Source of the DNA: Deltaproteobacteria bacterium
GTDB taxonomy: Bacteria; Desulfobacterota; Desulfobacteria; Desulfobacterales; Desulfobacteraceae
Direction: 5' to 3'
NCBI GenBank assembly: GCA_013151635.1
Contig: JAADHV010000031.1
Coordinates: 1 to 60,233, forward strand
DNA: 60,233 nucleotides
Shown: in pieces, positions 1 through 60,233 of the stretch
How the letters are laid out: every line of letters begins with the position of its first letter
Position numbering within the stretch: the first letter of the stretch is position 1
Translations under genes and position numbers: made by a program
Notes under the pieces: model-generated
Told to the model about the DNA's origin: nothing
Databases searched by the model: none
The model's input: only the letters and a program-made list of their open reading frames with translations

Positions 1-546
1 CTTAGGCTTTGAAGATTCCCCTATGGATAAATTCAATACAATAAATTTTAAATCGCCAGACAGGTCGATAAAATCAGTTTCTATTTTTTCGATGGTCCCA
101 CGGGTTTTATTTTGCGCATCTTTCATGCTTGGATATATAGTCTTTGTTAAAAAAAGTTTGTTTTGAAGCAATGTCTCATATCTTGAAATCTCATCATCTG
201 TAACATCGACCACAAGGGATTTCATTTTCCGGTCCAGAAGAATTTTGATCAATGACTGCTCATAAAAATTTTCCACAGAACGTCTAAAGCTTTCTTCCTT
301 GTTTATCTTCATTTTGATTGCTTCCTGGATGAGAAGCTGCTTATCAATCACAGTATCGATAAATTGCTCAAGGCTCATATAGGAAGGTTTTCTCAGTGAC
401 ATTTTTTCAAATTCATTTTTAGAAATAATCCTGTCGTTTATTGATAAAAAAGGTTTTGAAATTTCAAGGCGGGTATCAAACAGCCCATAGGCTGCCAAAC
501 CCGAAAAAACAACCATAATCCCAATAATGTAGTAGATATACCTCAT
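1..546 (-). CDS. SurA/parvulin-like periplasmic chaperone, N-terminal part only
   Basis: The reading frame starts with ATG at 546 and runs off the left edge, so the C-terminus (where a PPIase domain would lie) is not visible. About 182 residues are seen. Residues 4-22 form a hydrophobic signal anchor. The rest is a charged helical region with the pattern of SurA/PpiC N-terminal domains, including a stretch near residue 58 (SLEQFIDTVIDKQLLIQEA) typical of the helix that follows an 'isk-eFe' segment. It would sit on the periplasmic side of the inner membrane and help fold exported proteins. The assignment is by fold pattern only. It lies 22 bp downstream of the HAD-type gene and is probably co-transcribed with it. 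Confidence 0.5.
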   Translation of the reverse strand, partial: MRYIYYIIGIMVVFSGLAAYGLFDTRLEISKPFLSINDRIISKNEFEKMSLRKPSYMSLEQFIDTVIDKQLLIQEAIKMKINKEESFRRSVENFYEQSLIKILLDRKMKSLVVDVTDDEISRYETLLQNKLFLTKTIYPSMKDAQNKTRGTIEKIETDFIDLSGDLKFIVLNLSIGESSKPK

Positions 547-568
547 CTTACTTTTGTCCTTTAAAAAA

Positions 569-997
569 TTAATTATCGACAATCAGACGACCGGTATTTC
601 TTTCAACCTGGATACACCTGTCATCATATATCCTTTGTGTATAATAGTCTTTAATATTCGTTATTTCAAGTTCAGGCAGGTTATTATCCTTGAGCCATTT
701 TCGAATGATGGGCAATTGTTCGGGATCCTGGGCCCTGGCGGTGAATATTTTGACCCTTATACCATTATTTATCATCTTTTTCACCAAAGCCAGCATATCA
801 GGAACCGGCTCTCCTATTTTATCACTTGAAGCCATCCTGTCATAAAAGGCCAATGTTCCGTCAAGATCCACGCCAGTCCAGATTTTAGGCATCTCTTTGC
901 ATACGGGGTCACAGGATTTATTTTCCACGGTATATTCCCTGGAAATTTCCTCTTTTGCTTTTTTAAAATATTTTTTTATTGAATTTAGCATACTCAT
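569..997 (-). CDS. HAD-superfamily hydrolase-like protein
   Basis: This 142-residue protein carries the HAD motif I signature as GVDLDGTLA (residues 42-50), with the nucleophile and acid/base aspartates in DxDGT. A motif II-like segment (KIFTAR, near 84-89) and a C-terminal acidic motif (IYDDRC, near 123-128) follow. This layout resembles the short polynucleotide-phosphatase-like HAD proteins of phages and bacteria. The substrate is unknown. The first 30 residues are lysine-rich and carry two cysteines (CDPVC). Two starts are possible, ATG at 997 or at 991; neither has a strong ribosome binding site. Confidence 0.6.
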   Translation of the reverse strand: MSMLNSIKKYFKKAKEEISREYTVENKSCDPVCKEMPKIWTGVDLDGTLAFYDRMASSDKIGEPVPDMLALVKKMINNGIRVKIFTARAQDPEQLPIIRKWLKDNNLPELEITNIKDYYTQRIYDDRCIQVERNTGRLIVDN

Positions 998-1045
998 TTA
1001 TATAATATAAAATTCACCTAAAACAAATAAAAAGGGAGTATTTTG

Positions 1046-1960
1046 TTGAAAAAAATTATATTTTTAATCTTAATATCCTTGTGTTTCCATGCATCCGGCC
1101 ATGCAGCATCCCAAAAAGAATTATTTGATAAAGGTGTTCGCCTCTTTAAACAAGACCTCTACCAGCAGGCGATTGATGAATTTTCAAAGCTTATAGAACT
1201 TGCTCCCGACAACGCAGATGCCTACAAAAACCGGGGGGTATCTTATATGAAACAGGAAAAATTTGACCTTGCAATTAAGGATTTTGAAAAAGCAAAAGAA
1301 TTATTTCCTGAGCTTAAAGGGCTTTATAGCAATCTGGGTGTGGCCTGGTATTACAAAAAAGAGTATGAAAAAGCCATTGAAAACTATGACATTGAAATCG
1401 AAATGGCCCCTGAGAACTATGTAGCGTATTTTAACAGGTCTTTGTGCCTTGCCGAACTTGGCAAAAACAAACAAGCCCTTGATGACCTTAAACAAACACT
1501 CAAACTCAAGCCTGATTTTTACTGGGCGATCTGCTACAAGGCAGACCTGCTTGCCCAGGTAAAAGAATATGCCAGGGCCATTGAAACCTATGAAGAAGCC
1601 ATCAGGCAAGACCCGGATAACACCTATGCCACAGATAAGCTGGCCCGGCTCAAAAAAAAAATAAAAAAAAATCCGGAACAAAAAAAAGACAAGCCTGAAA
1701 ACATTAAAGCCCCCGGACCAGGCTATGCCCTCCAGGCCGGAGCCTTCCTGAATAAAACCAATGCAAATAATATGAAAACAAAACTTGCCAATAATGGATT
1801 TGACTCAAGGATACTGATACTGAAAGATTCCAGAAACAGGACCTGGTACCTTGTAAGATCAGGCAATTATGCAGATCACGGGAAAGCTCAAAAGGCTGTC
1901 CTTTCTTTGAAGACAAAACTTGGGTTCAAGCCTGTAATCCGCCCTTTCGGCACCTGGTAA
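1046..1960 (+). CDS. Secreted TPR protein with C-terminal SPOR domain
   Basis: About 304 residues. The chosen start is the second of two consecutive TTG codons (1043, 1046) because GGGAG at 1034-1038 is then 7 bases upstream. Residues 1-20 are a signal peptide with a likely cleavage after GHA. Residues 22-200 hold about five tetratricopeptide repeats (repeated DKG/KNRG/SNLGVAWYYK type helices, each followed by an A-P-D/E-N turn). A lysine-rich linker leads to a SPOR domain (about 227-304; starts YALQAGAF and ends in KPVIRPFGTW). SPOR domains bind denuded peptidoglycan at division sites, so a periplasmic cell-envelope role is likely. It converges with the GTPase gene 21 bp away. Confidence 0.8.
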   Translation: MKKIIFLILISLCFHASGHAASQKELFDKGVRLFKQDLYQQAIDEFSKLIELAPDNADAYKNRGVSYMKQEKFDLAIKDFEKAKELFPELKGLYSNLGVAWYYKKEYEKAIENYDIEIEMAPENYVAYFNRSLCLAELGKNKQALDDLKQTLKLKPDFYWAICYKADLLAQVKEYARAIETYEEAIRQDPDNTYATDKLARLKKKIKKNPEQKKDKPENIKAPGPGYALQAGAFLNKTNANNMKTKLANNGFDSRILILKDSRNRTWYLVRSGNYADHGKAQKAVLSLKTKLGFKPVIRPFGTW

Positions 1961-1981
1961 AAAAATATAATATTTTTTTAT

Positions 1982-3052
1982 TCACACGGAAAACCTGATG
2001 TTTAAAATATCCCCGTCTTCAACAAGATAGTCTTTGCCTTCCACATAAATTTGACCGTTCTTTTTAAGTTCTGCCTCACTGCCTTTTTCCATAAGCTCTG
2101 CATACTTAAACACTTCTGCACGGATAAAGCCCCTTTCAAGGTCGGAATGGATGACTCCTGCGGCCCTTGGGGCTCTTGAGCCGTTTTTCACCAGCCACTG
2201 CCTGACTTCATCTTTCCCCACAGTAAAAAAGGAAATCAGGTTCAAAGATTTCAAGCAAAGCTTTGTCAGGCTCTCAAGAGCAGTCTCTTTGATGCCAAGG
2301 CCTTCTAAAAATTCTTCTTTTTCCTCCCTGGTGTCCAGCATGGCAATTTCAGCCTCCACCTTTGCAGACACCAGCATGACTTCGATCTGTCTTTTTTCAC
2401 AGCTTCTTGCAAACAATGATAAAAGAACCTCATTTTCAAGATCATCTTCAGACACGTTAACAGCAATGACCAGTTTTTTCCTTGTAATAAAGGGATAGCT
2501 TCTGATCATTTTTTCTTCATCATCTGTTAACTTGATCAGCCTTAAAGGTTTTTCATCTTCAAGAAAATCTTTTAACTTGTTCATCAGGACAAGTTCTTTT
2601 TGCTGGTCTTCGTCTTTTATCTTTTTCACCATGGCCTCAAGGCGTTCAATTCGTTTTTCAACAAATATCTGGTCATGCATGACAAGCTCGGAATTGACCA
2701 TTTCAAAGTCCCTTACAGCATCCACAGACCCCTTGGCATGATAAACGGCGTCATCTTCAAAGGCACGGATCACATGGCATATGGCATCCATATCTGCAAT
2801 ATCCCTGAAAATTTCTCCCTTTGAAATTGTTTCAGCCTCCATCTTGGGAAGCAGGACAAGATCAATCCTTGCCCTGACATTTTTTTTGGGTTCGTACATT
2901 TCTACAAGCTTATCAAATCTTGAATCAAGAATATCCGCACTCCCCGGCAAGGGTTTAAGCGCCTTGGACGGTTCTTTGATCTCATTTCCTGTTAAAATCT
3001 GAAACAATGTTTTTTTGCCTGTCATCGGCAGGCCGATAATTCCAACCTTCAT
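1982..3052 (-). CDS. Divergent YchF/OLA1-like GTPase with C-terminal TGS-like domain
   Basis: The 356-residue protein has the YchF layout: an N-terminal P-loop (GLPMTGKKT, residues 7-15), a helical coiled-coil insertion (about 120-170), a NVSE element standing for the N(M/V)xE base motif, and a C-terminal TGS-like half ending in EDGDILNIRF. It is clearly divergent. The Mg-binding Ser of the P-loop (GKS in YchF) is Lys here, although a Thr follows, and no DxxG switch II motif is seen at the expected place (LVLLPKM). Housekeeping YchF is an ATPase linked to ribosomes and stress; this paralogue may have lost or changed nucleotide hydrolysis. ATG at 3052. Confidence 0.75.
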   Translation of the reverse strand: MKVGIIGLPMTGKKTLFQILTGNEIKEPSKALKPLPGSADILDSRFDKLVEMYEPKKNVRARIDLVLLPKMEAETISKGEIFRDIADMDAICHVIRAFEDDAVYHAKGSVDAVRDFEMVNSELVMHDQIFVEKRIERLEAMVKKIKDEDQQKELVLMNKLKDFLEDEKPLRLIKLTDDEEKMIRSYPFITRKKLVIAVNVSEDDLENEVLLSLFARSCEKRQIEVMLVSAKVEAEIAMLDTREEKEEFLEGLGIKETALESLTKLCLKSLNLISFFTVGKDEVRQWLVKNGSRAPRAAGVIHSDLERGFIRAEVFKYAELMEKGSEAELKKNGQIYVEGKDYLVEDGDILNIRFSV

Positions 3053-3149
3053 GGGTTATGCCATATCCTTATTTAAATTTAAAATTTTACATTAAAGAAA
3101 AAATAATATATCAAATTTATCAACATTTAAACAGTATAAATAAGGAACG

Positions 3150-4109
3150 TTGCCCTTGACTGATAATATATATAAACCCCCCTTGCTTTTTGGAAACGGC
3201 CATATCCAGACCATTTTTCCAATGATTTTCAGAAAAATTGCACTTGTCTGTTATAAAAGAGAAAGAATCTCAACCCCTGACAATGATTTTCTGGATCTTG
3301 ACTGGTCAACTGCCGGCAACAAAAGACTTGCCATCATATCCCACGGCCTTGAAGGCAGCACTCAAAGGGCCTATGTCAGAGGCATGGTCAAGGCTGTCAA
3401 TGATAATGGCTGGGACGCCCTTGCATGGAATTACAGATCCTGCAGCGGCGAACCCAACCTGAAACTTCGGTCCTATCACAATGGTGTGACAGATGACCTG
3501 TCCCTTGTAATTAACCATGCCGGGCAAAAAGGCTTATATAAGGAAATTACACTTTTAGGGTTCAGCCTTGGCGGGAACCTGACCCTTTTATACCTTGGCA
3601 GAGAAAAGCCTGATCCCCTTATAAAAAAGGCTGTCGTATTTTCCGTGCCCTGTGATTTAAAAGCAAGTGTGAAAACCCTGTCAAAACCTGTGAACAGATT
3701 ATATATGAAACGGTTCCTTCTCATGCTGCACCGCAAAATCAAGGATAAAATGCAAGTCATGCCTGGAATGATTGATGATAAAGGATATGATAAAATAAAA
3801 GACTTTAAAGCATTTGACGACAGGTATACCGCTCCCATTCACGGTTTTAAGGATGCTTATGATTATTGGGAAAAATGTTCCAGCAAGCCCTTTATCCCTG
3901 ATATCCATGTCCCGACTTTAATTATCAATGCTCTCAACGATCCTTTTTTGCCTGAATCATGTTTTCCTGTCAAAGAGGCTGCAACCAACAGGCATGTCAC
4001 ACTTTGCATGCCGGGATCAGGCGGGCACGTGGGATTTATATCTTTTAACAAAAAAAAATTATACTGGTCGGAAAAACAAGCTGTAAAATTTCTAAATAAC
4101 CAATACTGA
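3150..4109 (+). CDS. YheT-family alpha/beta hydrolase
   Basis: 319 residues. The protein starts with the family hallmark PLLFGNGHIQT (11-21), followed by an oxyanion-side HGLEG (65-69), a nucleophile elbow GFSLGG (Ser139), an acidic residue in NALNDPF and a catalytic His in GGHVGF (His293). The YheT/ABHD1-3 family are carboxylesterase-like hydrolases of uncertain substrate. Start codon is TTG: either 3150 or the in-frame TTG at 3156, which is better spaced (9 bases) from AAGGA at 3142-3146. It converges on xsc, with a shared inverted repeat between them. Confidence 0.8.
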   Translation: MPLTDNIYKPPLLFGNGHIQTIFPMIFRKIALVCYKRERISTPDNDFLDLDWSTAGNKRLAIISHGLEGSTQRAYVRGMVKAVNDNGWDALAWNYRSCSGEPNLKLRSYHNGVTDDLSLVINHAGQKGLYKEITLLGFSLGGNLTLLYLGREKPDPLIKKAVVFSVPCDLKASVKTLSKPVNRLYMKRFLLMLHRKIKDKMQVMPGMIDDKGYDKIKDFKAFDDRYTAPIHGFKDAYDYWEKCSSKPFIPDIHVPTLIINALNDPFLPESCFPVKEAATNRHVTLCMPGSGGHVGFISFNKKKLYWSEKQAVKFLNNQY

Positions 4110-4112
4110 AAA

Positions 4113-4148
4113 AATTCGGGACCCGGGATTTCTCCTGTGCCCCGAATT
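4113..4148. terminator. Inverted repeat between convergent genes, putative bidirectional terminator
   Basis: AATTCGGG at 4113-4120 pairs with CCCGAATT at 4141-4148 around a 20-base loop, between the ends of the YheT-type gene and xsc. T-rich sequence on the plus side (TTAATTTAT) is weak, so the role is inferred from position and symmetry. Confidence 0.45.
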
Positions 4149-4151
4149 AAT

Positions 4152-5885
4152 TTATGCATTCAGGTGTTTATATTTTTCAAGATAGCGGACCGGCATTGCA
4201 AGTGCATCTCTTCTGAAAGGCTCAGCAAGGACTTCTTCACCACCCTTAATAATGGCATTGATCACGCAGGGCCTGCCTGATTCCACAGCGTCTTTTACAA
4301 TATCGCCCACATCATTATAATTTTCCACTTTATAGCCTTTGGCCCCCATATCAACGGCAAGTCTTGCATAATCAGGGTTTTCTCTTAAATCAGCTCCAAC
4401 AAACCGGTTATCATAATAGTCAATCTGGTTTTTCTTTTCTGCCCCCCATTCAAAATTATTGGCAACTATTGCAATAACAGGGATATTTTCCCGAACAGCC
4501 GTCATGACCTCGGCAATACCGCTGATTCCATAAGCGCCGTCCCCCTGGAAAGCAAATACAGGCTTTTCAGGGTACCCGATTTTAGCTCCCATTGCAGCCC
4601 CATAGGCAAACCCGCAATTCCCCCAGGAAAGGGCGGAAATGTGCTGCCTTATATCGGAAAATTTCAAATAAGCATTGCACATGGAAGAATTATTGCCGAT
4701 ATCCGTTGCCACAATGGAGCCTTTTGGCATGGCCTTTGTAAGCTCCCTTAAAAACCGCCTGGGGTGCATGAGTTTATTTTCAGAACTTGACCAGGCTTCA
4801 AGCTCTTTATTCCAGATTTTCTTTTCCTTTTCGACATCGGCAAGTCTTTCAATATTCACTTTAATATCCGGTTTCATGGCACAAATTATGCCTAAAATTT
4901 CTTTTGCATACTCTTTTGCATCGGCAATACTTGCCACATCCACTTTTTTAGAAAGCCCTAAAACCTTTGCATTGGCATCCACCTGTATAATTTTCGCCAT
5001 GGAGGGCCAATAATCAATATCATACTGGGGCAAGGTGCCAAAAGGCCCGAGCCTCGACCCTAAAGCCAGGACAACATCAGCCTTTGCAATGGTTCTCATG
5101 GCGGCCTTGGAACCGCAATACCCTATGGGGCCGCAGGAAAGTTTATGATCAGAAGGAAAAGTATCATTGTGAAGATATGAATTCACCACGGGTGCGGTCA
5201 AATATTCTGCAAGCGCGGCAACTTCCTTTAAGGCATTGCCCTGGCTTACTCCCCCCCCCGAGAGGATCACGGGGTATTTTGCTTCCAGAAGCAATTTGGC
5301 CGCCTTTTCAATGGACTTTCTTGATCCTGTCCCTCTTGACAATTCCATGGTGGGATAAATTTCATCTTCGCAGATACCATAAAAATAATCCCTCGGGATA
5401 TTTAAATGGGCAGGGCCGTTTTCAAGTTTGGCCCTGTAAAAACATTGCCGTGCAAGTTCGGCCATTCTTTCCGCCCGGTTTACTCGGACCTGGTAGACCG
5501 TCTGTTTTTCAAACATGGCCATCTGGTCCAGTTCCTGAAACCCACCGGTTCCAATTCCCATGGACCCTGTTTCAGGGGCTATGGCAACAACCGGGGAATG
5601 AGCCCAATATGCAGCGGTCATGGCGGAAACAAAATTGGCCGCCCCGGGGCCATTCTGTGCAATACAGACCTGGGGCTTTCCCGTAACCCTGGCAAGGCCG
5701 TCAGCCGCGTGACAGGCTGCCTGTTCATGGGCCACGGGGATAAACCTTATACCAGCTGCAGGAAAAAGGTCCAGCGCATCCATGTAAGCTGATCCCACAA
5801 TCCCGAATACATTTTTAACCCCTTCGGCCACAAGGGTTTCAACAAGGGCTTCACTGGGGGTCATTTTTAATTTTAGCGAACTCAT
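4152..5885 (-). CDS. xsc: Sulfoacetaldehyde acetyltransferase (Xsc)
   Basis: 577-residue thiamine-diphosphate enzyme. It converts sulfoacetaldehyde and phosphate into acetyl phosphate and sulfite, the C-S cleaving step of taurine, isethionate and related C2-sulfonate catabolism. Xsc-type segments are easy to see: the activating Glu in AHEQAA (Glu54), GGFQELDQM, NIPRDYF, a HNDTFPSDH region, GTLPQYDIDYWP, the ThDP GDG motif in QGDGAYGI, WGAEKKNQ, and the C-terminal EPFRRDALAMPV. These separate it from acetolactate synthase. ATG at 5885 has AGGAG 7 bases upstream. It is the last gene of the TetR-headed operon. No phosphate acetyltransferase gene lies nearby, so acetyl phosphate must be handled by an enzyme encoded elsewhere. 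Confidence 0.88.
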   Translation of the reverse strand: MSSLKLKMTPSEALVETLVAEGVKNVFGIVGSAYMDALDLFPAAGIRFIPVAHEQAACHAADGLARVTGKPQVCIAQNGPGAANFVSAMTAAYWAHSPVVAIAPETGSMGIGTGGFQELDQMAMFEKQTVYQVRVNRAERMAELARQCFYRAKLENGPAHLNIPRDYFYGICEDEIYPTMELSRGTGSRKSIEKAAKLLLEAKYPVILSGGGVSQGNALKEVAALAEYLTAPVVNSYLHNDTFPSDHKLSCGPIGYCGSKAAMRTIAKADVVLALGSRLGPFGTLPQYDIDYWPSMAKIIQVDANAKVLGLSKKVDVASIADAKEYAKEILGIICAMKPDIKVNIERLADVEKEKKIWNKELEAWSSSENKLMHPRRFLRELTKAMPKGSIVATDIGNNSSMCNAYLKFSDIRQHISALSWGNCGFAYGAAMGAKIGYPEKPVFAFQGDGAYGISGIAEVMTAVRENIPVIAIVANNFEWGAEKKNQIDYYDNRFVGADLRENPDYARLAVDMGAKGYKVENYNDVGDIVKDAVESGRPCVINAIIKGGEEVLAEPFRRDALAMPVRYLEKYKHLNA

Positions 5886-5911
5886 TTCATATCTCCTCTT
5901 GACTGTATTTT

Positions 5912-6718
5912 TTATAATTCTTTTTTAAATTGGCTGGTCATTAAACGTTCATACAACAATGGAAAAAACCGGGACACAAGATAGCCGGTTTTCCCCATCA
6001 AGGTCAGGACAAGAATGGATTTTTTCTTCTGCATCCCCTTTACAATCTCTGCAGCAGCATTTTCCGGGGTATCCTCTTTCCCGATTTTTGTCCGGGCATG
6101 GCAGGCAATCCTGCCATCACTGCCAAGGGCTCTTGCCTGCAGGTTGGTCCTGATAAAACCGGGACAGACAATCATTACATGGACACCCTTGCTTCGCAAT
6201 TCGCATCGAAGGGTTGTGAACAACCCGTGCAGGGCATGCTTGCTTGCGCTATACCCTGTCCTTCCAAGCAAAGGGGCCACGCCTGCAATGGATTCATTTA
6301 CTATAATCATGCCTTTTGTCCGGATAAGGCTTGGAAGAGCGGCTTTGGTGCAGTATAAAGACCCGAAAAAATTCACATCCATCACCCTTTTAAAGACATT
6401 GACCTTTGTGTTTTCAAAAAGCCCTCTCTGGGTGATACCGGCATTATTAAATAAAATATCAATCTGGCCGAATTCATTTAAGACTTTATTAATTGCAGAC
6501 CTGCAATCTTCTTTTTTTGTTACATCACACCCTATCGCCAGGATACGGCAACCTTTTTTTAAAAACTCCTGCTTCCTTGCTTCAAGGGCTTTTTTATCCA
6601 TATCAAGCATTGCGATCCAGGCCTTTTTTTCTGCAAGTTCCAGGCAGGTGGCAAGGCCGATGCCGGAGGCACCGCCCGTAATAACGGCTACTTTATTTTT
6701 CAAATAAAAACGATTCAT
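5912..6718 (-). CDS. Short-chain dehydrogenase/reductase (classical SDR)
   Basis: 268 residues from ATG at 6718; an upstream in-frame start at 6769 would add 17 residues overlapping the transporter gene and is less likely. The NAD(P)-binding motif is TGGASGIG (14-21), followed by NNAG, an active-site Ser in NESIAG and YSASK (YxxxK). The C-terminal end is hydrophobic and basic (GYLVSRFFPLLYERLM), as in DHRS7-like SDRs that touch membranes. Its start overlaps the transporter stop by 26 bases, and xsc follows after 26 bases, so the three are translationally close. A role as sulfoacetaldehyde/isethionate oxidoreductase is suggested only by context. Confidence 0.75.
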   Translation of the reverse strand: MNRFYLKNKVAVITGGASGIGLATCLELAEKKAWIAMLDMDKKALEARKQEFLKKGCRILAIGCDVTKKEDCRSAINKVLNEFGQIDILFNNAGITQRGLFENTKVNVFKRVMDVNFFGSLYCTKAALPSLIRTKGMIIVNESIAGVAPLLGRTGYSASKHALHGLFTTLRCELRSKGVHVMIVCPGFIRTNLQARALGSDGRIACHARTKIGKEDTPENAAAEIVKGMQKKKSILVLTLMGKTGYLVSRFFPLLYERLMTSQFKKEL

Positions 6719-7625
6719 TTTCCGGAAGTTTTTTAAGGTTAAAAATAAATGCTGTAAAAAGCCCGGCAATGATATGCCAGATCCCCCACCAGGCTACAAG
6801 TATGGCCATACCGCCAAGCCCGTCAAAAAAATTAAACACCAGCACAAGCCCCAGGGCTGAATTCTGGATTCCAACTTCAATGCATACTGCCCGGCAGTCC
6901 CTTTCATCAAGCCGGGACAGCTTTCCTGACCAATAGCCAATATTTAACGCAAGGGCATTGTGTATAAAAACCGCCACCATGACAATCCCCACATACTTTA
7001 TAAAATACTGGAAATTTGCCGCAAGCGCACCGCAGACAATGATAATAAAAAAGCACAAGGAAAATATTTTAAATGGCTTTTTCACCTTTTTTGCCAGGCC
7101 GGGCAAAAAATGACCAATGGACATACCGGTAAGAAGGGGGATGCCGAGGATCAGAAAGACCGTAATAAACACATCTAAAGGACTCAAGCTGACCTGTTTT
7201 AAAATACTTGCGGTTGCAGGGTCCAAGGTTCCCCACAAAGAAATATTTAAAGGGGTCATGACAATGGCTGCAACTGTTGAAACCGCTGTCATGCTTATGG
7301 ACACGGCAGAATTGCCATTAGCAAGATAGGTAATGATATTTGAAAGATTCCCGCCCGGGCAGGCTGCCACCAGAATCATCCCAAGGGCAATGGAGGGGTG
7401 GGGTTTAATAATCAGAACGAGTAGAAACGTAAAAGCCGGCAACAGGATGAACTGGGCCATAAGCCCGATGAAAGGGGCTTTGGGACTTGCTAAAATCCGT
7501 TTAAAATCATCAATTTTAAGTTCAAGGGCAACGCCCAGCATCATCAAGCCTATGGCAGCATTAATAATTGCAATGCCCGTGGGATTAAAATTCAGCCGAA
7601 CCTGATCAATAACTGCAGAATCCAT
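6693..7625 (-). CDS. Bile acid:sodium symporter (BASS) family transporter
   Basis: 310 residues, about nine to ten hydrophobic membrane segments. The family signatures are visible: ACPGGNLSN near 89-97 in the first half and EVGIQNSALG in the second half (the EVGxQN sodium-site motif). BASS proteins import organic anions with sodium; bacterial members carry bile salts, pantoate, pyruvate and other acids. In an operon with xsc, an anionic sulfonate or its precursor is a plausible substrate, but this is inference. ATG at 7625 follows GGGGAACGGCG. Confidence 0.82.
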   Translation of the reverse strand: MDSAVIDQVRLNFNPTGIAIINAAIGLMMLGVALELKIDDFKRILASPKAPFIGLMAQFILLPAFTFLLVLIIKPHPSIALGMILVAACPGGNLSNIITYLANGNSAVSISMTAVSTVAAIVMTPLNISLWGTLDPATASILKQVSLSPLDVFITVFLILGIPLLTGMSIGHFLPGLAKKVKKPFKIFSLCFFIIIVCGALAANFQYFIKYVGIVMVAVFIHNALALNIGYWSGKLSRLDERDCRAVCIEVGIQNSALGLVLVFNFFDGLGGMAILVAWWGIWHIIAGLFTAFIFNLKKLPENESFLFEK

Positions 7626-7650
7626 CGCCGTTCCCCTTTTTTAAAAAGTG

Positions 7651-9348
7651 TTATGCTTTATAGGCACCTACGTTTGCCAGCATTGTGCTTGCCGGGCTGA
7701 CAGCGGCAGGATCTGTCATCACATTAATGCAACAAACCTTTCCGGAGGCAAATGCCTTTTCAAGAGCCGGCTTGATATCTTTGGGGTCTTCAACGAAAAA
7801 ACCCATACCGCCAATTGCCTCAACCATTTTATGGTAATCAACTTTCCCGATAAACGTCCCGTCTTCAATGGCATGCCCTATGCGAAGTTCCTGGCTGTGC
7901 CGGATCATACCCCAGCCAAGGTCATTGGAAATCACAACCACAATTGGAAGATTTTTTCGTATGGCGGTTTCAAATTCCATAAAATTAAATCCCACAGATC
8001 CGTCACCTGTGACAAGACAGACCCGGCTGTCAGGGTTTAAAACCTTTGCAGCATTTGCATAGGGCAGCCCCACTGCAAGCGAACCGAAAATACCATAATC
8101 AAGATACTTTCCGGGATGGGTCATAGTTCTTGTCATCCCCATCCATGTTGTGGTGTCACCGCCGTCTGCCACGACAATATCTGTTTTGCGGTTCATGAAT
8201 TCATCAATTTCCTTTGCAAGGCGCATAGGATGGACAGGTATGTTTTCAGACTGCCAGTCATTTTGCCCTGTAGCCTTTCCCTCTTTATGGGCAGAAGTGA
8301 GCTTTCCGATCCAGGGCGCAAATTTTGAACTTAACTCATCCTCAAGGTTCCTTTCCAAAATAATCTGGTTGCAAATCGTAAGCAGCCCCTTGACATCGCT
8401 TACAACAGGCAGGTCAACGCTCCTGTTCCTGCCGATTTCTTCAGGTTCGATATCCACCTGCACGATTTTTGCCGCCGGGTTGAAAACATCTCCAAAAAGA
8501 TAATACAAACAAACCCTGGAGCCCAGGATAATGATAAGGTCTGTCTCAAGATAAGCTGTAAACCCGCAGCCCGGACGGATGGCAACAGCTCCTTCAAAAC
8601 ACAGGGGATGATCGTCTGGTACCACCCCCCTGCCGGACAGGGATGTAAAAAGCGGTATGCCAGTTCTTTCAATGAATTCTTTCAGCTCAGCTTCGGCACC
8701 TGACTGCCAGGCACCGGTTCCTGCAATTACCAGAGGTTTTCCGGCCTTTTGAATCATCTTGATTAATTGAGATGCCTTGTCAGGATCGGCCGGGTTTGAA
8801 ACCACATTGGTATGTGTGTATCTAATTGCATCTTTTTGAACCGGCGTATTTAATACATCAATGGGAAACTCGAGGTATACAGGCCCCGGCCTGCCGCTCT
8901 GGGCAATCCTGAAGGCAAGGTCAATATATTCATTGACCCTTTCGGCCTTCTGGCATACCAGTGCTTTTTTCACCATGGGCTTAATCACGGCTTCCTGGGG
9001 CATATCCTGGAGATCCAGTTTTTCCTTGTTATCAAGCCCCACACAACCTGCTATTAAAACAAGCGGTGTATTTGAAAAATGTGCGCTTGCAACACCTGTC
9101 AGGGCATTTGTAAACCCCGGCCCTGCAGTTACCATGGCAACTCCTGCCTTTCTGGTAAGTTTGCCCCATGCTTCTGCCATGAATACAGCAGACTGTTCAT
9201 GGCGGGTATCAAAAATTCTTACATCAGATCCTTCAAGATATTGATAGATAGGGGTAATATGTCCCCCGCTCAATGAAAAGACAATGCCGATTTTTCTTTC
9301 AATCAAAGCCCTGGCCACAAGTTCTGCGCCTGTTATTGTTTCTGTCAT
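7651..9348 (-). CDS. Thiamine-diphosphate enzyme of the acetolactate synthase/2-hydroxyacyl-CoA lyase type
   Basis: 565 residues with the three-domain architecture of the family: N-terminal PYR domain with the catalytic Glu (TRHEQS, Glu51), a central domain, and a C-terminal PP domain with GDGSVGFN...NDLGWG for ThDP/Mg. It differs clearly from the neighbouring Xsc (no FRRDA tail, no WGAEKKN). The MVTAGPGFTNA and LQDMPQEA segments recall oxalyl-CoA decarboxylase/2-hydroxyacyl-CoA lyase and ALS-like proteins. The real reaction is unknown. ATG at 9348, AAAGGA 9 bases upstream. Its position in the xsc operon suggests that it makes or cleaves the 2-oxo or 2-hydroxy precursor of the pathway. Confidence 0.75.
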   Translation of the reverse strand: MTETITGAELVARALIERKIGIVFSLSGGHITPIYQYLEGSDVRIFDTRHEQSAVFMAEAWGKLTRKAGVAMVTAGPGFTNALTGVASAHFSNTPLVLIAGCVGLDNKEKLDLQDMPQEAVIKPMVKKALVCQKAERVNEYIDLAFRIAQSGRPGPVYLEFPIDVLNTPVQKDAIRYTHTNVVSNPADPDKASQLIKMIQKAGKPLVIAGTGAWQSGAEAELKEFIERTGIPLFTSLSGRGVVPDDHPLCFEGAVAIRPGCGFTAYLETDLIIILGSRVCLYYLFGDVFNPAAKIVQVDIEPEEIGRNRSVDLPVVSDVKGLLTICNQIILERNLEDELSSKFAPWIGKLTSAHKEGKATGQNDWQSENIPVHPMRLAKEIDEFMNRKTDIVVADGGDTTTWMGMTRTMTHPGKYLDYGIFGSLAVGLPYANAAKVLNPDSRVCLVTGDGSVGFNFMEFETAIRKNLPIVVVISNDLGWGMIRHSQELRIGHAIEDGTFIGKVDYHKMVEAIGGMGFFVEDPKDIKPALEKAFASGKVCCINVMTDPAAVSPASTMLANVGAYKA

Positions 9349-9393
9349 ATACTTGGATCCTTTCTTTTTTAAAAAATAATGATGTTAAATCTT

Positions 9394-10224
9394 TTAAAAT
9401 TCCATTAATTGCCCGCCACAGATATTCAATGCCTGACCCGTGACATAAGAGGATGCATCTGATGCCAGGAACAGGGCCATGTCTGCAACTTCGCCAGGGG
9501 TTCCTATTCTCCCCATGGGAATGGTTTCACACATTTTTTGTTCCTGTTCCTTGACACTGGTGTTAAAAAACTGTGCCTCAAGGTTGAACCGCCATTTTTC
9601 AAGATCAGTCATAATCTGCCCCGGGCAGATGGCATTCACCCGGATATGGAGACCTGCAAGCTCTTTTGCCATCACCTTAGTCAGCATTATCACCCCTGCC
9701 TTGGATACTGAATAGGCCCCGTTAAAAACTGCCGGGACCTTGCCTGCCCTGGATGCAATATTAATGATGTTCCCTCCTTTTTCCTGCATCAGGGGAACTA
9801 TGGCCTTAGATACCCTGAAGACACCATGAAGATTGACATCAATGGTTTTCATCCATGCGGTTTCATCATAAGTGTGAATCCCGTTTGGCACACCAAATGT
9901 TGCTCCGGCATTGTTGCACAGGATATCAACACCATTAAATTTTCCCTTGATTAAAGATACCATATCCCGGACAGTATCAGCGCGGGTTACATCAAGGTTC
10001 ACAACAAGGGCCTTAACCCCATAGTCTTTTTGCAGTTCATCCCTGATAATCTCCATTTCATCCATGGAACCTGTTTTTATATCTGCATCCAGGCTTTTTT
10101 CACTCCCATAATCTGCAATAATGACATTACAGCCTTGAGATGCCATTTTTTTAACAATGGCATACCCGATTCCGGTTTTTTTACCAGACCCGGTTACCAA
10201 AGCATTTTTCCCTTTTAGATCCAA
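9394..10224 (-). CDS. SDR-family oxidoreductase (FabG-like)
   Basis: 276 residues. The Rossmann motif is TGSGKKTGIGYA (10-21), a slightly expanded version of TGxxxGIG. NNAG, an active-site Ser in NIASRAG and YSVSK follow, and the C-terminus LNICGGQLMEF is typical of FabG-like SDRs. Start is TTG at 10224 because GGGGG lies 8 bases upstream and the SDR motif begins soon after. It is the first enzyme gene after the TetR regulator. A dehydrogenase of a hydroxylated sulfonate or hydroxy acid is possible; the substrate is not deducible. Confidence 0.75.
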   Translation of the reverse strand: MDLKGKNALVTGSGKKTGIGYAIVKKMASQGCNVIIADYGSEKSLDADIKTGSMDEMEIIRDELQKDYGVKALVVNLDVTRADTVRDMVSLIKGKFNGVDILCNNAGATFGVPNGIHTYDETAWMKTIDVNLHGVFRVSKAIVPLMQEKGGNIINIASRAGKVPAVFNGAYSVSKAGVIMLTKVMAKELAGLHIRVNAICPGQIMTDLEKWRFNLEAQFFNTSVKEQEQKMCETIPMGRIGTPGEVADMALFLASDASSYVTGQALNICGGQLMEF

Positions 10225-10245
10225 ATCCGTTTCCCCCTAAAATAT

Positions 10246-10863
10246 TTATTTGATACTGGAAATAAGCTTTTGAACACTATAGTTGAAAAGCTTTTCATGA
10301 CTTTCATTTTCAAGAACAGTCTTTTCGAGCTTCTTAAATTGGAGCAGTCCATGAAGGGTTCCCCAGAACATGATGGAAAATTTTTGCGGGTCCTGTTCAT
10401 TAAGAACATTTTGTTGAACCCCGTCCGCAACTATATCCCTTATAATCCTCAAAATCTTATGGCCGGACATATCAATTTTATTTTTCAAATCAGGCTCAAA
10501 GTAAATGGTTGGTGACGACAAAAAATAATTGATAATATCAAAATAATTTTTCTGTTCTTCACTGAACCTGTAATAGCAAAAAGCGATCCGTGATAATTTT
10601 TCTTCATGGTTGATATCTTTTTTTACAATTTGAAGGATCATGGAATAAAGAAGTTCCACCCCTTCTTTTTGCAATGCGATAAAAATCTCTTCTTTATTTT
10701 TATAATAAAAATAGATGGTGCCGACACCAAGTTCCGCCTGGTTTGCGATTTTACTTATGGATATGCTGTCGATCCCGGATGAAAAGAGAAGTGATCTTGC
10801 AGCATCCAGGATTTGATTCCTCCTGATTTGCTTTTCTAATGCTTTTCTTTCTTTTACTCCCAT
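10246..10863 (-). CDS. TetR/AcrR-family transcriptional regulator
   Basis: 205 residues. The N-terminal third is a TetR DNA-binding domain: helix ILDAARSLLFSSG, then the helix-turn-helix ISKIANQAELGVGTIYFYYKNKEEI (about 36-60). The rest is the ligand-binding and dimerisation domain, with no known ligand. It is the first gene of the minus-strand operon, 21 bp before the SDR, and likely controls that operon and itself. ATG at 10863, with AAGG 6 bases upstream. Confidence 0.85.
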   Translation of the reverse strand: MGVKERKALEKQIRRNQILDAARSLLFSSGIDSISISKIANQAELGVGTIYFYYKNKEEIFIALQKEGVELLYSMILQIVKKDINHEEKLSRIAFCYYRFSEEQKNYFDIINYFLSSPTIYFEPDLKNKIDMSGHKILRIIRDIVADGVQQNVLNEQDPQKFSIMFWGTLHGLLQFKKLEKTVLENESHEKLFNYSVQKLISSIK

Positions 10864-10941
10864 GGCCAGCCTTTTTTATTTTCTGCTTTGGGAAACATTT
10901 AAAGTATTTAATTCATTTTTCGAATGATGTTCTACTATTGA

Positions 10942-10969
10942 TATATATTCTACAAAGCAGGTTTGTCAA
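10942..10969 (-). promoter_or_regulatory. Sigma-70 type promoter for the tetR-xsc operon
   Basis: On the minus strand TTGACA (10969-10964) is followed by a 16-base spacer and TATATA (10947-10942), or an 18-base spacer and TATATC. The TetR start is about 80 bases downstream. The sequence around the -10 box carries two TTCTAC copies, but no clear palindromic operator was found. Confidence 0.55.
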
Positions 10970-11034
10970 CTATTAATTTAAAATATAAAAACTTTTAAAA
11001 GAAACAATAAGATAGGATTAAATACGCAGGTTTT

Positions 11035-11913
11035 CTAAACCTGGTCCAAGTCCTTTATTAAGCACACAGGTTGAAATCTTTTTGAGCCTTTGTCAAATAA
11101 TAATTTTGAGGCTGCATATATATTATCATGGGAATAAAAAATCCATGCATCATCCTTGCATACACGGTGAAAAACCTGCCGTTTTTCATCAATCAGGCCT
11201 TCGGGGAACCTGTCATATCCCATGGTGATGGGAAGGTTGGTCCAGGCATGGCCCGGTGCGATATCCCCTGCAAAAAGAATTTTCCGGTCAGGGATTTTAA
11301 TATAAGATAATATCATTCCAGGTGTATGGCCCTGGCTTTCAATGAATTCAATTTCAAGTTCATCAAGGACCAGCTTGTCTTTATTATCTACAAGCCTAAG
11401 CCTGTTTGTATCTTCAAGAAGTTCTGCAAGGCCTGGAATAAAAGATGCTTTGTCTCTCATATGCGGGCGGCGTGACCGTTCAAAATTTGTTTTTCCCACA
11501 ATGAATTTTGCATTGTAAAAAAGAAGCTCCATCTTTTTCTGCCCCTGTTCCCACTCTTTTAAAAGACCGCCCGCATGGTCAAAATGAAGATGGGAAAGAA
11601 TCACATGGGTAATATCTTCATGGCCCAGTCCTTTTTTGGCAAGCGATTCCAAAAGCACATGATGGTTTTCCATAATCTGGAAACGCTTTTTCATGTCAGG
11701 GGTCAAATAGGCCCCTGCCCCTGTTTCAAAAAGGATCTTATCCTTTTTTGTTTCAATCAAAAGGGCCCTTGATCCGATTTCAATCATATTACGGTCATCA
11801 GGCTTTACCCACCGGGTCCAGAGGGCTTTAGGAGCGTTGCCGAACATGGCGCCGCCATCAAGTTTCATATAGTTTCCCCTGAGGGATGAGAGCCGGAATC
11901 CTGATTTCTGCAA
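11035..11913 (-). CDS. Metallo-beta-lactamase fold hydrolase
   Basis: 292 residues. The dinuclear metal site is clear: HLHFDH (HxHxDH), then a downstream GHTPG and GDIAPGHAW, and a late histidine in YSHDN. The family includes lactonases, glyoxalase II-like and acyl-CoA/thioester hydrolases; the layout with a long N-terminal strand pair is quorum-quenching-lactonase-like, but no substrate can be given. Start is TTG at 11913 with AAGGAG 7 bases upstream; an internal ATG at 11868 is the alternative. It is transcribed separately from the tetR operon (171-bp gap containing a promoter). Confidence 0.78.
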   Translation of the reverse strand: MQKSGFRLSSLRGNYMKLDGGAMFGNAPKALWTRWVKPDDRNMIEIGSRALLIETKKDKILFETGAGAYLTPDMKKRFQIMENHHVLLESLAKKGLGHEDITHVILSHLHFDHAGGLLKEWEQGQKKMELLFYNAKFIVGKTNFERSRRPHMRDKASFIPGLAELLEDTNRLRLVDNKDKLVLDELEIEFIESQGHTPGMILSYIKIPDRKILFAGDIAPGHAWTNLPITMGYDRFPEGLIDEKRQVFHRVCKDDAWIFYSHDNIYAASKLLFDKGSKRFQPVCLIKDLDQV

Positions 11914-11980
11914 AATTTTTCTCCTTAAAACACTGCCTGCTTTAAATGCACCAGACTAAAATAACATATGCCGGCATTAT

Positions 11981-12310
11981 TTACGGTAATTTTATATTTT
12001 GCTTTTCCGCATCACGGCTCTGCCTGTATAAAATAGCCACATGCCCTATCATACCGGCAATATGGGATTTGGTGGATTTGGCAATTTCTTTTATCAAAGA
12101 ATTTTTCTGGTCTTTTTCCTTAAAATCATTGAATTTAACTTTGATAAGCTCACATGCTTCAAGGGCCGTATCAATTTCTACAATCAAAGATTCGGTAATC
12201 CCCTTCTGCCCGACAAACGCCGAGGGATTAAGATTGTGGGCAAGCCCTCTTAAATATTTCTTTTGCGATCCTTTTAATTCTTCCACGTCAACCATCCTTA
12301 TAAACAGCAA
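11981..12310 (-). CDS. yhbY: YhbY-family RNA-binding protein
   Basis: Up to 109 residues. The CRS1-YhbY domain shows LKGSQKKYLRGLAHNLNP, the GxxG loop as VGQKG, and the helix ALEACELIKVKF that is nearly diagnostic. The family binds pre-50S ribosomal particles. The start is uncertain: TTG at 12310, ATG at 12295, or a GTG four codons later that has AAGG at a better distance. The domain is complete with any of them. Confidence 0.85.
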   Translation of the reverse strand: MLFIRMVDVEELKGSQKKYLRGLAHNLNPSAFVGQKGITESLIVEIDTALEACELIKVKFNDFKEKDQKNSLIKEIAKSTKSHIAGMIGHVAILYRQSRDAEKQNIKLP

Positions 12311-12379
12311 TTTTTAAAGTTCTTATCATATCACACAAAAAAATTAATTTATAGATTCGGCTCTATTAATACTCTCCTG

Positions 12380-12407
12380 TTGACGAATGTTTTTTAATTA
12401 TTATTAT
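12380..12407 (+). promoter_or_regulatory. Sigma-70 type promoter for the HMA-hgcA-hgcB genes
   Basis: TTGACG (12380-12385), a 16-base spacer and TATTAT (12402-12407) lie 63 bases upstream of the HMA-protein start. No other strong promoter is seen between this gene and hgcB, so it probably serves all three. No clear metal-regulator operator was recognised. Confidence 0.5.
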
Positions 12408-12469
12408 AGGATAATGCAGCAGTGGGCAATTGATAAAAGCATTAATCATAAAAAAAAGGATGATTTAAA

Positions 12470-12685
12470 ATGGCATCACAAAATGTAACCCTTAATGTAG
12501 ACGGCATGAGTTGCGGACATTGCTCCGGCACTGTTCAAAGAACCCTCGAAGAAATAGACGGCATTTCCAACGTATCTGTGGATCTTGAAGGCAAAAAAGC
12601 CACTTTTGATGCTGACGGTTCAGGACTTATTGACAAAGCGGTTAAAAAAATAAATGAGGCGGGATACAAAGCCTCAAATAAGTGA
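12470..12685 (+). CDS. HMA-domain metal-binding protein (CopZ/MerP-like)
   Basis: 71 residues forming one heavy-metal-associated domain. The metal site is GMSCGHC (residues 13-19), and the ferredoxin-like beta-alpha-beta-beta-alpha-beta fold is recognisable down to INEAGYKA. Such small soluble proteins bind Cu(I), Hg(II) or similar soft metals through the two cysteines and pass them on. AAGGATGA precedes the ATG. It lies only 30 bp upstream of hgcA in the same direction, so it may supply or buffer the metal used by HgcAB. No signal peptide is present, unlike MerP, so it acts in the cytoplasm. Confidence 0.85.
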   Translation: MASQNVTLNVDGMSCGHCSGTVQRTLEEIDGISNVSVDLEGKKATFDADGSGLIDKAVKKINEAGYKASNK

Positions 12686-12715
12686 TTTGTTTTTAACCCG
12701 GATGGCGGTCATCAA

Positions 12716-13831
12716 ATGAAAGAACAAATAGATAAGGCAGATTTATGCTGTTCGACCCAAACTCCCGGCCTGGCGCCTGACTATCGGAAACCAGGCTTTA
12801 AATTATGTTCCTATGTGGACGATTTTGTCAAAACAAAGGCCGGACTTGTCCCTGTCATTAAATCAAAGCCTGGCAAAGACGATCTTTTTTCAAGTTTTTA
12901 TGTCAGGTGCGGCATAAAGCGGTATCAATATGCGGTTGCTCCAGGGCTTTATGGTATTGGAAAACCTGATAAAAATTCCGAGGTACTTGTTACTGCAAAC
13001 TTTAAATTAACTTTTGATCATTTAAGAAAGGAATTAAAAGACATTAATGCATGGATCCTTGTTCTGGATACAAAAGGGATCAATGTCTGGTGTGCAGCAT
13101 CCGAGGGTAATTTTTCAACCAGGGAGCTTGTAAAAAGAATTAAAGCCTCTTCCCTTGAAAAAGTTGTGGATCATAAAAGAGTCATTGTGCCCCAGCTTGG
13201 TGCAACAGGAGTATCGGCACGGGCTGTTAAAAAAGGGGCCGGGTTCAGGGTGGTATACGGCCCCATCCGGGCCAGTGATATCCCTGCTTTTTTACAGAAC
13301 AACAAAAAAGCGGATAAAAAGATGAGGCAGGTCACCTTTAATCTTTATGAAAGGCTTATCCTGACACCCGTGGAAATACAGATTGTTCTGAAACCAGCAG
13401 CAATCATAGCGCTTATCCTTTTCATACTTTCCGGTATAGGTCCTGGTATTTTTTCTTTTTCCGGGGCATGGGAAAGAGGAGTTCTTTCCTTCTCTGCCCT
13501 TGCAGCAGGTATATTTTCAGGCGCATTTGTCACACCTTTGCTGCTTCCTTTTATCCCATCAAGAGAATTTGCACTAAAAGGAATCATTGCCGGAAGTATT
13601 TTTGCAATTCTCCTTTTGCTTCTGATCTCATCTGCTGTTAACGGCATTGCAGAAGTCCTGGCACTTTTTTTATTCAGTGTTGCCATAAGTTCATATCTTG
13701 CCATGAATTTTACTGGGACAACTCCTTTTACTTCACCTTCCGGGGTTGAAAAAGAAATGAAAAGGTTTATCCCTCTGCAGCTCGGAGCCCTTGTTATTTC
13801 ATCCGGGCTCTGGGTATATTCAGCATTTTGA
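12716..13831 (+). CDS. hgcA: HgcA-type corrinoid protein (mercury methylation)
   Basis: 371 residues. HgcA is a membrane-anchored corrinoid protein that transfers a methyl group to Hg(II). Residues 30-215 match the corrinoid domain: a cap helix NVWCAASEG (123-131, Cys126 being the proposed lower axial cobalt ligand), then PQLGATGVSA, GFRVVYGPIRASDIPAFL and LTPVE, all typical of HgcA. Residues about 218-371 are hydrophobic with four to five membrane helices. The cap-helix motif differs from the published N(V/I)WCA(A/G)GK: Gly-Lys is Ser-Glu here. The segment near residue 10 adds a Cys-Cys pair (LCCST). hgcB follows after 23 bp. The related acetyl-CoA synthase corrinoid subunit (CdhD/AcsC) lacks this membrane tail. 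Confidence 0.88.
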   Translation: MKEQIDKADLCCSTQTPGLAPDYRKPGFKLCSYVDDFVKTKAGLVPVIKSKPGKDDLFSSFYVRCGIKRYQYAVAPGLYGIGKPDKNSEVLVTANFKLTFDHLRKELKDINAWILVLDTKGINVWCAASEGNFSTRELVKRIKASSLEKVVDHKRVIVPQLGATGVSARAVKKGAGFRVVYGPIRASDIPAFLQNNKKADKKMRQVTFNLYERLILTPVEIQIVLKPAAIIALILFILSGIGPGIFSFSGAWERGVLSFSALAAGIFSGAFVTPLLLPFIPSREFALKGIIAGSIFAILLLLLISSAVNGIAEVLALFLFSVAISSYLAMNFTGTTPFTSPSGVEKEMKRFIPLQLGALVISSGLWVYSAF

Positions 13832-13854
13832 CCTAAACCATTAAGGATTTATCC

Positions 13855-14145
13855 ATGAAAGATTTAAGATATCTGGATGATGTATCAACCCTGGTTCTTG
13901 ATAAGGAAAAATGTATTGGTTGCAGCCTTTGCACTGAAGTCTGCCCCCAGGCTGTTTTTGAGATGAAAAAAGGGAAATCATGCATTGTTGATTTTAACGC
14001 ATGTATGGAATGCGGGGCCTGTGTAAATAACTGTCCTTCCGGGGCTTTATCCGTAAGCCCCGGGGTCGGCTGAGCCGCCTATATTATCCAGGTCTGGATA
14101 AAGGGAAAAGAGAATGCATCCTGTGGCAGCGGCGGATGCGGCTGA
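13855..14145 (+). CDS. hgcB: HgcB-type ferredoxin, probable selenoprotein (TGA at codon 73 read as Sec)
   Basis: HgcB is the ferredoxin that reduces HgcA and is essential for mercury methylation. Two [4Fe-4S] motifs are present: Cys20, 23, 26, 30 and Cys50, 53, 56, 60, including the family-typical CMECGAC. After GALSVSPGVG the frame meets TGA (14071-14073). Translation past it stays in frame for 23 codons (AAYIIQVWIKGKENASCGSG, then GCG) to a second TGA at 14143-14145, giving 96 residues, the normal HgcB length of about 95. In HgcB of Desulfovibrio ND132 a conserved cysteine occupies position 73 and cysteines lie at the C-terminus; here residue 73 is the TGA and Cys90 and Cys95 are in the tail. 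A SECIS-like hairpin follows at once. Without recoding, the product would be a 72-residue protein lacking the tail. Confidence 0.85.
14071..14101 (+). promoter_or_regulatory. SECIS-like element following the hgcB TGA codon
   Basis: TGA at 14071-14073 is followed, 10 bases later, by a perfect hairpin: TTATCCA (14084-14090), loop GGTC (14091-14094), TGGATAA (14095-14101). Bacterial SECIS elements need a small apical loop with a G at its first positions, about 16-37 bases from the UGA; here the loop begins 17 bases after it. The apex CAGGTCTG is the same as in E. coli fdhF, where the loop begins 18 bases after the UGA. Confidence 0.8.
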
Positions 14146-14192
14146 GCAATGCCGTAAAACCTGCAAGTTAGCCTGATATGGATTTGTCTTTC

Positions 14193-15371
14193 TTATTGAA
14201 TTTTTTGTTTCTTTTGAAATTTAAATTCAATAGTGGAAGGCCTTATATTTACGACATGAATCCTGTCATTTGGCAGAATGAAATTGCTTGTATTAATATT
14301 ATAAAACAAAGTGCCGGGCTTTGCTGAAAACAGATCAACAGAAGCAATAATATTGTTTTCATCTAAAAGGCTGACATCTTTTCTAAGCCCCCGGCAGATA
14401 ATCGATACTTTCGGGGCAACCGGTTGTAATACCATAAGCTGCGCCGGGGCATTCCTGAAGCTTAACGGCAGGTCAATTTTTTTTTCAAAATTCTGCTGCC
14501 CTGCCAAAGCCAGCCAAAGGATAAAAACCAGTGAAAAAACAGCGGCCTTCAGCTTATACCTTCTTGCAAACAAAGATTTTATTTTTTCTTTAATATCCGT
14601 ATCCGGCTCTTGGGGCCCGAGGACCGCATCCTCTATACGATCCGACAAATCTTTTATATCCTCTATTTTCCGAATTCCCTGGTCAAAAGCAAATGATACT
14701 TCCCCTCTTTCCTCTGAAATGATCATGACAAAGGCATCGCATTGTTCTGTCAACCCTAAAGCCGCCCTGTGTCTTGTACCCCATTCCTGGGGCAGATCTT
14801 CCCTTGTGGATAACGGCAGATAGCAGGATGTTTTTAAAATTCTCCCTTTTGAAATAACAATGGCCCCGTCATGCAAAGGAGACTCTTTATAAAAAATGGA
14901 ATTTAATATTTCCGGCTGGGGGTCGCACTCCATGCTGATCCCCTTGGTAATAAGATCAAACACCAGATCTGTTCTTTCAAAAATAATGACAGCACCGATT
15001 CTTTTTTTTGCAGCATCAAATGCCCAGGCGGCAAACTCATGAATCCAGCCATCCAATGAGGCCCCGGGTTTAACTCCAAAAATTCTCAAAGGATTAAACC
15101 GTTCAAGCATCTGCCTTATTTCTTTTTGAAAAAGTATGATCAACAGGATAACAAAGACCTGCCACAAAATCTGGAACACCCAGGTGGTCAAAAAAAGCCC
15201 CCAGGATTTGGCCACAATAAAAATTCCGCTTAAAAGAATTATGCCAATCAGGGCTTTAAAGGCTTTGGTGCCGCGAAACCAGTTATAAAGCTGATAGGAA
15301 ACAATGGAAATAAACAGGATATCAAGTATATCCGGCAGCCTGATATTTGACAATATGGCAAACAAATTCAT
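14193..15371 (-). CDS. CdaA-type diadenylate cyclase fused to a YbbR-like domain
   Basis: 392 residues from ATG at 15371, chosen because GGAGG lies 7 bases upstream; a longer frame to 15449 only overlaps pfk. Order of parts: three N-terminal membrane helices (about 1-75), a DAC catalytic domain with DGAIVI and the GTRHRAA motif (the DGA and RHR residues that bind ATP and form c-di-AMP), a further membrane helix (LKAAVFSLVFILWLALAG), and a C-terminal YbbR-like beta domain facing the periplasm. In Firmicutes the cyclase CdaA and the YbbR regulator CdaR are separate proteins. Here both lie in one chain. The product, c-di-AMP, controls potassium and osmotic balance. It follows pfk with a 14-bp overlap-free gap. 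Confidence 0.85.
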   Translation of the reverse strand: MNLFAILSNIRLPDILDILFISIVSYQLYNWFRGTKAFKALIGIILLSGIFIVAKSWGLFLTTWVFQILWQVFVILLIILFQKEIRQMLERFNPLRIFGVKPGASLDGWIHEFAAWAFDAAKKRIGAVIIFERTDLVFDLITKGISMECDPQPEILNSIFYKESPLHDGAIVISKGRILKTSCYLPLSTREDLPQEWGTRHRAALGLTEQCDAFVMIISEERGEVSFAFDQGIRKIEDIKDLSDRIEDAVLGPQEPDTDIKEKIKSLFARRYKLKAAVFSLVFILWLALAGQQNFEKKIDLPLSFRNAPAQLMVLQPVAPKVSIICRGLRKDVSLLDENNIIASVDLFSAKPGTLFYNINTSNFILPNDRIHVVNIRPSTIEFKFQKKQKIQ

Positions 15372-15384
15372 GGAGTATCCTCCC

Positions 15385-16488
15385 CTACATGGCTTCCCGT
15401 CCCATATTAATACCAATGGATTCAGCGCAGCGGATAAGTCCGGAATCAACAGACACTTTTCTTACTTTTCCTGCAAGATCCTTTAAGTTGACAAGAACAA
15501 TATCAGGGGTTTTCAGGGCTGCCATGGTTCCAAATTTCCCCTGGGCAGCCGCATCCACGGCAAAGCTTCCAAGACGGGTGCCAAGAACCCTGTCAAAGGA
15601 ATTTGGAGAGCCCCCTCTCTGGATATGGCCTAAAACGGTTGTGCGGACTTCAAGGTCGATCTTTTTTTCAATCATTTTCGCAAGATAAAACCCGACTCCC
15701 CCTAATTTTTCAACACCCTGGAGCCTGCCTTTTGCCTCCTGTGCTTTTACTGTGTTCCCATCCTTCTCCCTTGCCCCTTCTGCTATCATAATAATGCTGA
15801 AAGGGCTGCCGCCTTTTTCCCTGAACCGGATCTTTTTAATTACATTTTCAATTTTATACTCGATTTCAGGTATAAGGATAATATGGGCTCCTCCTGCAAT
15901 ACCGGCCTCAAGGGCAATCCACCCGGCATTCCTGCCCATAACTTCAAGTATCATGACCCGATGATGGCTTTTGCCTGTCGTATGCAAACGGTCCATGGCA
16001 TCGCAGGCCACCTGGACCGCTGTCTGGAAACCAAATGTATAATCTGTTTTTTCAAGATCGTTATCAATGGTCTTTGGAATTCCAACAACCGGTATACCTT
16101 TTTTAAAAAATTTATACCCGATTTCAAGGGTCCCTTCCCCACCCACGACAAAAAGGCAGTCAAGCTTCAAGGCTTTAAAGGTCTCAACCGCCTTATCTGA
16201 GTAATCAGTTGTTTTAATGCTGCCGTCAGCATTCAGCTCACGGTACTCAAAAGGGTTCCCTTTGTTGGTTGTTCCAAGGATGGTTCCGCCAAGTGTCAAT
16301 ATATCCTTGGTGCCTCTTACTGTAAGTTCCTGGGTCTGCCCTGAAATAAGACCTTCAAAACCGCCTTCAATGCCGATAACTTCTGCACCATGTTGTATAA
16401 CGGCAGCACGGGTGACCGCCCGGATCACCGCATTCAGCCCTGAACAATCCCCGCCCCCTGTTAATATTCCCACTCGATCTATTGCCAT
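15385..16488 (-). CDS. 6-phosphofructokinase
   Basis: 367 residues. The N-terminal GILTGGGDCSGLNA (8-21) and the catalytic PKTIDNDL (TIDND) and MGRNAGWIA segments define the family. The two residues that tell phosphoryl donors apart are Gly in GGEGT (position equivalent to E. coli 104) and Lys in PKTIDND (equivalent to 124). Gly with Lys is the pattern of the ATP-dependent group close to the PPi enzymes, so ATP is more likely than PPi, though not proven. ATG at 16488 with AGGAGG 7 bases upstream. It is the upstream gene of a pair with the diadenylate cyclase. Confidence 0.88.
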   Translation of the reverse strand: MAIDRVGILTGGGDCSGLNAVIRAVTRAAVIQHGAEVIGIEGGFEGLISGQTQELTVRGTKDILTLGGTILGTTNKGNPFEYRELNADGSIKTTDYSDKAVETFKALKLDCLFVVGGEGTLEIGYKFFKKGIPVVGIPKTIDNDLEKTDYTFGFQTAVQVACDAMDRLHTTGKSHHRVMILEVMGRNAGWIALEAGIAGGAHIILIPEIEYKIENVIKKIRFREKGGSPFSIIMIAEGAREKDGNTVKAQEAKGRLQGVEKLGGVGFYLAKMIEKKIDLEVRTTVLGHIQRGGSPNSFDRVLGTRLGSFAVDAAAQGKFGTMAALKTPDIVLVNLKDLAGKVRKVSVDSGLIRCAESIGINMGREAM

Positions 16489-16785
16489 GAACCTTCCTCC
16501 TGGAATTGAGGTGCAATATTTACCAGAAATAATATATCTGCTGGTATTTATTCATTTATTTGTAAACCAAAAAAACTTTTTTGTATAGGTTAAATCTTCA
16601 GCAGGGCAATTGCATTTAAAACAATACTGAAATTCAGCTTTTAAAATCCACGGCAAACACCTCTGATTTTTACCTGAGCTTATATCATTTCTCATCATCA
16701 TATGATATTTAATAAAAAAATGTAAATCATTAACCAAGCCCCGCGTGCCGGGGGCCAACAGAAAAGATTACGGTTTTGACTGAAT
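16489..16785. other. Intergenic region between divergent pfk and AOR genes
   Basis: These 297 bases must hold the promoters of both divergent genes. They are AT-rich. Apart from the pfk ribosome binding site, I found no convincing promoter pair, palindrome or RNA structure. Confidence 0.4.
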
Positions 16786-18552
16786 ATGTACGGATGGACC
16801 GGAAATATACTGCATATTGATCTTACAAAAAAAAGCAGCAGGGTGGAGTCACCCGGCCTTAATGTCCTTAACCGTTATGTAGGCGGCAAAGGGTTTGGCG
16901 GAAAATTTTTAAGACAATGCGCAACTTTGCCCTGGGACCATCCCGACATGGTGATATGTATATTCACAGGGCCTCTCACAGGAACAATATCCCCTACATC
17001 CGGGCGGGCTCATATTCTTTCAAAGTCGCCGCTCACAGGACTTGTGGGGGATTCCTCCGTGGGTGGAAAACTTGCCACAAGACTCAAGCGTGCCGGATGG
17101 GACGGTATTGTCATCAAAGGGGAAAGCCGCACTCCTCTGGGCATTACGATAAAGGACGACTCCATTGAATTCAAAGATGCGAGAGGGTTGTGGGGACTTG
17201 ATATAAATGCTGTCCATGAAAAGATCAGGCCCGGGACTTCATCTATCCTGGCCATCGGGCCTGCTGCTGAAAACGGCGTACGTTTTGCTTCCATAACAGT
17301 TGATCGTCATTTTGCCGCAGGCAGAAGCGGACTGGGGCTTTGCCTTGCCCGAAAAAAAATCAAATATATCCTTGTGGACGGCACAGGCCGCACCAAAATT
17401 AAAGACCATGAAAAACTCAAACAGGCAAGGGAAGACATATTAAGGCTGACAGCCGCCTCCCCTGCATTGATGGGCCAGTTTGGCTTTACCTGCCTTGGCA
17501 CTGGTGCTGTATATGATCTTATGGATAACCGCAGGATGATGCCCACGGATAATTTTCGCCGCACCTTTTTTGAGCATGCGCCAGGGCTCAATGCAGCAGC
17601 ATATGCAAAAACCTATGCCCCAAAAAAACATGGTTGTCTTGGCTGCCATATCCTTTGCAAAAAAATCGGGAAAAAAAACGGGAAAAAGATTACCATGCCG
17701 GAATTTGAAACCATGTCCCATTTTACAGCCCTTATAGGCTGCATGGATACCGATCTTGTAATAAAAGCCAATGAACGGTGCAATCATTTTGGCATGGATA
17801 CAATATCTGTGGCATCAACCCTTGCCTGCAGACGTGAAATAACAGGTATTGATTACACAAAAGAAAGCCTTTTATCTCTTCTTAATGATATTGCGTTTGG
17901 AAGGGGAGAAGGAAAAGATCTTGCCCTTGGAGCAAAATTATATGCAGAAAAAATGGGGAAACCTGAAGCTGCCATGGCTGTAAAAGGGTTGGAGCTTCCG
18001 GCATATGATCCAAGAGGGGCATTGGGCATGGCATTGGGATATGCCCTGTCTACCAGGGGAGGCTGCCATTTACGCGCCTATCCCATCAGCCATGAGATAT
18101 TCAGGAAACCCGTGGCCACTAACCGTTTCAGTTTCAGCGGCAAAGCCAGGATTATCAAGATTGCAGAAGACTTGAATACCGTGGTGGATTCACTTATAGC
18201 CTGCAAATTCACTTTTTTTGCAGCCGGCCTTGAAGAATATGCAATGGCCTATGAAGCTGTAACTGGAATTGAAACCTCTGCCCAGGATCTTCTTTTAAAA
18301 GGAGAACGTATATATTATAACGAACGGATAATAAATGCACTGAACAATTTTGATGCAAGAGACGATGACCTCCCTGACAGATTTTTTACGAAACCAGGGT
18401 CAGGCACGAATAATATAAATATCCCCCCTGTTAACAGGGATGCTTTTTTAAGTGCCAGGAAAAAATATTATTCTATCCGGGGACTTACCACAAATGGCCT
18501 GCCCGAAAAAGACAAAGCCGAATCACTTGGACTCATATGGAACAACTTGTAA
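16786..18552 (+). CDS. Aldehyde:ferredoxin oxidoreductase (tungsten, AOR family)
   Basis: 588 residues. AOR enzymes oxidise aldehydes to acids with ferredoxin, or the reverse, using a tungstopterin. The N-terminal domain begins YGWTGNILHIDLT and RYVGGKGFGG, the usual AOR start. The pterin-binding SPTSGRAHILSKSPLTG segment follows. The [4Fe-4S] cluster ligands are Cys284, Cys287 and Cys291 (CLGCHILC) with the fourth at Cys473 (LIACKF). ATG at 16786; no strong ribosome binding site. Its end overlaps the aldolase-like gene by 16 bases, so the two products are probably coupled. Confidence 0.88.
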   Translation: MYGWTGNILHIDLTKKSSRVESPGLNVLNRYVGGKGFGGKFLRQCATLPWDHPDMVICIFTGPLTGTISPTSGRAHILSKSPLTGLVGDSSVGGKLATRLKRAGWDGIVIKGESRTPLGITIKDDSIEFKDARGLWGLDINAVHEKIRPGTSSILAIGPAAENGVRFASITVDRHFAAGRSGLGLCLARKKIKYILVDGTGRTKIKDHEKLKQAREDILRLTAASPALMGQFGFTCLGTGAVYDLMDNRRMMPTDNFRRTFFEHAPGLNAAAYAKTYAPKKHGCLGCHILCKKIGKKNGKKITMPEFETMSHFTALIGCMDTDLVIKANERCNHFGMDTISVASTLACRREITGIDYTKESLLSLLNDIAFGRGEGKDLALGAKLYAEKMGKPEAAMAVKGLELPAYDPRGALGMALGYALSTRGGCHLRAYPISHEIFRKPVATNRFSFSGKARIIKIAEDLNTVVDSLIACKFTFFAAGLEEYAMAYEAVTGIETSAQDLLLKGERIYYNERIINALNNFDARDDDLPDRFFTKPGSGTNNINIPPVNRDAFLSARKKYYSIRGLTTNGLPEKDKAESLGLIWNNL

Positions 18553-19760
18553 ATAAATATGCTCGCAAACTGGTTCAAACAAAGCTCGGGTCTGACTCTG
18601 GCCCGTCACAACCTTTGGTCGGCGGCCTTGATGATAAGCTTGTCTGGAACCGCAACGCCGACGAGATAAAACTTTTAGAAGATGTTTTTAAAGGCCTTAA
18701 TATTAACTCACTGATTTTTTTAAGACCTGTTGAACCCTATGGCAGCCTTATAGGATTCCTGGCTGAAAACGCTCTTAAATCAAACGGGCTGATTCAGCCA
18801 GAAGACTGTGAAACAAGAACCTTTCTCCATGACCTTCCCGTAATCAATAAATTCGACCCGGATCGGATCATCCGGGTTTTAAAAAAAAGGAAAAGTGTAA
18901 TTATCGCTCCTGGAAACACCAATGGCAGCTCACAAGGCCCGGCAATCCTGGCCCATGGTACGGTAAGCCCGGAGCAGGGATTTGTAACCATAAGTTCTGT
19001 ATGTTTTGCAGGTTTTATTAAATTTTTCACAGACTATCTTAAAGCTCTCCGGGAAAAAACTGCAACAGCCGCTGCCCATGACCTTTTTGACAAAATTCTA
19101 CCATATGTAAAACCCATACAAAAAACCTTGCCTGAATTTACCCCTTCTCCTTTCCCGGATGAAGAGACCGTTTACCTGGCCATAATTGAAGCCGGAAAAA
19201 AAGTAATTGAATATGAACTTGTGGACTCTTATTTTGGCAATGTCTCCTATTTCTGGAACAAGACCCTCTATATCAGCCAGACCGGAAGTTCCCTGGACGA
19301 GCTTTCAGGATGCATTGATCCTGTCCCTGTTGACGGCTCGACAAGTGCCGGTCTTACCGCCTCAAGTGAATTAACAGCCCACCTTGCAACTGTTCTTCGC
19401 ACAGGTTGCAAGGCTATTTTGCACGGGCATCCTAAATTCTCAGTGATTTTATCCATGGATTGTGACCCTGGAAGGAAAGCCTTTTGCCATTTTAAGGAAC
19501 AATGCCACATAAAATGCCCTGAAAAACGATTTGCAGGAGCTACCCCCATTATACCAGGCGAGGTTGGCACAGGCCCCACAGGCCTTTGTCAAACCTTACC
19601 TCTGGCACTTTCCAGGGCAGACAGCGCTATTGTTTACGGGCATGGTCTTTTCACAATTGGAAAAGAAAATTTTTTTGATGCTTTCTGTACCATGCTGGAG
19701 GTTGAAAATTTCAGCCGTGATAGCTATTTTAAAAAAGTTTTGTATTTAAAAAAAAATTAA
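18537..19760 (+). CDS. Class II aldolase/adducin-domain protein, AOR partner
   Basis: 407 residues. The C-terminal half resembles class II aldolase/adducin proteins: YFGNVSYFWNKTLYISQTGSS, a metal-type histidine segment AILHGHPKFS (HxHP) and YGHGLFT (third histidine). The N-terminal half (about 1-200) is not recognised; it has a phosphate/nucleotide-like loop APGNTNGSS but no known signature. It starts inside the AOR gene (ATG at 18537), so translation is coupled. A role in producing or consuming the aldehyde used by AOR is a reasonable inference. Confidence 0.65.
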   Translation: MEQLVNKYARKLVQTKLGSDSGPSQPLVGGLDDKLVWNRNADEIKLLEDVFKGLNINSLIFLRPVEPYGSLIGFLAENALKSNGLIQPEDCETRTFLHDLPVINKFDPDRIIRVLKKRKSVIIAPGNTNGSSQGPAILAHGTVSPEQGFVTISSVCFAGFIKFFTDYLKALREKTATAAAHDLFDKILPYVKPIQKTLPEFTPSPFPDEETVYLAIIEAGKKVIEYELVDSYFGNVSYFWNKTLYISQTGSSLDELSGCIDPVPVDGSTSAGLTASSELTAHLATVLRTGCKAILHGHPKFSVILSMDCDPGRKAFCHFKEQCHIKCPEKRFAGATPIIPGEVGTGPTGLCQTLPLALSRADSAIVYGHGLFTIGKENFFDAFCTMLEVENFSRDSYFKKVLYLKKN

Positions 19761-19766
19761 AAGCAG

Positions 19767-19794
19767 GCAACAGGTTTTATGATCACCTGGTTGC
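19767..19794 (-). terminator. Rho-independent terminator of the histidine kinase gene
   Basis: GCAACAGGT (19767-19775) pairs with ACCTGGTTGC (19785-19794), with one bulged base. Read on the minus strand, the hairpin is followed by TTTTAATTTTTTTTT. It overlaps the last codons of the kinase gene and sits between convergent genes. Confidence 0.6.
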
Positions 19795-21900
19795 GGGCTT
19801 TCCATCAATGGCATTTCTGACCATTATTGCAAGTTCGTTTTTCAGAACCGGTTTTTTGCAAAAATGGATAAGCCCTTTTTTTATCAAATCTTTGGATGAG
19901 ATATATTTATCAAAACCTGTACAAAGGATTGCAGGAATACCGGGTTTAAGTTTCATTACCTCTTCTAAAAGTCTGTCACCTGTCATACCCGGCATTGTCA
20001 TGTCGGTGATAACAGCATCAAAAGCTTCAGGATCGCGGCGGAATAATTCCAGGGCTTCAAGGCTGTTATTCACAGCCGTCACCCTATAGTTCAGAAGCTC
20101 AAGCATTTTCTTGCCTAATTTTGTTAAGGGAATTTCATCATCGACAAAAAGAATATGCTCGGATTTACCCAAAGGCAATTTTTTGTTTTTAGAATCATAT
20201 TCAAGTTCCGGTTCCTGATTTTTTACAACAGGAAGATACATGGTAAATGTCGTGCCCTGACCCTGAACACTTTCAACAAAAATTTCTCCGCCCATGCTTT
20301 TTACAGCCCCGTGAACAACGGCAAGGCCAAGGCCTGTGCCTTCGCCAATCTGTTTTGTGGTAAAATATGGTTCAAAAATGGTATTAATGTGTTCTTTGGC
20401 AATACCCGTACCTGTATCTGAGACCATTACCCTGATATACCTGCCAGGCCCAATTGATCTATCCTGTTCCCCCTGCACATGTTCTTCCAGATCCACTCTT
20501 AAGATACCGCCCTCTTTTTCCATTGCCTGGGCCGCATTTGTGAAAAGGTTAAGGAAAACCTGGTATACCTGGGTTGGGTTTGCAAGGATTTTGGACTCGG
20601 CATTAATATTTTGTTGAATGCTGATGGTTGACGGGATGGATGACCGGATAAATTTTAATACTTCTTTAATAATAAGACTCACCTTAATCGCATTCACTTT
20701 TTCATCAGACTGTCTTGCAAATGTAAGGATCTGCCGGACAAGGTCTTTTGCCCTGAGGCTTGCAGTATAGATTTCATTTAAGTCATCTTCCAATACACTG
20801 CCCTTTTCTACATCACATTGTGCGACCTGGGTAAACCCCATGATGGATGACAATATATTATTAAAATCATGAGCAATTCCCCCGGCCAGTGTTCCTATGG
20901 ATTCCATGCGCTGGGCCTGGTAGAGCCTTGCTTCCATCGCCTTTCTTTCCCTTTCAAGGGCAATCCGCTTTTCAAATTCCTGTTTCTGGCTGTCAAAAAG
21001 CTTTGCATTATCAACAGCAATTTTAGCAATGGCGGAGAACTCTTCAAGTATGGAAATAATGTCAGGGTCAATGATAAACTCTTCTTTGTCATGACCAAGC
21101 CCTATCACGCCTTCAATTTTCGAAGCTGAAACCAGTGGAATCCCGACAATTGAAAAAATCTTGTCAAATGAATCTTCCCGGCTTTTCCCCGGCCATGACC
21201 GATAATTTTCAATAATAACGGGTTCACCTGTTTCAAATACTTTACCTGCAAAACCTTTTCCAGGTTTTATCTGAGACCCGATATACCGGGACATGCTTCC
21301 GCAGGCAGCCTTAATTTCCAAAACATTTTTCAAAGGATTGTAAAGATACAAAAAACCATTGGGCATCTGTGTCAGTTTTGCAGCCCGCACTATAATGGCC
21401 TTTAACAAATCAGGAAGGTTTAAGCGACGAAACATCCCAAGAGAGATTGAGTGAAGGGTTGAAAGATATTCGTGCTTGTATTTTAATTCTCTTTCAAGTT
21501 TCTTTTGCTCGGTAATATCTGTGTAACTTCCAAGAAAAAAGATTATGTTAGCATCTTCATCCCTTATCGCTTCGGCATGCAGCATAACAGGAAAGACCCT
21601 GCCTGACTTTCCTGTCATCTCAATCCTGCCTGACCATAATTCGCCGTTTTCCTGTGCCCCGGTGATCTTCCGGCCTGCCACAGGGTCGGCATAGAGCGTA
21701 TCAAAATGTCTTGTGCCAAATTCATCCATGCTATAACCAAACATCTTTGTGAACAAACTATTATGATATAAATGATGACCGTCTGCATCATTGATGCTGA
21801 TGGCAATCCGGGCATTGTAGATTGCAGATCTTAATATTTTAAGTTCCGATTGCCTGTCCTTGCATCTTATTTTTTTGTCGTCAAATAACTTTTTATCCAT
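19783..21900 (-). CDS. Hybrid sensor histidine kinase (PAS-GAF-HisKA-HATPase-REC)
   Basis: 705 residues without membrane helices, so cytoplasmic. Order: PAS domain (about 22-140; ends GSYTDITEQKKLERE), GAF domain (about 155-300), coiled linker, HisKA with the phospho-acceptor in GGIAHDFNNILSS, HATPase with N, G1 (DTGTGI) and G2 (GTGLGLAVVHG) boxes, and a C-terminal receiver with acidic residues FVDDE and phospho-acceptor Asp in VITDMTMPG. No DNA-binding output is fused and no partner lies alongside. The signal is unknown. Confidence 0.88.
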   Translation of the reverse strand: MDKKLFDDKKIRCKDRQSELKILRSAIYNARIAISINDADGHHLYHNSLFTKMFGYSMDEFGTRHFDTLYADPVAGRKITGAQENGELWSGRIEMTGKSGRVFPVMLHAEAIRDEDANIIFFLGSYTDITEQKKLERELKYKHEYLSTLHSISLGMFRRLNLPDLLKAIIVRAAKLTQMPNGFLYLYNPLKNVLEIKAACGSMSRYIGSQIKPGKGFAGKVFETGEPVIIENYRSWPGKSREDSFDKIFSIVGIPLVSASKIEGVIGLGHDKEEFIIDPDIISILEEFSAIAKIAVDNAKLFDSQKQEFEKRIALERERKAMEARLYQAQRMESIGTLAGGIAHDFNNILSSIMGFTQVAQCDVEKGSVLEDDLNEIYTASLRAKDLVRQILTFARQSDEKVNAIKVSLIIKEVLKFIRSSIPSTISIQQNINAESKILANPTQVYQVFLNLFTNAAQAMEKEGGILRVDLEEHVQGEQDRSIGPGRYIRVMVSDTGTGIAKEHINTIFEPYFTTKQIGEGTGLGLAVVHGAVKSMGGEIFVESVQGQGTTFTMYLPVVKNQEPELEYDSKNKKLPLGKSEHILFVDDEIPLTKLGKKMLELLNYRVTAVNNSLEALELFRRDPEAFDAVITDMTMPGMTGDRLLEEVMKLKPGIPAILCTGFDKYISSKDLIKKGLIHFCKKPVLKNELAIMVRNAIDGKPATR

Positions 21901-22186
21901 GATAGTATCTTATCCATTCCATGCTTTCAGGTATCTTGGCAAGATCGACGATAAAAAACCCCCGATAAAAAGAGGTTTTTTACTAATTATTACTTTGAAT
22001 TTTTCATGCTGTTCTCTAATAGTATCCATGTTGAATCGCTTTTAGTCAAGAAAAGAATATTTCAATGATTTCTTTGCTTTTTTTAATATTGCCGTATTAA
22101 AACGGCCATGATAATAATGAAATATTATAATTCTTAAAAAAAATTGATCTCTTGCATATTTTAAGGTCTTTAATCAAGGTATCAAT

Positions 22187-24034
22187 ATGGATTGGAAACA
22201 AAAAATTGTTGATCCTGATGTTGTCATAAAAAAAATCCGGCCGGGGATGAGTATTTTCCTTGGTACTGGCCTTTCCGAGCCAAGAACCCTGGTAAACCAC
22301 CTGATGAACTCCAATTCTCACAACCTCGCCGACCTTGAGCTGATCCAGCTTGTTAATTTCAGCGATGCCATTTCCCTCAAAACCCTTGATTCCCACAAGT
22401 ACCGGCTTAAAACATTCAGTTCCGGCAATATGGCAAACCAGACCATTACCCAGGGGCTGGTAGACCTTATACCGACACGGTTCACCCGGCTGCACCAGCT
22501 TTTTGAGTCCGGGCACATTCCTGTTGATGCTGCATTTATCCAGATCACGCCACCTGATGATTCAGGAAATACCAGCCTTGGAATTTCCGTGGATGTGGCG
22601 CGGGCGGCAATGGAACAGGCATCTTTTGTCGTGGGTGAAATCAATCCCAAGATCCCCAGGACATTCGGCAATACCTTTGTCAATACATCTGAATTTAACA
22701 TGCTGGTCTATTCAACCAAAGACCCTTTATATTTCAAACGGTGGGAAACCGGCCCGGCCTTTGACAGGATTGCACGCAGGATTGCTTCCCTGATCCCGGA
22801 CAAAAGCTGTATTGCCTTTTCCATCGGACCCCTGTTTGAATCCCTCGGCCGCCAGCTTGCGGCAAAGCGACACCTAGGGGTCCATTCCCCGGTATTTACC
22901 GACGCCTTAATGGACCTGATTAAAAGCGGGGCTGTGACCAATCTTTACAAAAACATTTTCCCGGGAAAATCCATTGCATCCTATGCTTTTGGAACCCCGG
23001 CACTCATGGCCTGGCTGGACAGGAACAATTTTGTGGAATTCCAGGGAATACATACCGTGTTTGATCCGGTCAATATTGGAAAAAACCCCGGATTTATGGC
23101 AATTATGCCTGCACGCAAGGTTGATTTAACAGGCCGCATTGTCCTGCACAAGGGAAAAGGAAATGTAATCTCAGGACCCATGGAGCTTATGGATTCATTT
23201 TCAGGGGCCCGGATTTCAAAAAACGGGAAAATCATCTTTGGCCTTCCTTCAAGAAACCTGCACAACCATCCCAACATCAGGGTTTCAACTGAAAGGTATT
23301 ATAATCAGCTCGGATTTGAAGAATCCATTGACACGGTGGTAACAGAATACGGAACCGCCATGCTTAACGGGCTTTCCATACGGGAACGGGCCCAGGCACT
23401 CATCGAAATCGCCCACCCCGAGGACCGCCTTGAGCTTTTTAACCAGGCAAAGCAAAAAAAAATTCTCTACCCGGACCAGATATTCTTAAAGAAAAGCCCA
23501 AGGCTATACCCCCATGAAATTGATGATCAAAAAATATTTAAAAATAATATCATTGTCAGGTTTCGACCCATAAAGCCTTCGGATGAGGAACAAATGCGAA
23601 GGCTTTTTTATCGTTTCTCAGATGAATCCATTTATTATAGATATTTTCACTGCGTAACAACCATGCCCCATTCTAAAATGCAGGAGTATGTGAATATAGA
23701 CTGGGAAAATACCATGTCCATCGTAGGACGGGTCGGGGCATCCGGGCATGGCATTTTAATTGCCGAAGCAAGGTATTTACTGGACCGGTCGGGCAAAAGG
23801 GCTGAAATCGCCATAATTGTTGATGAAAAATACAATAGCCTCGGCATTGCCACCTACATGGTGAACCTTTTGAAGATACTTGGAAAAGAAAGGGGCATTA
23901 AAGCTTTTACGGCTGATGTATTGTTCTCCAACCATAAAATAATGAGAGTGTTTAAAAAAGCGTTCCCAGGCCTTAACAGTGTACTGGAGGAGGGTGTGTA
24001 CAGTGTTGTCATGCCGGTGGCTGACCATGGTTGA
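22187..24034 (+). CDS. Acetyl-CoA hydrolase/CoA-transferase fused to a GNAT acetyltransferase
   Basis: 615 residues. Residues 1-440 match the acetyl-CoA hydrolase/4-hydroxybutyrate CoA-transferase family (start KIRPGMSIFLGTGLSEP; GxxD-type ITPPDDSGN; IDTVVTEYGTAMLNGLSIRERA near 370-395). Residues about 455-615 are a GNAT domain (IIVRFRPIKPSDEE at its start; AEIAIIVDEKYNSLGIATYM with the acetyl-CoA loop). Fusions of this kind occur in Desulfobacterota and Geobacter relatives. The reaction may be CoA transfer among short acids, with the GNAT part possibly self- or cross-regulatory. AAGGTATCAAT precedes the ATG. A damaged copy of its 3' end lies at 41142-41218. Confidence 0.8.
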   Translation: MDWKQKIVDPDVVIKKIRPGMSIFLGTGLSEPRTLVNHLMNSNSHNLADLELIQLVNFSDAISLKTLDSHKYRLKTFSSGNMANQTITQGLVDLIPTRFTRLHQLFESGHIPVDAAFIQITPPDDSGNTSLGISVDVARAAMEQASFVVGEINPKIPRTFGNTFVNTSEFNMLVYSTKDPLYFKRWETGPAFDRIARRIASLIPDKSCIAFSIGPLFESLGRQLAAKRHLGVHSPVFTDALMDLIKSGAVTNLYKNIFPGKSIASYAFGTPALMAWLDRNNFVEFQGIHTVFDPVNIGKNPGFMAIMPARKVDLTGRIVLHKGKGNVISGPMELMDSFSGARISKNGKIIFGLPSRNLHNHPNIRVSTERYYNQLGFEESIDTVVTEYGTAMLNGLSIRERAQALIEIAHPEDRLELFNQAKQKKILYPDQIFLKKSPRLYPHEIDDQKIFKNNIIVRFRPIKPSDEEQMRRLFYRFSDESIYYRYFHCVTTMPHSKMQEYVNIDWENTMSIVGRVGASGHGILIAEARYLLDRSGKRAEIAIIVDEKYNSLGIATYMVNLLKILGKERGIKAFTADVLFSNHKIMRVFKKAFPGLNSVLEEGVYSVVMPVADHG

Positions 24035-24071
24035 AAACATATATGGCATGCTTTAAACCCGGGAAAAAAGT

Positions 24072-26423
24072 CTATCTTTTTTCAATGACAATCGTCCAGT
24101 ATTCTTTTGTCTTTTCCTGCAAAAGGATTTTATGACCTTCGCTTATAACTGACCTTGGAACGTTATCTGCAGGTTCTCCGTCATCAAGGAATATTTTTAA
24201 GGTATCCCCGGATGTAATTTTTGAAAGTTCAACCTTGGTTTTTACGAAATTCATGGGACAGGCGACACCTCTAAGATCTTTAAACAGAACCTCTTTTTCA
24301 CCCTTATTATCCTTTTTTTCAGGCGCCTTCCGGCTGATTATCTCTTCACCTGGAAATCTTAAAGAATTATCCATGGAATGGTAGAGTTTGATCATTGTTT
24401 CTCCAAATTCCTTAACAAGATTTTCAGATTTCAGCAGTTTTTCATTATCTTTTTGTGCAGCAAAATTGATAAGTGGTTTAAACTTTTCATCTACGAGCTT
24501 TTTACCTATAAAAAGTTTTTTAAAAGAACCAAAGATTTTCTCTTCACTCTCCGGATCAATCCCCCGGGTTATTAACAGCATAGTGGAACCTGAAAAAACA
24601 ATATTCCATAAAAACTGTTCTTTAAGATATTCTAATGCAGGAAGCTTAATATTTTCGATATTTTTCTTAATATTTTTCATTTCAACTTCAATCATATCAT
24701 AAATACCAGCCGAACATTCGCCATGACCCATATGTGCGGTCGTAAATTCTTTAGTGGTACCCCAGTCAATATAAAAATTTTTATCCTGTTTATAAAGCGG
24801 AACCCTGCCAGCGTACTTTTTACATATGGTACTGATTTCAGCTTTTCCAATATCATCAAAATAGGCTTTAAAATTTTTATACCGTTTTTTTACATTAATG
24901 TATTGATCAAGAATCTGATTAATGGCTTCGGGCAGGTTCCTTGCAGGGACCCATCCGCATTTTTGTGTAAAAGACCGTGAATCTGGGCTCCTGCTTGCTC
25001 CGGCTGTAATCCAATAGCCAGGCAGTACTTTCCCGTTATTTCTTGCTATTCTCCCGAATATCCCGATATCACCAATATGGTGCTGGGCACAGGAATTGGG
25101 ACAGCCTGAAATATTAATTCTAAAATCCGGGTCAAGTCTGTCTAAAATTCCACTTGAACCAAGATATTTTTTTATAACTAATGCCACACCCTTTGGAAGA
25201 CAAACTCCTGTTGTACAGGTATTTGCCCCGGCACAGATGGTCATATTTGCACCTGAGGCAGGAAGGTGTGATTCTGTATTCAACTCGTTGACCAACTCGA
25301 AAAGATTACCCAGATATTCATGGGGGATATTTCTTATATGAATATTCTGTGTCATGGTTAAGCGTATGACATTATCTCCGAAATTTTTTAACACCTGCGC
25401 AAGCTTTATGACATTATCCGAGGAGATATCACCTGAGGCAACAGGGATTAATACACTTTTGAGCCCTTCTTGTTTCTGATTTTTGACAAATCTTTTCTTC
25501 CATAAATCAAAGGCATTGAGCTGAATAAAACGGGGTAAAAAATCAGATGTCTCATTTTTATTTTCAAATTGATCCAAATGCAGATCAAGCCCGGGTTCTT
25601 TGGCGGTTTTTGCATATTCCTGCTCATAAAGAGCTTTAAACTTTTTTTCTCCTAACTCTTCAAATAAAAATCTCAGCCTTGCAGAATTTTTTGATTTCCT
25701 GTTTCCATGAATCAAAAATAAATTTTTAACAGCTTTAGCCACCTGATAGACTTCATTCTCCCGGATAAAATCATGTAAAATTTTTGAAAGCCTTGGACGG
25801 CAGCCAAGCCCGCCTGCTGTATACACTTTGAATCCCTTTTGTCCATTTTTTATTCTTGCTATGAACCCAAGGTCATTAAAAACGGCCAGGGCATTATCCT
25901 CTTTGGTGCTTGAAAATGATATTTTAAATTTTCTTGGAAAGTTCCAGGAATCGGACTGGGCGATCAACCGGCTTGAAAGGGCCACTGCATGGGGTGTAAC
26001 ATCAAATACTTCCTCCGGATTAATCCCTGAATCACAGGATGCCATAATATTTCTAACCGTGTTTCCACCGCCACCACGGGTCGAAAGTCCTACACTTAAC
26101 AGTTCCTTCATAATTTGGGGAATATCTGCCAGATCAACGTCATGGAGCTGGAGTTCCTGTCGTGTTGTTATATGAACAATGGGTTTTGCATATTTTTTTG
26201 CACAAGTTGCCACTTTTTCAAATTGTGATGGTGTAATACCACCGGCAGTGGCCCTGATTCGCACCATAAAGGTATCTTGGGCCCGTTGTTCATAAGACCC
26301 AAAGGGGACCCGGATACTTCGAAATTTTGTAGGATGAATTTCACCTTTTTTAAACGCTTTTATAGAAGTTTCCAAATGATTGATCTCTTTTTCCAGGATC
26401 TGGGGAATTTCATAAAATTTCAT
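24072..26423 (-). CDS. Sulfite reductase homologue with C-terminal TusA domain
   Basis: 783 residues. It is a siroheme nitrite/sulfite reductase: two ferredoxin-like halves (first marked RIRATAGGITP) and the siroheme-[4Fe-4S] cysteines in ANTCTTGVC and INISGCPNSCAQHH. A TusA/SirA domain is attached at the end (about 710-783): DLRGVACPMNFVKTKVEL with the sulfur-binding Cys in CPM, and LDDGEPADNV. It would reduce sulfite and hand the sulfur to the carrier protein of this operon, as proposed for the Wolinella Hcy pathway. Its ATG at 26423 overlaps the stop of the JAMM gene (ATGA). It is not DsrAB. Confidence 0.82.
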   Translation of the reverse strand: MKFYEIPQILEKEINHLETSIKAFKKGEIHPTKFRSIRVPFGSYEQRAQDTFMVRIRATAGGITPSQFEKVATCAKKYAKPIVHITTRQELQLHDVDLADIPQIMKELLSVGLSTRGGGGNTVRNIMASCDSGINPEEVFDVTPHAVALSSRLIAQSDSWNFPRKFKISFSSTKEDNALAVFNDLGFIARIKNGQKGFKVYTAGGLGCRPRLSKILHDFIRENEVYQVAKAVKNLFLIHGNRKSKNSARLRFLFEELGEKKFKALYEQEYAKTAKEPGLDLHLDQFENKNETSDFLPRFIQLNAFDLWKKRFVKNQKQEGLKSVLIPVASGDISSDNVIKLAQVLKNFGDNVIRLTMTQNIHIRNIPHEYLGNLFELVNELNTESHLPASGANMTICAGANTCTTGVCLPKGVALVIKKYLGSSGILDRLDPDFRINISGCPNSCAQHHIGDIGIFGRIARNNGKVLPGYWITAGASRSPDSRSFTQKCGWVPARNLPEAINQILDQYINVKKRYKNFKAYFDDIGKAEISTICKKYAGRVPLYKQDKNFYIDWGTTKEFTTAHMGHGECSAGIYDMIEVEMKNIKKNIENIKLPALEYLKEQFLWNIVFSGSTMLLITRGIDPESEEKIFGSFKKLFIGKKLVDEKFKPLINFAAQKDNEKLLKSENLVKEFGETMIKLYHSMDNSLRFPGEEIISRKAPEKKDNKGEKEVLFKDLRGVACPMNFVKTKVELSKITSGDTLKIFLDDGEPADNVPRSVISEGHKILLQEKTKEYWTIVIEKR

Positions 26424-26812
26424 ATTATTTCAATCTCCTCTTTCCCAACTATGCCGTTTCTTATTTTAAAGGATTTGATCACGACTTGCTCTTTTGCAAG
26501 GGAAATGATCACATAGCTTATATCCGGGTCATAGGCGAGTCTAATATCCTCTTTTGACGGCCGTGCCGGTGTCTGGGGATGACTGTGATAGACTGCAACA
26601 GGGACAAGGTTATTCTTCCTGATATCCTTGATGGCAGCAAATTGCTCTTCGGGATCAAAAGAGAAATGATCATGGCATTGTTCAATATTTGTTATGGGAT
26701 AGGCTTTTGTGATCAATTTTTCTTCTCCTGCCAGGTATCCGCAGCATTCATTGGGCAGATCAATTTTGGCATGCAAAACTATTTGATCCTTTATGGTTTT
26801 TAATATTTTCAT
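26420..26812 (-). CDS. hcyD: JAMM/Mov34 metalloprotease (HcyD-like)
   Basis: 130 residues. The JAMM zinc motif is intact: HSHPQTPARPSKED (HxHPx6SxxD), with an upstream Glu near LPNECCGYLAGEE. In the Wolinella pathway, HcyD removes the C-terminal residue(s) of the sulfur carrier HcyS to expose Gly-Gly. The carrier in this operon indeed has extra residues after its Gly-Gly, which fits such a need. It lies 4 bases after the HcyF gene and overlaps the sulfite reductase by 4 bases. Confidence 0.8.
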   Translation of the reverse strand: MKILKTIKDQIVLHAKIDLPNECCGYLAGEEKLITKAYPITNIEQCHDHFSFDPEEQFAAIKDIRKNNLVPVAVYHSHPQTPARPSKEDIRLAYDPDISYVIISLAKEQVVIKSFKIRNGIVGKEEIEII

Positions 26813-26816
26813 TTTG

Positions 26817-27620
26817 TTATCCTATTTTGCAGGCAGCCTGTTCATAATCCATCAGCTCGTTGATAACCCGATTCTCCCCGCAAATGGGGCACTCGGGATT
26901 CCGTTCCAGGGAAACTTCCCTGAACTTCGATGCCAGGGCATCAAAGGTTAAGAGGCGATTGGTCAACAAGTCCCCTTTTTCGAGAATAAATTTTATGGCT
27001 TCATTTGCCTGTATGGTCCCGAGAACTCCGGCCATTACTCCTATTACCCCTGCCTGGCTGCAGGAGGGAACAGCATCCAGGGGCGGCGGTTCGATAAATA
27101 AGCACCTGTAGCAGGCTGATTTCCATGGATCTATGGTAATAGTCTGTCCGTAAAATCTTAATATACCCCCATGGGAAAAGGGTTTTTTAGCAAATATGCA
27201 CGCATCGTTAACAAGAAATTTAGCCGGAAAATTGTCTGTTCCGTCAAGGATAAAATCATACTCCTTTATAATACCCAGTATATTATCGGCCGTGAGCATT
27301 TTTTGATAGGTGATAACATTCACATCCGGATTAAGATTGTTGATCTTTTCTTTTGCAGAAAGGACCTTTGGCTTGTCAACATCCTCTGTAAAATGGATAA
27401 CCTGCCTTTGAAGATTGCTTAAATCAACCACATCCCCGTCTGCAATCCCAATGGTCCCGACACCTGCAGCAGCCAGGTATAAAAGGGCAGGAGACCCAAG
27501 GCCCCCCGCTCCTATTACCAATACTTTTGCATTGGATATTTTTATTTGCCCTTCTATGCCGACATCTTTTAAAAGGATATGTCTTGAATATCGTTCAAGC
27601 TGACTGTCCGTGTAATCCAT
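26817..27620 (-). CDS. hcyF: ThiF/MoeB-family adenylyltransferase (HcyF-like)
   Basis: 267 residues from ATG at 27620 (GGAG 6 bases upstream; a TTG at 27632 is too close to it). ATP loop GAGGLGSPALLYLAAAGVG, then DGDVVDLSNLQRQV with the catalytic Arg, GTDNFPAK, and two zinc-type cysteine pairs (CYRC and CPIC). E1-like enzymes of this family adenylate the C-terminal Gly of a ubiquitin-like sulfur carrier. Position between the carrier/MetY genes and HcyD makes the homocysteine pathway the likely role, rather than thiamine or molybdopterin. Confidence 0.82.
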   Translation of the reverse strand: MDYTDSQLERYSRHILLKDVGIEGQIKISNAKVLVIGAGGLGSPALLYLAAAGVGTIGIADGDVVDLSNLQRQVIHFTEDVDKPKVLSAKEKINNLNPDVNVITYQKMLTADNILGIIKEYDFILDGTDNFPAKFLVNDACIFAKKPFSHGGILRFYGQTITIDPWKSACYRCLFIEPPPLDAVPSCSQAGVIGVMAGVLGTIQANEAIKFILEKGDLLTNRLLTFDALASKFREVSLERNPECPICGENRVINELMDYEQAACKIG

Positions 27621-27677
27621 AATACGCTCCAAAAAATTGTGTTAATTATTTATATGCTAACGAATATTAAACTTTTT

Positions 27678-28916
27678 TTAAGTCAAGGATATCAATGCCC
27701 GGTCAATATCCTCCATCAGGTCCCTTGGATCTTCAATCCCCACAGATAATCTGATAAGGCCCTGGGTAACCTCCATATCTTCTTTTTCCTCTAAAGAAAA
27801 ATCTGCGAATATTGTGGATGCCGGATGAATAATCAACGACTTGTTATCATTAATATTGGTGGCCCGCCGTATCAAATTTAAAACATCAATAAATTTAAAG
27901 GCCTCCTTTCTTCCTGCAAGTTCAAAAGAGATAATACCGCCGGCCAGACCATTAAACTGCTCAATTGAGAGATCATAATATTCAGATGATGTTAACCCAG
28001 GATAATTCACTTTTTTAATCTTTGAGCTGTTTTCAAGGAACTGAGCGATTTTTATCGCATTATTGCATGATTTTTTTATTCTCAAAGACAGCGTCTCAAG
28101 ACCCAGTGTCTGGAGGCAGGCTGCCTGGGGAGACATGCAGGACCCAAAATTCCTGTAGACCTCTTTGCGAAGCCGTGCAATAAAAGCAAAAGCTTCAAGA
28201 TCATGATACTTTTTTAGCGCCCGATTGTTGGTCCAGTCATAATTTCCCAGATCAATGATGGCCCCTCCCACACTTGTGGCACCACCTGAAATATATTTTG
28301 TGGTGGAATGAACAACAATATTGGCACCATGTTTTTTAGCATCAAACAGAAAAGGGGTTGTAACAGAGCTGTCAACAACAACAATCAAATCATGCCTTTT
28401 TGCAATCTTTGAAACAATGGAAAAATCAGATACCCTCATCTGGGGATTGGTGATGGTCTCACAAAAAATCATTCGTGTATTTTCATCAATGGCACTTTCA
28501 AGGGCTGACTGATCATTGACATCCACAAATCTTGCCTCAACACCAAACCCCTTAAGCGTCTCTTTTAACAGGGAAAGCGTGTTTCCAAAAAGATATTTGG
28601 AGGCAATTACATTATCTTTGCCGGTTAAAAGTGCAAGAAGTGTATTGGTGATGGCTGCCATGCCCGAAGAAAGCGCTATCCCTGCAAATCCGTTTTCAAG
28701 CAGGCACAAGGTCTGTTCAAACAATTCTACGGTAGGATTTGTGATCCTGGAATAGGTATGCGACGGCTTGCGATGGTTGAATGCATCCTCCATCTGCTGG
28801 GCAGTTTTATAATCAAAAGCAACACCGGCATATACAGGGTACCGTATGCTGTTGTGCACATCTTTCTTTTTGGGTTTCCCATGCAATGCTTTTGTATCAA
28901 ATCTTAATTCATTCAT
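27678..28916 (-). CDS. metY: O-acetylhomoserine sulfhydrylase-like PLP enzyme (MetY)
   Basis: 412 residues of the Cys/Met-metabolism PLP family. The cofactor lysine is in HSTTKYISGG; YSRITNPTVELFEQ, SSGMAAI and VVVDSSVTTPF are the usual neighbours. In this pathway MetY would use the thiocarboxylate of the carrier HcyS, rather than free sulfide, to turn O-acetyl- or O-succinylhomoserine into homocysteine. The alternative names (cystathionine gamma-synthase/lyase) cannot be excluded by sequence alone; the operon favours MetY. Its ATG at 28916 overlaps the carrier stop by 8 bases. Confidence 0.82.
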   Translation of the reverse strand: MNELRFDTKALHGKPKKKDVHNSIRYPVYAGVAFDYKTAQQMEDAFNHRKPSHTYSRITNPTVELFEQTLCLLENGFAGIALSSGMAAITNTLLALLTGKDNVIASKYLFGNTLSLLKETLKGFGVEARFVDVNDQSALESAIDENTRMIFCETITNPQMRVSDFSIVSKIAKRHDLIVVVDSSVTTPFLFDAKKHGANIVVHSTTKYISGGATSVGGAIIDLGNYDWTNNRALKKYHDLEAFAFIARLRKEVYRNFGSCMSPQAACLQTLGLETLSLRIKKSCNNAIKIAQFLENSSKIKKVNYPGLTSSEYYDLSIEQFNGLAGGIISFELAGRKEAFKFIDVLNLIRRATNINDNKSLIIHPASTIFADFSLEEKEDMEVTQGLIRLSVGIEDPRDLMEDIDRALISLT

Positions 28917-29130
28917 ACGAATTTTGTCCTCCGCCCATGAAATATAAAAACTCTACCTGATCGTTTTCCTGTAATTCAATTTGAGCAAAATCATCTCTTT
29001 TAATGATTCTGCCATTGAGTTCCACAGAAACCATTTCAGGTGATTCAACATTCTTTTCTTTTAGAAGAAAATCAATCACTAAGGTTTTTTCCTTTGTCTC
29101 AAATAGCTTCCCGTTAACCATAAGTTTCAT
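28909..29130 (-). CDS. hcyS: Ubiquitin-like sulfur carrier protein with extended tail (HcyS)
   Basis: 73 residues of the ThiS/MoaD fold: MKLMVNGKLFETKEKTLVID, LNGRIIKRDDFAQIEL, and the last strand QVEFLYFMGGG. Sulfur carriers normally end with Gly-Gly, but here GGG is followed by five residues (QNSYE). This matches the HcyS case, where the JAMM protease two genes away trims the tail. ATG at 29130 with AAGGAG 7 bases upstream. Confidence 0.82.
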   Translation of the reverse strand: MKLMVNGKLFETKEKTLVIDFLLKEKNVESPEMVSVELNGRIIKRDDFAQIELQENDQVEFLYFMGGGQNSYE

Positions 29131-29153
29131 TGCAACACTCCTTAATTTTGGTC

Positions 29154-29603
29154 TTATATTTGAAAATCCATGGCTTGGTTTGCCTTAAGCCGGTTTTCCT
29201 CTTCTATAAGATCCTTGAAATTCTTGTTATCAATAATATTTAAAATGGCTTTTTCCACTTCTGAAAAAACCGGCCTGAAAACACAAAAAGACGAAAAATC
29301 ACAGGTTTCGTGTCCTCCCGGATCAATGCAGGAGATAGGCGACACAGAGCCGTCTATATATTTTATAACATCCCCCATGGTTATCCGGTCAGGGGGAATT
29401 TTCAAAAAATAACCGCCATTGGGACCTTTCTTACTCATAATAAATCCACCCTTTTTTAAAAGCAGCAGTACCTGCTCTAAAAATTTTTTAGGAATATCCT
29501 GTTTCTGTGAAATATCTTTAATATGTTCCATTTTATCCGGATAATTTCTTGCGAGGTGTAAAATCACCTTTAACGCATAATCTGTTTTATAAGCGACCTG
29601 CAT
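29154..29603 (-). CDS. Rrf2-family transcriptional regulator
   Basis: 149 residues from ATG at 29603, which has GGAG 5 bases upstream; a longer frame to 29693 adds a non-homologous leader. The N-terminal winged helix is typical (YKTDYALKVILHLARN; KKFLEQVLLLLKKGGFI; KKGPNGGYFLKIPP). Three cysteines (SCIDPGGHETCDFSSFC) stand where IscR-type members bind an Fe-S cluster, so sensing of sulfur or Fe-S status is possible. CymR-like members control cysteine and methionine genes. It is the first gene of the homocysteine operon. Confidence 0.85.
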   Translation of the reverse strand: MQVAYKTDYALKVILHLARNYPDKMEHIKDISQKQDIPKKFLEQVLLLLKKGGFIMSKKGPNGGYFLKIPPDRITMGDVIKYIDGSVSPISCIDPGGHETCDFSSFCVFRPVFSEVEKAILNIIDNKNFKDLIEEENRLKANQAMDFQI

Positions 29604-29624
29604 CTTTTCTCCATGTAGTTTAGT

Positions 29625-29647
29625 TAGTCTATCAATAAAGTAGACTA
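29625..29647 (-). promoter_or_regulatory. Inverted repeat upstream of the rrf2-hcy operon, candidate operator
   Basis: TAGTCTA (29625-29631) and TAGACTA (29641-29647) form a perfect inverted repeat with a 9-base spacer, 22 bases upstream of the Rrf2 start. On the minus strand TTGATAG occurs twice around it. A TTGACT at 29665-29660 could be the -35 box. This position fits autoregulation by the Rrf2 protein. Confidence 0.5.
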
Positions 29648-29866
29648 TCAATATATTAAAGTCAAGTGAAAATTGATCCTCATGAAAAGCCATTCTTGAC
29701 GCATGGTGAAAAAGAGGGTCAGGAGGCCTTTTAACCTTTTCTCTTTAAAAATTAATCTTTAAACGATATTGGAAAAATTCAGGATATCAGGATTCTGTCA
29801 AGCCACCTTTCCCAGGCACTCTTTTCCATCTGCAATGCCTTGAGCATCAGTGCAGGTGTCTTTTTA

Positions 29867-30301
29867 TCATTGGGTCTGATCTTTATCGTAGATGGCGAAT
29901 CCGATCTGAAGATAAGGCCTGTCCACGCTTCTATGTATCAAAGGGCAATGGTCAAGGCCTTTAGGGATAAAAATCGCACAGGTTCTGGTGAGCATGTGTT
30001 TTTCATCACCCAGCTGCATTTCAAGTTCTGCACCCAGATTGGAAGGATTCTTCGGGTCTGAACCCACAAAACATAAAACCGTATCAAAATCATGAAAATG
30101 AGTCAACTCTACAGGATCAGGATCAGGAATTGTAAAATGCCATCCTATATCGACAAGCATGGGGCAACCTTTCACAAGACTTGCGTTCATAAAGATTTCA
30201 TTCGGAAAGGTAACCCCTTTTATTCCTTCCCCCTGGGAACTATCAGGATCAGCAACCATGGGATTGCTGATGATATATTTTCCATATTTACTGTCAGCCA
30301 A
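29867..30301 (-). CDS. Cupin-like protein of unknown function
   Basis: 144 residues from TTG at 30301 (GGGAG 10 bases upstream). It has the pattern of a small beta-barrel cupin: a first metal-type segment LTHFHDFDT and a later GLDHCPLIH, each with histidines. The N-terminus NPMVADPDSSQGEGIKGVTFP is not recognised. It is the last gene of the TRAP/aminotransferase operon, 76 bp after the second aminotransferase. It may bind a small molecule or metal in that pathway; no function can be claimed. Confidence 0.6.
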   Translation of the reverse strand: MADSKYGKYIISNPMVADPDSSQGEGIKGVTFPNEIFMNASLVKGCPMLVDIGWHFTIPDPDPVELTHFHDFDTVLCFVGSDPKNPSNLGAELEMQLGDEKHMLTRTCAIFIPKGLDHCPLIHRSVDRPYLQIGFAIYDKDQTQ

Positions 30302-30377
30302 ATCTTTAACACTCCCTCTTTTTGTTCAACGAAATCATAGGAACCGGGCAAATAATCATATAACCAAACTTCTTTTG

Positions 30378-31766
30378 TTAGACGTTAATACCGCTAAGGA
30401 CCTCAAGAAGTATATCAGATGCCTTCTCTAAATATTGTTTAGGAATTGTGAGGGGCGGCATGAACCTGAGAACATTCCCGTTTCGGCCGCACGGCACCAT
30501 GATAACACCATTGCTCATCATTCCCATTATGACTTGTCCCATGAGGTCCGCATCAAAAGGTTCCCTGGTTTTCCTGTCTTTGACCAGTTCAATCCCGATC
30601 ATAAAACCCCTGCCGCGAACATCACCAATACATTCAACTTTCTCTGCACCTTTACGGATTCTTTTCAGGGTCTGCTCACCCAGTTTGGCAACTCTGTTAA
30701 TCAGTTCAAAATTATTCCCGGTGATAATATCGATGTTTGTCATGCATACCGCTGCTGAAACGCCATTTGCGGCAAAGGTATTTGGCTGGGAACCGTCTGC
30801 TATTTTTCGGGCAAGGTCTTTTCTCATGGAAAGACCCGCCATTGGTACGTCACCTCCCATTCCTTTTCCAAATGTAAGCATATCAGGCTCAACACCACTG
30901 TGCTCAATGGCCCACATCTTACCGGAACGTCCGGCCCCTGACTGTACCTCGTCAGCAATAAAAAGTGCCCCGTGTTTTTCACAAGCAGCCTTTAACTTTT
31001 GAAAAAATTCAGGATTCGGGGCAAGATATCCACCTTCACCCTGCTGGGCCTCTATGATCACAGCGCCCACATCATCGGCAGCAGTATAGGGTGTGTTCAA
31101 AAGATAATCCACATAATCTGCACACATTTCTTCACATTTTTTCTGAGTCTTTGTGCCAAAGCAGCATCGATAAAAATAGGGATAAGGTGCATGGATGACA
31201 CCGGGGATAAAAGGCCCGAAGTCTTTCCTGTACTGATCTCCCGTGGTCAGGGAACCGCAGCCGCAATGAACGCCATGATACGCACCATGAAAAGCGATAA
31301 TCTGGGATCTGCCAGTGATCTTTCGCACAAACTTAATCGCAGATTCAAGGGCGCTGGAACCCGATTGGGTGAAGTAAGTGATACAATTATCCCTTAACCC
31401 CGGGGGCATGATGCCTGATATTTTTTTGGCAAGCAGAAGGCGCAGTGAACTGCTGCAGTCACTGCCGTGCATCAGCTTATTTGACTGTTTCTGAATAGCC
31501 TCCACAACCCTGGGATGCCGCCTTCCAACGGAGTTCACAGCAACACCTGCAGTGATATCAATATACAGGTTGCCATCCGGATCTTTCACAGTTGAACCGA
31601 AACCGTCATCAAAGACAAAGGGAAATCTGCCGGCACCTCTTGCCATGGATTCAAACTCAGGAGCCTGCTGAAGCTGTTTAAGGCTTTTTGGGCCCGGAAC
31701 AGAATCCGTTATTATTTCAGGGGCACCCGGGAAGGACAATTTTTCAAGATCAGATTCCTTAATCAT
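30378..31766 (-). CDS. Class III aminotransferase (GabT-like), second copy
   Basis: 462 residues. The PLP enzyme core is intact: YTQSGSSALESAIKF-type phosphate loop, FIADEVQSG with the PLP Asp, and the Schiff-base lysine in TFGKGMGGD. A Cys-rich stretch (YRCCFGTKTQKKCEEMC) lies between the core motifs and has an equivalent in the other aminotransferase of the operon. The family moves amino groups from omega-amino acids or amines (4-aminobutyrate, beta-alanine, taurine, diamines) to a keto acid. It is separated from the TRAP permease by 30 bp. Confidence 0.85.
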   Translation of the reverse strand: MIKESDLEKLSFPGAPEIITDSVPGPKSLKQLQQAPEFESMARGAGRFPFVFDDGFGSTVKDPDGNLYIDITAGVAVNSVGRRHPRVVEAIQKQSNKLMHGSDCSSSLRLLLAKKISGIMPPGLRDNCITYFTQSGSSALESAIKFVRKITGRSQIIAFHGAYHGVHCGCGSLTTGDQYRKDFGPFIPGVIHAPYPYFYRCCFGTKTQKKCEEMCADYVDYLLNTPYTAADDVGAVIIEAQQGEGGYLAPNPEFFQKLKAACEKHGALFIADEVQSGAGRSGKMWAIEHSGVEPDMLTFGKGMGGDVPMAGLSMRKDLARKIADGSQPNTFAANGVSAAVCMTNIDIITGNNFELINRVAKLGEQTLKRIRKGAEKVECIGDVRGRGFMIGIELVKDRKTREPFDADLMGQVIMGMMSNGVIMVPCGRNGNVLRFMPPLTIPKQYLEKASDILLEVLSGINV

Positions 31767-31796
31767 TGTATTACTCCTTTATATTTCTTTTTTAAG

Positions 31797-33098
31797 TTAC
31801 ATCATTTTATCAGGCAGCCATAAGGCCAGTTGTGGAAAAATCATTACAAATATCAGGACAATTAACTGCATGATCACGAAAGGCGGCACTGACCGCCAGA
31901 TGTCCCGTGTCGAAATATCAGGCGGGGCAACCCCTTTCATCATTATCAATGCCCATCCAAAAGGCGGTGTCAGATACGCCACCTGCATATTGAGAATAAA
32001 AACAATTGAAAACCAGATAGGATCAAACCCAAGCACGACGGCAATGGGAACAAAAATTGGTGCACAGACTGTGACAACGGCATAGTCATCCATGAACATG
32101 CCCAGAACAAGAAGGATTAACTGCATAAAAGCTAAAATAACCCATCGGTTGATATTTAAACTGCTGATCAGCTCGGTTACAAGAGATTGCGCCCCCTGGC
32201 TGGTATAGAAAACACTGAATAGAGTGGCACCAATCAGAATCCAGAAAACCATTCCGGTGATGGACATTGTTTGACGGCAGGATTCCCACATCACCTTCCA
32301 GGATAGTTTTTTAAGAAGTATGCAAATCAGAAATGCCCCTGCCGCACCGACTCCGGCCGCCTCGGTCGGCGTGGCGATACCAAAAAAAATGGACCCTAAC
32401 ACAAGGACAATCAACAATGCGGGCAGCAGGATATCTTTCAGGGATGAGAGTCTTAATTGCCATGTCACTTTTTCTTTTAATGACGGCGCATATTCAGGTT
32501 TAGTACGGCATTGAACGGTAATATATAATACATACAAGGAAGCTGTGATAAGTCCGGGAACAAAACCGGCTAAAAAAAGTTTTCCTATTGAAATTCTGGC
32601 AATATATGCAAAAATAATCATGATAATACTGGGGGGGATTATTGTTCCTAAAACACCACCGGCCATAACTGACCCCAGGGCCAGGGATTTGTCATAGGAT
32701 TGACTCAGCATGGCAGGAACCGCAATAAGCCCCATGGTTAGAATACCTGGGCCAAAACCGCCGCACATGGCCAGCGCCACGCAGACGCCGATTGAAACAA
32801 TGGCTAATCCGCCACGGATACCTGATATCCAGTACCCGAGCGACTTGAACATACGATCCGATATACCCGAATGAAGTAAAAAATTCCCCATGAGTAAAAA
32901 CAAGGGAATCGTAATAAGATTCGGATCCGTAATCTGCTTGTAAGTAGTGGTGGCAACAATGAACAGCGTGTTTGAACCTTCCAGGACATACGTTAAAAGA
33001 ACCGTAATGCCACCAAAGGCAAACGCCACGGGAACACCAAGGATAAGAAGGACTATAAGCCCGCCGAACAGTAACAGGGTAACCACTTCAATACTCAT
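31797..33098 (-). CDS. dctM: TRAP transporter large permease (DctM)
   Basis: 433 residues with about twelve hydrophobic segments. The family pattern is clear: VPVAFAFGG near the start, NLITIPLFLLMG, GGVLGTIIPPSIIMIIFAY, TPTEAAGVGA and the C-terminal PPFGWALIMMKG. Together with the small permease and periplasmic receptor it forms a sodium-driven importer in the inner membrane. It lies after the DctQ gene with 38 bp between them. Confidence 0.9.
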   Translation of the reverse strand: MSIEVVTLLLFGGLIVLLILGVPVAFAFGGITVLLTYVLEGSNTLFIVATTTYKQITDPNLITIPLFLLMGNFLLHSGISDRMFKSLGYWISGIRGGLAIVSIGVCVALAMCGGFGPGILTMGLIAVPAMLSQSYDKSLALGSVMAGGVLGTIIPPSIIMIIFAYIARISIGKLFLAGFVPGLITASLYVLYITVQCRTKPEYAPSLKEKVTWQLRLSSLKDILLPALLIVLVLGSIFFGIATPTEAAGVGAAGAFLICILLKKLSWKVMWESCRQTMSITGMVFWILIGATLFSVFYTSQGAQSLVTELISSLNINRWVILAFMQLILLVLGMFMDDYAVVTVCAPIFVPIAVVLGFDPIWFSIVFILNMQVAYLTPPFGWALIMMKGVAPPDISTRDIWRSVPPFVIMQLIVLIFVMIFPQLALWLPDKMM

Positions 33099-33136
33099 AA
33101 AAATTAATTTCCTTATTTATCTGTAAATGACGGTAA

Positions 33137-33628
33137 TTAGTCTTTGTTTTTTGAAAGAACATAAATGCCTTCCAGGAAAAACAATATGGCGGCAACGGGG
33201 ATTAAGATCTTTAATGGATATAAAGGAATCCTGAATGCGCCATTGGCTGTTTCGCGGGCCAGCCATGAATTCTGTCCCATCCAGGCTCCCTGCCAGATCA
33301 ATACCCCCATAAAACAGATAAAAGACAGCAAGGCTAACAAATTTGCGATTTGTTTTATTCTTTTTGAAAATAAATTATGAAAAATTTCTATTCTGATATG
33401 AGTATCCTTTGACATGGCATAAATTCCGGCAAAAAGGATATAAACTCCAAAAATCTGTCTGCTCAGCGGCCAGACCCAGATGGTAGGGCTGTTAAATACA
33501 TACCGCAAAATTACTTCAGTGGTTGTAAAGAACATGATAACAATAATCAATATACTCAGACCATCGCCTATCTTCCTGTTTATCATGTCAATAAAATTGA
33601 AAAAAGATTTTATACCCTTTCTCATCAC
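33137..33628 (-). CDS. dctQ: TRAP transporter small permease (DctQ)
   Basis: 163 residues with four membrane helices, the DctQ layout (LIIVIMFFTTTEVILRYVFN; a tryptophan-containing SPTIWVWPLSRQIFG; IRIEIFH; a last hydrophobic helix near 135-155). It forms the membrane complex with DctM. Confidence 0.88.
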   Translation of the reverse strand: MMRKGIKSFFNFIDMINRKIGDGLSILIIVIMFFTTTEVILRYVFNSPTIWVWPLSRQIFGVYILFAGIYAMSKDTHIRIEIFHNLFSKRIKQIANLLALLSFICFMGVLIWQGAWMGQNSWLARETANGAFRIPLYPLKILIPVAAILFFLEGIYVLSKNKD

Positions 33629-33711
33629 CTGTTCCTTTTTTTTTGAAATTTAAAACCGGGAGTATTCGGCCTCCCGGGTTCAAACTTTTCTTGCACTTAA
33701 TTGCAAGAATG

Positions 33712-34767
33712 CTATTTAACACCTCTCCATTTTTTTATCATTTTAATGGCTTTTGCAGATGCAGCATCTCTTTTTGCTACTTCATCCCAGATTTTATATG
33801 CTATTTTTTTATGCCTTTCTACAGTCTCCGGATTCACCACACTTTCTTTGAGAGTGCCGGCTGCAACCATCTTCTCTGCATTCTCAAATTCCTTGCCATA
33901 GCCTTTCACGGTAGCAAACCAATAATTTTTTGCTGCCTTTTCAAGTGCCCTTTTTAACTCATCAGGAAGAGAATTCCATGATTTGTCATTGACAAGCATA
34001 TGGCCGATAACATCATCATTATCCCCGGCCTTCACCCAATACGGAGCAACTTCATTCCATTTAAGACCTGATATGGCGCTTACATCCCATTGAGCAGCGT
34101 CAAGTGTGCCTAACTTTAATGCCATATATGTCTCGCCACCGGAGACATAGGTGCCTCTTGCACCGATCATGTTGTGGAACTTTGTATATATCCCTTCATC
34201 CCTGATTTTTACACCCTTCCAGTCATCGTATGTATCTAACGGTTTGGTTGAGAGGACAAAAGGTCCGCCATAGGTGTGCATATCCAGCCAGTAAAGTCCA
34301 TGCTTGCCATATTCCTGTCTTAAAAGATCGACAAACCCGCTTTTATAATAAAAATCGCGTATGGCCCGGGCTTTAGCATCAAAGGTATCTGCTTCACTTA
34401 TGGTATAGGCAAAAGGGAGCCCGAATTCAATCTCTCCTACAGGGACAATACCACCCCAGAAAGCACCCATACAATGCAGGATATCAAGCACGCCTCTCTG
34501 GGTGGATTCAAACAATTGTTCCAGAGGGACAATTTCACCATCTGCAAAAACAGTAATTAACAGCCTGCCATTGCTGAATTTTTTGACATCTGATGCAAAC
34601 CCCTTTAAAAGTTCAAAGGACAAATCTCCATGTGGATAACCGGATTGAAGTTTCCATCTGTATATTTTTTTATCAGATGCGATTGAAGAACCTATTGTAA
34701 AAATACTGCAAAAAAGCAAAATCAATAGGAATAAAGCTAATTTTTTAAAATTCGTTTTTCCTGTCAT
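33712..34767 (-). CDS. dctP: TRAP transporter substrate-binding protein (DctP)
   Basis: 351 residues from ATG at 34767 (AAGGAG just upstream; a longer frame to 34815 has no such signal). Signal peptide with hydrophobic core near 10-27, cleaved about after SSIAS. The mature protein has DctP features: YRWKLQSGYPHGD, FADGEIVPLEQLFESTQRG, KGVKIRDEG with the substrate-carboxylate-binding Arg region, and GGETYMALKLGTLDAAQWD. The segment WLDMHTYGGPFVLSTKPL may shape specificity. The ligand is likely an organic acid or zwitterion, but is unknown. Confidence 0.88.
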   Translation of the reverse strand: MTGKTNFKKLALFLLILLFCSIFTIGSSIASDKKIYRWKLQSGYPHGDLSFELLKGFASDVKKFSNGRLLITVFADGEIVPLEQLFESTQRGVLDILHCMGAFWGGIVPVGEIEFGLPFAYTISEADTFDAKARAIRDFYYKSGFVDLLRQEYGKHGLYWLDMHTYGGPFVLSTKPLDTYDDWKGVKIRDEGIYTKFHNMIGARGTYVSGGETYMALKLGTLDAAQWDVSAISGLKWNEVAPYWVKAGDNDDVIGHMLVNDKSWNSLPDELKRALEKAAKNYWFATVKGYGKEFENAEKMVAAGTLKESVVNPETVERHKKIAYKIWDEVAKRDAASAKAIKMIKKWRGVK

Positions 34768-34845
34768 TTTTTTCTCCTTGGCTTTGTTAAATTTATTAAA
34801 ATTAAAGCAAATCAATTTTACCGGCTTAAACGAATAACAGCTTAA

Positions 34846-35091
34846 TCACCCTCCGGAAATCAATGGGAAAAAGTTGATAGTCTGTCCATCCGTAAGAAGA
34901 CTATCACGTTGCAGGGAATTTTTCCCATTACTTATAGAACCGATATGAGACAGCGGTATCTGCAAATCTTTCAAAATATCCTCTGGTGTTGCACCATCAG
35001 GCAAATCAACACTCATGCCTTTTTTATAGTCGTAACCAGGCACCTTTAGACCCAAAGTGCCAAAAAGACGGATAGTCAGCCGTATGGTCAT
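34846..35091 (-). CDS. MoaD/ThiS-like sulfur carrier protein
   Basis: 81 residues, beta-grasp fold, ending exactly in Gly-Gly (FFPLISGG) as active sulfur carriers do; compare the extended tail of the HcyS protein. MoaD-like genes often sit beside AOR genes, where they help make the dithiolene of the tungstopterin. The AOR gene of this operon lies two genes upstream. Its start directly follows the aminotransferase stop with no gap, suggesting coupled translation. Confidence 0.82.
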   Translation of the reverse strand: MTIRLTIRLFGTLGLKVPGYDYKKGMSVDLPDGATPEDILKDLQIPLSHIGSISNGKNSLQRDSLLTDGQTINFFPLISGG

Positions 35092-36513
35092 TTATGAAGC
35101 CATAGTCCAATTTAGGCTGAATCTTGCCATAGCCGCGGTTTCAAGGACTTCTGAAATAATATCAATCCCTTTATCCACCAGGGCCTTGGATATTACCAGC
35201 GGTGGTATCATGCGCAATATATTGTCGTATCGACCACACGGAAGCACATAAACGCCATTGTCTCTAAGCAGCCATACAATCCGAACCACCTCAGCCATGG
35301 AAAGGGGTTGTCTGGTTTTTTTATCGCTGACCAGTTCAATGGCTATTCCCCAGCCCATCCCCCGGACATCACCGATGACTTCACACTTTTGAGCTAATTC
35401 CCTCAGCCTGCCCCTGGCATAGGCACCCATTTCCCGTGCTCTTTCCAGGAGACCGTCCTGAATTAGTTCAATGTTTTTACAGGCAACCGCACAGGACATG
35501 GAATTGCCCGCAGCTGTGAGGACATGGCTGAAGGGCTCCAGGTCTTTTACCAGATCTGCCCTGCACAGCACGGCACTGAACGGCAGATCGCCTCCCAGCG
35601 CTTTTCCCATGGTAATGATGTCTGGTTCCACATCAAAATTTTCCACGGCAAACAGGGTACCGGTACGCCCCATTCCCATCTGAACCTCGTCATCAATCAC
35701 AAGGATTCCCAGCCGTTTACATAAATTGTAAATATATTCCATCCACCCCTTCGGCGGTGGCACATATCCGCCTTCACCCTGCATGGGTTCAAGGATAAGA
35801 GCGGCAACATCACCCACATCAATTCCGCCGTAGGGATCGGTCAATTGAAATTCCACATATCTGGCACATTGCAGGTCACACTTGGGGTGAGTCAATTCAT
35901 AAGGACAGCGGTAGCAATAGGGATAAGGGCCCAACCTGTCGACAAACGGCATGAGCGGCCGGTACTTACTTCGAAAGGTGGGCGAGGTTGTCAATGAAAG
36001 CGTGGTACCGATGGAGCCATGGTAGGCACCCTGAAATCCGAGTATAATTGATTTTCCGGTTGATGCCCGGGCAAATTTTATGGCAATTTCATTGGCAGAA
36101 CTTCCGCTCAGGCCATATGCCATTTTTACATTGCCTTTAAGACTGCCCGGTGCCAGACCGGAAAGCATCTGTCCAAGCCTCTGCCGGTTTTTACAGGTAC
36201 CGTCGGGTGTATGCATCAGACGTCCGCATTCCTTCTTTATAACCTCGACAATTTCAGGATGAGAATGACCGACATTGTTCACAGCCACACCCGAGGACAG
36301 ATCAATAAATACATTTCCGTCCGGATCTTTAAAGGTTGCGCCAAATGCTGCTTCCCAGGCCAGGGGGATGCCGATGGGAGCAATTCGTGTGGGGGTTTCA
36401 CAGGCCAGCTCTTTTTCCAGCAGGGTACGGGTTTTGGGGCCCGGGATCATACTGGTTACAATTTGGGGGGCATCCTGATACGACAATTTTTCAAAATATT
36501 CTTCAGAAGCCAT
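35092..36513 (-). CDS. Class III aminotransferase (GabT-like), first copy
   Basis: 473 residues from ATG at 36513 (AAGGA 8 bases upstream; TTG at 36531 is less good). PLP features: GLSGSSANEIAIKFARAS, LVIDDEVQMGMG and the Schiff-base lysine in TMGKALGGD. The protein carries YPYCYRCPYELTHPKCDLQC, the equivalent of the Cys stretch in the second copy. It parallels that protein along its length but is not a recent duplicate. With AOR it can make an aldehyde by deamination and then oxidise it. Two copies suggest two related amino substrates or two amino groups on one substrate. Confidence 0.85.
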   Translation of the reverse strand: MASEEYFEKLSYQDAPQIVTSMIPGPKTRTLLEKELACETPTRIAPIGIPLAWEAAFGATFKDPDGNVFIDLSSGVAVNNVGHSHPEIVEVIKKECGRLMHTPDGTCKNRQRLGQMLSGLAPGSLKGNVKMAYGLSGSSANEIAIKFARASTGKSIILGFQGAYHGSIGTTLSLTTSPTFRSKYRPLMPFVDRLGPYPYCYRCPYELTHPKCDLQCARYVEFQLTDPYGGIDVGDVAALILEPMQGEGGYVPPPKGWMEYIYNLCKRLGILVIDDEVQMGMGRTGTLFAVENFDVEPDIITMGKALGGDLPFSAVLCRADLVKDLEPFSHVLTAAGNSMSCAVACKNIELIQDGLLERAREMGAYARGRLRELAQKCEVIGDVRGMGWGIAIELVSDKKTRQPLSMAEVVRIVWLLRDNGVYVLPCGRYDNILRMIPPLVISKALVDKGIDIISEVLETAAMARFSLNWTMAS

Positions 36514-36547
36514 AAATTTATTCCTTATCAAACCTTATCTTTTTAAT

Positions 36548-38257
36548 TTAGAAAGCATTCACTTTATCAAGATCCTCATCTGACACATCAAAAACATTGC
36601 CTGACGGCAGCAATGGTTCCTGCCTGAAAAACCGGGGAAGACGGTCATCCTCTTTTGTAAAACCAGCCTTGGTATTAAATTGCCTTTCCGCTTTCAGTGT
36701 GGCAATCCCCAATTGTTTCAGATAGTCCTCATCAAGGGTTTCACCAACCATGGCGGCTACACCCTGAACCATATGGCCCTGGAGATCAGCAAAATCAAGT
36801 GCCGGTAAAGATGCAAAAAGACAAATACCCAGACTGTCTATGGCGGCATGATAGATTTGCAGAAAGGAAGACATCTCCCACTGTCCCTCAGGTGATGAAG
36901 GATCATATTGCGACAAGGGGTTGGGAATAGCGTTCCCAACGGTATGATCAGCGCCCATGGCCGATGTGGCATAAGTCGTACCCGTGCCTTTGAGCCCCCG
37001 GGGATCATAAGCAGCCAGGCCCTGGCCTTTTACCTGTGGAATTCTTTTAGACCCCAGTTTTTCACCAGTAGCCTTGCAGCCGTTGCCGATCATAAGACCG
37101 TTTTCAGTTCCCTCTCTGATTTCATTAACCAGTGCCAAAGCACCCTTCCCATCACCCATCGCAAGAATATCCGCTTCCATGGCAAGGGCAATGGCAGCTC
37201 CCACATCCATGGTATCCACACCAATATCATTGCAGGCCCGATTGATCCTGGCAATAATATCAATATCGTCAACCATGCAATTGGACCCGGTCAGAACAAT
37301 GGATTCATATTCAAGCCCGGAAACAATAACCTCACCTTTCTCATCGGTAAATACGTTTGAACAACCGATCACACAGCCGCTCATGCATTTGTGGTCAGCA
37401 ACGGAATTGGGTCGTTTGTCCATTAATTCGGCAATGTGCTCACCGGATATTTGCTGGGCACTATCAAATTGACCCACGGAAAAATTACGGGTGGGCATAC
37501 ATCCAAGGCTATTGATCATATTGACCAGAACCGGTGTCCCAAAAACTTTTAACGCCTCAATCATTGGATAGGCCAATACGCCTTTTGTGAATTTTGAAAC
37601 CGCTGTTTTAAACTTTTCCTTGTCCTGGATCTCAACCTTTTTAGAGCCCTGATTATCAATAACAACCGCCTTGATGTTTTTTGCGCCCATCACTGCGCCC
37701 AAACCGCCTCTTGCCGCCATCCTGATATGAAAATCAGGAGATGTTATCGATATGGAAGCTGCTTTTAATTTTTTTTCCCCGGCAGGCCCGATGGAGATAA
37801 TGGAAACTTTGCCGCCATGCTCTTTTTTTAACTCTTCAATAATTTGGTAATTACCCATTCCTTTTAAAGGATCTGCTTTTATAAAGGACACGCCGTCACT
37901 ATCAATTTTCAAAGTGGTTAACCCATGGGCACACCCCTCAAGAACAATGGCCTGAATACCTAACTTCGCCAGTTTCTGAGCGGCGTTCCCACCGGCATTG
38001 GCTTCTTTGATACCTCCGGTTAAAGGACTCTTGGCGCCAACAGATAATCTTCCGCTGTTAGGGAAATTAGTCCCTGCCAAAATCCCGGCGGCAAATATCA
38101 ACTTGTTTTGGGAATCCAAGGCATCCACCGTGGCGGGTACTTCCCGGTTGATAATCTGCGAGGTTAATGCCCTGCCCCCAAGTTTTGCATAATCAGGAGA
38201 CAATTCCTCAAAAAAATAATTTTGTTTATCCAGGTCGACCCTTAACAATTGCAGCAT
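36548..38257 (-). CDS. Aldehyde:ferredoxin oxidoreductase (AOR family), second copy
   Basis: 569 residues. The N-terminal region (RVDLDKQNYFFEELSPDYAKLGGRALTS) and FPNSGRLSVGAKSPLTGG pterin segment are AOR-type. The Fe-S ligands are Cys291, Cys295 and Cys299 (CMSGCVIGC, C-x3-C-x3-C) rather than the CxxCxxxC of the other copy; the fourth is in SLGICLFA. AGGAGG lies 6 bases before ATG at 38257. It is the first gene of the operon under the sigma-54 type promoter. It would oxidise the aldehyde made by the aminotransferases and reduce ferredoxin. Confidence 0.88.
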   Translation of the reverse strand: MLQLLRVDLDKQNYFFEELSPDYAKLGGRALTSQIINREVPATVDALDSQNKLIFAAGILAGTNFPNSGRLSVGAKSPLTGGIKEANAGGNAAQKLAKLGIQAIVLEGCAHGLTTLKIDSDGVSFIKADPLKGMGNYQIIEELKKEHGGKVSIISIGPAGEKKLKAASISITSPDFHIRMAARGGLGAVMGAKNIKAVVIDNQGSKKVEIQDKEKFKTAVSKFTKGVLAYPMIEALKVFGTPVLVNMINSLGCMPTRNFSVGQFDSAQQISGEHIAELMDKRPNSVADHKCMSGCVIGCSNVFTDEKGEVIVSGLEYESIVLTGSNCMVDDIDIIARINRACNDIGVDTMDVGAAIALAMEADILAMGDGKGALALVNEIREGTENGLMIGNGCKATGEKLGSKRIPQVKGQGLAAYDPRGLKGTGTTYATSAMGADHTVGNAIPNPLSQYDPSSPEGQWEMSSFLQIYHAAIDSLGICLFASLPALDFADLQGHMVQGVAAMVGETLDEDYLKQLGIATLKAERQFNTKAGFTKEDDRLPRFFRQEPLLPSGNVFDVSDEDLDKVNAF

Positions 38258-38362
38258 CTTAATCCTCCTAAATATTAGATTTAAACCTTGCTATAACTTT
38301 TAATGTTCACTTTCCCCATCTGATCCAAAGGTGATAATTAAAAGTTAAAAGGTGATCATACC

Positions 38363-38380
38363 CTGTTGCCTCGGCAACAG
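38363..38380. repeat. 18-base perfect palindrome in the AOR leader
   Basis: CTGTTGCC-TC-GGCAACAG is a perfect inverted repeat, lying downstream of the predicted sigma-54 start and about 105 bases upstream of the AOR start codon. It could be a protein operator or an RNA hairpin; there is no U-tract on the minus-strand side to make it a plain terminator. Confidence 0.5.
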
Positions 38381-38450
38381 ATTTATTAACAAGTTTACCC
38401 TTATAGATATTCAATCCTTTTTTTAAGTGAAGGGTCTTCCAGATGTTAAA

Positions 38451-38466
38451 AGCAACAAATGTACCG
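38451..38466 (-). promoter_or_regulatory. Sigma-54 type promoter of the AOR-aminotransferase-TRAP operon
   Basis: On the minus strand, CGGTAC-N5-TTGCT gives the invariant GG (-24) and GC (-12) separated by exactly 10 bases. Consensus is TGGCAC-N5-TTGCA. The start would be near 38441. It is preceded by two candidate enhancer sites and a sigma-54 activator gene, which supports the call. Confidence 0.6.
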
Positions 38467-38552
38467 GGCCAAAGGAAAAAAATAAATGCTTTTATTTCAA
38501 GTAATTATCGCTTATAGAGGAATGGAATATGAATTTAAGATATTCAATTCTT

Positions 38553-38570
38553 TGGGTCATAAGTGTCCCA
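38553..38570. promoter_or_regulatory. Candidate enhancer (UAS) 1 for the sigma-54 activator
   Basis: TGGGTCATAAGTGTCCCA is an imperfect palindrome (TGGGxCA-N4-TGxCCCA). It lies about 100 bases upstream of the sigma-54 promoter and has a near copy 69 bases away. Confidence 0.5.
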
Positions 38571-38621
38571 AAAATAAACCGCCACCACCCGAAAAGCTTA
38601 TTTTGAAGGGCTCATGGAATA

Positions 38622-38638
38622 TGGGTCACAAATGTCCC
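38622..38638. promoter_or_regulatory. Candidate enhancer (UAS) 2 for the sigma-54 activator
   Basis: TGGGTCACAAATGTCCC matches site 1 at 15 of 17 bases. It sits just beyond the 3' end of the regulator gene, about 170 bases upstream of the promoter, a normal enhancer distance. Confidence 0.5.
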
Positions 38639-38647
38639 GAAATGAGT

Positions 38648-40981
38648 CTAAATTAACCCGTATGTTTTCATTTTTCTAAAAAGGGTCTTTCTGGATATGC
38701 CCAGATATTCGGCACTCTTACCTTTATGCCAGTGATTTTGATTCAGGCTGTCCCGGATGTGGTTCTTCTCAAAATCACCCACAGCTTTTCTTAAAAGGGT
38801 TATTTTACCAGCGGAATTCTCATGTTGAAGATTATCCTCAGATGTAAAACCCTTTGTATCCGAAATCTGCAGGAAATCAAGGTTTTTCAGGGTGATATAC
38901 CTGCGAAGAACATTTTGAAGCTCACGGATATTACCGGGCCAATGATAATTTCTCAGCGTTATGAGATCTTTGGGAGCCAATGTACTTACTTTATTATTGG
39001 TCTTGCTATATGATTTAAAAAAATGATCAATTATTAAAAAAATATCGTCTCCCCGTTCCCGTAACGGCGGCAGATGAATGGGCAAAACATGAATCCTGAA
39101 AAAAAAATCCTCTCTTATATGCCCTTTTTTTACAAACTCTATTAAATTTTTATTTGACGCCGCAATAATTCTTAAATCCGGGGTCTTTACTTTAGTACTT
39201 CCTACAGGAGAGTATCCGCCCCCCTCAATTGCCCTTAAAAGCTTTACCTGAAGAGCCAAGCTGACTTCACCGATCTCGTCAAGGAACAGGGTACCGCCAT
39301 CAGCCGCATCAAGGTAACCTTGTTTATCAACATTCGAACCTGTAAACGCCCCTTTTTTTGAACCAAAAAACTCATTCTCTATCAGATTTTCAGGGATAGC
39401 ACCGCAATTGACCGCAACAAATTTACCCGTACTTCGATCCGAAGCATTATGTATGGCACGAGCTGCCAACTCTTTGCCAGTCCCTGATTCACCATATATA
39501 AACACACTGTCACTGGTTCCTGCAGCCTTGAGTATAAGTTCATAAACTTCCTGCATCACCTGGCTGTTTCCTATGATATTATCAAACTTATATCGATCCT
39601 TAATGGTTGACCTAAGATACAGATTTTCATGCCTGAGTTTTTGCTCCATCTGCTTAAAAACTGTAAAATCAGTAATAAACCCTTCTATGACAACAAGCCT
39701 GTCATTATCAAACAACACCCCTTCTGCTTTATCAAAAACCCACTTCACTTCACCCCGGGAATTGATAATACGATATTCAGTCTGGGATGGCTCTCTATTT
39801 TTGGTGATTGAATTGAACATTTCATTGGTAACCCGGCCTATATCATCAGGATGAATTAATTCTTTGAATTCTTTCAGGCATTTCCCGATAAAAAAAGAGG
39901 GCTCATACCCGGCTACAAGACGGCTTCCATTACTGACAAATTCCACCTCCCAATCTTTCTTTTTTACCAATCGATAGGCCACTCCAGGCAGATTATTCAT
40001 CAAAGTAGACAGTTTACGCTCACTTTCAACGACCCGTCTTTCAACATTTTTTATATGGGTAACATCACGGATTGACTCAATTGCACCAACGGACACACCT
40101 TCCCGATTTAAAATCGGAGTTGCTGTAATCCAGGCATATCCGCCTTTCCCGGAATTCATCGATTGAATAAACCTTTCTGAAAATAATAGTTTCCCTTCTT
40201 TGGTAATTTTAAAATTTCTGAATATCGGATTTTTAGATTCCAATTCTAAAAGATCAATCAGCAGCGGAACACCATCATTGTAAAAAGGGTTAATTAATTT
40301 ATAAAATTCTTTCCCCATTGCTTTGTCTTTAGGAATATCCAGAATCTCCTCAAGGGCATGATTCCATGCAATAATCGTTTTTTCATTATCCACAACATAT
40401 GTAGGGTCAGGAAGGAAATCGATAATTTCCAATAGGCGCTGCTGGGAATTTCTTAATTCAATCGTTCTTTGCTCCACCAGTTCTTCTAAATGCTCGCGAT
40501 ATTTCTCAAGCTTTTCCTCCACTTTGCGCTTTTGTGTAATATCCCTTGCCATCCCCTCCACAAACATCACCTGGCCCTTTTCGTTAAAAATCGGTGCCTC
40601 AATAACCATCAGCCTTCTAGCAGTCCCGTCTTTATGAAACACCTCAACCTCATAAGGTGGCTGCCGGAACCCCTTAATACTCAACTCGGTATGCTTGCGG
40701 GCATCCTTATTTCCCGGATGATCCGTCCACAGCTCATCAATGTTTTTTTTGTATTCTTCCTGGGTATAACCTAAAATATTCTTTACTGAAGGACTTAAAA
40801 GGGTGAATGTCTTGTTTGTATCATGAGCAAAAAACATAAACTCGTCTTTAAGATTCTCAAGCATCCGGTTGTATCTATCTTCACTCTCAATCAGTAATTT
40901 TTTTGTGTTATCAGATTCTAAGGAAGATTTTTTACACATGTTTACCGGGCCGGACAATTTTTCAAATGATTCTTGTGCCAT
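38648..40981 (-). CDS. Sigma-54 dependent transcriptional activator with several PAS domains
   Basis: 777 residues. N-terminal part: three to four PAS/PAC units (about 30-150, 180-310, 315-450) with coiled linkers, no membrane helix and no receiver. AAA+ core: Walker A GESGTGKE, GAFTGSN (sigma-54 contact loop, GAFTGA variant), Walker B GGTLFLDEIGE, and R-finger region. The C-terminal Fis-type helix-turn-helix is NHWHKGKSAEYLGISRKTLFRKMKTYGLI. It lies right upstream of the operon it probably controls and ends beside the two candidate enhancers. Sensing of an intracellular ligand or redox state by the PAS domains is likely; the ligand is unknown. Confidence 0.9.
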   Translation of the reverse strand: MAQESFEKLSGPVNMCKKSSLESDNTKKLLIESEDRYNRMLENLKDEFMFFAHDTNKTFTLLSPSVKNILGYTQEEYKKNIDELWTDHPGNKDARKHTELSIKGFRQPPYEVEVFHKDGTARRLMVIEAPIFNEKGQVMFVEGMARDITQKRKVEEKLEKYREHLEELVEQRTIELRNSQQRLLEIIDFLPDPTYVVDNEKTIIAWNHALEEILDIPKDKAMGKEFYKLINPFYNDGVPLLIDLLELESKNPIFRNFKITKEGKLLFSERFIQSMNSGKGGYAWITATPILNREGVSVGAIESIRDVTHIKNVERRVVESERKLSTLMNNLPGVAYRLVKKKDWEVEFVSNGSRLVAGYEPSFFIGKCLKEFKELIHPDDIGRVTNEMFNSITKNREPSQTEYRIINSRGEVKWVFDKAEGVLFDNDRLVVIEGFITDFTVFKQMEQKLRHENLYLRSTIKDRYKFDNIIGNSQVMQEVYELILKAAGTSDSVFIYGESGTGKELAARAIHNASDRSTGKFVAVNCGAIPENLIENEFFGSKKGAFTGSNVDKQGYLDAADGGTLFLDEIGEVSLALQVKLLRAIEGGGYSPVGSTKVKTPDLRIIAASNKNLIEFVKKGHIREDFFFRIHVLPIHLPPLRERGDDIFLIIDHFFKSYSKTNNKVSTLAPKDLITLRNYHWPGNIRELQNVLRRYITLKNLDFLQISDTKGFTSEDNLQHENSAGKITLLRKAVGDFEKNHIRDSLNQNHWHKGKSAEYLGISRKTLFRKMKTYGLI

Positions 40982-41141
40982 CTGGATTACACCCCAATCT
41001 CCAATGAATATCCTTCAGATATAATCATACAACAATGTGCATGGACCCTTTAAAGAAAATCACCCCTTCACAATTGCTGATTTTAACTTCCAAATCAACT
41101 TAAATCTTAAAAATTTTCAGTCCCGTCTATTAAAAAGACAG

Positions 41142-41218
41142 AAAAAGCGTTCCCAGGCCTTAATAGTGTACTGGAGAAGAGTGTGTACAGTGTTGTCATG
41201 CCGATGGTTGACCATGAA
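41142..41218 (+). pseudogene. Fragment duplicating the 3' end of the CoA-transferase/GNAT gene
   Basis: These roughly 77 bases repeat 23954-24030 at about 90 percent identity (for example GCGTTCCCAGGCCTTAA and TGTGTACAGTGTTGTCATGCC in both). The original encodes the last residues of the GNAT domain, FPGLNSVLEEGVYSVVMP. Nothing else of the gene is seen here. It is a relic of a lost paralogue or of a small duplication. The surrounding stretch 40982-41304 is otherwise empty. Confidence 0.8.
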
Positions 41219-41304
41219 GGATAGGATTTGTTGACCTTGTATTATTTAAAGCCTATAATAATAGGCATAATATAGTTTAAATAGTATTATTATCGGCATT
41301 AGTT

Positions 41305-41613
41305 ATGAAAAGAAAATTGTCTATAACCGTGCACAGCGGATTGAAAAAACTGGGTGCAGACCTCAAAAAAGCTCGCCTTAGAAGAGGCTTGAAGATGAGT
41401 GTGGTTGCTGATCAAGCTGGAATAAGCCGGGAGACATTAGCAAAAATACAAAAAGGTGATTCCGGAGTAAGTATTGGAAATTACGCCTCGGTAATCTTTG
41501 CTATTGGATTAGGCGTGGACTGGACAAATCTGGCAGACACAGAAAAGGATATAATCGGTCGTATGCTTGATGAGGAACGGATTCCTCTCCGGGCCCGAGA
41601 TAAAAAAATATAA
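41305..41613 (+). CDS. HipB-like XRE-family DNA-binding protein
   Basis: 102 residues with a Cro/C1 helix-turn-helix: LKKARLRRGLKMSVVADQAGISRETLAKIQKGDSGVSIG (about 20-58). This is the HipB antitoxin-like layout with a short C-terminal tail. In HipBA modules it binds the operator and neutralises the HipA kinase. Here the kinase gene seems to be broken (next entry), so this protein may be an orphan. ATG at 41305; no strong ribosome binding site. Confidence 0.75.
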   Translation: MKRKLSITVHSGLKKLGADLKKARLRRGLKMSVVADQAGISRETLAKIQKGDSGVSIGNYASVIFAIGLGVDWTNLADTEKDIIGRMLDEERIPLRARDKKI

Positions 41614-41621
41614 GGACTATT

Positions 41622-41693
41622 ATGCCTGACAAGATATTTGTACATATTGATGTTGAAAACATATTCACACATAACCTGAAATTTTTTTTATAA
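41622..41693 (+). pseudogene. Truncated 5' end of a HipA-like gene
   Basis: Eight bases after the HipB-like stop, an ATG opens a 23-codon frame (MPDKIFVHIDVENIFTHNLK, then FFL). Its start resembles the N-termini of HipA kinases (pattern VxVHID). The frame stops at 41693 and no further HipA sequence follows before the next gene. The match is short, so this is tentative. Confidence 0.4.
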
Positions 41694-41720
41694 TAATAAA
41701 TCCAAAAGAGGGGGTTGCAA

Positions 41721-44123
41721 ATGAAGTGGGTCCGTCGAATTCTCATAGTATTCATATGTTTAATTGTCACAGGTTCAATCCTGTTTTTCTGCCTGCCTTT
41801 ATTAAATAACTATAAAAAACAAGGCAAACTTAATATCCCGGGGCTTAAGGAAAATGTCATAATACAGCGTGATGCCAATGGAATGGCATACATCCATGCC
41901 GGGAACATTGATGATGTTCTAATGGCCCAGGGTTTTGTTACAGCTCAGGACAGGCTTTTCCAGATGCAACTGACCCGTCTTGTCGTCCAGGGCAGGGTTT
42001 GTGAATTTGCAGGGAAAGCTGCAAAAAATCTTGATATTCGAATGAGGACAATCGGCCTGCACAGGCTGGCCAGGAAACAGGCCGCCATGCTTGACAATAA
42101 AACAAAAAGATATTTTCAAAAATATGTGGACGGAATCAATGCATTTATTGAGTATTGCCCCGATGATATCCCCCTGGAATTCAAACTTGCCGATGTTAAG
42201 CCTGAAAAATGGGAAATTGCAGATTCACTTGACATACTCTATTACATGGGTTACTCAACCGCGGCAAATCTAAATACAGAAATAACGGCCCAGATGCTTC
42301 TTGAGACCCTGGGTTATGAAAAGACTTCCAATATCATGCCTCTTAACATCAATGCCGATGATCCTGACGATAAAGGTAAAATGCAAATACCTTCCAAAGA
42401 ACGTCTTTCCTTGTCAATGACAGGCATCAAGAACCTTATACCATATATAAATGACAGAAATCTTCGAACCGGGAGCAATAACTGGGCCATATCCCCGGAA
42501 CTCAGCGCCTCCGGCAGCGCAGTTCTTTCCGGAGACCCCCATCTTGATCCAAGGATGCTGCCGGGTATTTTTTATCCCACAGGTCTTATTACCCCTGAAA
42601 TAAGAGCTGTGGGTGTTAATATCCCCGGAATTCCGGGCATGGCCATCGGCCGTACCGGCCATATTGCATTGTCTGCTACAAACAATTACGGTGACATGGT
42701 GGATCTGTACATTGAAACCATTGATCCTGAAAACCCGGACAATTACCTGGAAGGAAAAAATTCCATACCCTTTACCAGAATCAAACAAACCCTTAAAATA
42801 AAAGATAAAAATGCCCCGGCAGGCTTTCGAAAGGAAGAAATAATCATCCGGACCACAAGGAGAGGACCTGTGGTTTCAAGTGTACTTCCGGGGTTAAAAA
42901 CAAAAAAAGTCATAAGTCTGAGATTTGCTCCGGCAGAGTCCATGGAACCCGCCATTGGCATGATTGACATTTTAACTGCCAAAAACAGCAAAGAACTTGT
43001 AAAGGCGTTAAAACATATTCCCATGGCATGCTTTAACTGGGTCTTTGCCGATACAAGCGGTAATATCGGCCACCAGGCTTCAGGGAGAATCCCCATACGT
43101 TACAATGGTGACGGAACCTTTCCTTTCCCGGTAAAAGACTCGGTGGACAACTGGCATGGATGGATTCCACAAGATGAGATGCCCGCGGCTTTAAACCCGG
43201 AAAAAAAATGGATCGGCACCTGCAACCAGAAAACCGTAAAAAATGACTTTCCCTATTATTACTCATCATTCTTTTCACCTAATTACCGTTACAATAGGTT
43301 AAAACAACTTATGGCTTTGCCAGGCAGGAAGACTGTTAATGATATGTGGCTGTATCAAAGAGACACAAAAAACCTTTTGGCACAAAAAATATCCCCTGTT
43401 CTGGCAAAAATACTTCTAAAATATAATGATACAGAAAAAATGGGGAAAATACTTTCTGCCTGGGATTTCAGGGACGATCCTGAAAAAGCGGCTCCTGCCA
43501 TATTTCAAACCACATATCAATTATTTGCCAATCTTGTTTTTGAAGACGATCTCGGGCCTGACAAAGTCATAGTCCTTTTGAAGAACTGGTATTTCTGGCA
43601 GCAAAGGCTCGAACAAATGGTTTTACAAGGTGATTCATACTGGTTTGATAATATTGGGACACCTGATAAAAAAGAAACCCTTGAAGACCTTTTCCACAGT
43701 GCCGCCTTAAAGGCAAAAATATTCCTGGCTCCGAAACTGGGTGACGACCCTGAAAAATGGCAATGGGGCAAGGTCCATACCCTGGAGCTTTTAAATCCCA
43801 TCATGAGGAAAGGAACCTTTAAAACTTTATTTGGTTCAGGGCCTATGCCAATGGGAGGATCTGGGGAAACCCTTTACAGGGGATGGTATGATTACAATAA
43901 ACCTTTTGAAGTCACCCATTGTGCCGCCCTTCGCATGGTTGCCGATCTTGGCGACAAAGAAAAAGTCCTGGCTGTCCTGCCGGGCGGTGTTACAGGAAGA
44001 ACATTCCATCCCCACCAGAAAGACCAGGTGGACTCTTTTATGTCGGGGAAGAAAATGTACTGGTGGGTAAGTGATAAAGCAATTGACGAGCATGCAAAAT
44101 CAAGATTGATACTAAATCCTTAA
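41721..44123 (+). CDS. Penicillin acylase (S45) family Ntn-hydrolase
   Basis: 800 residues from ATG at 41721, with AGAGGGGG ending 6 bases upstream (a TTG at 41715 abuts it). Residues 5-28 are a signal anchor or signal peptide, so it is periplasmic. The autocatalytic cleavage and nucleophile site is TGSNNWAI (Ser252), followed by GDPHLDPRMLP, both hallmarks of the S45 family. Members remove acyl groups from beta-lactams or acyl-homoserine lactones. The length fits a precursor cut into alpha and beta chains. The substrate cannot be told from sequence. The beta-propeller gene follows after 10 bp. Confidence 0.88.
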   Translation: MKWVRRILIVFICLIVTGSILFFCLPLLNNYKKQGKLNIPGLKENVIIQRDANGMAYIHAGNIDDVLMAQGFVTAQDRLFQMQLTRLVVQGRVCEFAGKAAKNLDIRMRTIGLHRLARKQAAMLDNKTKRYFQKYVDGINAFIEYCPDDIPLEFKLADVKPEKWEIADSLDILYYMGYSTAANLNTEITAQMLLETLGYEKTSNIMPLNINADDPDDKGKMQIPSKERLSLSMTGIKNLIPYINDRNLRTGSNNWAISPELSASGSAVLSGDPHLDPRMLPGIFYPTGLITPEIRAVGVNIPGIPGMAIGRTGHIALSATNNYGDMVDLYIETIDPENPDNYLEGKNSIPFTRIKQTLKIKDKNAPAGFRKEEIIIRTTRRGPVVSSVLPGLKTKKVISLRFAPAESMEPAIGMIDILTAKNSKELVKALKHIPMACFNWVFADTSGNIGHQASGRIPIRYNGDGTFPFPVKDSVDNWHGWIPQDEMPAALNPEKKWIGTCNQKTVKNDFPYYYSSFFSPNYRYNRLKQLMALPGRKTVNDMWLYQRDTKNLLAQKISPVLAKILLKYNDTEKMGKILSAWDFRDDPEKAAPAIFQTTYQLFANLVFEDDLGPDKVIVLLKNWYFWQQRLEQMVLQGDSYWFDNIGTPDKKETLEDLFHSAALKAKIFLAPKLGDDPEKWQWGKVHTLELLNPIMRKGTFKTLFGSGPMPMGGSGETLYRGWYDYNKPFEVTHCAALRMVADLGDKEKVLAVLPGGVTGRTFHPHQKDQVDSFMSGKKMYWWVSDKAIDEHAKSRLILNP

Positions 44124-44133
44124 AGGTTTTGGA

Positions 44134-45099
44134 ATGAAGCACTTATTATTCATCATTATCCCGTTTGCCTGGTTCACTATTTTAACTTGTGGTGATAAAG
44201 GTTTAAGTTCGTCAAATGCCGGGCAGCGCCATGATGGCGCTTACAAGCTAAATACAGGCCTTTCAGGAAGCCTGCAGAACCCTGCGTTTTCCCCTGACGG
44301 CAAGTCCGTTGTCTTTACCAGATTTCATGATGGATATAATAAAGGCAGTTCTGATCTGTATGTCTATCATCTTAAAACTAAAAAGCTCAAGCCTCTGGTC
44401 TCAGACGGCAGCAGCAATGTAAATCTTCCGGGTTCCGCCTGGAATGATAAAATCAACGCCGTGGTATTTTCTTCAGACAGAGAGCCGCATGATGAGATAT
44501 TTCTTATTTCTGATACAGGAGGAACAACAGGGGATGAAATCCAGCTGACCAATAGACAGGACAAACAATCTTATGAACCGGCATTTTCCCCTGCCGGACA
44601 ATGGATTGTTTTTGAATCCCACAATATAGATGCAAAAAATAATGGTGTTATAACAAAATATAAAATTGACGGAAGTTCAGGCTATATTGATTTGACGGCA
44701 TCCGGCGAAAATGCCGGGCAGCCGGATTGGTCGCCCGCTGGAGACAAGATTCTTTACCAAAAGGAAAATAACGGAAAATGGGCGATTTGGACGATGGATA
44801 TTTTCGGCAGGAATAAGACAATGATCACAAGTCTTAACGAAAGTAATACTGATGCGGTTTTTTCCCAGGACGGACAATGGATTATTTACAGTTCTGAAAA
44901 CGATAATGTAAAATCAGCCAATATTTATAAAATTCCTTCCAACGGTGGAGTACCGACCCGGATTACCAGGTCTGAAGCCTATGATGGCGCCCCATCCATA
45001 TCTCCGGATGGAACAAAAATCGCATTTGAATCAATATACGGAAATCCGGAGGAATCAAACGGAACTGCAATATGGATACTCAATATTCCCGGCACTTGA
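44134..45099 (+). CDS. Exported TolB-like (PD40) beta-propeller protein
   Basis: 321 residues. Signal peptide at 1-18; the site ILTC could be a lipobox, though Thr at -1 is unusual. Then about five to six PD40 blades, each with the pattern (P)xFSPDGxxIxFxS: NPAFSPDGKSVVFTR, EPAFSPAGQWIVFES, QPDWSPAGDKILYQ, DAVFSQDGQWIIYSS, APSISPDGTKIAFES. TolB-like propellers scaffold proteins in the periplasm. It is likely co-transcribed with the penicillin-acylase-like gene, so it may be a partner of it. ATG at 44134. Confidence 0.82.
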   Translation: MKHLLFIIIPFAWFTILTCGDKGLSSSNAGQRHDGAYKLNTGLSGSLQNPAFSPDGKSVVFTRFHDGYNKGSSDLYVYHLKTKKLKPLVSDGSSNVNLPGSAWNDKINAVVFSSDREPHDEIFLISDTGGTTGDEIQLTNRQDKQSYEPAFSPAGQWIVFESHNIDAKNNGVITKYKIDGSSGYIDLTASGENAGQPDWSPAGDKILYQKENNGKWAIWTMDIFGRNKTMITSLNESNTDAVFSQDGQWIIYSSENDNVKSANIYKIPSNGGVPTRITRSEAYDGAPSISPDGTKIAFESIYGNPEESNGTAIWILNIPGT

Positions 45100-45132
45100 A
45101 TTTTTTTTTCAAATCAGGTATTTTTACGCCAA

Positions 45133-45208
45133 GCCAATGTAGCTCAGATGGCAGAGCAGCTCACTCGTAATGAGCAGGTCAACGGTTCGAATCCGTTCAT
45201 TGGCTCCA
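45133..45208 (+). tRNA. tRNA-Thr (anticodon CGT)
   Basis: The acceptor arms GCCAATG and CATTGGC pair. D-stem GCTC/GAGC, anticodon stem GCTCA/TGAGC around loop CTCGTAA (anticodon CGT, reads ACG), and T-arm AACGG-TTCGAAT-CCGTT complete the cloverleaf. Discriminator T and an encoded CCA (45206-45208) end it. A poly-T/poly-A palindrome follows and may terminate transcription. Confidence 0.95.
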
Positions 45209-45360
45209 GACTTTTTTTAAAAAAAGATAAACTGGCAGCAATGAATGTGAGACGTTGGGGCATAAAATTTTCATGGTTTTGTTCAACTCACTGATGATCA
45301 TCTTGACAAGACACTTATTTCAAGTTATTTAAAATAGCTTTTAAAATAAAAGAACAGTTA

Positions 45361-45783
45361 ATGACCAAGAATTTTAGCCACATACTCCAATCCATCTTTT
45401 TTTCATGGATTATTTTTCTGGGGTTCATCTATGCCCAGGCAGATTGTTACGGATTTTTGTACAGCGTCCATTTTCAAGAGTTCTCCCAGGACTCAGAGGC
45501 TAAAGCTGATTTATTAAACCTGTCAAATGTGGTTCACCACCAGAATTCACATATCTTTATCAACCATAATCAAGATAATTGTTGCACAAAAGCCTCGTGT
45601 GACTACCAGGGGAAAATTTCCTACAACAGCCACTTTTCCGGAATTAAAAACCAGCCTGAACATATTGCAAATGCCGGTGCCGCTACATTTAATGCGATCG
45701 GCACCTTAAATCCGATCTTTAACCAGTTTAGATTTTCACAGACTGTTTCAATATATATCCTTACTCAATCTTTTCTTTGTTAG
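45361..45783 (+). CDS. Small exported protein with C-terminal QSFLC motif (A)
   Basis: 140 residues. Signal peptide at 1-25 (SIFFSWIIFLGFIYAQA). The mature part holds a His-rich patch (NVVHHQNSHIFINHNQDN) next to CCTKASC, and ends in IYILTQSFLC with a cysteine as the very last residue. No known family is recognised. The same ending is found in the next gene. A metal- or redox-linked role in the periplasm is suggested only by the His/Cys residues. The two genes lie before cytochrome c maturation genes. Confidence 0.55.
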   Translation: MTKNFSHILQSIFFSWIIFLGFIYAQADCYGFLYSVHFQEFSQDSEAKADLLNLSNVVHHQNSHIFINHNQDNCCTKASCDYQGKISYNSHFSGIKNQPEHIANAGAATFNAIGTLNPIFNQFRFSQTVSIYILTQSFLC

Positions 45784-45869
45784 CCTGCCACAAGTGTCCC
45801 AACCTGCCTGAAAGACCACTGTCAGAAGAAATTTAATTGTAAAAAAGATTTGTCCGGGGATAAAAGTGT

Positions 45870-46397
45870 ATGGATATCAATTATGGATGTTTCTCAACTT
45901 CAGGAAACTATAATTCCATGAAGGAACGGATAATACAATTCCAGGCAAAAAGAATGAATGATTCAGCATCTGCCGGTACCAGCAGAGCTTTGTCCCAATA
46001 TTGCATTGCATTTATTTTATTCTGGATCATTACAAGTGGTGCTGTACAGGCAGGGCTGTCATGTACCTGCAATATTACCAGGACTTGTATTCCTTCCCTT
46101 AAAAAATCAAAAATTTCAGATGATCCTGTTTTAATATATAGATCCTCAACAGGTCACAATGTACTGCCTTTTTCTCCTGAGCCTGAATGGCCATGCTGCC
46201 AAAAGGAAAATAATAAAAACCAGGCCATTAAAAATCAATTCCGCTTGACTTCATTTGATATTTTCCCAACCCTTTTTTTAAAAAATAAAAACAAAGTGTA
46301 CCATGCTGATGGAAAAACATCAGAGACAATGGGAAACACTGAAAAACCTGTTAAGACAATCCCTATTTATACCTTTATACAATCATTTCTATGTTAA
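45870..46397 (+). CDS. Small exported protein with C-terminal QSFLC motif (B)
   Basis: 175 residues from ATG at 45870; in-frame ATGs at 45918 or 45954 would give a shorter signal peptide. The hydrophobic segment YCIAFILFWIITSGAVQAG is a signal peptide. The mature part has TCNITRTC and PCCQKEN cysteine groups and ends in PIYTFIQSFLC. It shares the CC pair and the ending (IY-x3-QSFLC) with the preceding protein, but little else, so the two are distant paralogues. No known domain was recognised. Confidence 0.55.
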   Translation: MDINYGCFSTSGNYNSMKERIIQFQAKRMNDSASAGTSRALSQYCIAFILFWIITSGAVQAGLSCTCNITRTCIPSLKKSKISDDPVLIYRSSTGHNVLPFSPEPEWPCCQKENNKNQAIKNQFRLTSFDIFPTLFLKNKNKVYHADGKTSETMGNTEKPVKTIPIYTFIQSFLC

Positions 46398-46466
46398 ACC
46401 CGTTCGTTTTATGAAAATCAGGCACTATTTGTTGACATTAATCAGTTTGTTTTTAAAGGAATAAAT

Positions 46467-47072
46467 ATGAGCAAAAAAAATATAGAATTAAAACCGGGAG
46501 GAGAATCCCGGCAAAGGACTTTGGTTATCGGCCTTGTCTGCCTGTTTATAGGATTTTTCATGGGCGTTGGATTTACAACTTATAAAATAAATCGAACCCA
46601 AAAGGCAGTTTCCGGCAGCAACCCTTCTGTTGATTATGAAAAAAAAGCCAGTTCCCTTGAGGCCCAGGTAGCTCAGAATCCTGAAAACACCTCTGCGTGG
46701 ACTCAATTGGGGGACGTATATTATGATACTGATCAATATTCTAAAGCTGTTGAAGCCTATAAGAAATCATTGGCGCTTTATCCTGAAAATGCAGATGTAC
46801 TGACAGATCTTGGCGTTATGTACCGGCGCAGTGGCCGGCCTGGAATGGCCATTAAGTCTTTTGACAAGGCAATTTCCATTGATCATAAACATGAAGCTGC
46901 CAGATTCAACAAGGGCATTGTATTGATGCATGATCTCAATCAGAAGGAAAAAGCCCTGAAAGTCTGGGAAGAGCTGCTTGAGATCAATCCCATTGCCATG
47001 GTTGGAAAAGACCAAAGCCTGGACCAGTTGATTAAGCACTACAAAGAACATAAAAAAAATACTTCTGAATAA
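46467..47072 (+). CDS. Membrane-anchored TPR protein (CcmH/NrfG-like)
   Basis: 201 residues. One N-terminal membrane helix (LVIGLVCLFIGFFMGVGF) is followed by a linker and about three TPR units (ENTSAWTQLGDVYYDTDQYSKAVEAYKKSL, then ENADVLTDLGVMYRRSG and HEAARFNKGIVLMHD). CcmH/NrfG-like TPR proteins present apocytochromes for haem attachment. AAGGA precedes ATG at 46467. ResB follows after 11 bp and CcsA after that, so it is probably part of the System II maturation set. Confidence 0.8.
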   Translation: MSKKNIELKPGGESRQRTLVIGLVCLFIGFFMGVGFTTYKINRTQKAVSGSNPSVDYEKKASSLEAQVAQNPENTSAWTQLGDVYYDTDQYSKAVEAYKKSLALYPENADVLTDLGVMYRRSGRPGMAIKSFDKAISIDHKHEAARFNKGIVLMHDLNQKEKALKVWEELLEINPIAMVGKDQSLDQLIKHYKEHKKNTSE

Positions 47073-47083
47073 GGATATTTAGT

Positions 47084-48442
47084 ATGCAAACAAATAATAA
47101 ACCAAAGCCATCCAAAAATCCCTTGTGGCTGTTGTTCACCTCTGTAAAATTTACGGTTACCGTGCTGCTTCTTCTGGCAATCACCTCTGCTGCCGGAACC
47201 ATCATTCCCCAGAATGGAAGCCCGGAAAATTATATCCAGGCATACGGAAAATTCGGTTTCACCCTGATACAGGTGCTGGACCTGTTTAACATGTACCATT
47301 CATGGTGGTTCAGGACGCTTATCGGGCTTTTAATCATCAATATCATAATCTGCACCATTCATCGCTGGCCAACAACGTGGAAACTGGTTGTTTCAACCGG
47401 GTTCAAACCTGAATCCCTGTCAAGAAAAAAGCCCATGCAGGAGTTTACAACCAAGGGAACAGAAGGAAACCTGGAATCTTTATACACTTCGTTTATGAAA
47501 AAACAATACCAGGTTAAAGTAGATACAATTAAGGATGGTTTCAGGATTTACGGTGAAAAAGGCCGCTGGTCAAGGCTTGGTGTCCCTATTGTTCACTTTA
47601 GTGTTGTATTGATCCTGGCAGGGGCGCTTGTGGGGTCTTTCTTTGGATTTGACGGTTATGTCAATATCCCTGAAGGCGGCTCAGCAGACAGGATCCAGCT
47701 TCGTGACAGTGACCGGACAAAGGCCCTGGGTTTTGAAGTGGTCTGTAAAGATTTTAGTATCAGTTACTATGATTCCGGTGCTGTAAAAGAGTACCGCTCA
47801 GCCTTGCAGTTAAAAGAGGATGGGAAAATAATCCTTGAAAAGGATATCATTGTTAATGACCCTTTAAGATACAAGGGTATCAATTTTTTCCAATCCAGCT
47901 ATGGCTCTCTTCCGCCGGAAAACCTTGAGTTAAAAATTATGTCCAGGGATTCCAAAAAAATACAAAAGTACAAGACAAAAATCGGGAAAACCATTGAATT
48001 GCCGGGAAACGCAGGACAGTTTTTAATAAAAAAATTTAACCGGGATTTTCATTTCAGGAATGTGGAACTTGGCCAGGCAATCGAAGGCGAACTTTTCCTT
48101 ACCAATGCCAAACCTGTAAACATTGCCCTGCCTTTCAGGTTTCCAACCTTTGACAAGATGCGCAAAGGTCAATGGGTAATAACAATTGAAAGCCATGACA
48201 ATAGATACTACACCGGGCTCCAGGTAACCCGCGACCCTGGCGTGTTCCTTGTTTATCTGGGCTTTATATTGATTCTAACGGGCTGCTGGGTTGTTTTTTT
48301 CAGTTCCCATAAAAAAATTCTTGTAGAAGTTACAAGTTCTTCAAAAAACAGCCAGGTGAAAATATTCGGTGCCACCACCCGGAATAAAATGGATTTTGGC
48401 CAGCAGATTGAAAAGCTTGCAGGCTCTATGAAACAATTATAA
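47084..48442 (+). CDS. resB: ResB/Ccs1, cytochrome c maturation protein
   Basis: 452 residues. ResB layout: membrane helices at about 15-35, 70-90 and 165-185, a large periplasmic domain, and one near 385-405. Markers are FTSVKFTVTVLLLLAITSAAGTIIPQN and RIYGEKGRWSRLGVPIVHFSVVLI. With CcsA it forms the System II haem transporter and ligase that attaches haem to c-type cytochromes outside the cytoplasm. CcsA starts 16 bp downstream. Confidence 0.9.
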   Translation: MQTNNKPKPSKNPLWLLFTSVKFTVTVLLLLAITSAAGTIIPQNGSPENYIQAYGKFGFTLIQVLDLFNMYHSWWFRTLIGLLIINIIICTIHRWPTTWKLVVSTGFKPESLSRKKPMQEFTTKGTEGNLESLYTSFMKKQYQVKVDTIKDGFRIYGEKGRWSRLGVPIVHFSVVLILAGALVGSFFGFDGYVNIPEGGSADRIQLRDSDRTKALGFEVVCKDFSISYYDSGAVKEYRSALQLKEDGKIILEKDIIVNDPLRYKGINFFQSSYGSLPPENLELKIMSRDSKKIQKYKTKIGKTIELPGNAGQFLIKKFNRDFHFRNVELGQAIEGELFLTNAKPVNIALPFRFPTFDKMRKGQWVITIESHDNRYYTGLQVTRDPGVFLVYLGFILILTGCWVVFFSSHKKILVEVTSSSKNSQVKIFGATTRNKMDFGQQIEKLAGSMKQL

Positions 48443-48458
48443 ATATGAGGTTTTTCAA

Positions 48459-49295
48459 ATGAATAGTTCTTTTATACTATCTGTGACAACATTTGTGTAT
48501 GGTGCGGCCGGCTTTATTTATCTGGCAGTTTGGATTTTTAATATAAAATCAATGGAGCGGTTAGCAACCGGAACGGTTATAATTGGAATCTGTGGAAATA
48601 TTGCAGGCCTTTTGTTCAGATGGAAAGAATCCTATGACCTTGGAATAGGCCATGCACCGCTTTCCAATCTATATGAATCCCTTGTTTTCTTTGCCCTGGT
48701 TATTGCTGTGCTCTATCTTGTATTGGAAAAAAAATACAACCTGAAAACAATTGGGGCATTTGCGCTTCCCATGGCCTTTATTTCCATGGCGTATGCATCC
48801 CTTTCCCCTAAAATCGGGGAGGTGATCCAGCCATTGCTGCCGGCATTAAAAAGCAATTGGCTCATTGCCCACGTAATCACCTGTTTCATAGGGTATGCTG
48901 CTTTTGCACTGGCCTTTGGGATCGGCTTGATGTTTCTGGTCACTTTATCGGAAAAAACATATCATCAAGGTCTTTTATCACGGGTTCCTGAAAAAAAAAT
49001 ATTGGATGAATTGATGCATAAAATGGTAATGTTCGGGTTCCTGTTCCTGACCGGTGGTATTATTTCCGGAGCTGTCTGGGCCAACTCTGCCTGGGGACGT
49101 TACTGGGGATGGGATCCTAAGGAAACCTGGTCTCTGATCACCTGGTTCATATATGCCACCTTGTTACATGTCAGGTTTATGAAGGGGTGGAGAGGCAAGC
49201 GTATTGCTGTTTTTACAATCATTGGATTTATTGCGGTTCTTTTTACCTATTTTGGAGTTAATTACCTGCCCGGGCTCCACAGCTATGGGTCTTAA
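48459..49295 (+). CDS. ccsA: CcsA, cytochrome c biogenesis protein (haem handling)
   Basis: 278 residues with eight membrane helices. The tryptophan-rich WWD motif is present: WANSAWGRYWGWDPKETWSLITW. Flanking and internal histidines (LIAHV; LLHVRF; LPGLHSYG) fit haem ligands. It pairs with ResB to export haem and ligate it to apocytochromes. GAGG lies 8 bases before ATG at 48459. Confidence 0.92.
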   Translation: MNSSFILSVTTFVYGAAGFIYLAVWIFNIKSMERLATGTVIIGICGNIAGLLFRWKESYDLGIGHAPLSNLYESLVFFALVIAVLYLVLEKKYNLKTIGAFALPMAFISMAYASLSPKIGEVIQPLLPALKSNWLIAHVITCFIGYAAFALAFGIGLMFLVTLSEKTYHQGLLSRVPEKKILDELMHKMVMFGFLFLTGGIISGAVWANSAWGRYWGWDPKETWSLITWFIYATLLHVRFMKGWRGKRIAVFTIIGFIAVLFTYFGVNYLPGLHSYGS

Positions 49296-49337
49296 AAAAT
49301 ATAAAAACCATTATCCAAACCGAAAGGATGTTTTGTT

Positions 49338-50696
49338 GTGCGTGGACATATGCTCAATTTAAATATTACAATCAGGCCATTATTTTTCTTTGTCTCACCT
49401 GTGTTCTTACTGGTTGTTATCTGTTTGCGGTCAACATTGCATCCTTTGCCGGTCCTGGCATCCGGCTCAACAAACCCTGAGAATTTATGGATTTACAACA
49501 CTGTTGAAAAAAAATTTGATATTATTGTTATACAAAAATCCATCCAGCTGTTGACTGTATATTCCGTTGGCAGGGACCTTGAAATAATAAAGCAATTTCC
49601 TTGTTCCACCGGAAAGGCAAAAGGGCTCAAAGAAAAAGAAGGAGATGCCAAGACCCCTTCCGGAATTTATTTTGTTACAGGAGAATTTCTTGATAAGGAT
49701 CTCTCTGAAATATATGGATCCAGAGCTTTTCCCCTGGACTATCCCAATGCACTTGACAGGGAAAAAGGCCGTAACGGATCTGCCATATGGCTGCATGGAA
49801 CCAATAAGCCCCTGCAGCCATATCAGACCAACGGGTGTATTGCACTGGAAAACAAAAATATTGATACCCTGAAATCATATATCCGGTTTAACCGCACACC
49901 TGTTATTATAGTAGATACCCTGGGTGATTTTACTGTCAGGAAAAATGACTCCGGACAATTTGGTTTTGCAAAAGATTTGATTTCCCGGAGTAAGAGTCTT
50001 GAATCAGGCACATATCATGACTATCTTGCGTTGTATCACCCGGATTATCTTCCTGATATGGCATGGTGGCCTGCCTGGAACAAAATAAGAATCAGCAATA
50101 AGACCAGCCAACACCCCATGATAAAAAGAGATAATCTTTTTATCATTTCAAATGGACAAAACCCGGTTGCTTTTTTTGACCAGTCTTTGTTTGTCAGCAG
50201 CAAAAAAGTAGCTGTGGGATCTTTGAAATTATTCTTAGCTCCTTATAAAGGTGATCTGCGAATCCTGGCTGAGGAATATCAGCGCACTCCTTTCAAAAAA
50301 AAGGAAATCAAAAAACAGCCTCCGATTATCCTTGCCGGCAACGCCATCCAATTTACACCTGATTTGAATTTAAAAATAAAATCTTTGGTTGACTCATGGC
50401 TGAACGCGTGGGCACAAAAAAAGATTAAAGCATATTCCTCTTTTTATTCAAAGGAATTTAAATCACAAAACAACCAGAATCTTAAGCAGTGGATTGCCTA
50501 TAAAAACAGATTGAATAAAAAATACAAGTATATCAAGGTCATTGGAAAAGACTTGAAAATAAAACCGGACAAAGAAAAAATTTATGTTTACTTTGTCCAG
50601 CGTTATAAAAATAACATATTTACCAATGTTACCAGAAAAACCCTTGTTTTGAAAAAAGAAAAAGGGAAATGGAAAATATTCAGGGAACGGGTTTAG
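49338..50696 (+). CDS. L,D-transpeptidase (YkuD) with C-terminal NTF2-like domain
   Basis: 452 residues, start GTG at 49338 with AGGA 9 bases upstream. A hydrophobic signal segment (PLFFFVSPVFLLVVICL) is followed by the YkuD domain (about 60-190). The catalytic site is IWLHGTNKPLQPYQTNGCIAL, with HG and nucleophile Cys167 (usual SHGCIRL, here TNGCIAL). The last 110 residues (from about 340) look like a small NTF2-like fold, as in other secreted L,D-transpeptidases. It cross-links murein or attaches lipoproteins in the periplasm. Confidence 0.85.
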   Translation: MRGHMLNLNITIRPLFFFVSPVFLLVVICLRSTLHPLPVLASGSTNPENLWIYNTVEKKFDIIVIQKSIQLLTVYSVGRDLEIIKQFPCSTGKAKGLKEKEGDAKTPSGIYFVTGEFLDKDLSEIYGSRAFPLDYPNALDREKGRNGSAIWLHGTNKPLQPYQTNGCIALENKNIDTLKSYIRFNRTPVIIVDTLGDFTVRKNDSGQFGFAKDLISRSKSLESGTYHDYLALYHPDYLPDMAWWPAWNKIRISNKTSQHPMIKRDNLFIISNGQNPVAFFDQSLFVSSKKVAVGSLKLFLAPYKGDLRILAEEYQRTPFKKKEIKKQPPIILAGNAIQFTPDLNLKIKSLVDSWLNAWAQKKIKAYSSFYSKEFKSQNNQNLKQWIAYKNRLNKKYKYIKVIGKDLKIKPDKEKIYVYFVQRYKNNIFTNVTRKTLVLKKEKGKWKIFRERV

Positions 50697-50716
50697 CTGT
50701 TTTAAGACTTTTTAGG

Positions 50717-50732
50717 AACAGGTTCTCCTGTT
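50717..50732. terminator. Small hairpin between convergent genes
   Basis: AACAGG-TTCT-CCTGTT is a perfect 6-bp stem with a tetraloop between the ends of the L,D-transpeptidase and P-type ATPase genes. No T-run follows in either direction, so this call is weak. Confidence 0.3.
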
Positions 50733-50762
50733 GCCAGGATCGTATTCACCAAAAAGAACACA

Positions 50763-52757
50763 CTATTTTAAAATTCTTGTTGCATTCAATATTGCCAGCA
50801 GGGCAACACCCACATCAGCAAATACAGCTTCCCACATGGTGACAATACCAAAGGCACCCATGCCCAGGAACACTGCCTTCACGCCAAGGGCAAACAATAT
50901 GTTCTGCCAGACAATTACCCTTGTTCTTCCGGCAATAGAAACAGCCAGGGGAAGTTTTGAAGGGTCATCACTCATTAAAACGACATCAGCGGCTTCAATT
51001 GCAGCATCTGACCCCAATGCACCCATAGCGATTCCAATATCGGACCGTATAAGTGCCGGCGCATCGTTAATACCATCACCAACAAATGCGGTCAGTTTTC
51101 GCCTGCCTTTGTTTTGGGTAAGCACCTGTTCAAGCTTTTCAACTTTCTGCCGGGGCAAAAGCCCGGCAGAAAATTTTTTAATCCCCAGTTTTCCAGCAAC
51201 AGACATGGCAACTTTTTTACTGTCTCCAGTCAGCATGATCTGCTGCTTTACTCCTGACGTTCTTAAATTTTGAATTGCCTCTTTTGAATCTGGTTTGATT
51301 TCATCTGCAATAATAATATATCCGGCATAAACGGCATCTACTGCCACATGAACCACCGTACCTTCTACATCACCAGGAGGATAGCTTATATCTTTTAACT
51401 GAAGGATTCTTTCATTTCCCACAAGGACCTCACGCCCTTTTATCCTGGCTTTGATCCCGTGACCGGCAATTTCTTCATAGTCTTCAATGTGATTTTCATC
51501 AATATCACCATCAAAGGCCTGAAGGATTGATAAAGCAATAGGATGTCCGGAATGGGTTTCAGCCATTGCAGCATATTCCAAGATTTCATTTTCAGAAAAC
51601 CCGTTACAGGTTACAATTGTTGACACCTTGAAAATACCTTTGGTCAAAGTCCCGGTCTTATCCCAGATAACCGTATGGAGGTGATTCAGTCCCTCGAGAA
51701 AATTTGACCCTTTCACAAGAATACCCTGTTTTGAAGCAGCGCCAATTCCACCGAAAAACCCTAAGGGTATTGAAATTACCAGGGCACAGGGGCAGGAAAT
51801 TACCAGGAAAATCAGGGCTGTATAAATCCATTCTGAAAATGTTTCCACATGACCGAACATCTGTGTAAAAGCTGGAATATTATAAATGACAACTGGCAGA
51901 ACTGCAATAATAACTGCACCAAATACTACAGCCGGAGTATAGTATTTTGCAAATCTGGTGATAAATTTTTCCGTGGGAGCTTTTTTGGTGGAGGCATTTT
52001 CCACCAAGTCAAGGATTTTTGATATGGTGGATTCACTGAACCTTTTTGTTACCCGGACAGTCAACAGGCCTGTTTTGTTAATCATTCCGGAAAGTACGGG
52101 TTCATTCGCCCTTACACTTCTTGGAATTGATTCTCCGGTCAAAGCTGATGTGTCCATCATGGAGGTCCCTTGTAAGACTATGCCGTCCAGGGGTATTCTT
52201 TCACCTGGTTTAACAAGAATGATATCATCAATATTCACAGTATCGGGATCAACTTTTTTTGTTTCACCATCCAATTGAATATTTGCATAATCAGGGCGTA
52301 TTTCCAGTAATGACTTAATGGAGCGGCGGGAGCGGTTCAAAGCCACATCCTGGAACATTTCTCCTACTTTGAAAAAGAGCATCACAGCAACAGCTTCAGG
52401 AAATTCTTTGATTGCAAAGGCACCCAGTGTAGCAATAGTCATTAAAAAAAACTCATCAAAAACCTGACCGCGCAGAATATTTTTCACAGCAGAAAGCACA
52501 ACATCCCAGGCAATAAGGAGATAGCTTGCAAAAAACAATACAAAACTCCACCAGGCTGGCAGGTCAAGTATGAGTGCAACAACATAAAGTCCACACCCGG
52601 GTCCAAGTTTCATTACCTGTTTTTTTAAACTGAAGTCTTCCCCAGGTTTTTCAAGACCGTGTTCATGCCCGCACCCGCAGCCGGAATGATTTGAATGCTG
52701 ATCCTGAAAGTTTGTTTTCAAAGGTTCCTTCATAATATTGATGGATTTATTTTTCAT
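50763..52757 (-). CDS. P1B-type heavy-metal ATPase (Zn/Cd/Pb type)
   Basis: 664 residues. The P-type core is intact: DKTGTLTKG (phosphorylated Asp), TGES in the A-domain, and MLTGD/GDGINDAPAL. The membrane metal site CPCALVIS followed by IPLG, with DVGVALLAILNATR in the last helix, is the pattern of Zn/Cd/Pb exporters (CadA/ZntA) rather than Cu pumps. No HMA domain is present; instead the N-terminus is a short His/Cys-rich stretch (HSNHSGCGCGHEHG, about 21-34). ATG at 52757 follows GGGAG. It would export soft divalent metals. Confidence 0.9.
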   Translation of the reverse strand: MKNKSINIMKEPLKTNFQDQHSNHSGCGCGHEHGLEKPGEDFSLKKQVMKLGPGCGLYVVALILDLPAWWSFVLFFASYLLIAWDVVLSAVKNILRGQVFDEFFLMTIATLGAFAIKEFPEAVAVMLFFKVGEMFQDVALNRSRRSIKSLLEIRPDYANIQLDGETKKVDPDTVNIDDIILVKPGERIPLDGIVLQGTSMMDTSALTGESIPRSVRANEPVLSGMINKTGLLTVRVTKRFSESTISKILDLVENASTKKAPTEKFITRFAKYYTPAVVFGAVIIAVLPVVIYNIPAFTQMFGHVETFSEWIYTALIFLVISCPCALVISIPLGFFGGIGAASKQGILVKGSNFLEGLNHLHTVIWDKTGTLTKGIFKVSTIVTCNGFSENEILEYAAMAETHSGHPIALSILQAFDGDIDENHIEDYEEIAGHGIKARIKGREVLVGNERILQLKDISYPPGDVEGTVVHVAVDAVYAGYIIIADEIKPDSKEAIQNLRTSGVKQQIMLTGDSKKVAMSVAGKLGIKKFSAGLLPRQKVEKLEQVLTQNKGRRKLTAFVGDGINDAPALIRSDIGIAMGALGSDAAIEAADVVLMSDDPSKLPLAVSIAGRTRVIVWQNILFALGVKAVFLGMGAFGIVTMWEAVFADVGVALLAILNATRILK

Positions 52758-52802
52758 TACGGCTCCCTTGCATAGTTATCTGTTCTCAAAAAGCCTGAGA
52801 TT

Positions 52803-53735
52803 TTAGCCGGCCTGGTGAAAAGTGCGGCGGTATTTTCCCGGACCCATGCCAAGATAGCGTTTAAATGTTTTGCTGAAAGCTGCCTCACTTTCATATCCGA
52901 CTTGTTCTGTTGCTTCGGATAGAGAACTATTTGGGTTCTTTAAGTAATTTGCCGCTGTATGCATTCTCCATCGGGTTAGGTACTTAAACGGTGATTCCCC
53001 GATAACCTGCTTGAATTTTGCCGAAAATGATGCATGGGACATTCCAACAGTTCCGGAAAGAGAGTTGAGGTTCCAGGGCTTCTCAGGGTTGAGATGGATA
53101 TATTCCAGGGCGCTTCCGATTTGAGGATCTTTCAGCCCTGCAAGCCAACCCCGTCTGTTATTTACTGGGTTGTCAATGTATTGACGAATGATCTGGATGA
53201 ACAAAATATCAGCCAGACGGGTGATAACCGTTTGTGAACCGGGCTGACCCGAATCAGCCTCACTATAAATAAAATTGAGCGTCGTTTCAAGCCAGGGTAC
53301 AGAACCGCCTTCTTCCCCTTTAATATAAATAAATGATGGAAGTACAGATAACAGTGGATGCACCTCACCACGATCAAACTCAAAATATCCGCAAAGCAAT
53401 GTGGTGGATGTGCCTTGGCCACCAATGATCAGTGGTCCTTTTTCACATGGTTTCAGTTTCTCCTTCCACTCGTTTAAAGAGACAGGCTTTGTATTCAGCT
53501 GGTCACTTAAAATATGCGCATGGCCATGAGGTAAGACAATAAGATCTCCGCTGGCCATTAAAAGCGGTTCGCCCATTCCTTCCATTTGAAACCAGCTGCT
53601 TCCGCGCCTGATAAAATGAAATTGAGCCACATCCATTTTATCAAATTGCATGGACCATGGAGCCCTAGCCTCTGTCCGGCACCACAGGCTGCCTGACAGG
53701 TGAAGAGAGTGAAGAATAGATGATAATATGTCCAT
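52803..53735 (-). CDS. AraC-family transcriptional regulator with cupin sensor domain
   Basis: 310 residues. N-terminal cupin-like AraC_binding domain (about 15-190; LPHGHAH metal-type segment). The C-terminal double helix-turn-helix spans residues about 210-310: AGLKDPQIGSALEYIH, GTVGMSHASFSAKFK, GYESEAAFSKTFKRYLGMGPGKYRR. It is divergent from the ferredoxin-nitroreductase gene 248 bp away and probably controls it. Confidence 0.88.
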   Translation of the reverse strand: MDILSSILHSLHLSGSLWCRTEARAPWSMQFDKMDVAQFHFIRRGSSWFQMEGMGEPLLMASGDLIVLPHGHAHILSDQLNTKPVSLNEWKEKLKPCEKGPLIIGGQGTSTTLLCGYFEFDRGEVHPLLSVLPSFIYIKGEEGGSVPWLETTLNFIYSEADSGQPGSQTVITRLADILFIQIIRQYIDNPVNNRRGWLAGLKDPQIGSALEYIHLNPEKPWNLNSLSGTVGMSHASFSAKFKQVIGESPFKYLTRWRMHTAANYLKNPNSSLSEATEQVGYESEAAFSKTFKRYLGMGPGKYRRTFHQAG

Positions 53736-53983
53736 TAAACCAATTAATATTTAATATTTTAGACGAACAGGCATAATTTTTAGACTTTTTAACATTGATC
53801 ATTTAATTATTAGTTATATTTTATATAAAAATTTATTTTTAATCCTGTCAAGGCAATTAACACAAATTGTGCCTGCCTTCAGGGAAACTTAATTCATTAA
53901 AAGGAGATATACCATGGAAAGTTCGGTTTTGCATCCGGTGCTACTGGAAACATTGGTGTTGAAAAAACAAAAAGGAGAATCAA
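53736..53983. other. AraC/nitroreductase intergenic region with broken-gene relic
   Basis: Within this 248-base gap AAGGAG (53901-53906) is placed 7 bases before an ATG at 53914. The ATG frame gives only a 27-residue peptide overlapping the nitroreductase start. In another frame the same bases read ASGATGNIGVEKT, which resembles the nucleotide-binding loop at the start of NmrA/SDR-type proteins. This looks like the start of a lost gene that has been frameshifted and deleted. Confidence 0.35.
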
Positions 53984-54808
53984 ATGAGCCTATTTAAAGT
54001 GGAAGCAGAAAAATGCAACAGGGATGGCATATGTGCTGCGGAATGCCCGTTTAAAATAATAGAGTTAAAGGACAAGGATTCCCTGCCGGTACCGGTTGAA
54101 GGGGCTGAATCAATCTGCATAAACTGCGGACACTGCGTCGCAGTCTGTCCTGCAGGGGCTCTCACGCACGCGAAAATCAGTCCTGAAGATTGTACGCCCA
54201 TGAATCCGGAATGGAAATTCAGCCCGGAACAGACCGAGCATTTCCTTCGCCAGCGCAGGTCCCAGAGAACATACAAAAACAAAAAAGTTGTCCGGGAAAC
54301 CTTGACGAGACTGATCAAAATGGCCAGCTACGCCCCGTCAGGCCACAACAGGCAGCCTGTAAGCTGGCGTATTATATATGAAAAAAACGAGATGGAAAGT
54401 TTCACCAACCATGTTGCCGACTGGATGCGTTTCATGATAAAGGAGCAGCCGGACTTTGCCCGGAGCATGCATATGGACATGGTTGTGGGAGCCTGGGAGG
54501 CCGGGGTTGATGTGATCCTTCGTGATGCTCCCCATCTCATTATTGCCCATGGGCCGAAGGCTGATCCAACGGTCCCCGCGGCTTGCACCATAGCTATGAC
54601 CTACCTTGAACTGGCAGCGCCCTCCCTTGGGCTGGGGGGATGCTGGGCCGGATTTTTCAATGCTGCGGCAATGTTTTGGCCTCCCCTTCAAAAGGCCATG
54701 GATCTGCCTGAAGGCCACGGATGCTTTGGCTCTTTTATGATCGGTGAACCAAAATTCAAATACCGCCTTATGCCGCCGAGAAATGAGCCGGTTATATCCT
54801 GGGCATAA
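53984..54808 (+). CDS. Nitroreductase-family protein with N-terminal 2x[4Fe-4S] ferredoxin domain
   Basis: 274 residues. N-terminal ferredoxin: CNRDGICAAECP and CINCGHCVAVCP, eight cluster cysteines by residue 60. The C-terminal part is an FMN-dependent nitroreductase (about 85-250; RRSQRTYKNK and APSGHNRQPVSW at its start). Such proteins transfer electrons from the clusters to FMN, and then to nitro compounds, flavins or quinones. AAAAGGAG lies just upstream of ATG at 53984. Regulation by the divergent AraC protein is likely. Confidence 0.88.
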   Translation: MSLFKVEAEKCNRDGICAAECPFKIIELKDKDSLPVPVEGAESICINCGHCVAVCPAGALTHAKISPEDCTPMNPEWKFSPEQTEHFLRQRRSQRTYKNKKVVRETLTRLIKMASYAPSGHNRQPVSWRIIYEKNEMESFTNHVADWMRFMIKEQPDFARSMHMDMVVGAWEAGVDVILRDAPHLIIAHGPKADPTVPAACTIAMTYLELAAPSLGLGGCWAGFFNAAAMFWPPLQKAMDLPEGHGCFGSFMIGEPKFKYRLMPPRNEPVISWA

Positions 54809-54995
54809 GGCACCATTGATGATGGATGATGACGTCGTAAAAAGTCCCCACCTACTGGATTACAGACAATCCGGCCCGGGTTCTGTTACTTTTTTTAAAA
54901 AAGCAGCTCCTGGGTCGGATATCTTGGCCCGTGTGCCTGTTTCAGCCACCCATATTCCTATAACAAAAAACTAAAAAGAAGCGTCCTTGTAATCC

Positions 54996-55568
54996 TTACT
55001 TCTCATTGCACCCTATTTCACCATTGTGATTATTATAAATATCACAGCCATTGTTCATCATTTCTTTTAATTTTGCTCTTGCTCTGTGCAAACGAATTTT
55101 TACGGTTTCAATACTTACCCCCAAAACTTCTGCTGTTTCCCTGTTTTTCAAACCTTCATAATCGCATAGCCATATTACAGTTTTATAATTTTCCTTCAAC
55201 CGGTTGATATAACTACGGATGCAATCGTTCATTTCATTATTCACCATTTGTTGTTCAGGGGACTTCTCTTCCTTGCTCATCAACTCAATGTTACTCCATT
55301 CCTGATTTTCCAGTTTGTCCCTAGAAACGGTCTGTTTTTCAATCTTTTGAAAAAATTTGCTTCGTGAACGATCAATCGCAATATTAGTAGCGATTTTATA
55401 TATCCATGTCGAAAGGCTCGAATCTCCTTTAAATTTTCCCAGACCGTTGTTTACTTTAATAAAAACTTCCTGGGTTAAATCTTCTGCCACATCACTGCTG
55501 CCGGTAAGCCTCGTGAGATACCGGGCAATAGCAGGGCTGTATTGGTTATGGATATCTTGAATTTTCAT
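54996..55568 (-). CDS. ECF-type RNA polymerase sigma factor
   Basis: 190 residues. Region 2 (DVAEDLTQEVFIKVNNGLGKF and STWIYKIATNIAIDRSRS, about 26-75) and region 4 (KTVIWLCDYEGLKNRETAEVLGVSIETVKIRLHRARAKLKE, about 130-172) are intact. There is no partner anti-sigma factor in the window. It lies 17 bp downstream of the AhpD-like gene in the same operon, so it may be controlled by, or respond with, that redox protein. Confidence 0.88.
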   Translation of the reverse strand: MKIQDIHNQYSPAIARYLTRLTGSSDVAEDLTQEVFIKVNNGLGKFKGDSSLSTWIYKIATNIAIDRSRSKFFQKIEKQTVSRDKLENQEWSNIELMSKEEKSPEQQMVNNEMNDCIRSYINRLKENYKTVIWLCDYEGLKNRETAEVLGVSIETVKIRLHRARAKLKEMMNNGCDIYNNHNGEIGCNEK

Positions 55569-55585
55569 ATTTCTTTTTTAATAAA

Positions 55586-56086
55586 TCAAACTACTTCAAT
55601 TTCCACATCACAGCAACAACCTTCCAAATTTTCATTTTGTGTTACAGTTCCGAATTTAGCGGCAATTTTATCTGCATGAGAGGCAGCTTTCCTCTTGATA
55701 AGGGATGCTGTATTTAAAATTGATTTAATCTCATCCTCTGTAATATCAATAGTTAAAGCAGCAGAAATATGTTTTTCAAGATTATATGTACAATTTACAG
55801 CAAAACCAGCACCAATTGATACTAATTCTTTAATCCGTGTTGTCTCTTCACAACCGCAGCCACCAATATTCTTTGTTATTCCTAACTGTTTGAGTCCATG
55901 CGCCTCCATTATTTCTTTAGCACTGTTGCAGACACACATTGCATCAGAAATTGCCTGTTTAATCTCTTTGTCAGACGCACCTGCTTCTTCAGCCTTGCTA
56001 ATATGATAGTTGGTACAGGGTTTACACCCGGCTGCCACAGAAACTCCAATATAAACTAATTCTTTTTCTTTTATCGTTAAAACCAT
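55586..56086 (-). CDS. Tandem AhpD/carboxymuconolactone decarboxylase-like protein
   Basis: 166 residues forming two AhpD-like halves. In the first, the redox CxxC is present: AAGCKPCTNYHISKA. In the second, the equivalent is NCTYNLEKH, where the second Cys is Asn. The end (GCCCDVEIEVV) and the linker GGCGCEET add more cysteines. AhpD-like proteins reduce peroxides with thiol disulfide exchange. ATG at 56086. It is upstream of the sigma factor gene. Confidence 0.78.
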   Translation of the reverse strand: MVLTIKEKELVYIGVSVAAGCKPCTNYHISKAEEAGASDKEIKQAISDAMCVCNSAKEIMEAHGLKQLGITKNIGGCGCEETTRIKELVSIGAGFAVNCTYNLEKHISAALTIDITEDEIKSILNTASLIKRKAASHADKIAAKFGTVTQNENLEGCCCDVEIEVV

Positions 56087-56392
56087 AATTTTCTCCTTTT
56101 ATTATTTAGTTAACTTTTAAACATATTGACGAATTTTTTTTAAAAAGGATACACCCCCTTTGAACACTTATTTGGCTAATTTTTCTACACCCGGCCATGC
56201 AACAGCCCGTTCGCTGCGGTCCTGCGGACAGGAGGGGAACTATGTTAGTAATGGTTATGGTCTGTTTTATGCGTTCCCGCCATGATGATGAAGTTTCTAT
56301 TGTCAGATATCAGATTTTCCCCTATAATCAGTCAATTCTTTATTAACACTGATTTTTCATAATTATACGAATGTAATCCTAAAAAATTTATT
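56087..56392. other. Intergenic region without recognised gene
   Basis: 306 bases between divergent genes. They hold one short frame of 34 codons (56242-56346, after AGGAGGGG) that I cannot support as a gene, and a GC-rich patch (56205-56235) with partial symmetry. No RNA gene or clear promoter was recognised. Confidence 0.4.
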
Positions 56393-57670
56393 ATGGCCCT
56401 CGGAAATATCCATAAATTACTTTTCAGAAATCTAGTGATCGGCGGGGTAGTTATTGCAACTCTGGCAGGAGGCTTGGTAACATTCATCGAGCTTAACCGC
56501 ATTGACAAGCATGTTTTAGAAATTTCGCTTATCAAGTCTGAAAAAATCTTAAAGTATTATGAAAAATTTTATATCAACCGAACAGATAAATCTTTGGCAA
56601 TATTGAAGCGGGTTACAAAAAATAATCTTGATCTTAACTCGTTTATTTTTGTAGAATTTCTTGATGATAAAAATGAAAGAGTTGCCCAGGTATCCATAAA
56701 AGAGTTTCATAAAATTAATTCCCAACTCAATTCAAGATTTGGTGGTTTTCAAATGACCGGTGGTTTTGAACATAAAACTATTTATTTTAACAACCAGGTG
56801 TTCATAAAAGTCATGTTGCCGATTTTCAGCAAAAGCACAGGAAAAAACCTCGGGCATTTTCAGGGCATATACCATCTGTCAGAGGATAAACTGAATAAAA
56901 TAAAAGATCAAAGTTACTATTCGATATTGCTGACCATTATTGCAGTCTTGTTCACTACAATTCTTATATATCCGATTATTTTCGCACTGCATAAAAAACT
57001 CATATCACGATCCTTTGAACTTTTAAGGTCAAATACAAACATACTTAAATCTTTTGGAAGTGCTATTGCAGAGCGGGACAGTGATACTAATCTACACAAT
57101 TACCGTGTCACGATTTATTCTGTAAAACTTGCTGAAAAGATAGGCCTGGGCAAACCACAGATCATGGCTTTGATTAAGGGTGCTTTCCTTCATGATGTCG
57201 GAAAAATAGGTATCAGTGATACCATCCTCCTCAAGCCGGGCAAGCTCACGGACAAGGAATTTGAAACAATGAAACAGCATGTTGCTATTGGGGCAAAAAT
57301 CATAAAATATAATGATTGGCTGAAAGATGCAGTTGATGTCATCCAATATCATCATGAGAAGTTTGACGGCAGCGGATATTTATCAGGACTTAAAGATAAA
57401 GATATTCCGGTAAATGCAAAAATATTTGCAATATCTGATGTTTTTGATGCCTTAACTTCCAAGCGCCCATATAAAAAACCCTTTTCCATTGAAAAATCCA
57501 TGCAAATCATGAAAGAAGACTCTGGAAAACATTTTGAGCCTGAATTTTTAAAAACTTTTGAGCAAATCGCGGGAGAACTTTATACGCAAATAGGCGATTT
57601 TGAAGATGAAGAACGGCTGGACAGCTATTTGGACTTAATTGCAGGCAAATATTTTACAATACGTATTTAA
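56393..57670 (+). CDS. HD-GYP domain protein with periplasmic sensor
   Basis: 425 residues. Membrane helices at about 10-30 and 180-200 enclose a periplasmic sensor region; a HAMP-like or coiled linker leads to an HD-GYP domain (about 225-400). Metal motif: FLHDVGKIGI (HD), then KQHVAIGAKII and YHHEKFDGSGYL. The last should be HHE..DG.GYP, but the proline is leucine here. HD-GYP proteins hydrolyse c-di-GMP; variants of GYP may bind instead. ATG at 56393 has no clear ribosome binding site, so a different start is possible. Confidence 0.8.
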   Translation: MALGNIHKLLFRNLVIGGVVIATLAGGLVTFIELNRIDKHVLEISLIKSEKILKYYEKFYINRTDKSLAILKRVTKNNLDLNSFIFVEFLDDKNERVAQVSIKEFHKINSQLNSRFGGFQMTGGFEHKTIYFNNQVFIKVMLPIFSKSTGKNLGHFQGIYHLSEDKLNKIKDQSYYSILLTIIAVLFTTILIYPIIFALHKKLISRSFELLRSNTNILKSFGSAIAERDSDTNLHNYRVTIYSVKLAEKIGLGKPQIMALIKGAFLHDVGKIGISDTILLKPGKLTDKEFETMKQHVAIGAKIIKYNDWLKDAVDVIQYHHEKFDGSGYLSGLKDKDIPVNAKIFAISDVFDALTSKRPYKKPFSIEKSMQIMKEDSGKHFEPEFLKTFEQIAGELYTQIGDFEDEERLDSYLDLIAGKYFTIRI

Positions 57671-57806
57671 TTCCCAGAACAGTAAAAACAGATTTGTCCA
57701 CCTTGTCATAAAAGAGAATAAAATCTATCCACTATCCAGAGACTGTAAAATTTCCTTGACTTGATGAAGGCTATATGATCTACCTTGGTATCAAAGGGAG
57801 AAACCG

Positions 57807-57884
57807 ATGAATTTTTGCTTAACAGACAGGCTTTATTTTTATTTTGAATATTATTATAACATTAGCCTGCCTGTTTTGCGCTGA
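57807..57884 (+). CDS. Phe/Tyr-rich leader peptide of the DAHP synthase attenuator
   Basis: A 25-codon frame with GGGAG 7 bases upstream of ATG at 57807. It encodes MNFCLTDRLYFYFEYYYNIS then LPVLR. Eight of 25 residues are Phe or Tyr (3 Phe, 5 Tyr), seven of them within residues 10-17. This is a classic leader peptide for attenuation by Phe/Tyr-charged tRNA levels. Stop TGA at 57882-57884 is placed just before the terminator stem. Confidence 0.75.
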   Translation: MNFCLTDRLYFYFEYYYNISLPVLR

Positions 57885-57898
57885 CGTTTATTTTTAAC

Positions 57899-57940
57899 AA
57901 AAAAGCCGCAGGCAGCAAAAGCCTGCGGCTTTTTTGTTTT
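57899..57940 (+). terminator. Rho-independent attenuator terminator before DAHP synthase
   Basis: GCCGCAGGC (57905-57913), loop AGCAAAA, GCCTGCGGC (57921-57929), flanked by A6 and followed by TTTTTTGTTTT. Upstream, ACAGGCT and AGCCTG (in the leader) can form an alternative stem, and CTGCCTG (in the leader) can pair with CAGGCAG of the terminator arm, as an antiterminator would need. Confidence 0.8.
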
Positions 57941-57981
57941 ATGCCACAGGCTTTGAGATAAGACCTGCAAAGGAAAAAGCC

Positions 57982-59019
57982 ATGAACCAGACCTATGATG
58001 TAAATGTAGAAACATTCAAACCCCTTATTTCCCCTGCAACCATTAAAAAAGAGCTTCCGCTTACAGATAATGTTGCAAAAACCGTGATTAAGGGACGCAG
58101 CGACGTTGAAAACATCTTACACAAAAAAGATGACCGGCTTCTTGTGATTGCAGGACCATGTTCAATCCATGACATAGATGCAGCCCTTGAATATGCTCAT
58201 AAGATGAAACAATTAAGGCAAGAGGTAAAAGAAAAAATAAATCTGATCATGAGGGTATATTTTGAAAAGCCCAGGACGACTGTTGGATGGAAAGGCTTGA
58301 TCAACGATCCTTTTCTTGATGCGTCCTATGATATTGATGAAGGGTTGAGGAAAGCAAGATCCCTGTTGATTGAAATCAACCGGATGGGACTTCCTACTAC
58401 AACGGAAATTCTTGATCCCATCACACCCCAGTATATTGCAGGACTTTTAACCTGGGTGGCCGTTGGCGCAAGGACAACAGAGTCCCAGACTCATCGTGAA
58501 ATGGCAAGCGGCCTTTCCATGCCGGTAGGATTTAAGAACAGCACGGATGGAAGTCTTGCAGCCGCTATCAATGCCATGATGGCGGCAGGCGCACCCCAGC
58601 ATTTTCTGGGAATTGATCCCAATGGATACTCCTGTGTCGTATGTACAAAAGGAAACCCCTTCGGACATATTGTCCTTCGCGGCGGTCCCCATCCCAATTA
58701 TGATCCGATTTCAGTGGAAAAAGCCCGGGACAGCCTTAAGCAAAAAAACCTTCTGGATGCTGTGATGATAGACTGTTCACATGATAATTCAGGACAAAAA
58801 CACAAAGGGCAGTCTTTTGTATTTAAAAGCGTGCTTGACCAGAGGATTGAAGGTAATACCGGTATTATAGGGCTCATGCTTGAGAGCAACCTGTTCGAAG
58901 GCAGCCAGAAATGCAATGGGGACAGCAAAAAGCTTAAATACGGAGTTTCCATAACAGATGAATGCATATCCTGGGAAACCACCAAAAAACTGGTTCGCTG
59001 CGCCAATGAAAGATTATAG
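57982..59019 (+). CDS. aroF: 3-deoxy-7-phosphoheptulonate synthase (DAHP synthase, class I)
   Basis: 345 residues. First step of aromatic amino acid synthesis, joining phosphoenolpyruvate and erythrose 4-phosphate. The AroFGH pattern is clear: VIAGPCSIHD (metal Cys), MRVYFEKPRTTVGWKGLINDP, GARTTESQTHREMASGL, and C-terminal GLMLESNLFEGSQ. ATG at 57982 has AAGGA just upstream; the longer frame from 57934 lies in the terminator. It sits behind a Phe/Tyr leader, so Phe/Tyr supply probably represses it. The exact paralogue (AroF, G or H) is not resolved. Confidence 0.9.
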   Translation: MNQTYDVNVETFKPLISPATIKKELPLTDNVAKTVIKGRSDVENILHKKDDRLLVIAGPCSIHDIDAALEYAHKMKQLRQEVKEKINLIMRVYFEKPRTTVGWKGLINDPFLDASYDIDEGLRKARSLLIEINRMGLPTTTEILDPITPQYIAGLLTWVAVGARTTESQTHREMASGLSMPVGFKNSTDGSLAAAINAMMAAGAPQHFLGIDPNGYSCVVCTKGNPFGHIVLRGGPHPNYDPISVEKARDSLKQKNLLDAVMIDCSHDNSGQKHKGQSFVFKSVLDQRIEGNTGIIGLMLESNLFEGSQKCNGDSKKLKYGVSITDECISWETTKKLVRCANERL

Positions 59020-59021
59020 CA

Positions 59022-60203
59022 ATGAAAACAAGTCCGTATGAAAAGAGAGTAAAAAGAAGGATTACCGGCAGAGAGCATCTTTTTTTTATTATCTGTTCAC
59101 CAGGATTAAAAAACTTATGTCAAAATGAGATGCTCCGGCTTGGATTTCCCGGAGACAAACTCAGGGTAACCTCTGGGGGCATTGAGTTTAAAAGCAGACT
59201 TAATACATGCATGGCTTTAAACCTTAGTTTAAGAAGCCCTTTAAAAATATTGATGAGGATTACCCGGTTTAAGGCCGAATCTTTTAGAAAACTTGAAAAA
59301 AAAATTAACGCCGTGGACTGGATACTCTATCTGCCGCAGAACTGCTCGCTCAAGTTCAGTGTCACAACCAGGAAATCAAGATTATACCATTCTGATGCCA
59401 TTGCCAGGCGTTGTGAGAAAATCATTCTAAATCAATTAAGTTCAGGTGGTGCATTTGTTTCACCTGCAAAAAAAAAAATAAACCAGACAATTTATATCAG
59501 GGCTGAGAATAATGATTTTACGGTCTCCCTTGACAGTACAGGAGAACTTTTATTTAAAAGAGGCATCAAACAAAAGGTAAATAAAGCTCCTGTAAGAGAG
59601 AATATTGCCTTTGCCATGCTTTTCTGGGCCGGATTTTTAAAAGATGATATATTGATTGATCCCATGTGCGGTTCCGGTACGTTCTCCCTTGAGGCTGCCA
59701 TGATGAAGGCCTGTCTTTTGCCGGGGTCTTTCAGATCCTTTGCATTTGAAAACTGGCCTGGATTCAGCCTGAAAACCTATAATTATCTTAAGATCCCGGC
59801 AAAAAAAATCTTTGCCGGGATCTTAAAAAAAGAAATCTTTGCATCAGATATCGATGATATGGCATTAGCTGCCATGGGACAAAATATTTTAAATCATGGC
59901 ATTGACCGCATCATTGATGTCTCAAAAAAAGACTTTTTTTCCATAAACCCCTCCATAATATCCCCTTATAAAAAGGGAGTGGTAATGTTAAATCCGCCGT
60001 ATGGAAAAAGACTTGGAGAAAAAACCAATACCCGGTCCTTTTACAAAGAGATAGGAAAAAAGCTGGCTTCCGATTTTAAAGGGTGGCGGGGGGGGATTAT
60101 ACTTCCGTCAAGAAAATTAAAACTGTATTCCGGACTGAACCTTGAGCTGAAACCGGTTTATCACGGAGGGCTTGATGTTTTTGCCGGGATAGGCATGATA
60201 TGA
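59022..60203 (+). CDS. THUMP-domain 23S rRNA guanine-N2 methyltransferase (RlmL N-half type)
   Basis: 393 residues. A THUMP RNA-binding region (about 60-170; ARRCEKIIL, IYIRAENNDFTVSLDSTGELLFKRGI) precedes a Rossmann methyltransferase domain: APVRENIAFAMLFWAG, SAM loop DPMCGSGTFSLEAAMM, and the catalytic NPPYGKRLGE. This is the half of E. coli RlmKL that makes m2G2445, present alone here. It begins 2 bases after the DAHP synthase stop, so it may be co-transcribed. Confidence 0.85.
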   Translation: MKTSPYEKRVKRRITGREHLFFIICSPGLKNLCQNEMLRLGFPGDKLRVTSGGIEFKSRLNTCMALNLSLRSPLKILMRITRFKAESFRKLEKKINAVDWILYLPQNCSLKFSVTTRKSRLYHSDAIARRCEKIILNQLSSGGAFVSPAKKKINQTIYIRAENNDFTVSLDSTGELLFKRGIKQKVNKAPVRENIAFAMLFWAGFLKDDILIDPMCGSGTFSLEAAMMKACLLPGSFRSFAFENWPGFSLKTYNYLKIPAKKIFAGILKKEIFASDIDDMALAAMGQNILNHGIDRIIDVSKKDFFSINPSIISPYKKGVVMLNPPYGKRLGEKTNTRSFYKEIGKKLASDFKGWRGGIILPSRKLKLYSGLNLELKPVYHGGLDVFAGIGMI

Positions 60204-60233
60204 TGATGCATAGTGTTTCAAAGACAAAATATA

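What the first reader, a model, noticed from the sequence alone, without database searches (positions are those of the whole stretch)
13855..14145. HgcB encoded with an in-frame TGA at its conserved cysteine: probable selenocysteine HgcB
The 72-codon frame stops at TGA 14071-14073. Continuing in frame gives 23 more residues with two Cys in the tail, to a total of 96, about the normal HgcB length. The TGA codon is residue 73. In Desulfovibrio ND132 HgcB, position 73 is a conserved, functionally important cysteine (from memory of mutagenesis work on HgcAB). A perfect hairpin with loop GGTC follows 17 bases after the TGA, with the apex CAGGTCTG found in the fdhF SECIS of E. coli. Chance loss of the Cys codon would not create this structure. 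A Sec residue in place of the thiol could bind Hg(II) or reduce it more readily. I do not know of a described selenocysteine HgcB.
Basis: partly seen in the sequence, partly recalled or inferred. Interest (0 to 1): 0.95.

Follow-up and report, generated by a model that had tools for sequence, protein, structure and literature searches.

The report
Selenocysteine version of HgcB mercury-methylation ferredoxin
This bacterium appears to read a stop codon in its mercury-methylation gene hgcB as the selenium amino acid selenocysteine; the evidence is strong, but such selenium-containing HgcB proteins were already predicted in print in 2023.

Summary
hgcB (13855-14145) has an in-frame TGA at codon 73 (14071-14073), where other HgcBs carry the cysteine reported essential in strain ND132. 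The frame continues 23 residues to a 96-aa protein that passes the HgcB model. A 7-bp hairpin with loop GGTC follows. The genome has selA, selB, selC and a selD with its own in-frame TGA. The hairpin alone is weak evidence (43 of 2461 TGA triplets in the window do as well). Comparison decides it: TGA stands at codon 73 in 54 of 146 parsed hgcB loci of the order (48 of 48 examined in the window's family, counting 3 fetched later). All 54 keep the identical hairpin stem: three Ile codons never change while neighbouring codons vary.

Best reading: selenocysteine insertion directed by a SECIS hairpin. Not new: Haft & Gwadz 2023 (not held; seen through two citing papers) predicted selenoprotein HgcB and HgcA; a 2026 review lists HgcB with motif GVGU, as here.

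Possibly unreported: none of 52 Sec-HgcB loci with a readable HgcA N-terminus has Sec in HgcA too, and HgcA's N-terminal Cys pair is mostly lost there. About two independent contrasts: a lead only.

The parts
12716..13831 (+). hgcA, mercury methylation corrinoid protein, 371 aa, NVWCAA cap-helix motif, N-terminal CC pair (not Sec here)
   Evidence: NF040863 426.9 bits; PF03599; motif reading
13855..14142 (+). hgcB coding sequence, 96 aa with Sec at residue 73
14071..14073 (+). TGA codon 73 read as selenocysteine; aligns with Cys of GVGC in other HgcBs
14084..14101 (+). SECIS hairpin: 7-bp stem TTATCCA/TGGATAA, loop GGTC starting 17 nt after the TGA
   Evidence: stem frozen in 54 of 54 Sec loci; zero third-base changes on the HgcA tree at codons 77, 78, 82 in 52 rows
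14143..14145 (+). TGA, taken as the actual end of hgcB
   Evidence: most relatives end at or near the same place with TGA, TAA or TAG
12470..12685 (+). small HMA-domain (CopZ/MerP-like) metal-binding protein upstream of hgcA, possible operon partner
   Evidence: PF00403; CopZ and MerP hits all under cut-off; a similar gene upstream in 6 of 45 Sec-HgcB loci with enough flank, by a simple motif search (its 46 include the chance match L179)

Best explanation
hgcB is a selenoprotein gene. The hairpin 14084-14101 acts as a bacterial SECIS: SelB with Sec-tRNA binds it and decodes UGA 73 as selenocysteine, giving a 96-aa dicluster ferredoxin with a selenol in place of the essential thiol. Without selenium, translation stops at residue 72 and the product lacks both residue 73 and the C-terminal cysteines, so HgcAB function in this organism should depend on selenium. 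Shown here: the reading frame, the position, the frozen hairpin, the machinery, the distribution. Inferred: actual Sec incorporation, selenium dependence, and the role of Sec73 as the acceptor of Hg(II) or methylmercury from the corrinoid or the C-terminal Cys (a role that the HgcAB model paper proposes for Cys73).
For: TGA aligns with the conserved Cys in 54 of 146 parsed loci; 90 have Cys, 2 could not be read, none showed another residue. In all 54 the stem sequence is identical: Ile77 ATT 54/54, Ile78 ATC 54/54, Ile82 ATA 54/54, against 8/36, 20/39 and 2/27 among the 41 Cys loci first compared. Third-base changes on the HgcA tree (52 TGA rows) are 0, 0, 0 at these codons, against 5 to 25 at 12 other codons with an invariant amino acid. 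Residue 80, coded by the loop, is Val in 52 of 54 Sec loci and 1 of 90 Cys loci. A pattern that does not ask for the hairpin found 59 stretches in the collection of 84,980 species genomes; 58 have the hairpin and the 59th looks like chance. selA, selB, selC, selD are all over their cut-offs; the selD of the same genome has its own TGA followed by a 7-bp stem with 4-base loop GATC 21 nt on (stem read by eye). Prior prediction in print.
Against: No protein or 75Se data. The hairpin of the window alone is within chance. The stem never varies, so there is no compensatory change to prove pairing; the argument is synonymous constraint, and nearly all Sec loci form one clade, so they are not independent. 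The Rfam scan at gathering threshold gave only a tRNA.
Confidence: 0.95

Rival explanations
1. The TGA is a true stop and hgcB is a truncated or decaying gene; the tail is a remnant.
For: The 72-aa ORF still holds both Fe-S motifs.
Against: The tail is conserved downstream of TGA in the 54 loci, with a frozen stem in all and 3 Cys after residue 73 in 48 of them; decay would not do this.
Confidence: 0.01
2. Sequencing or assembly error at one base.
For: The window comes from a 136-contig assembly.
Against: Same codon in 53 genomes of the main sample, and in three records not labelled MAG: Desulfocicer vacuolatum DSM 3385, Desulfospira joergensenii DSM 10085, Desulfamplus magnetovallimortis.
Confidence: 0.003
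3. UGA is decoded as another amino acid (Cys, Trp or Gly) by a suppressor tRNA or altered code.
For: Not excluded by sequence alone.
Against: hgcA ends at TGA, the genome has a full Sec pathway, and the frozen hairpin is unexplained by this.
Confidence: 0.015
4. Both products matter: the 72-aa ferredoxin and the 96-aa selenoprotein are made in a ratio set by selenium supply, a regulatory switch.
For: The truncated form keeps both CxxCxxCxxxCP motifs.
Against: Nothing here tests a function for the short form; in ND132 Cys73 is reported essential (PMC7305189 passages).
Confidence: 0.05

Closest known systems
Selenoprotein HgcB (NF040864, GVGU; WP_250697400.1), Haft & Gwadz 2023 J Bacteriol 10.1128/jb.00259-22
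   Same: Same family, same motif GVGU, one Sec (review table).
   Different: None found. The paper itself was not held, so its taxa and SECIS details could not be compared.
Cys-type HgcB, e.g. Desulfovibrio ND132 HgcB
   Same: Dicluster ferredoxin next to hgcA, conserved residue 73, C-terminal Cys (passages).
   Different: Cys instead of Sec at 73; in the 90 sampled Cys loci residue 80 is Thr, Ser or Gly in 80, and none has the hairpin. ND132 itself was not examined.
Selenoprotein HgcA (NF040863, CU; WP_250697417.1)
   Same: Same operon and pathway, Sec predicted in print.
   Different: Sec sits in the N-terminal pair of the partner protein; in this sample not found together with Sec-HgcB.
SAO system and putative mercuric transport selenoproteins
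   Same: Sec in organometal or mercury handling (review passages).
   Different: Different families and genes.

Membership tests
HgcB (NF040864) | Score over curated cut-off with two CxxCxxCxxxCP motifs, next to hgcA | tested here: met
   117.5 bits vs 99 with C given for U; hgcA upstream 426.9 bits
HgcB (NF040864) | Conserved residue 73 after GVG and Cys in the C-terminal tail | tested here: met
   TGA at 73, Cys 90 and 95; the adjacent CC at the end of most relatives is C-G here
Bacterial selenoprotein | In-frame TGA aligned with Cys of homologues and conserved coding downstream | tested here: met
Bacterial selenoprotein | SECIS hairpin just downstream of TGA, G in the apical loop | tested here: met
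   the criteria are recalled, and no SECIS predictor was run
Bacterial selenoprotein | selA, selB, selC, selD in the genome | tested here: met
Bacterial selenoprotein | Selenium in the protein | not testable with these tools
   needs 75Se labelling or mass spectrometry
Selenoprotein HgcA (CU) | Sec in the N-terminal pair of HgcA | tested here: not met
   the window HgcA has CC

The most novel reading that the evidence does not exclude
HgcAB carries selenium at only one of two places. Sec sits either in the N-terminal pair of HgcA (CU) or at HgcB 73, never both, and once HgcB carries Sec the HgcA Cys pair is free to decay. The two sites would then be alternative stations of one mercury or methylmercury relay. 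The passages of the HgcAB model paper that I saw do not include the HgcA N-terminal pair in such a relay.
Probability: 0.3. Interest if true: 0.6.

Novelty: already known. Interest (0 to 1): 0.4.

Why it matters
It means that HgcAB, the mercury methylation system, should depend on selenium across much of a family of sulfate reducers, and that a gene caller without Sec rules would cut these HgcBs at 72 residues. It also points to three named isolate genomes in which the role of residue 73 could be studied. The phenomenon itself is already in print; what is added here is the distribution in this sample, the evidence of selection on the hairpin, and the lead on Sec exclusivity.

Tried and rejected
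Single-sequence fold statistics: too weak to carry the case. Rfam scan: only a tRNA elsewhere. Covariation test: not run, because the stem does not vary. Pattern search in the phylum: one search had the wrong spacing (6 N instead of 7; it missed even the window) and is void, its two hits included; repeated, where only the window's own genome matched among 247 genomes. The Thermoplasmata match L179 has no ferredoxin upstream and no hairpin, so I take it as chance. A correlated-evolution test of HgcA pair loss against Sec-HgcB gave 2 independent pairs, not significant. Structure prediction was not run; the published HgcAB model paper was read in passages instead. No bacterial SECIS predictor was available.

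Full report
Observation. The window holds hgcA (12716-13831) and hgcB (13855 onward) on the + strand. hgcB runs 72 codons to TGA 14071-14073 and continues in frame for 23 residues to TGA 14143-14145. The 96-residue reading, given to the program with C for U, passes the NCBIfam HgcB model (117.5 bits, cut-off 99, residues 5-95), and the HgcA neighbour passes its own (426.9, cut-off 275).

Is it more than chance? Taken alone, not clearly. The 40-base fold has z -0.95, with 36 of 200 shuffles as stable. In the window 43 of 2461 TGA triplets on both strands, this one included, are followed by a stem of at least 7 pairs (G-U allowed) at about that distance with G in the first two loop bases. Relatives settle the matter.

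Comparison. A search of 389 genomes of the order with the HgcB model found 164 with a match over the cut-off. I took 151 distinct hgcB loci. Five (L199, L207, L222, L227, L233) failed my motif pattern and were dropped; one search lists no stop inside the match for any of the five. That leaves 146 loci from 144 genomes. At residue 73 there are 54 TGA, 90 Cys, and 2 that my pattern could not read. Every TGA locus has the hairpin; none of the 92 others has. In the window's family 45 of 45 parsed loci are TGA; three more family members whose matches were not listed were fetched later and are TGA with the hairpin too, making 48 of 48 examined. The other 9 TGA loci lie in six other families of the order.

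Selection on the hairpin. On the first 95 loci (54 TGA, 41 Cys) I compared codons. In TGA loci Ile77 is always ATT, Ile78 always ATC, Ile82 always ATA (54 of 54 each). In Cys loci that have Ile there, the same codons occur in 8 of 36, 20 of 39 and 2 of 27. On an HgcA tree, 52 TGA rows need zero third-base changes at these three codons; other codons with an invariant amino acid need 5 to 25 (codons 64, 67, 69-72, 74, 76, 83, 84, 88, 90), and Gln79, at the edge of stem and loop, needs 1. Residue 80, coded by the loop, is Val in 52 of 54 TGA loci and Gly in 2, but Val in only 1 of 90 Cys loci. Constraint on the RNA explains this better than constraint on the protein. Since the stem does not vary there is no covariation to show, and nearly all TGA loci form one clade.

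Wider distribution. A pattern that asks for GVG-TGA-Ala and Tyr-Ile-Ile but not for the hairpin matched 59 stretches in the collection of 84,980 species genomes. 57 have both the hairpin and a ferredoxin motif upstream, one (L143) has the hairpin but starts at the contig end, and one (L179, labelled Thermoplasmata) has neither. Apart from L179 the record titles are of Desulfobacterales kinds (Desulfobacula, Desulfotignum, Desulfamplus, Desulfobacterium, Desulfocicer, Desulfospira, Desulfobacteraceae, Desulfobacterales) or MAGs labelled Deltaproteobacteria or Proteobacteria. Three are not labelled MAG. In 247 genomes drawn over the phylum, 9 of them of the window's order, a pattern without the Tyr matched only the window's genome. 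Contig G237:C17 (same genus as the window; 197451 bases) has the same length as a Desulfobacula contig (L190), so the window's genus is probably Desulfobacula; this is inference.

Machinery. selB 356.8 bits (cut-off 242.25), tRNA-Sec 76.5 bits (gathering score 47), selA 596.7 (cut-off 267.9), selD 347.5 (cut-off 125) with one internal TGA. Read by eye, that selD has the stem TCCGACA-GATC-TGTCGGA 14 bases after its TGA, a similar geometry.

How it works. SelB with Sec-tRNA recognises the hairpin and decodes UGA 73. Passages of the HgcAB model paper (PMC7305189) report that Cys73 to Ala abolished methylation in ND132 and that at least one C-terminal Cys is needed for maximal activity, and propose that the C-terminal pair carries Hg(II) to the corrinoid and hands methylmercury to Cys73. 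By inference, Sec73 would take that role with a stronger mercury ligand, and selenium shortage would leave a 72-residue ferredoxin without these residues. None of this is shown here.

What is known. [quoted passage not shown] The table of PMC13188914 (passages) lists HgcB NF040864, motif GVGU, one Sec, WP_250697400.1, and HgcA with motif CU, WP_250697417.1. Haft & Gwadz itself is not held, so I have not read it. In the listings of paper searches, and in the passages I read, I saw no experimental test of Sec in HgcB; the held library is partial and I did not read the listed papers through. One paper (PMC11205478, one passage) names Desulfospira joergensenii among putative mercury methylators.

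A lead that may be new. In relatives HgcA has an adjacent Cys pair about 112 residues before the cap-helix motif, or Cys-Sec. Of 146 loci, 24 have CU by pattern (one of them, L027, reads C-S-U) and two more (L219, L246) have a TGA there without an adjacent Cys; all 26 have Cys-type HgcB. Of the 54 Sec-HgcB loci, 52 had a readable HgcA N-terminus, and none of these has a Sec there. The pair is absent in 41 of 51 Sec-HgcB loci and 2 of 81 Cys-HgcB loci scored on the tree (where I reset L219 and L246 by hand to not lost and left L243 out as truncated). Against the idea: the window itself keeps CC, as do 9 other Sec-HgcB loci. Sec-HgcB is one starred clade of 51 rows plus L105, which sits elsewhere; the quick tree needs 2 changes, so there are only 2 independent contrasts and no significance. 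L105 looks mosaic: its N-terminal part is closest to a Cys type (identity 0.772), its C-terminal part to Sec types (0.964), which suggests transfer of the 3' end with its hairpin, or convergence. Whether Haft & Gwadz noted the exclusivity is unknown to me.

Verdict. Real, well supported, and already predicted in print.

Noticed in passing
12470-12685: A 71-aa HMA-domain protein (PF00403) sits just upstream of hgcA; a similar gene was found upstream in 6 of 45 Sec-HgcB loci with enough flank. It could pass metal to HgcAB.
   Followed up: partly
L105 (G154:C6): hgcB looks mosaic: Cys-type front, Sec-type 3' end with the same hairpin, next to an HgcA of Cys-type lineage.
   Followed up: partly
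L096 (G374:C158): A second in-frame TGA in the hgcB tail where relatives have Gly; error or second recoding not decided.
   Followed up: no
14122-14142: The window HgcB ends C-G where most relatives end C-C, so its two tail Cys (90 and 95) are not adjacent.
   Followed up: no
L099 and L100 (G251): One genome assembly carries two different hgcAB pairs, both with Sec-HgcB.
   Followed up: no
14193-15449, minus strand: A diadenylate cyclase (CdaA type: DAC plus CdaA_N domains) lies convergent to hgcB.
   Followed up: no
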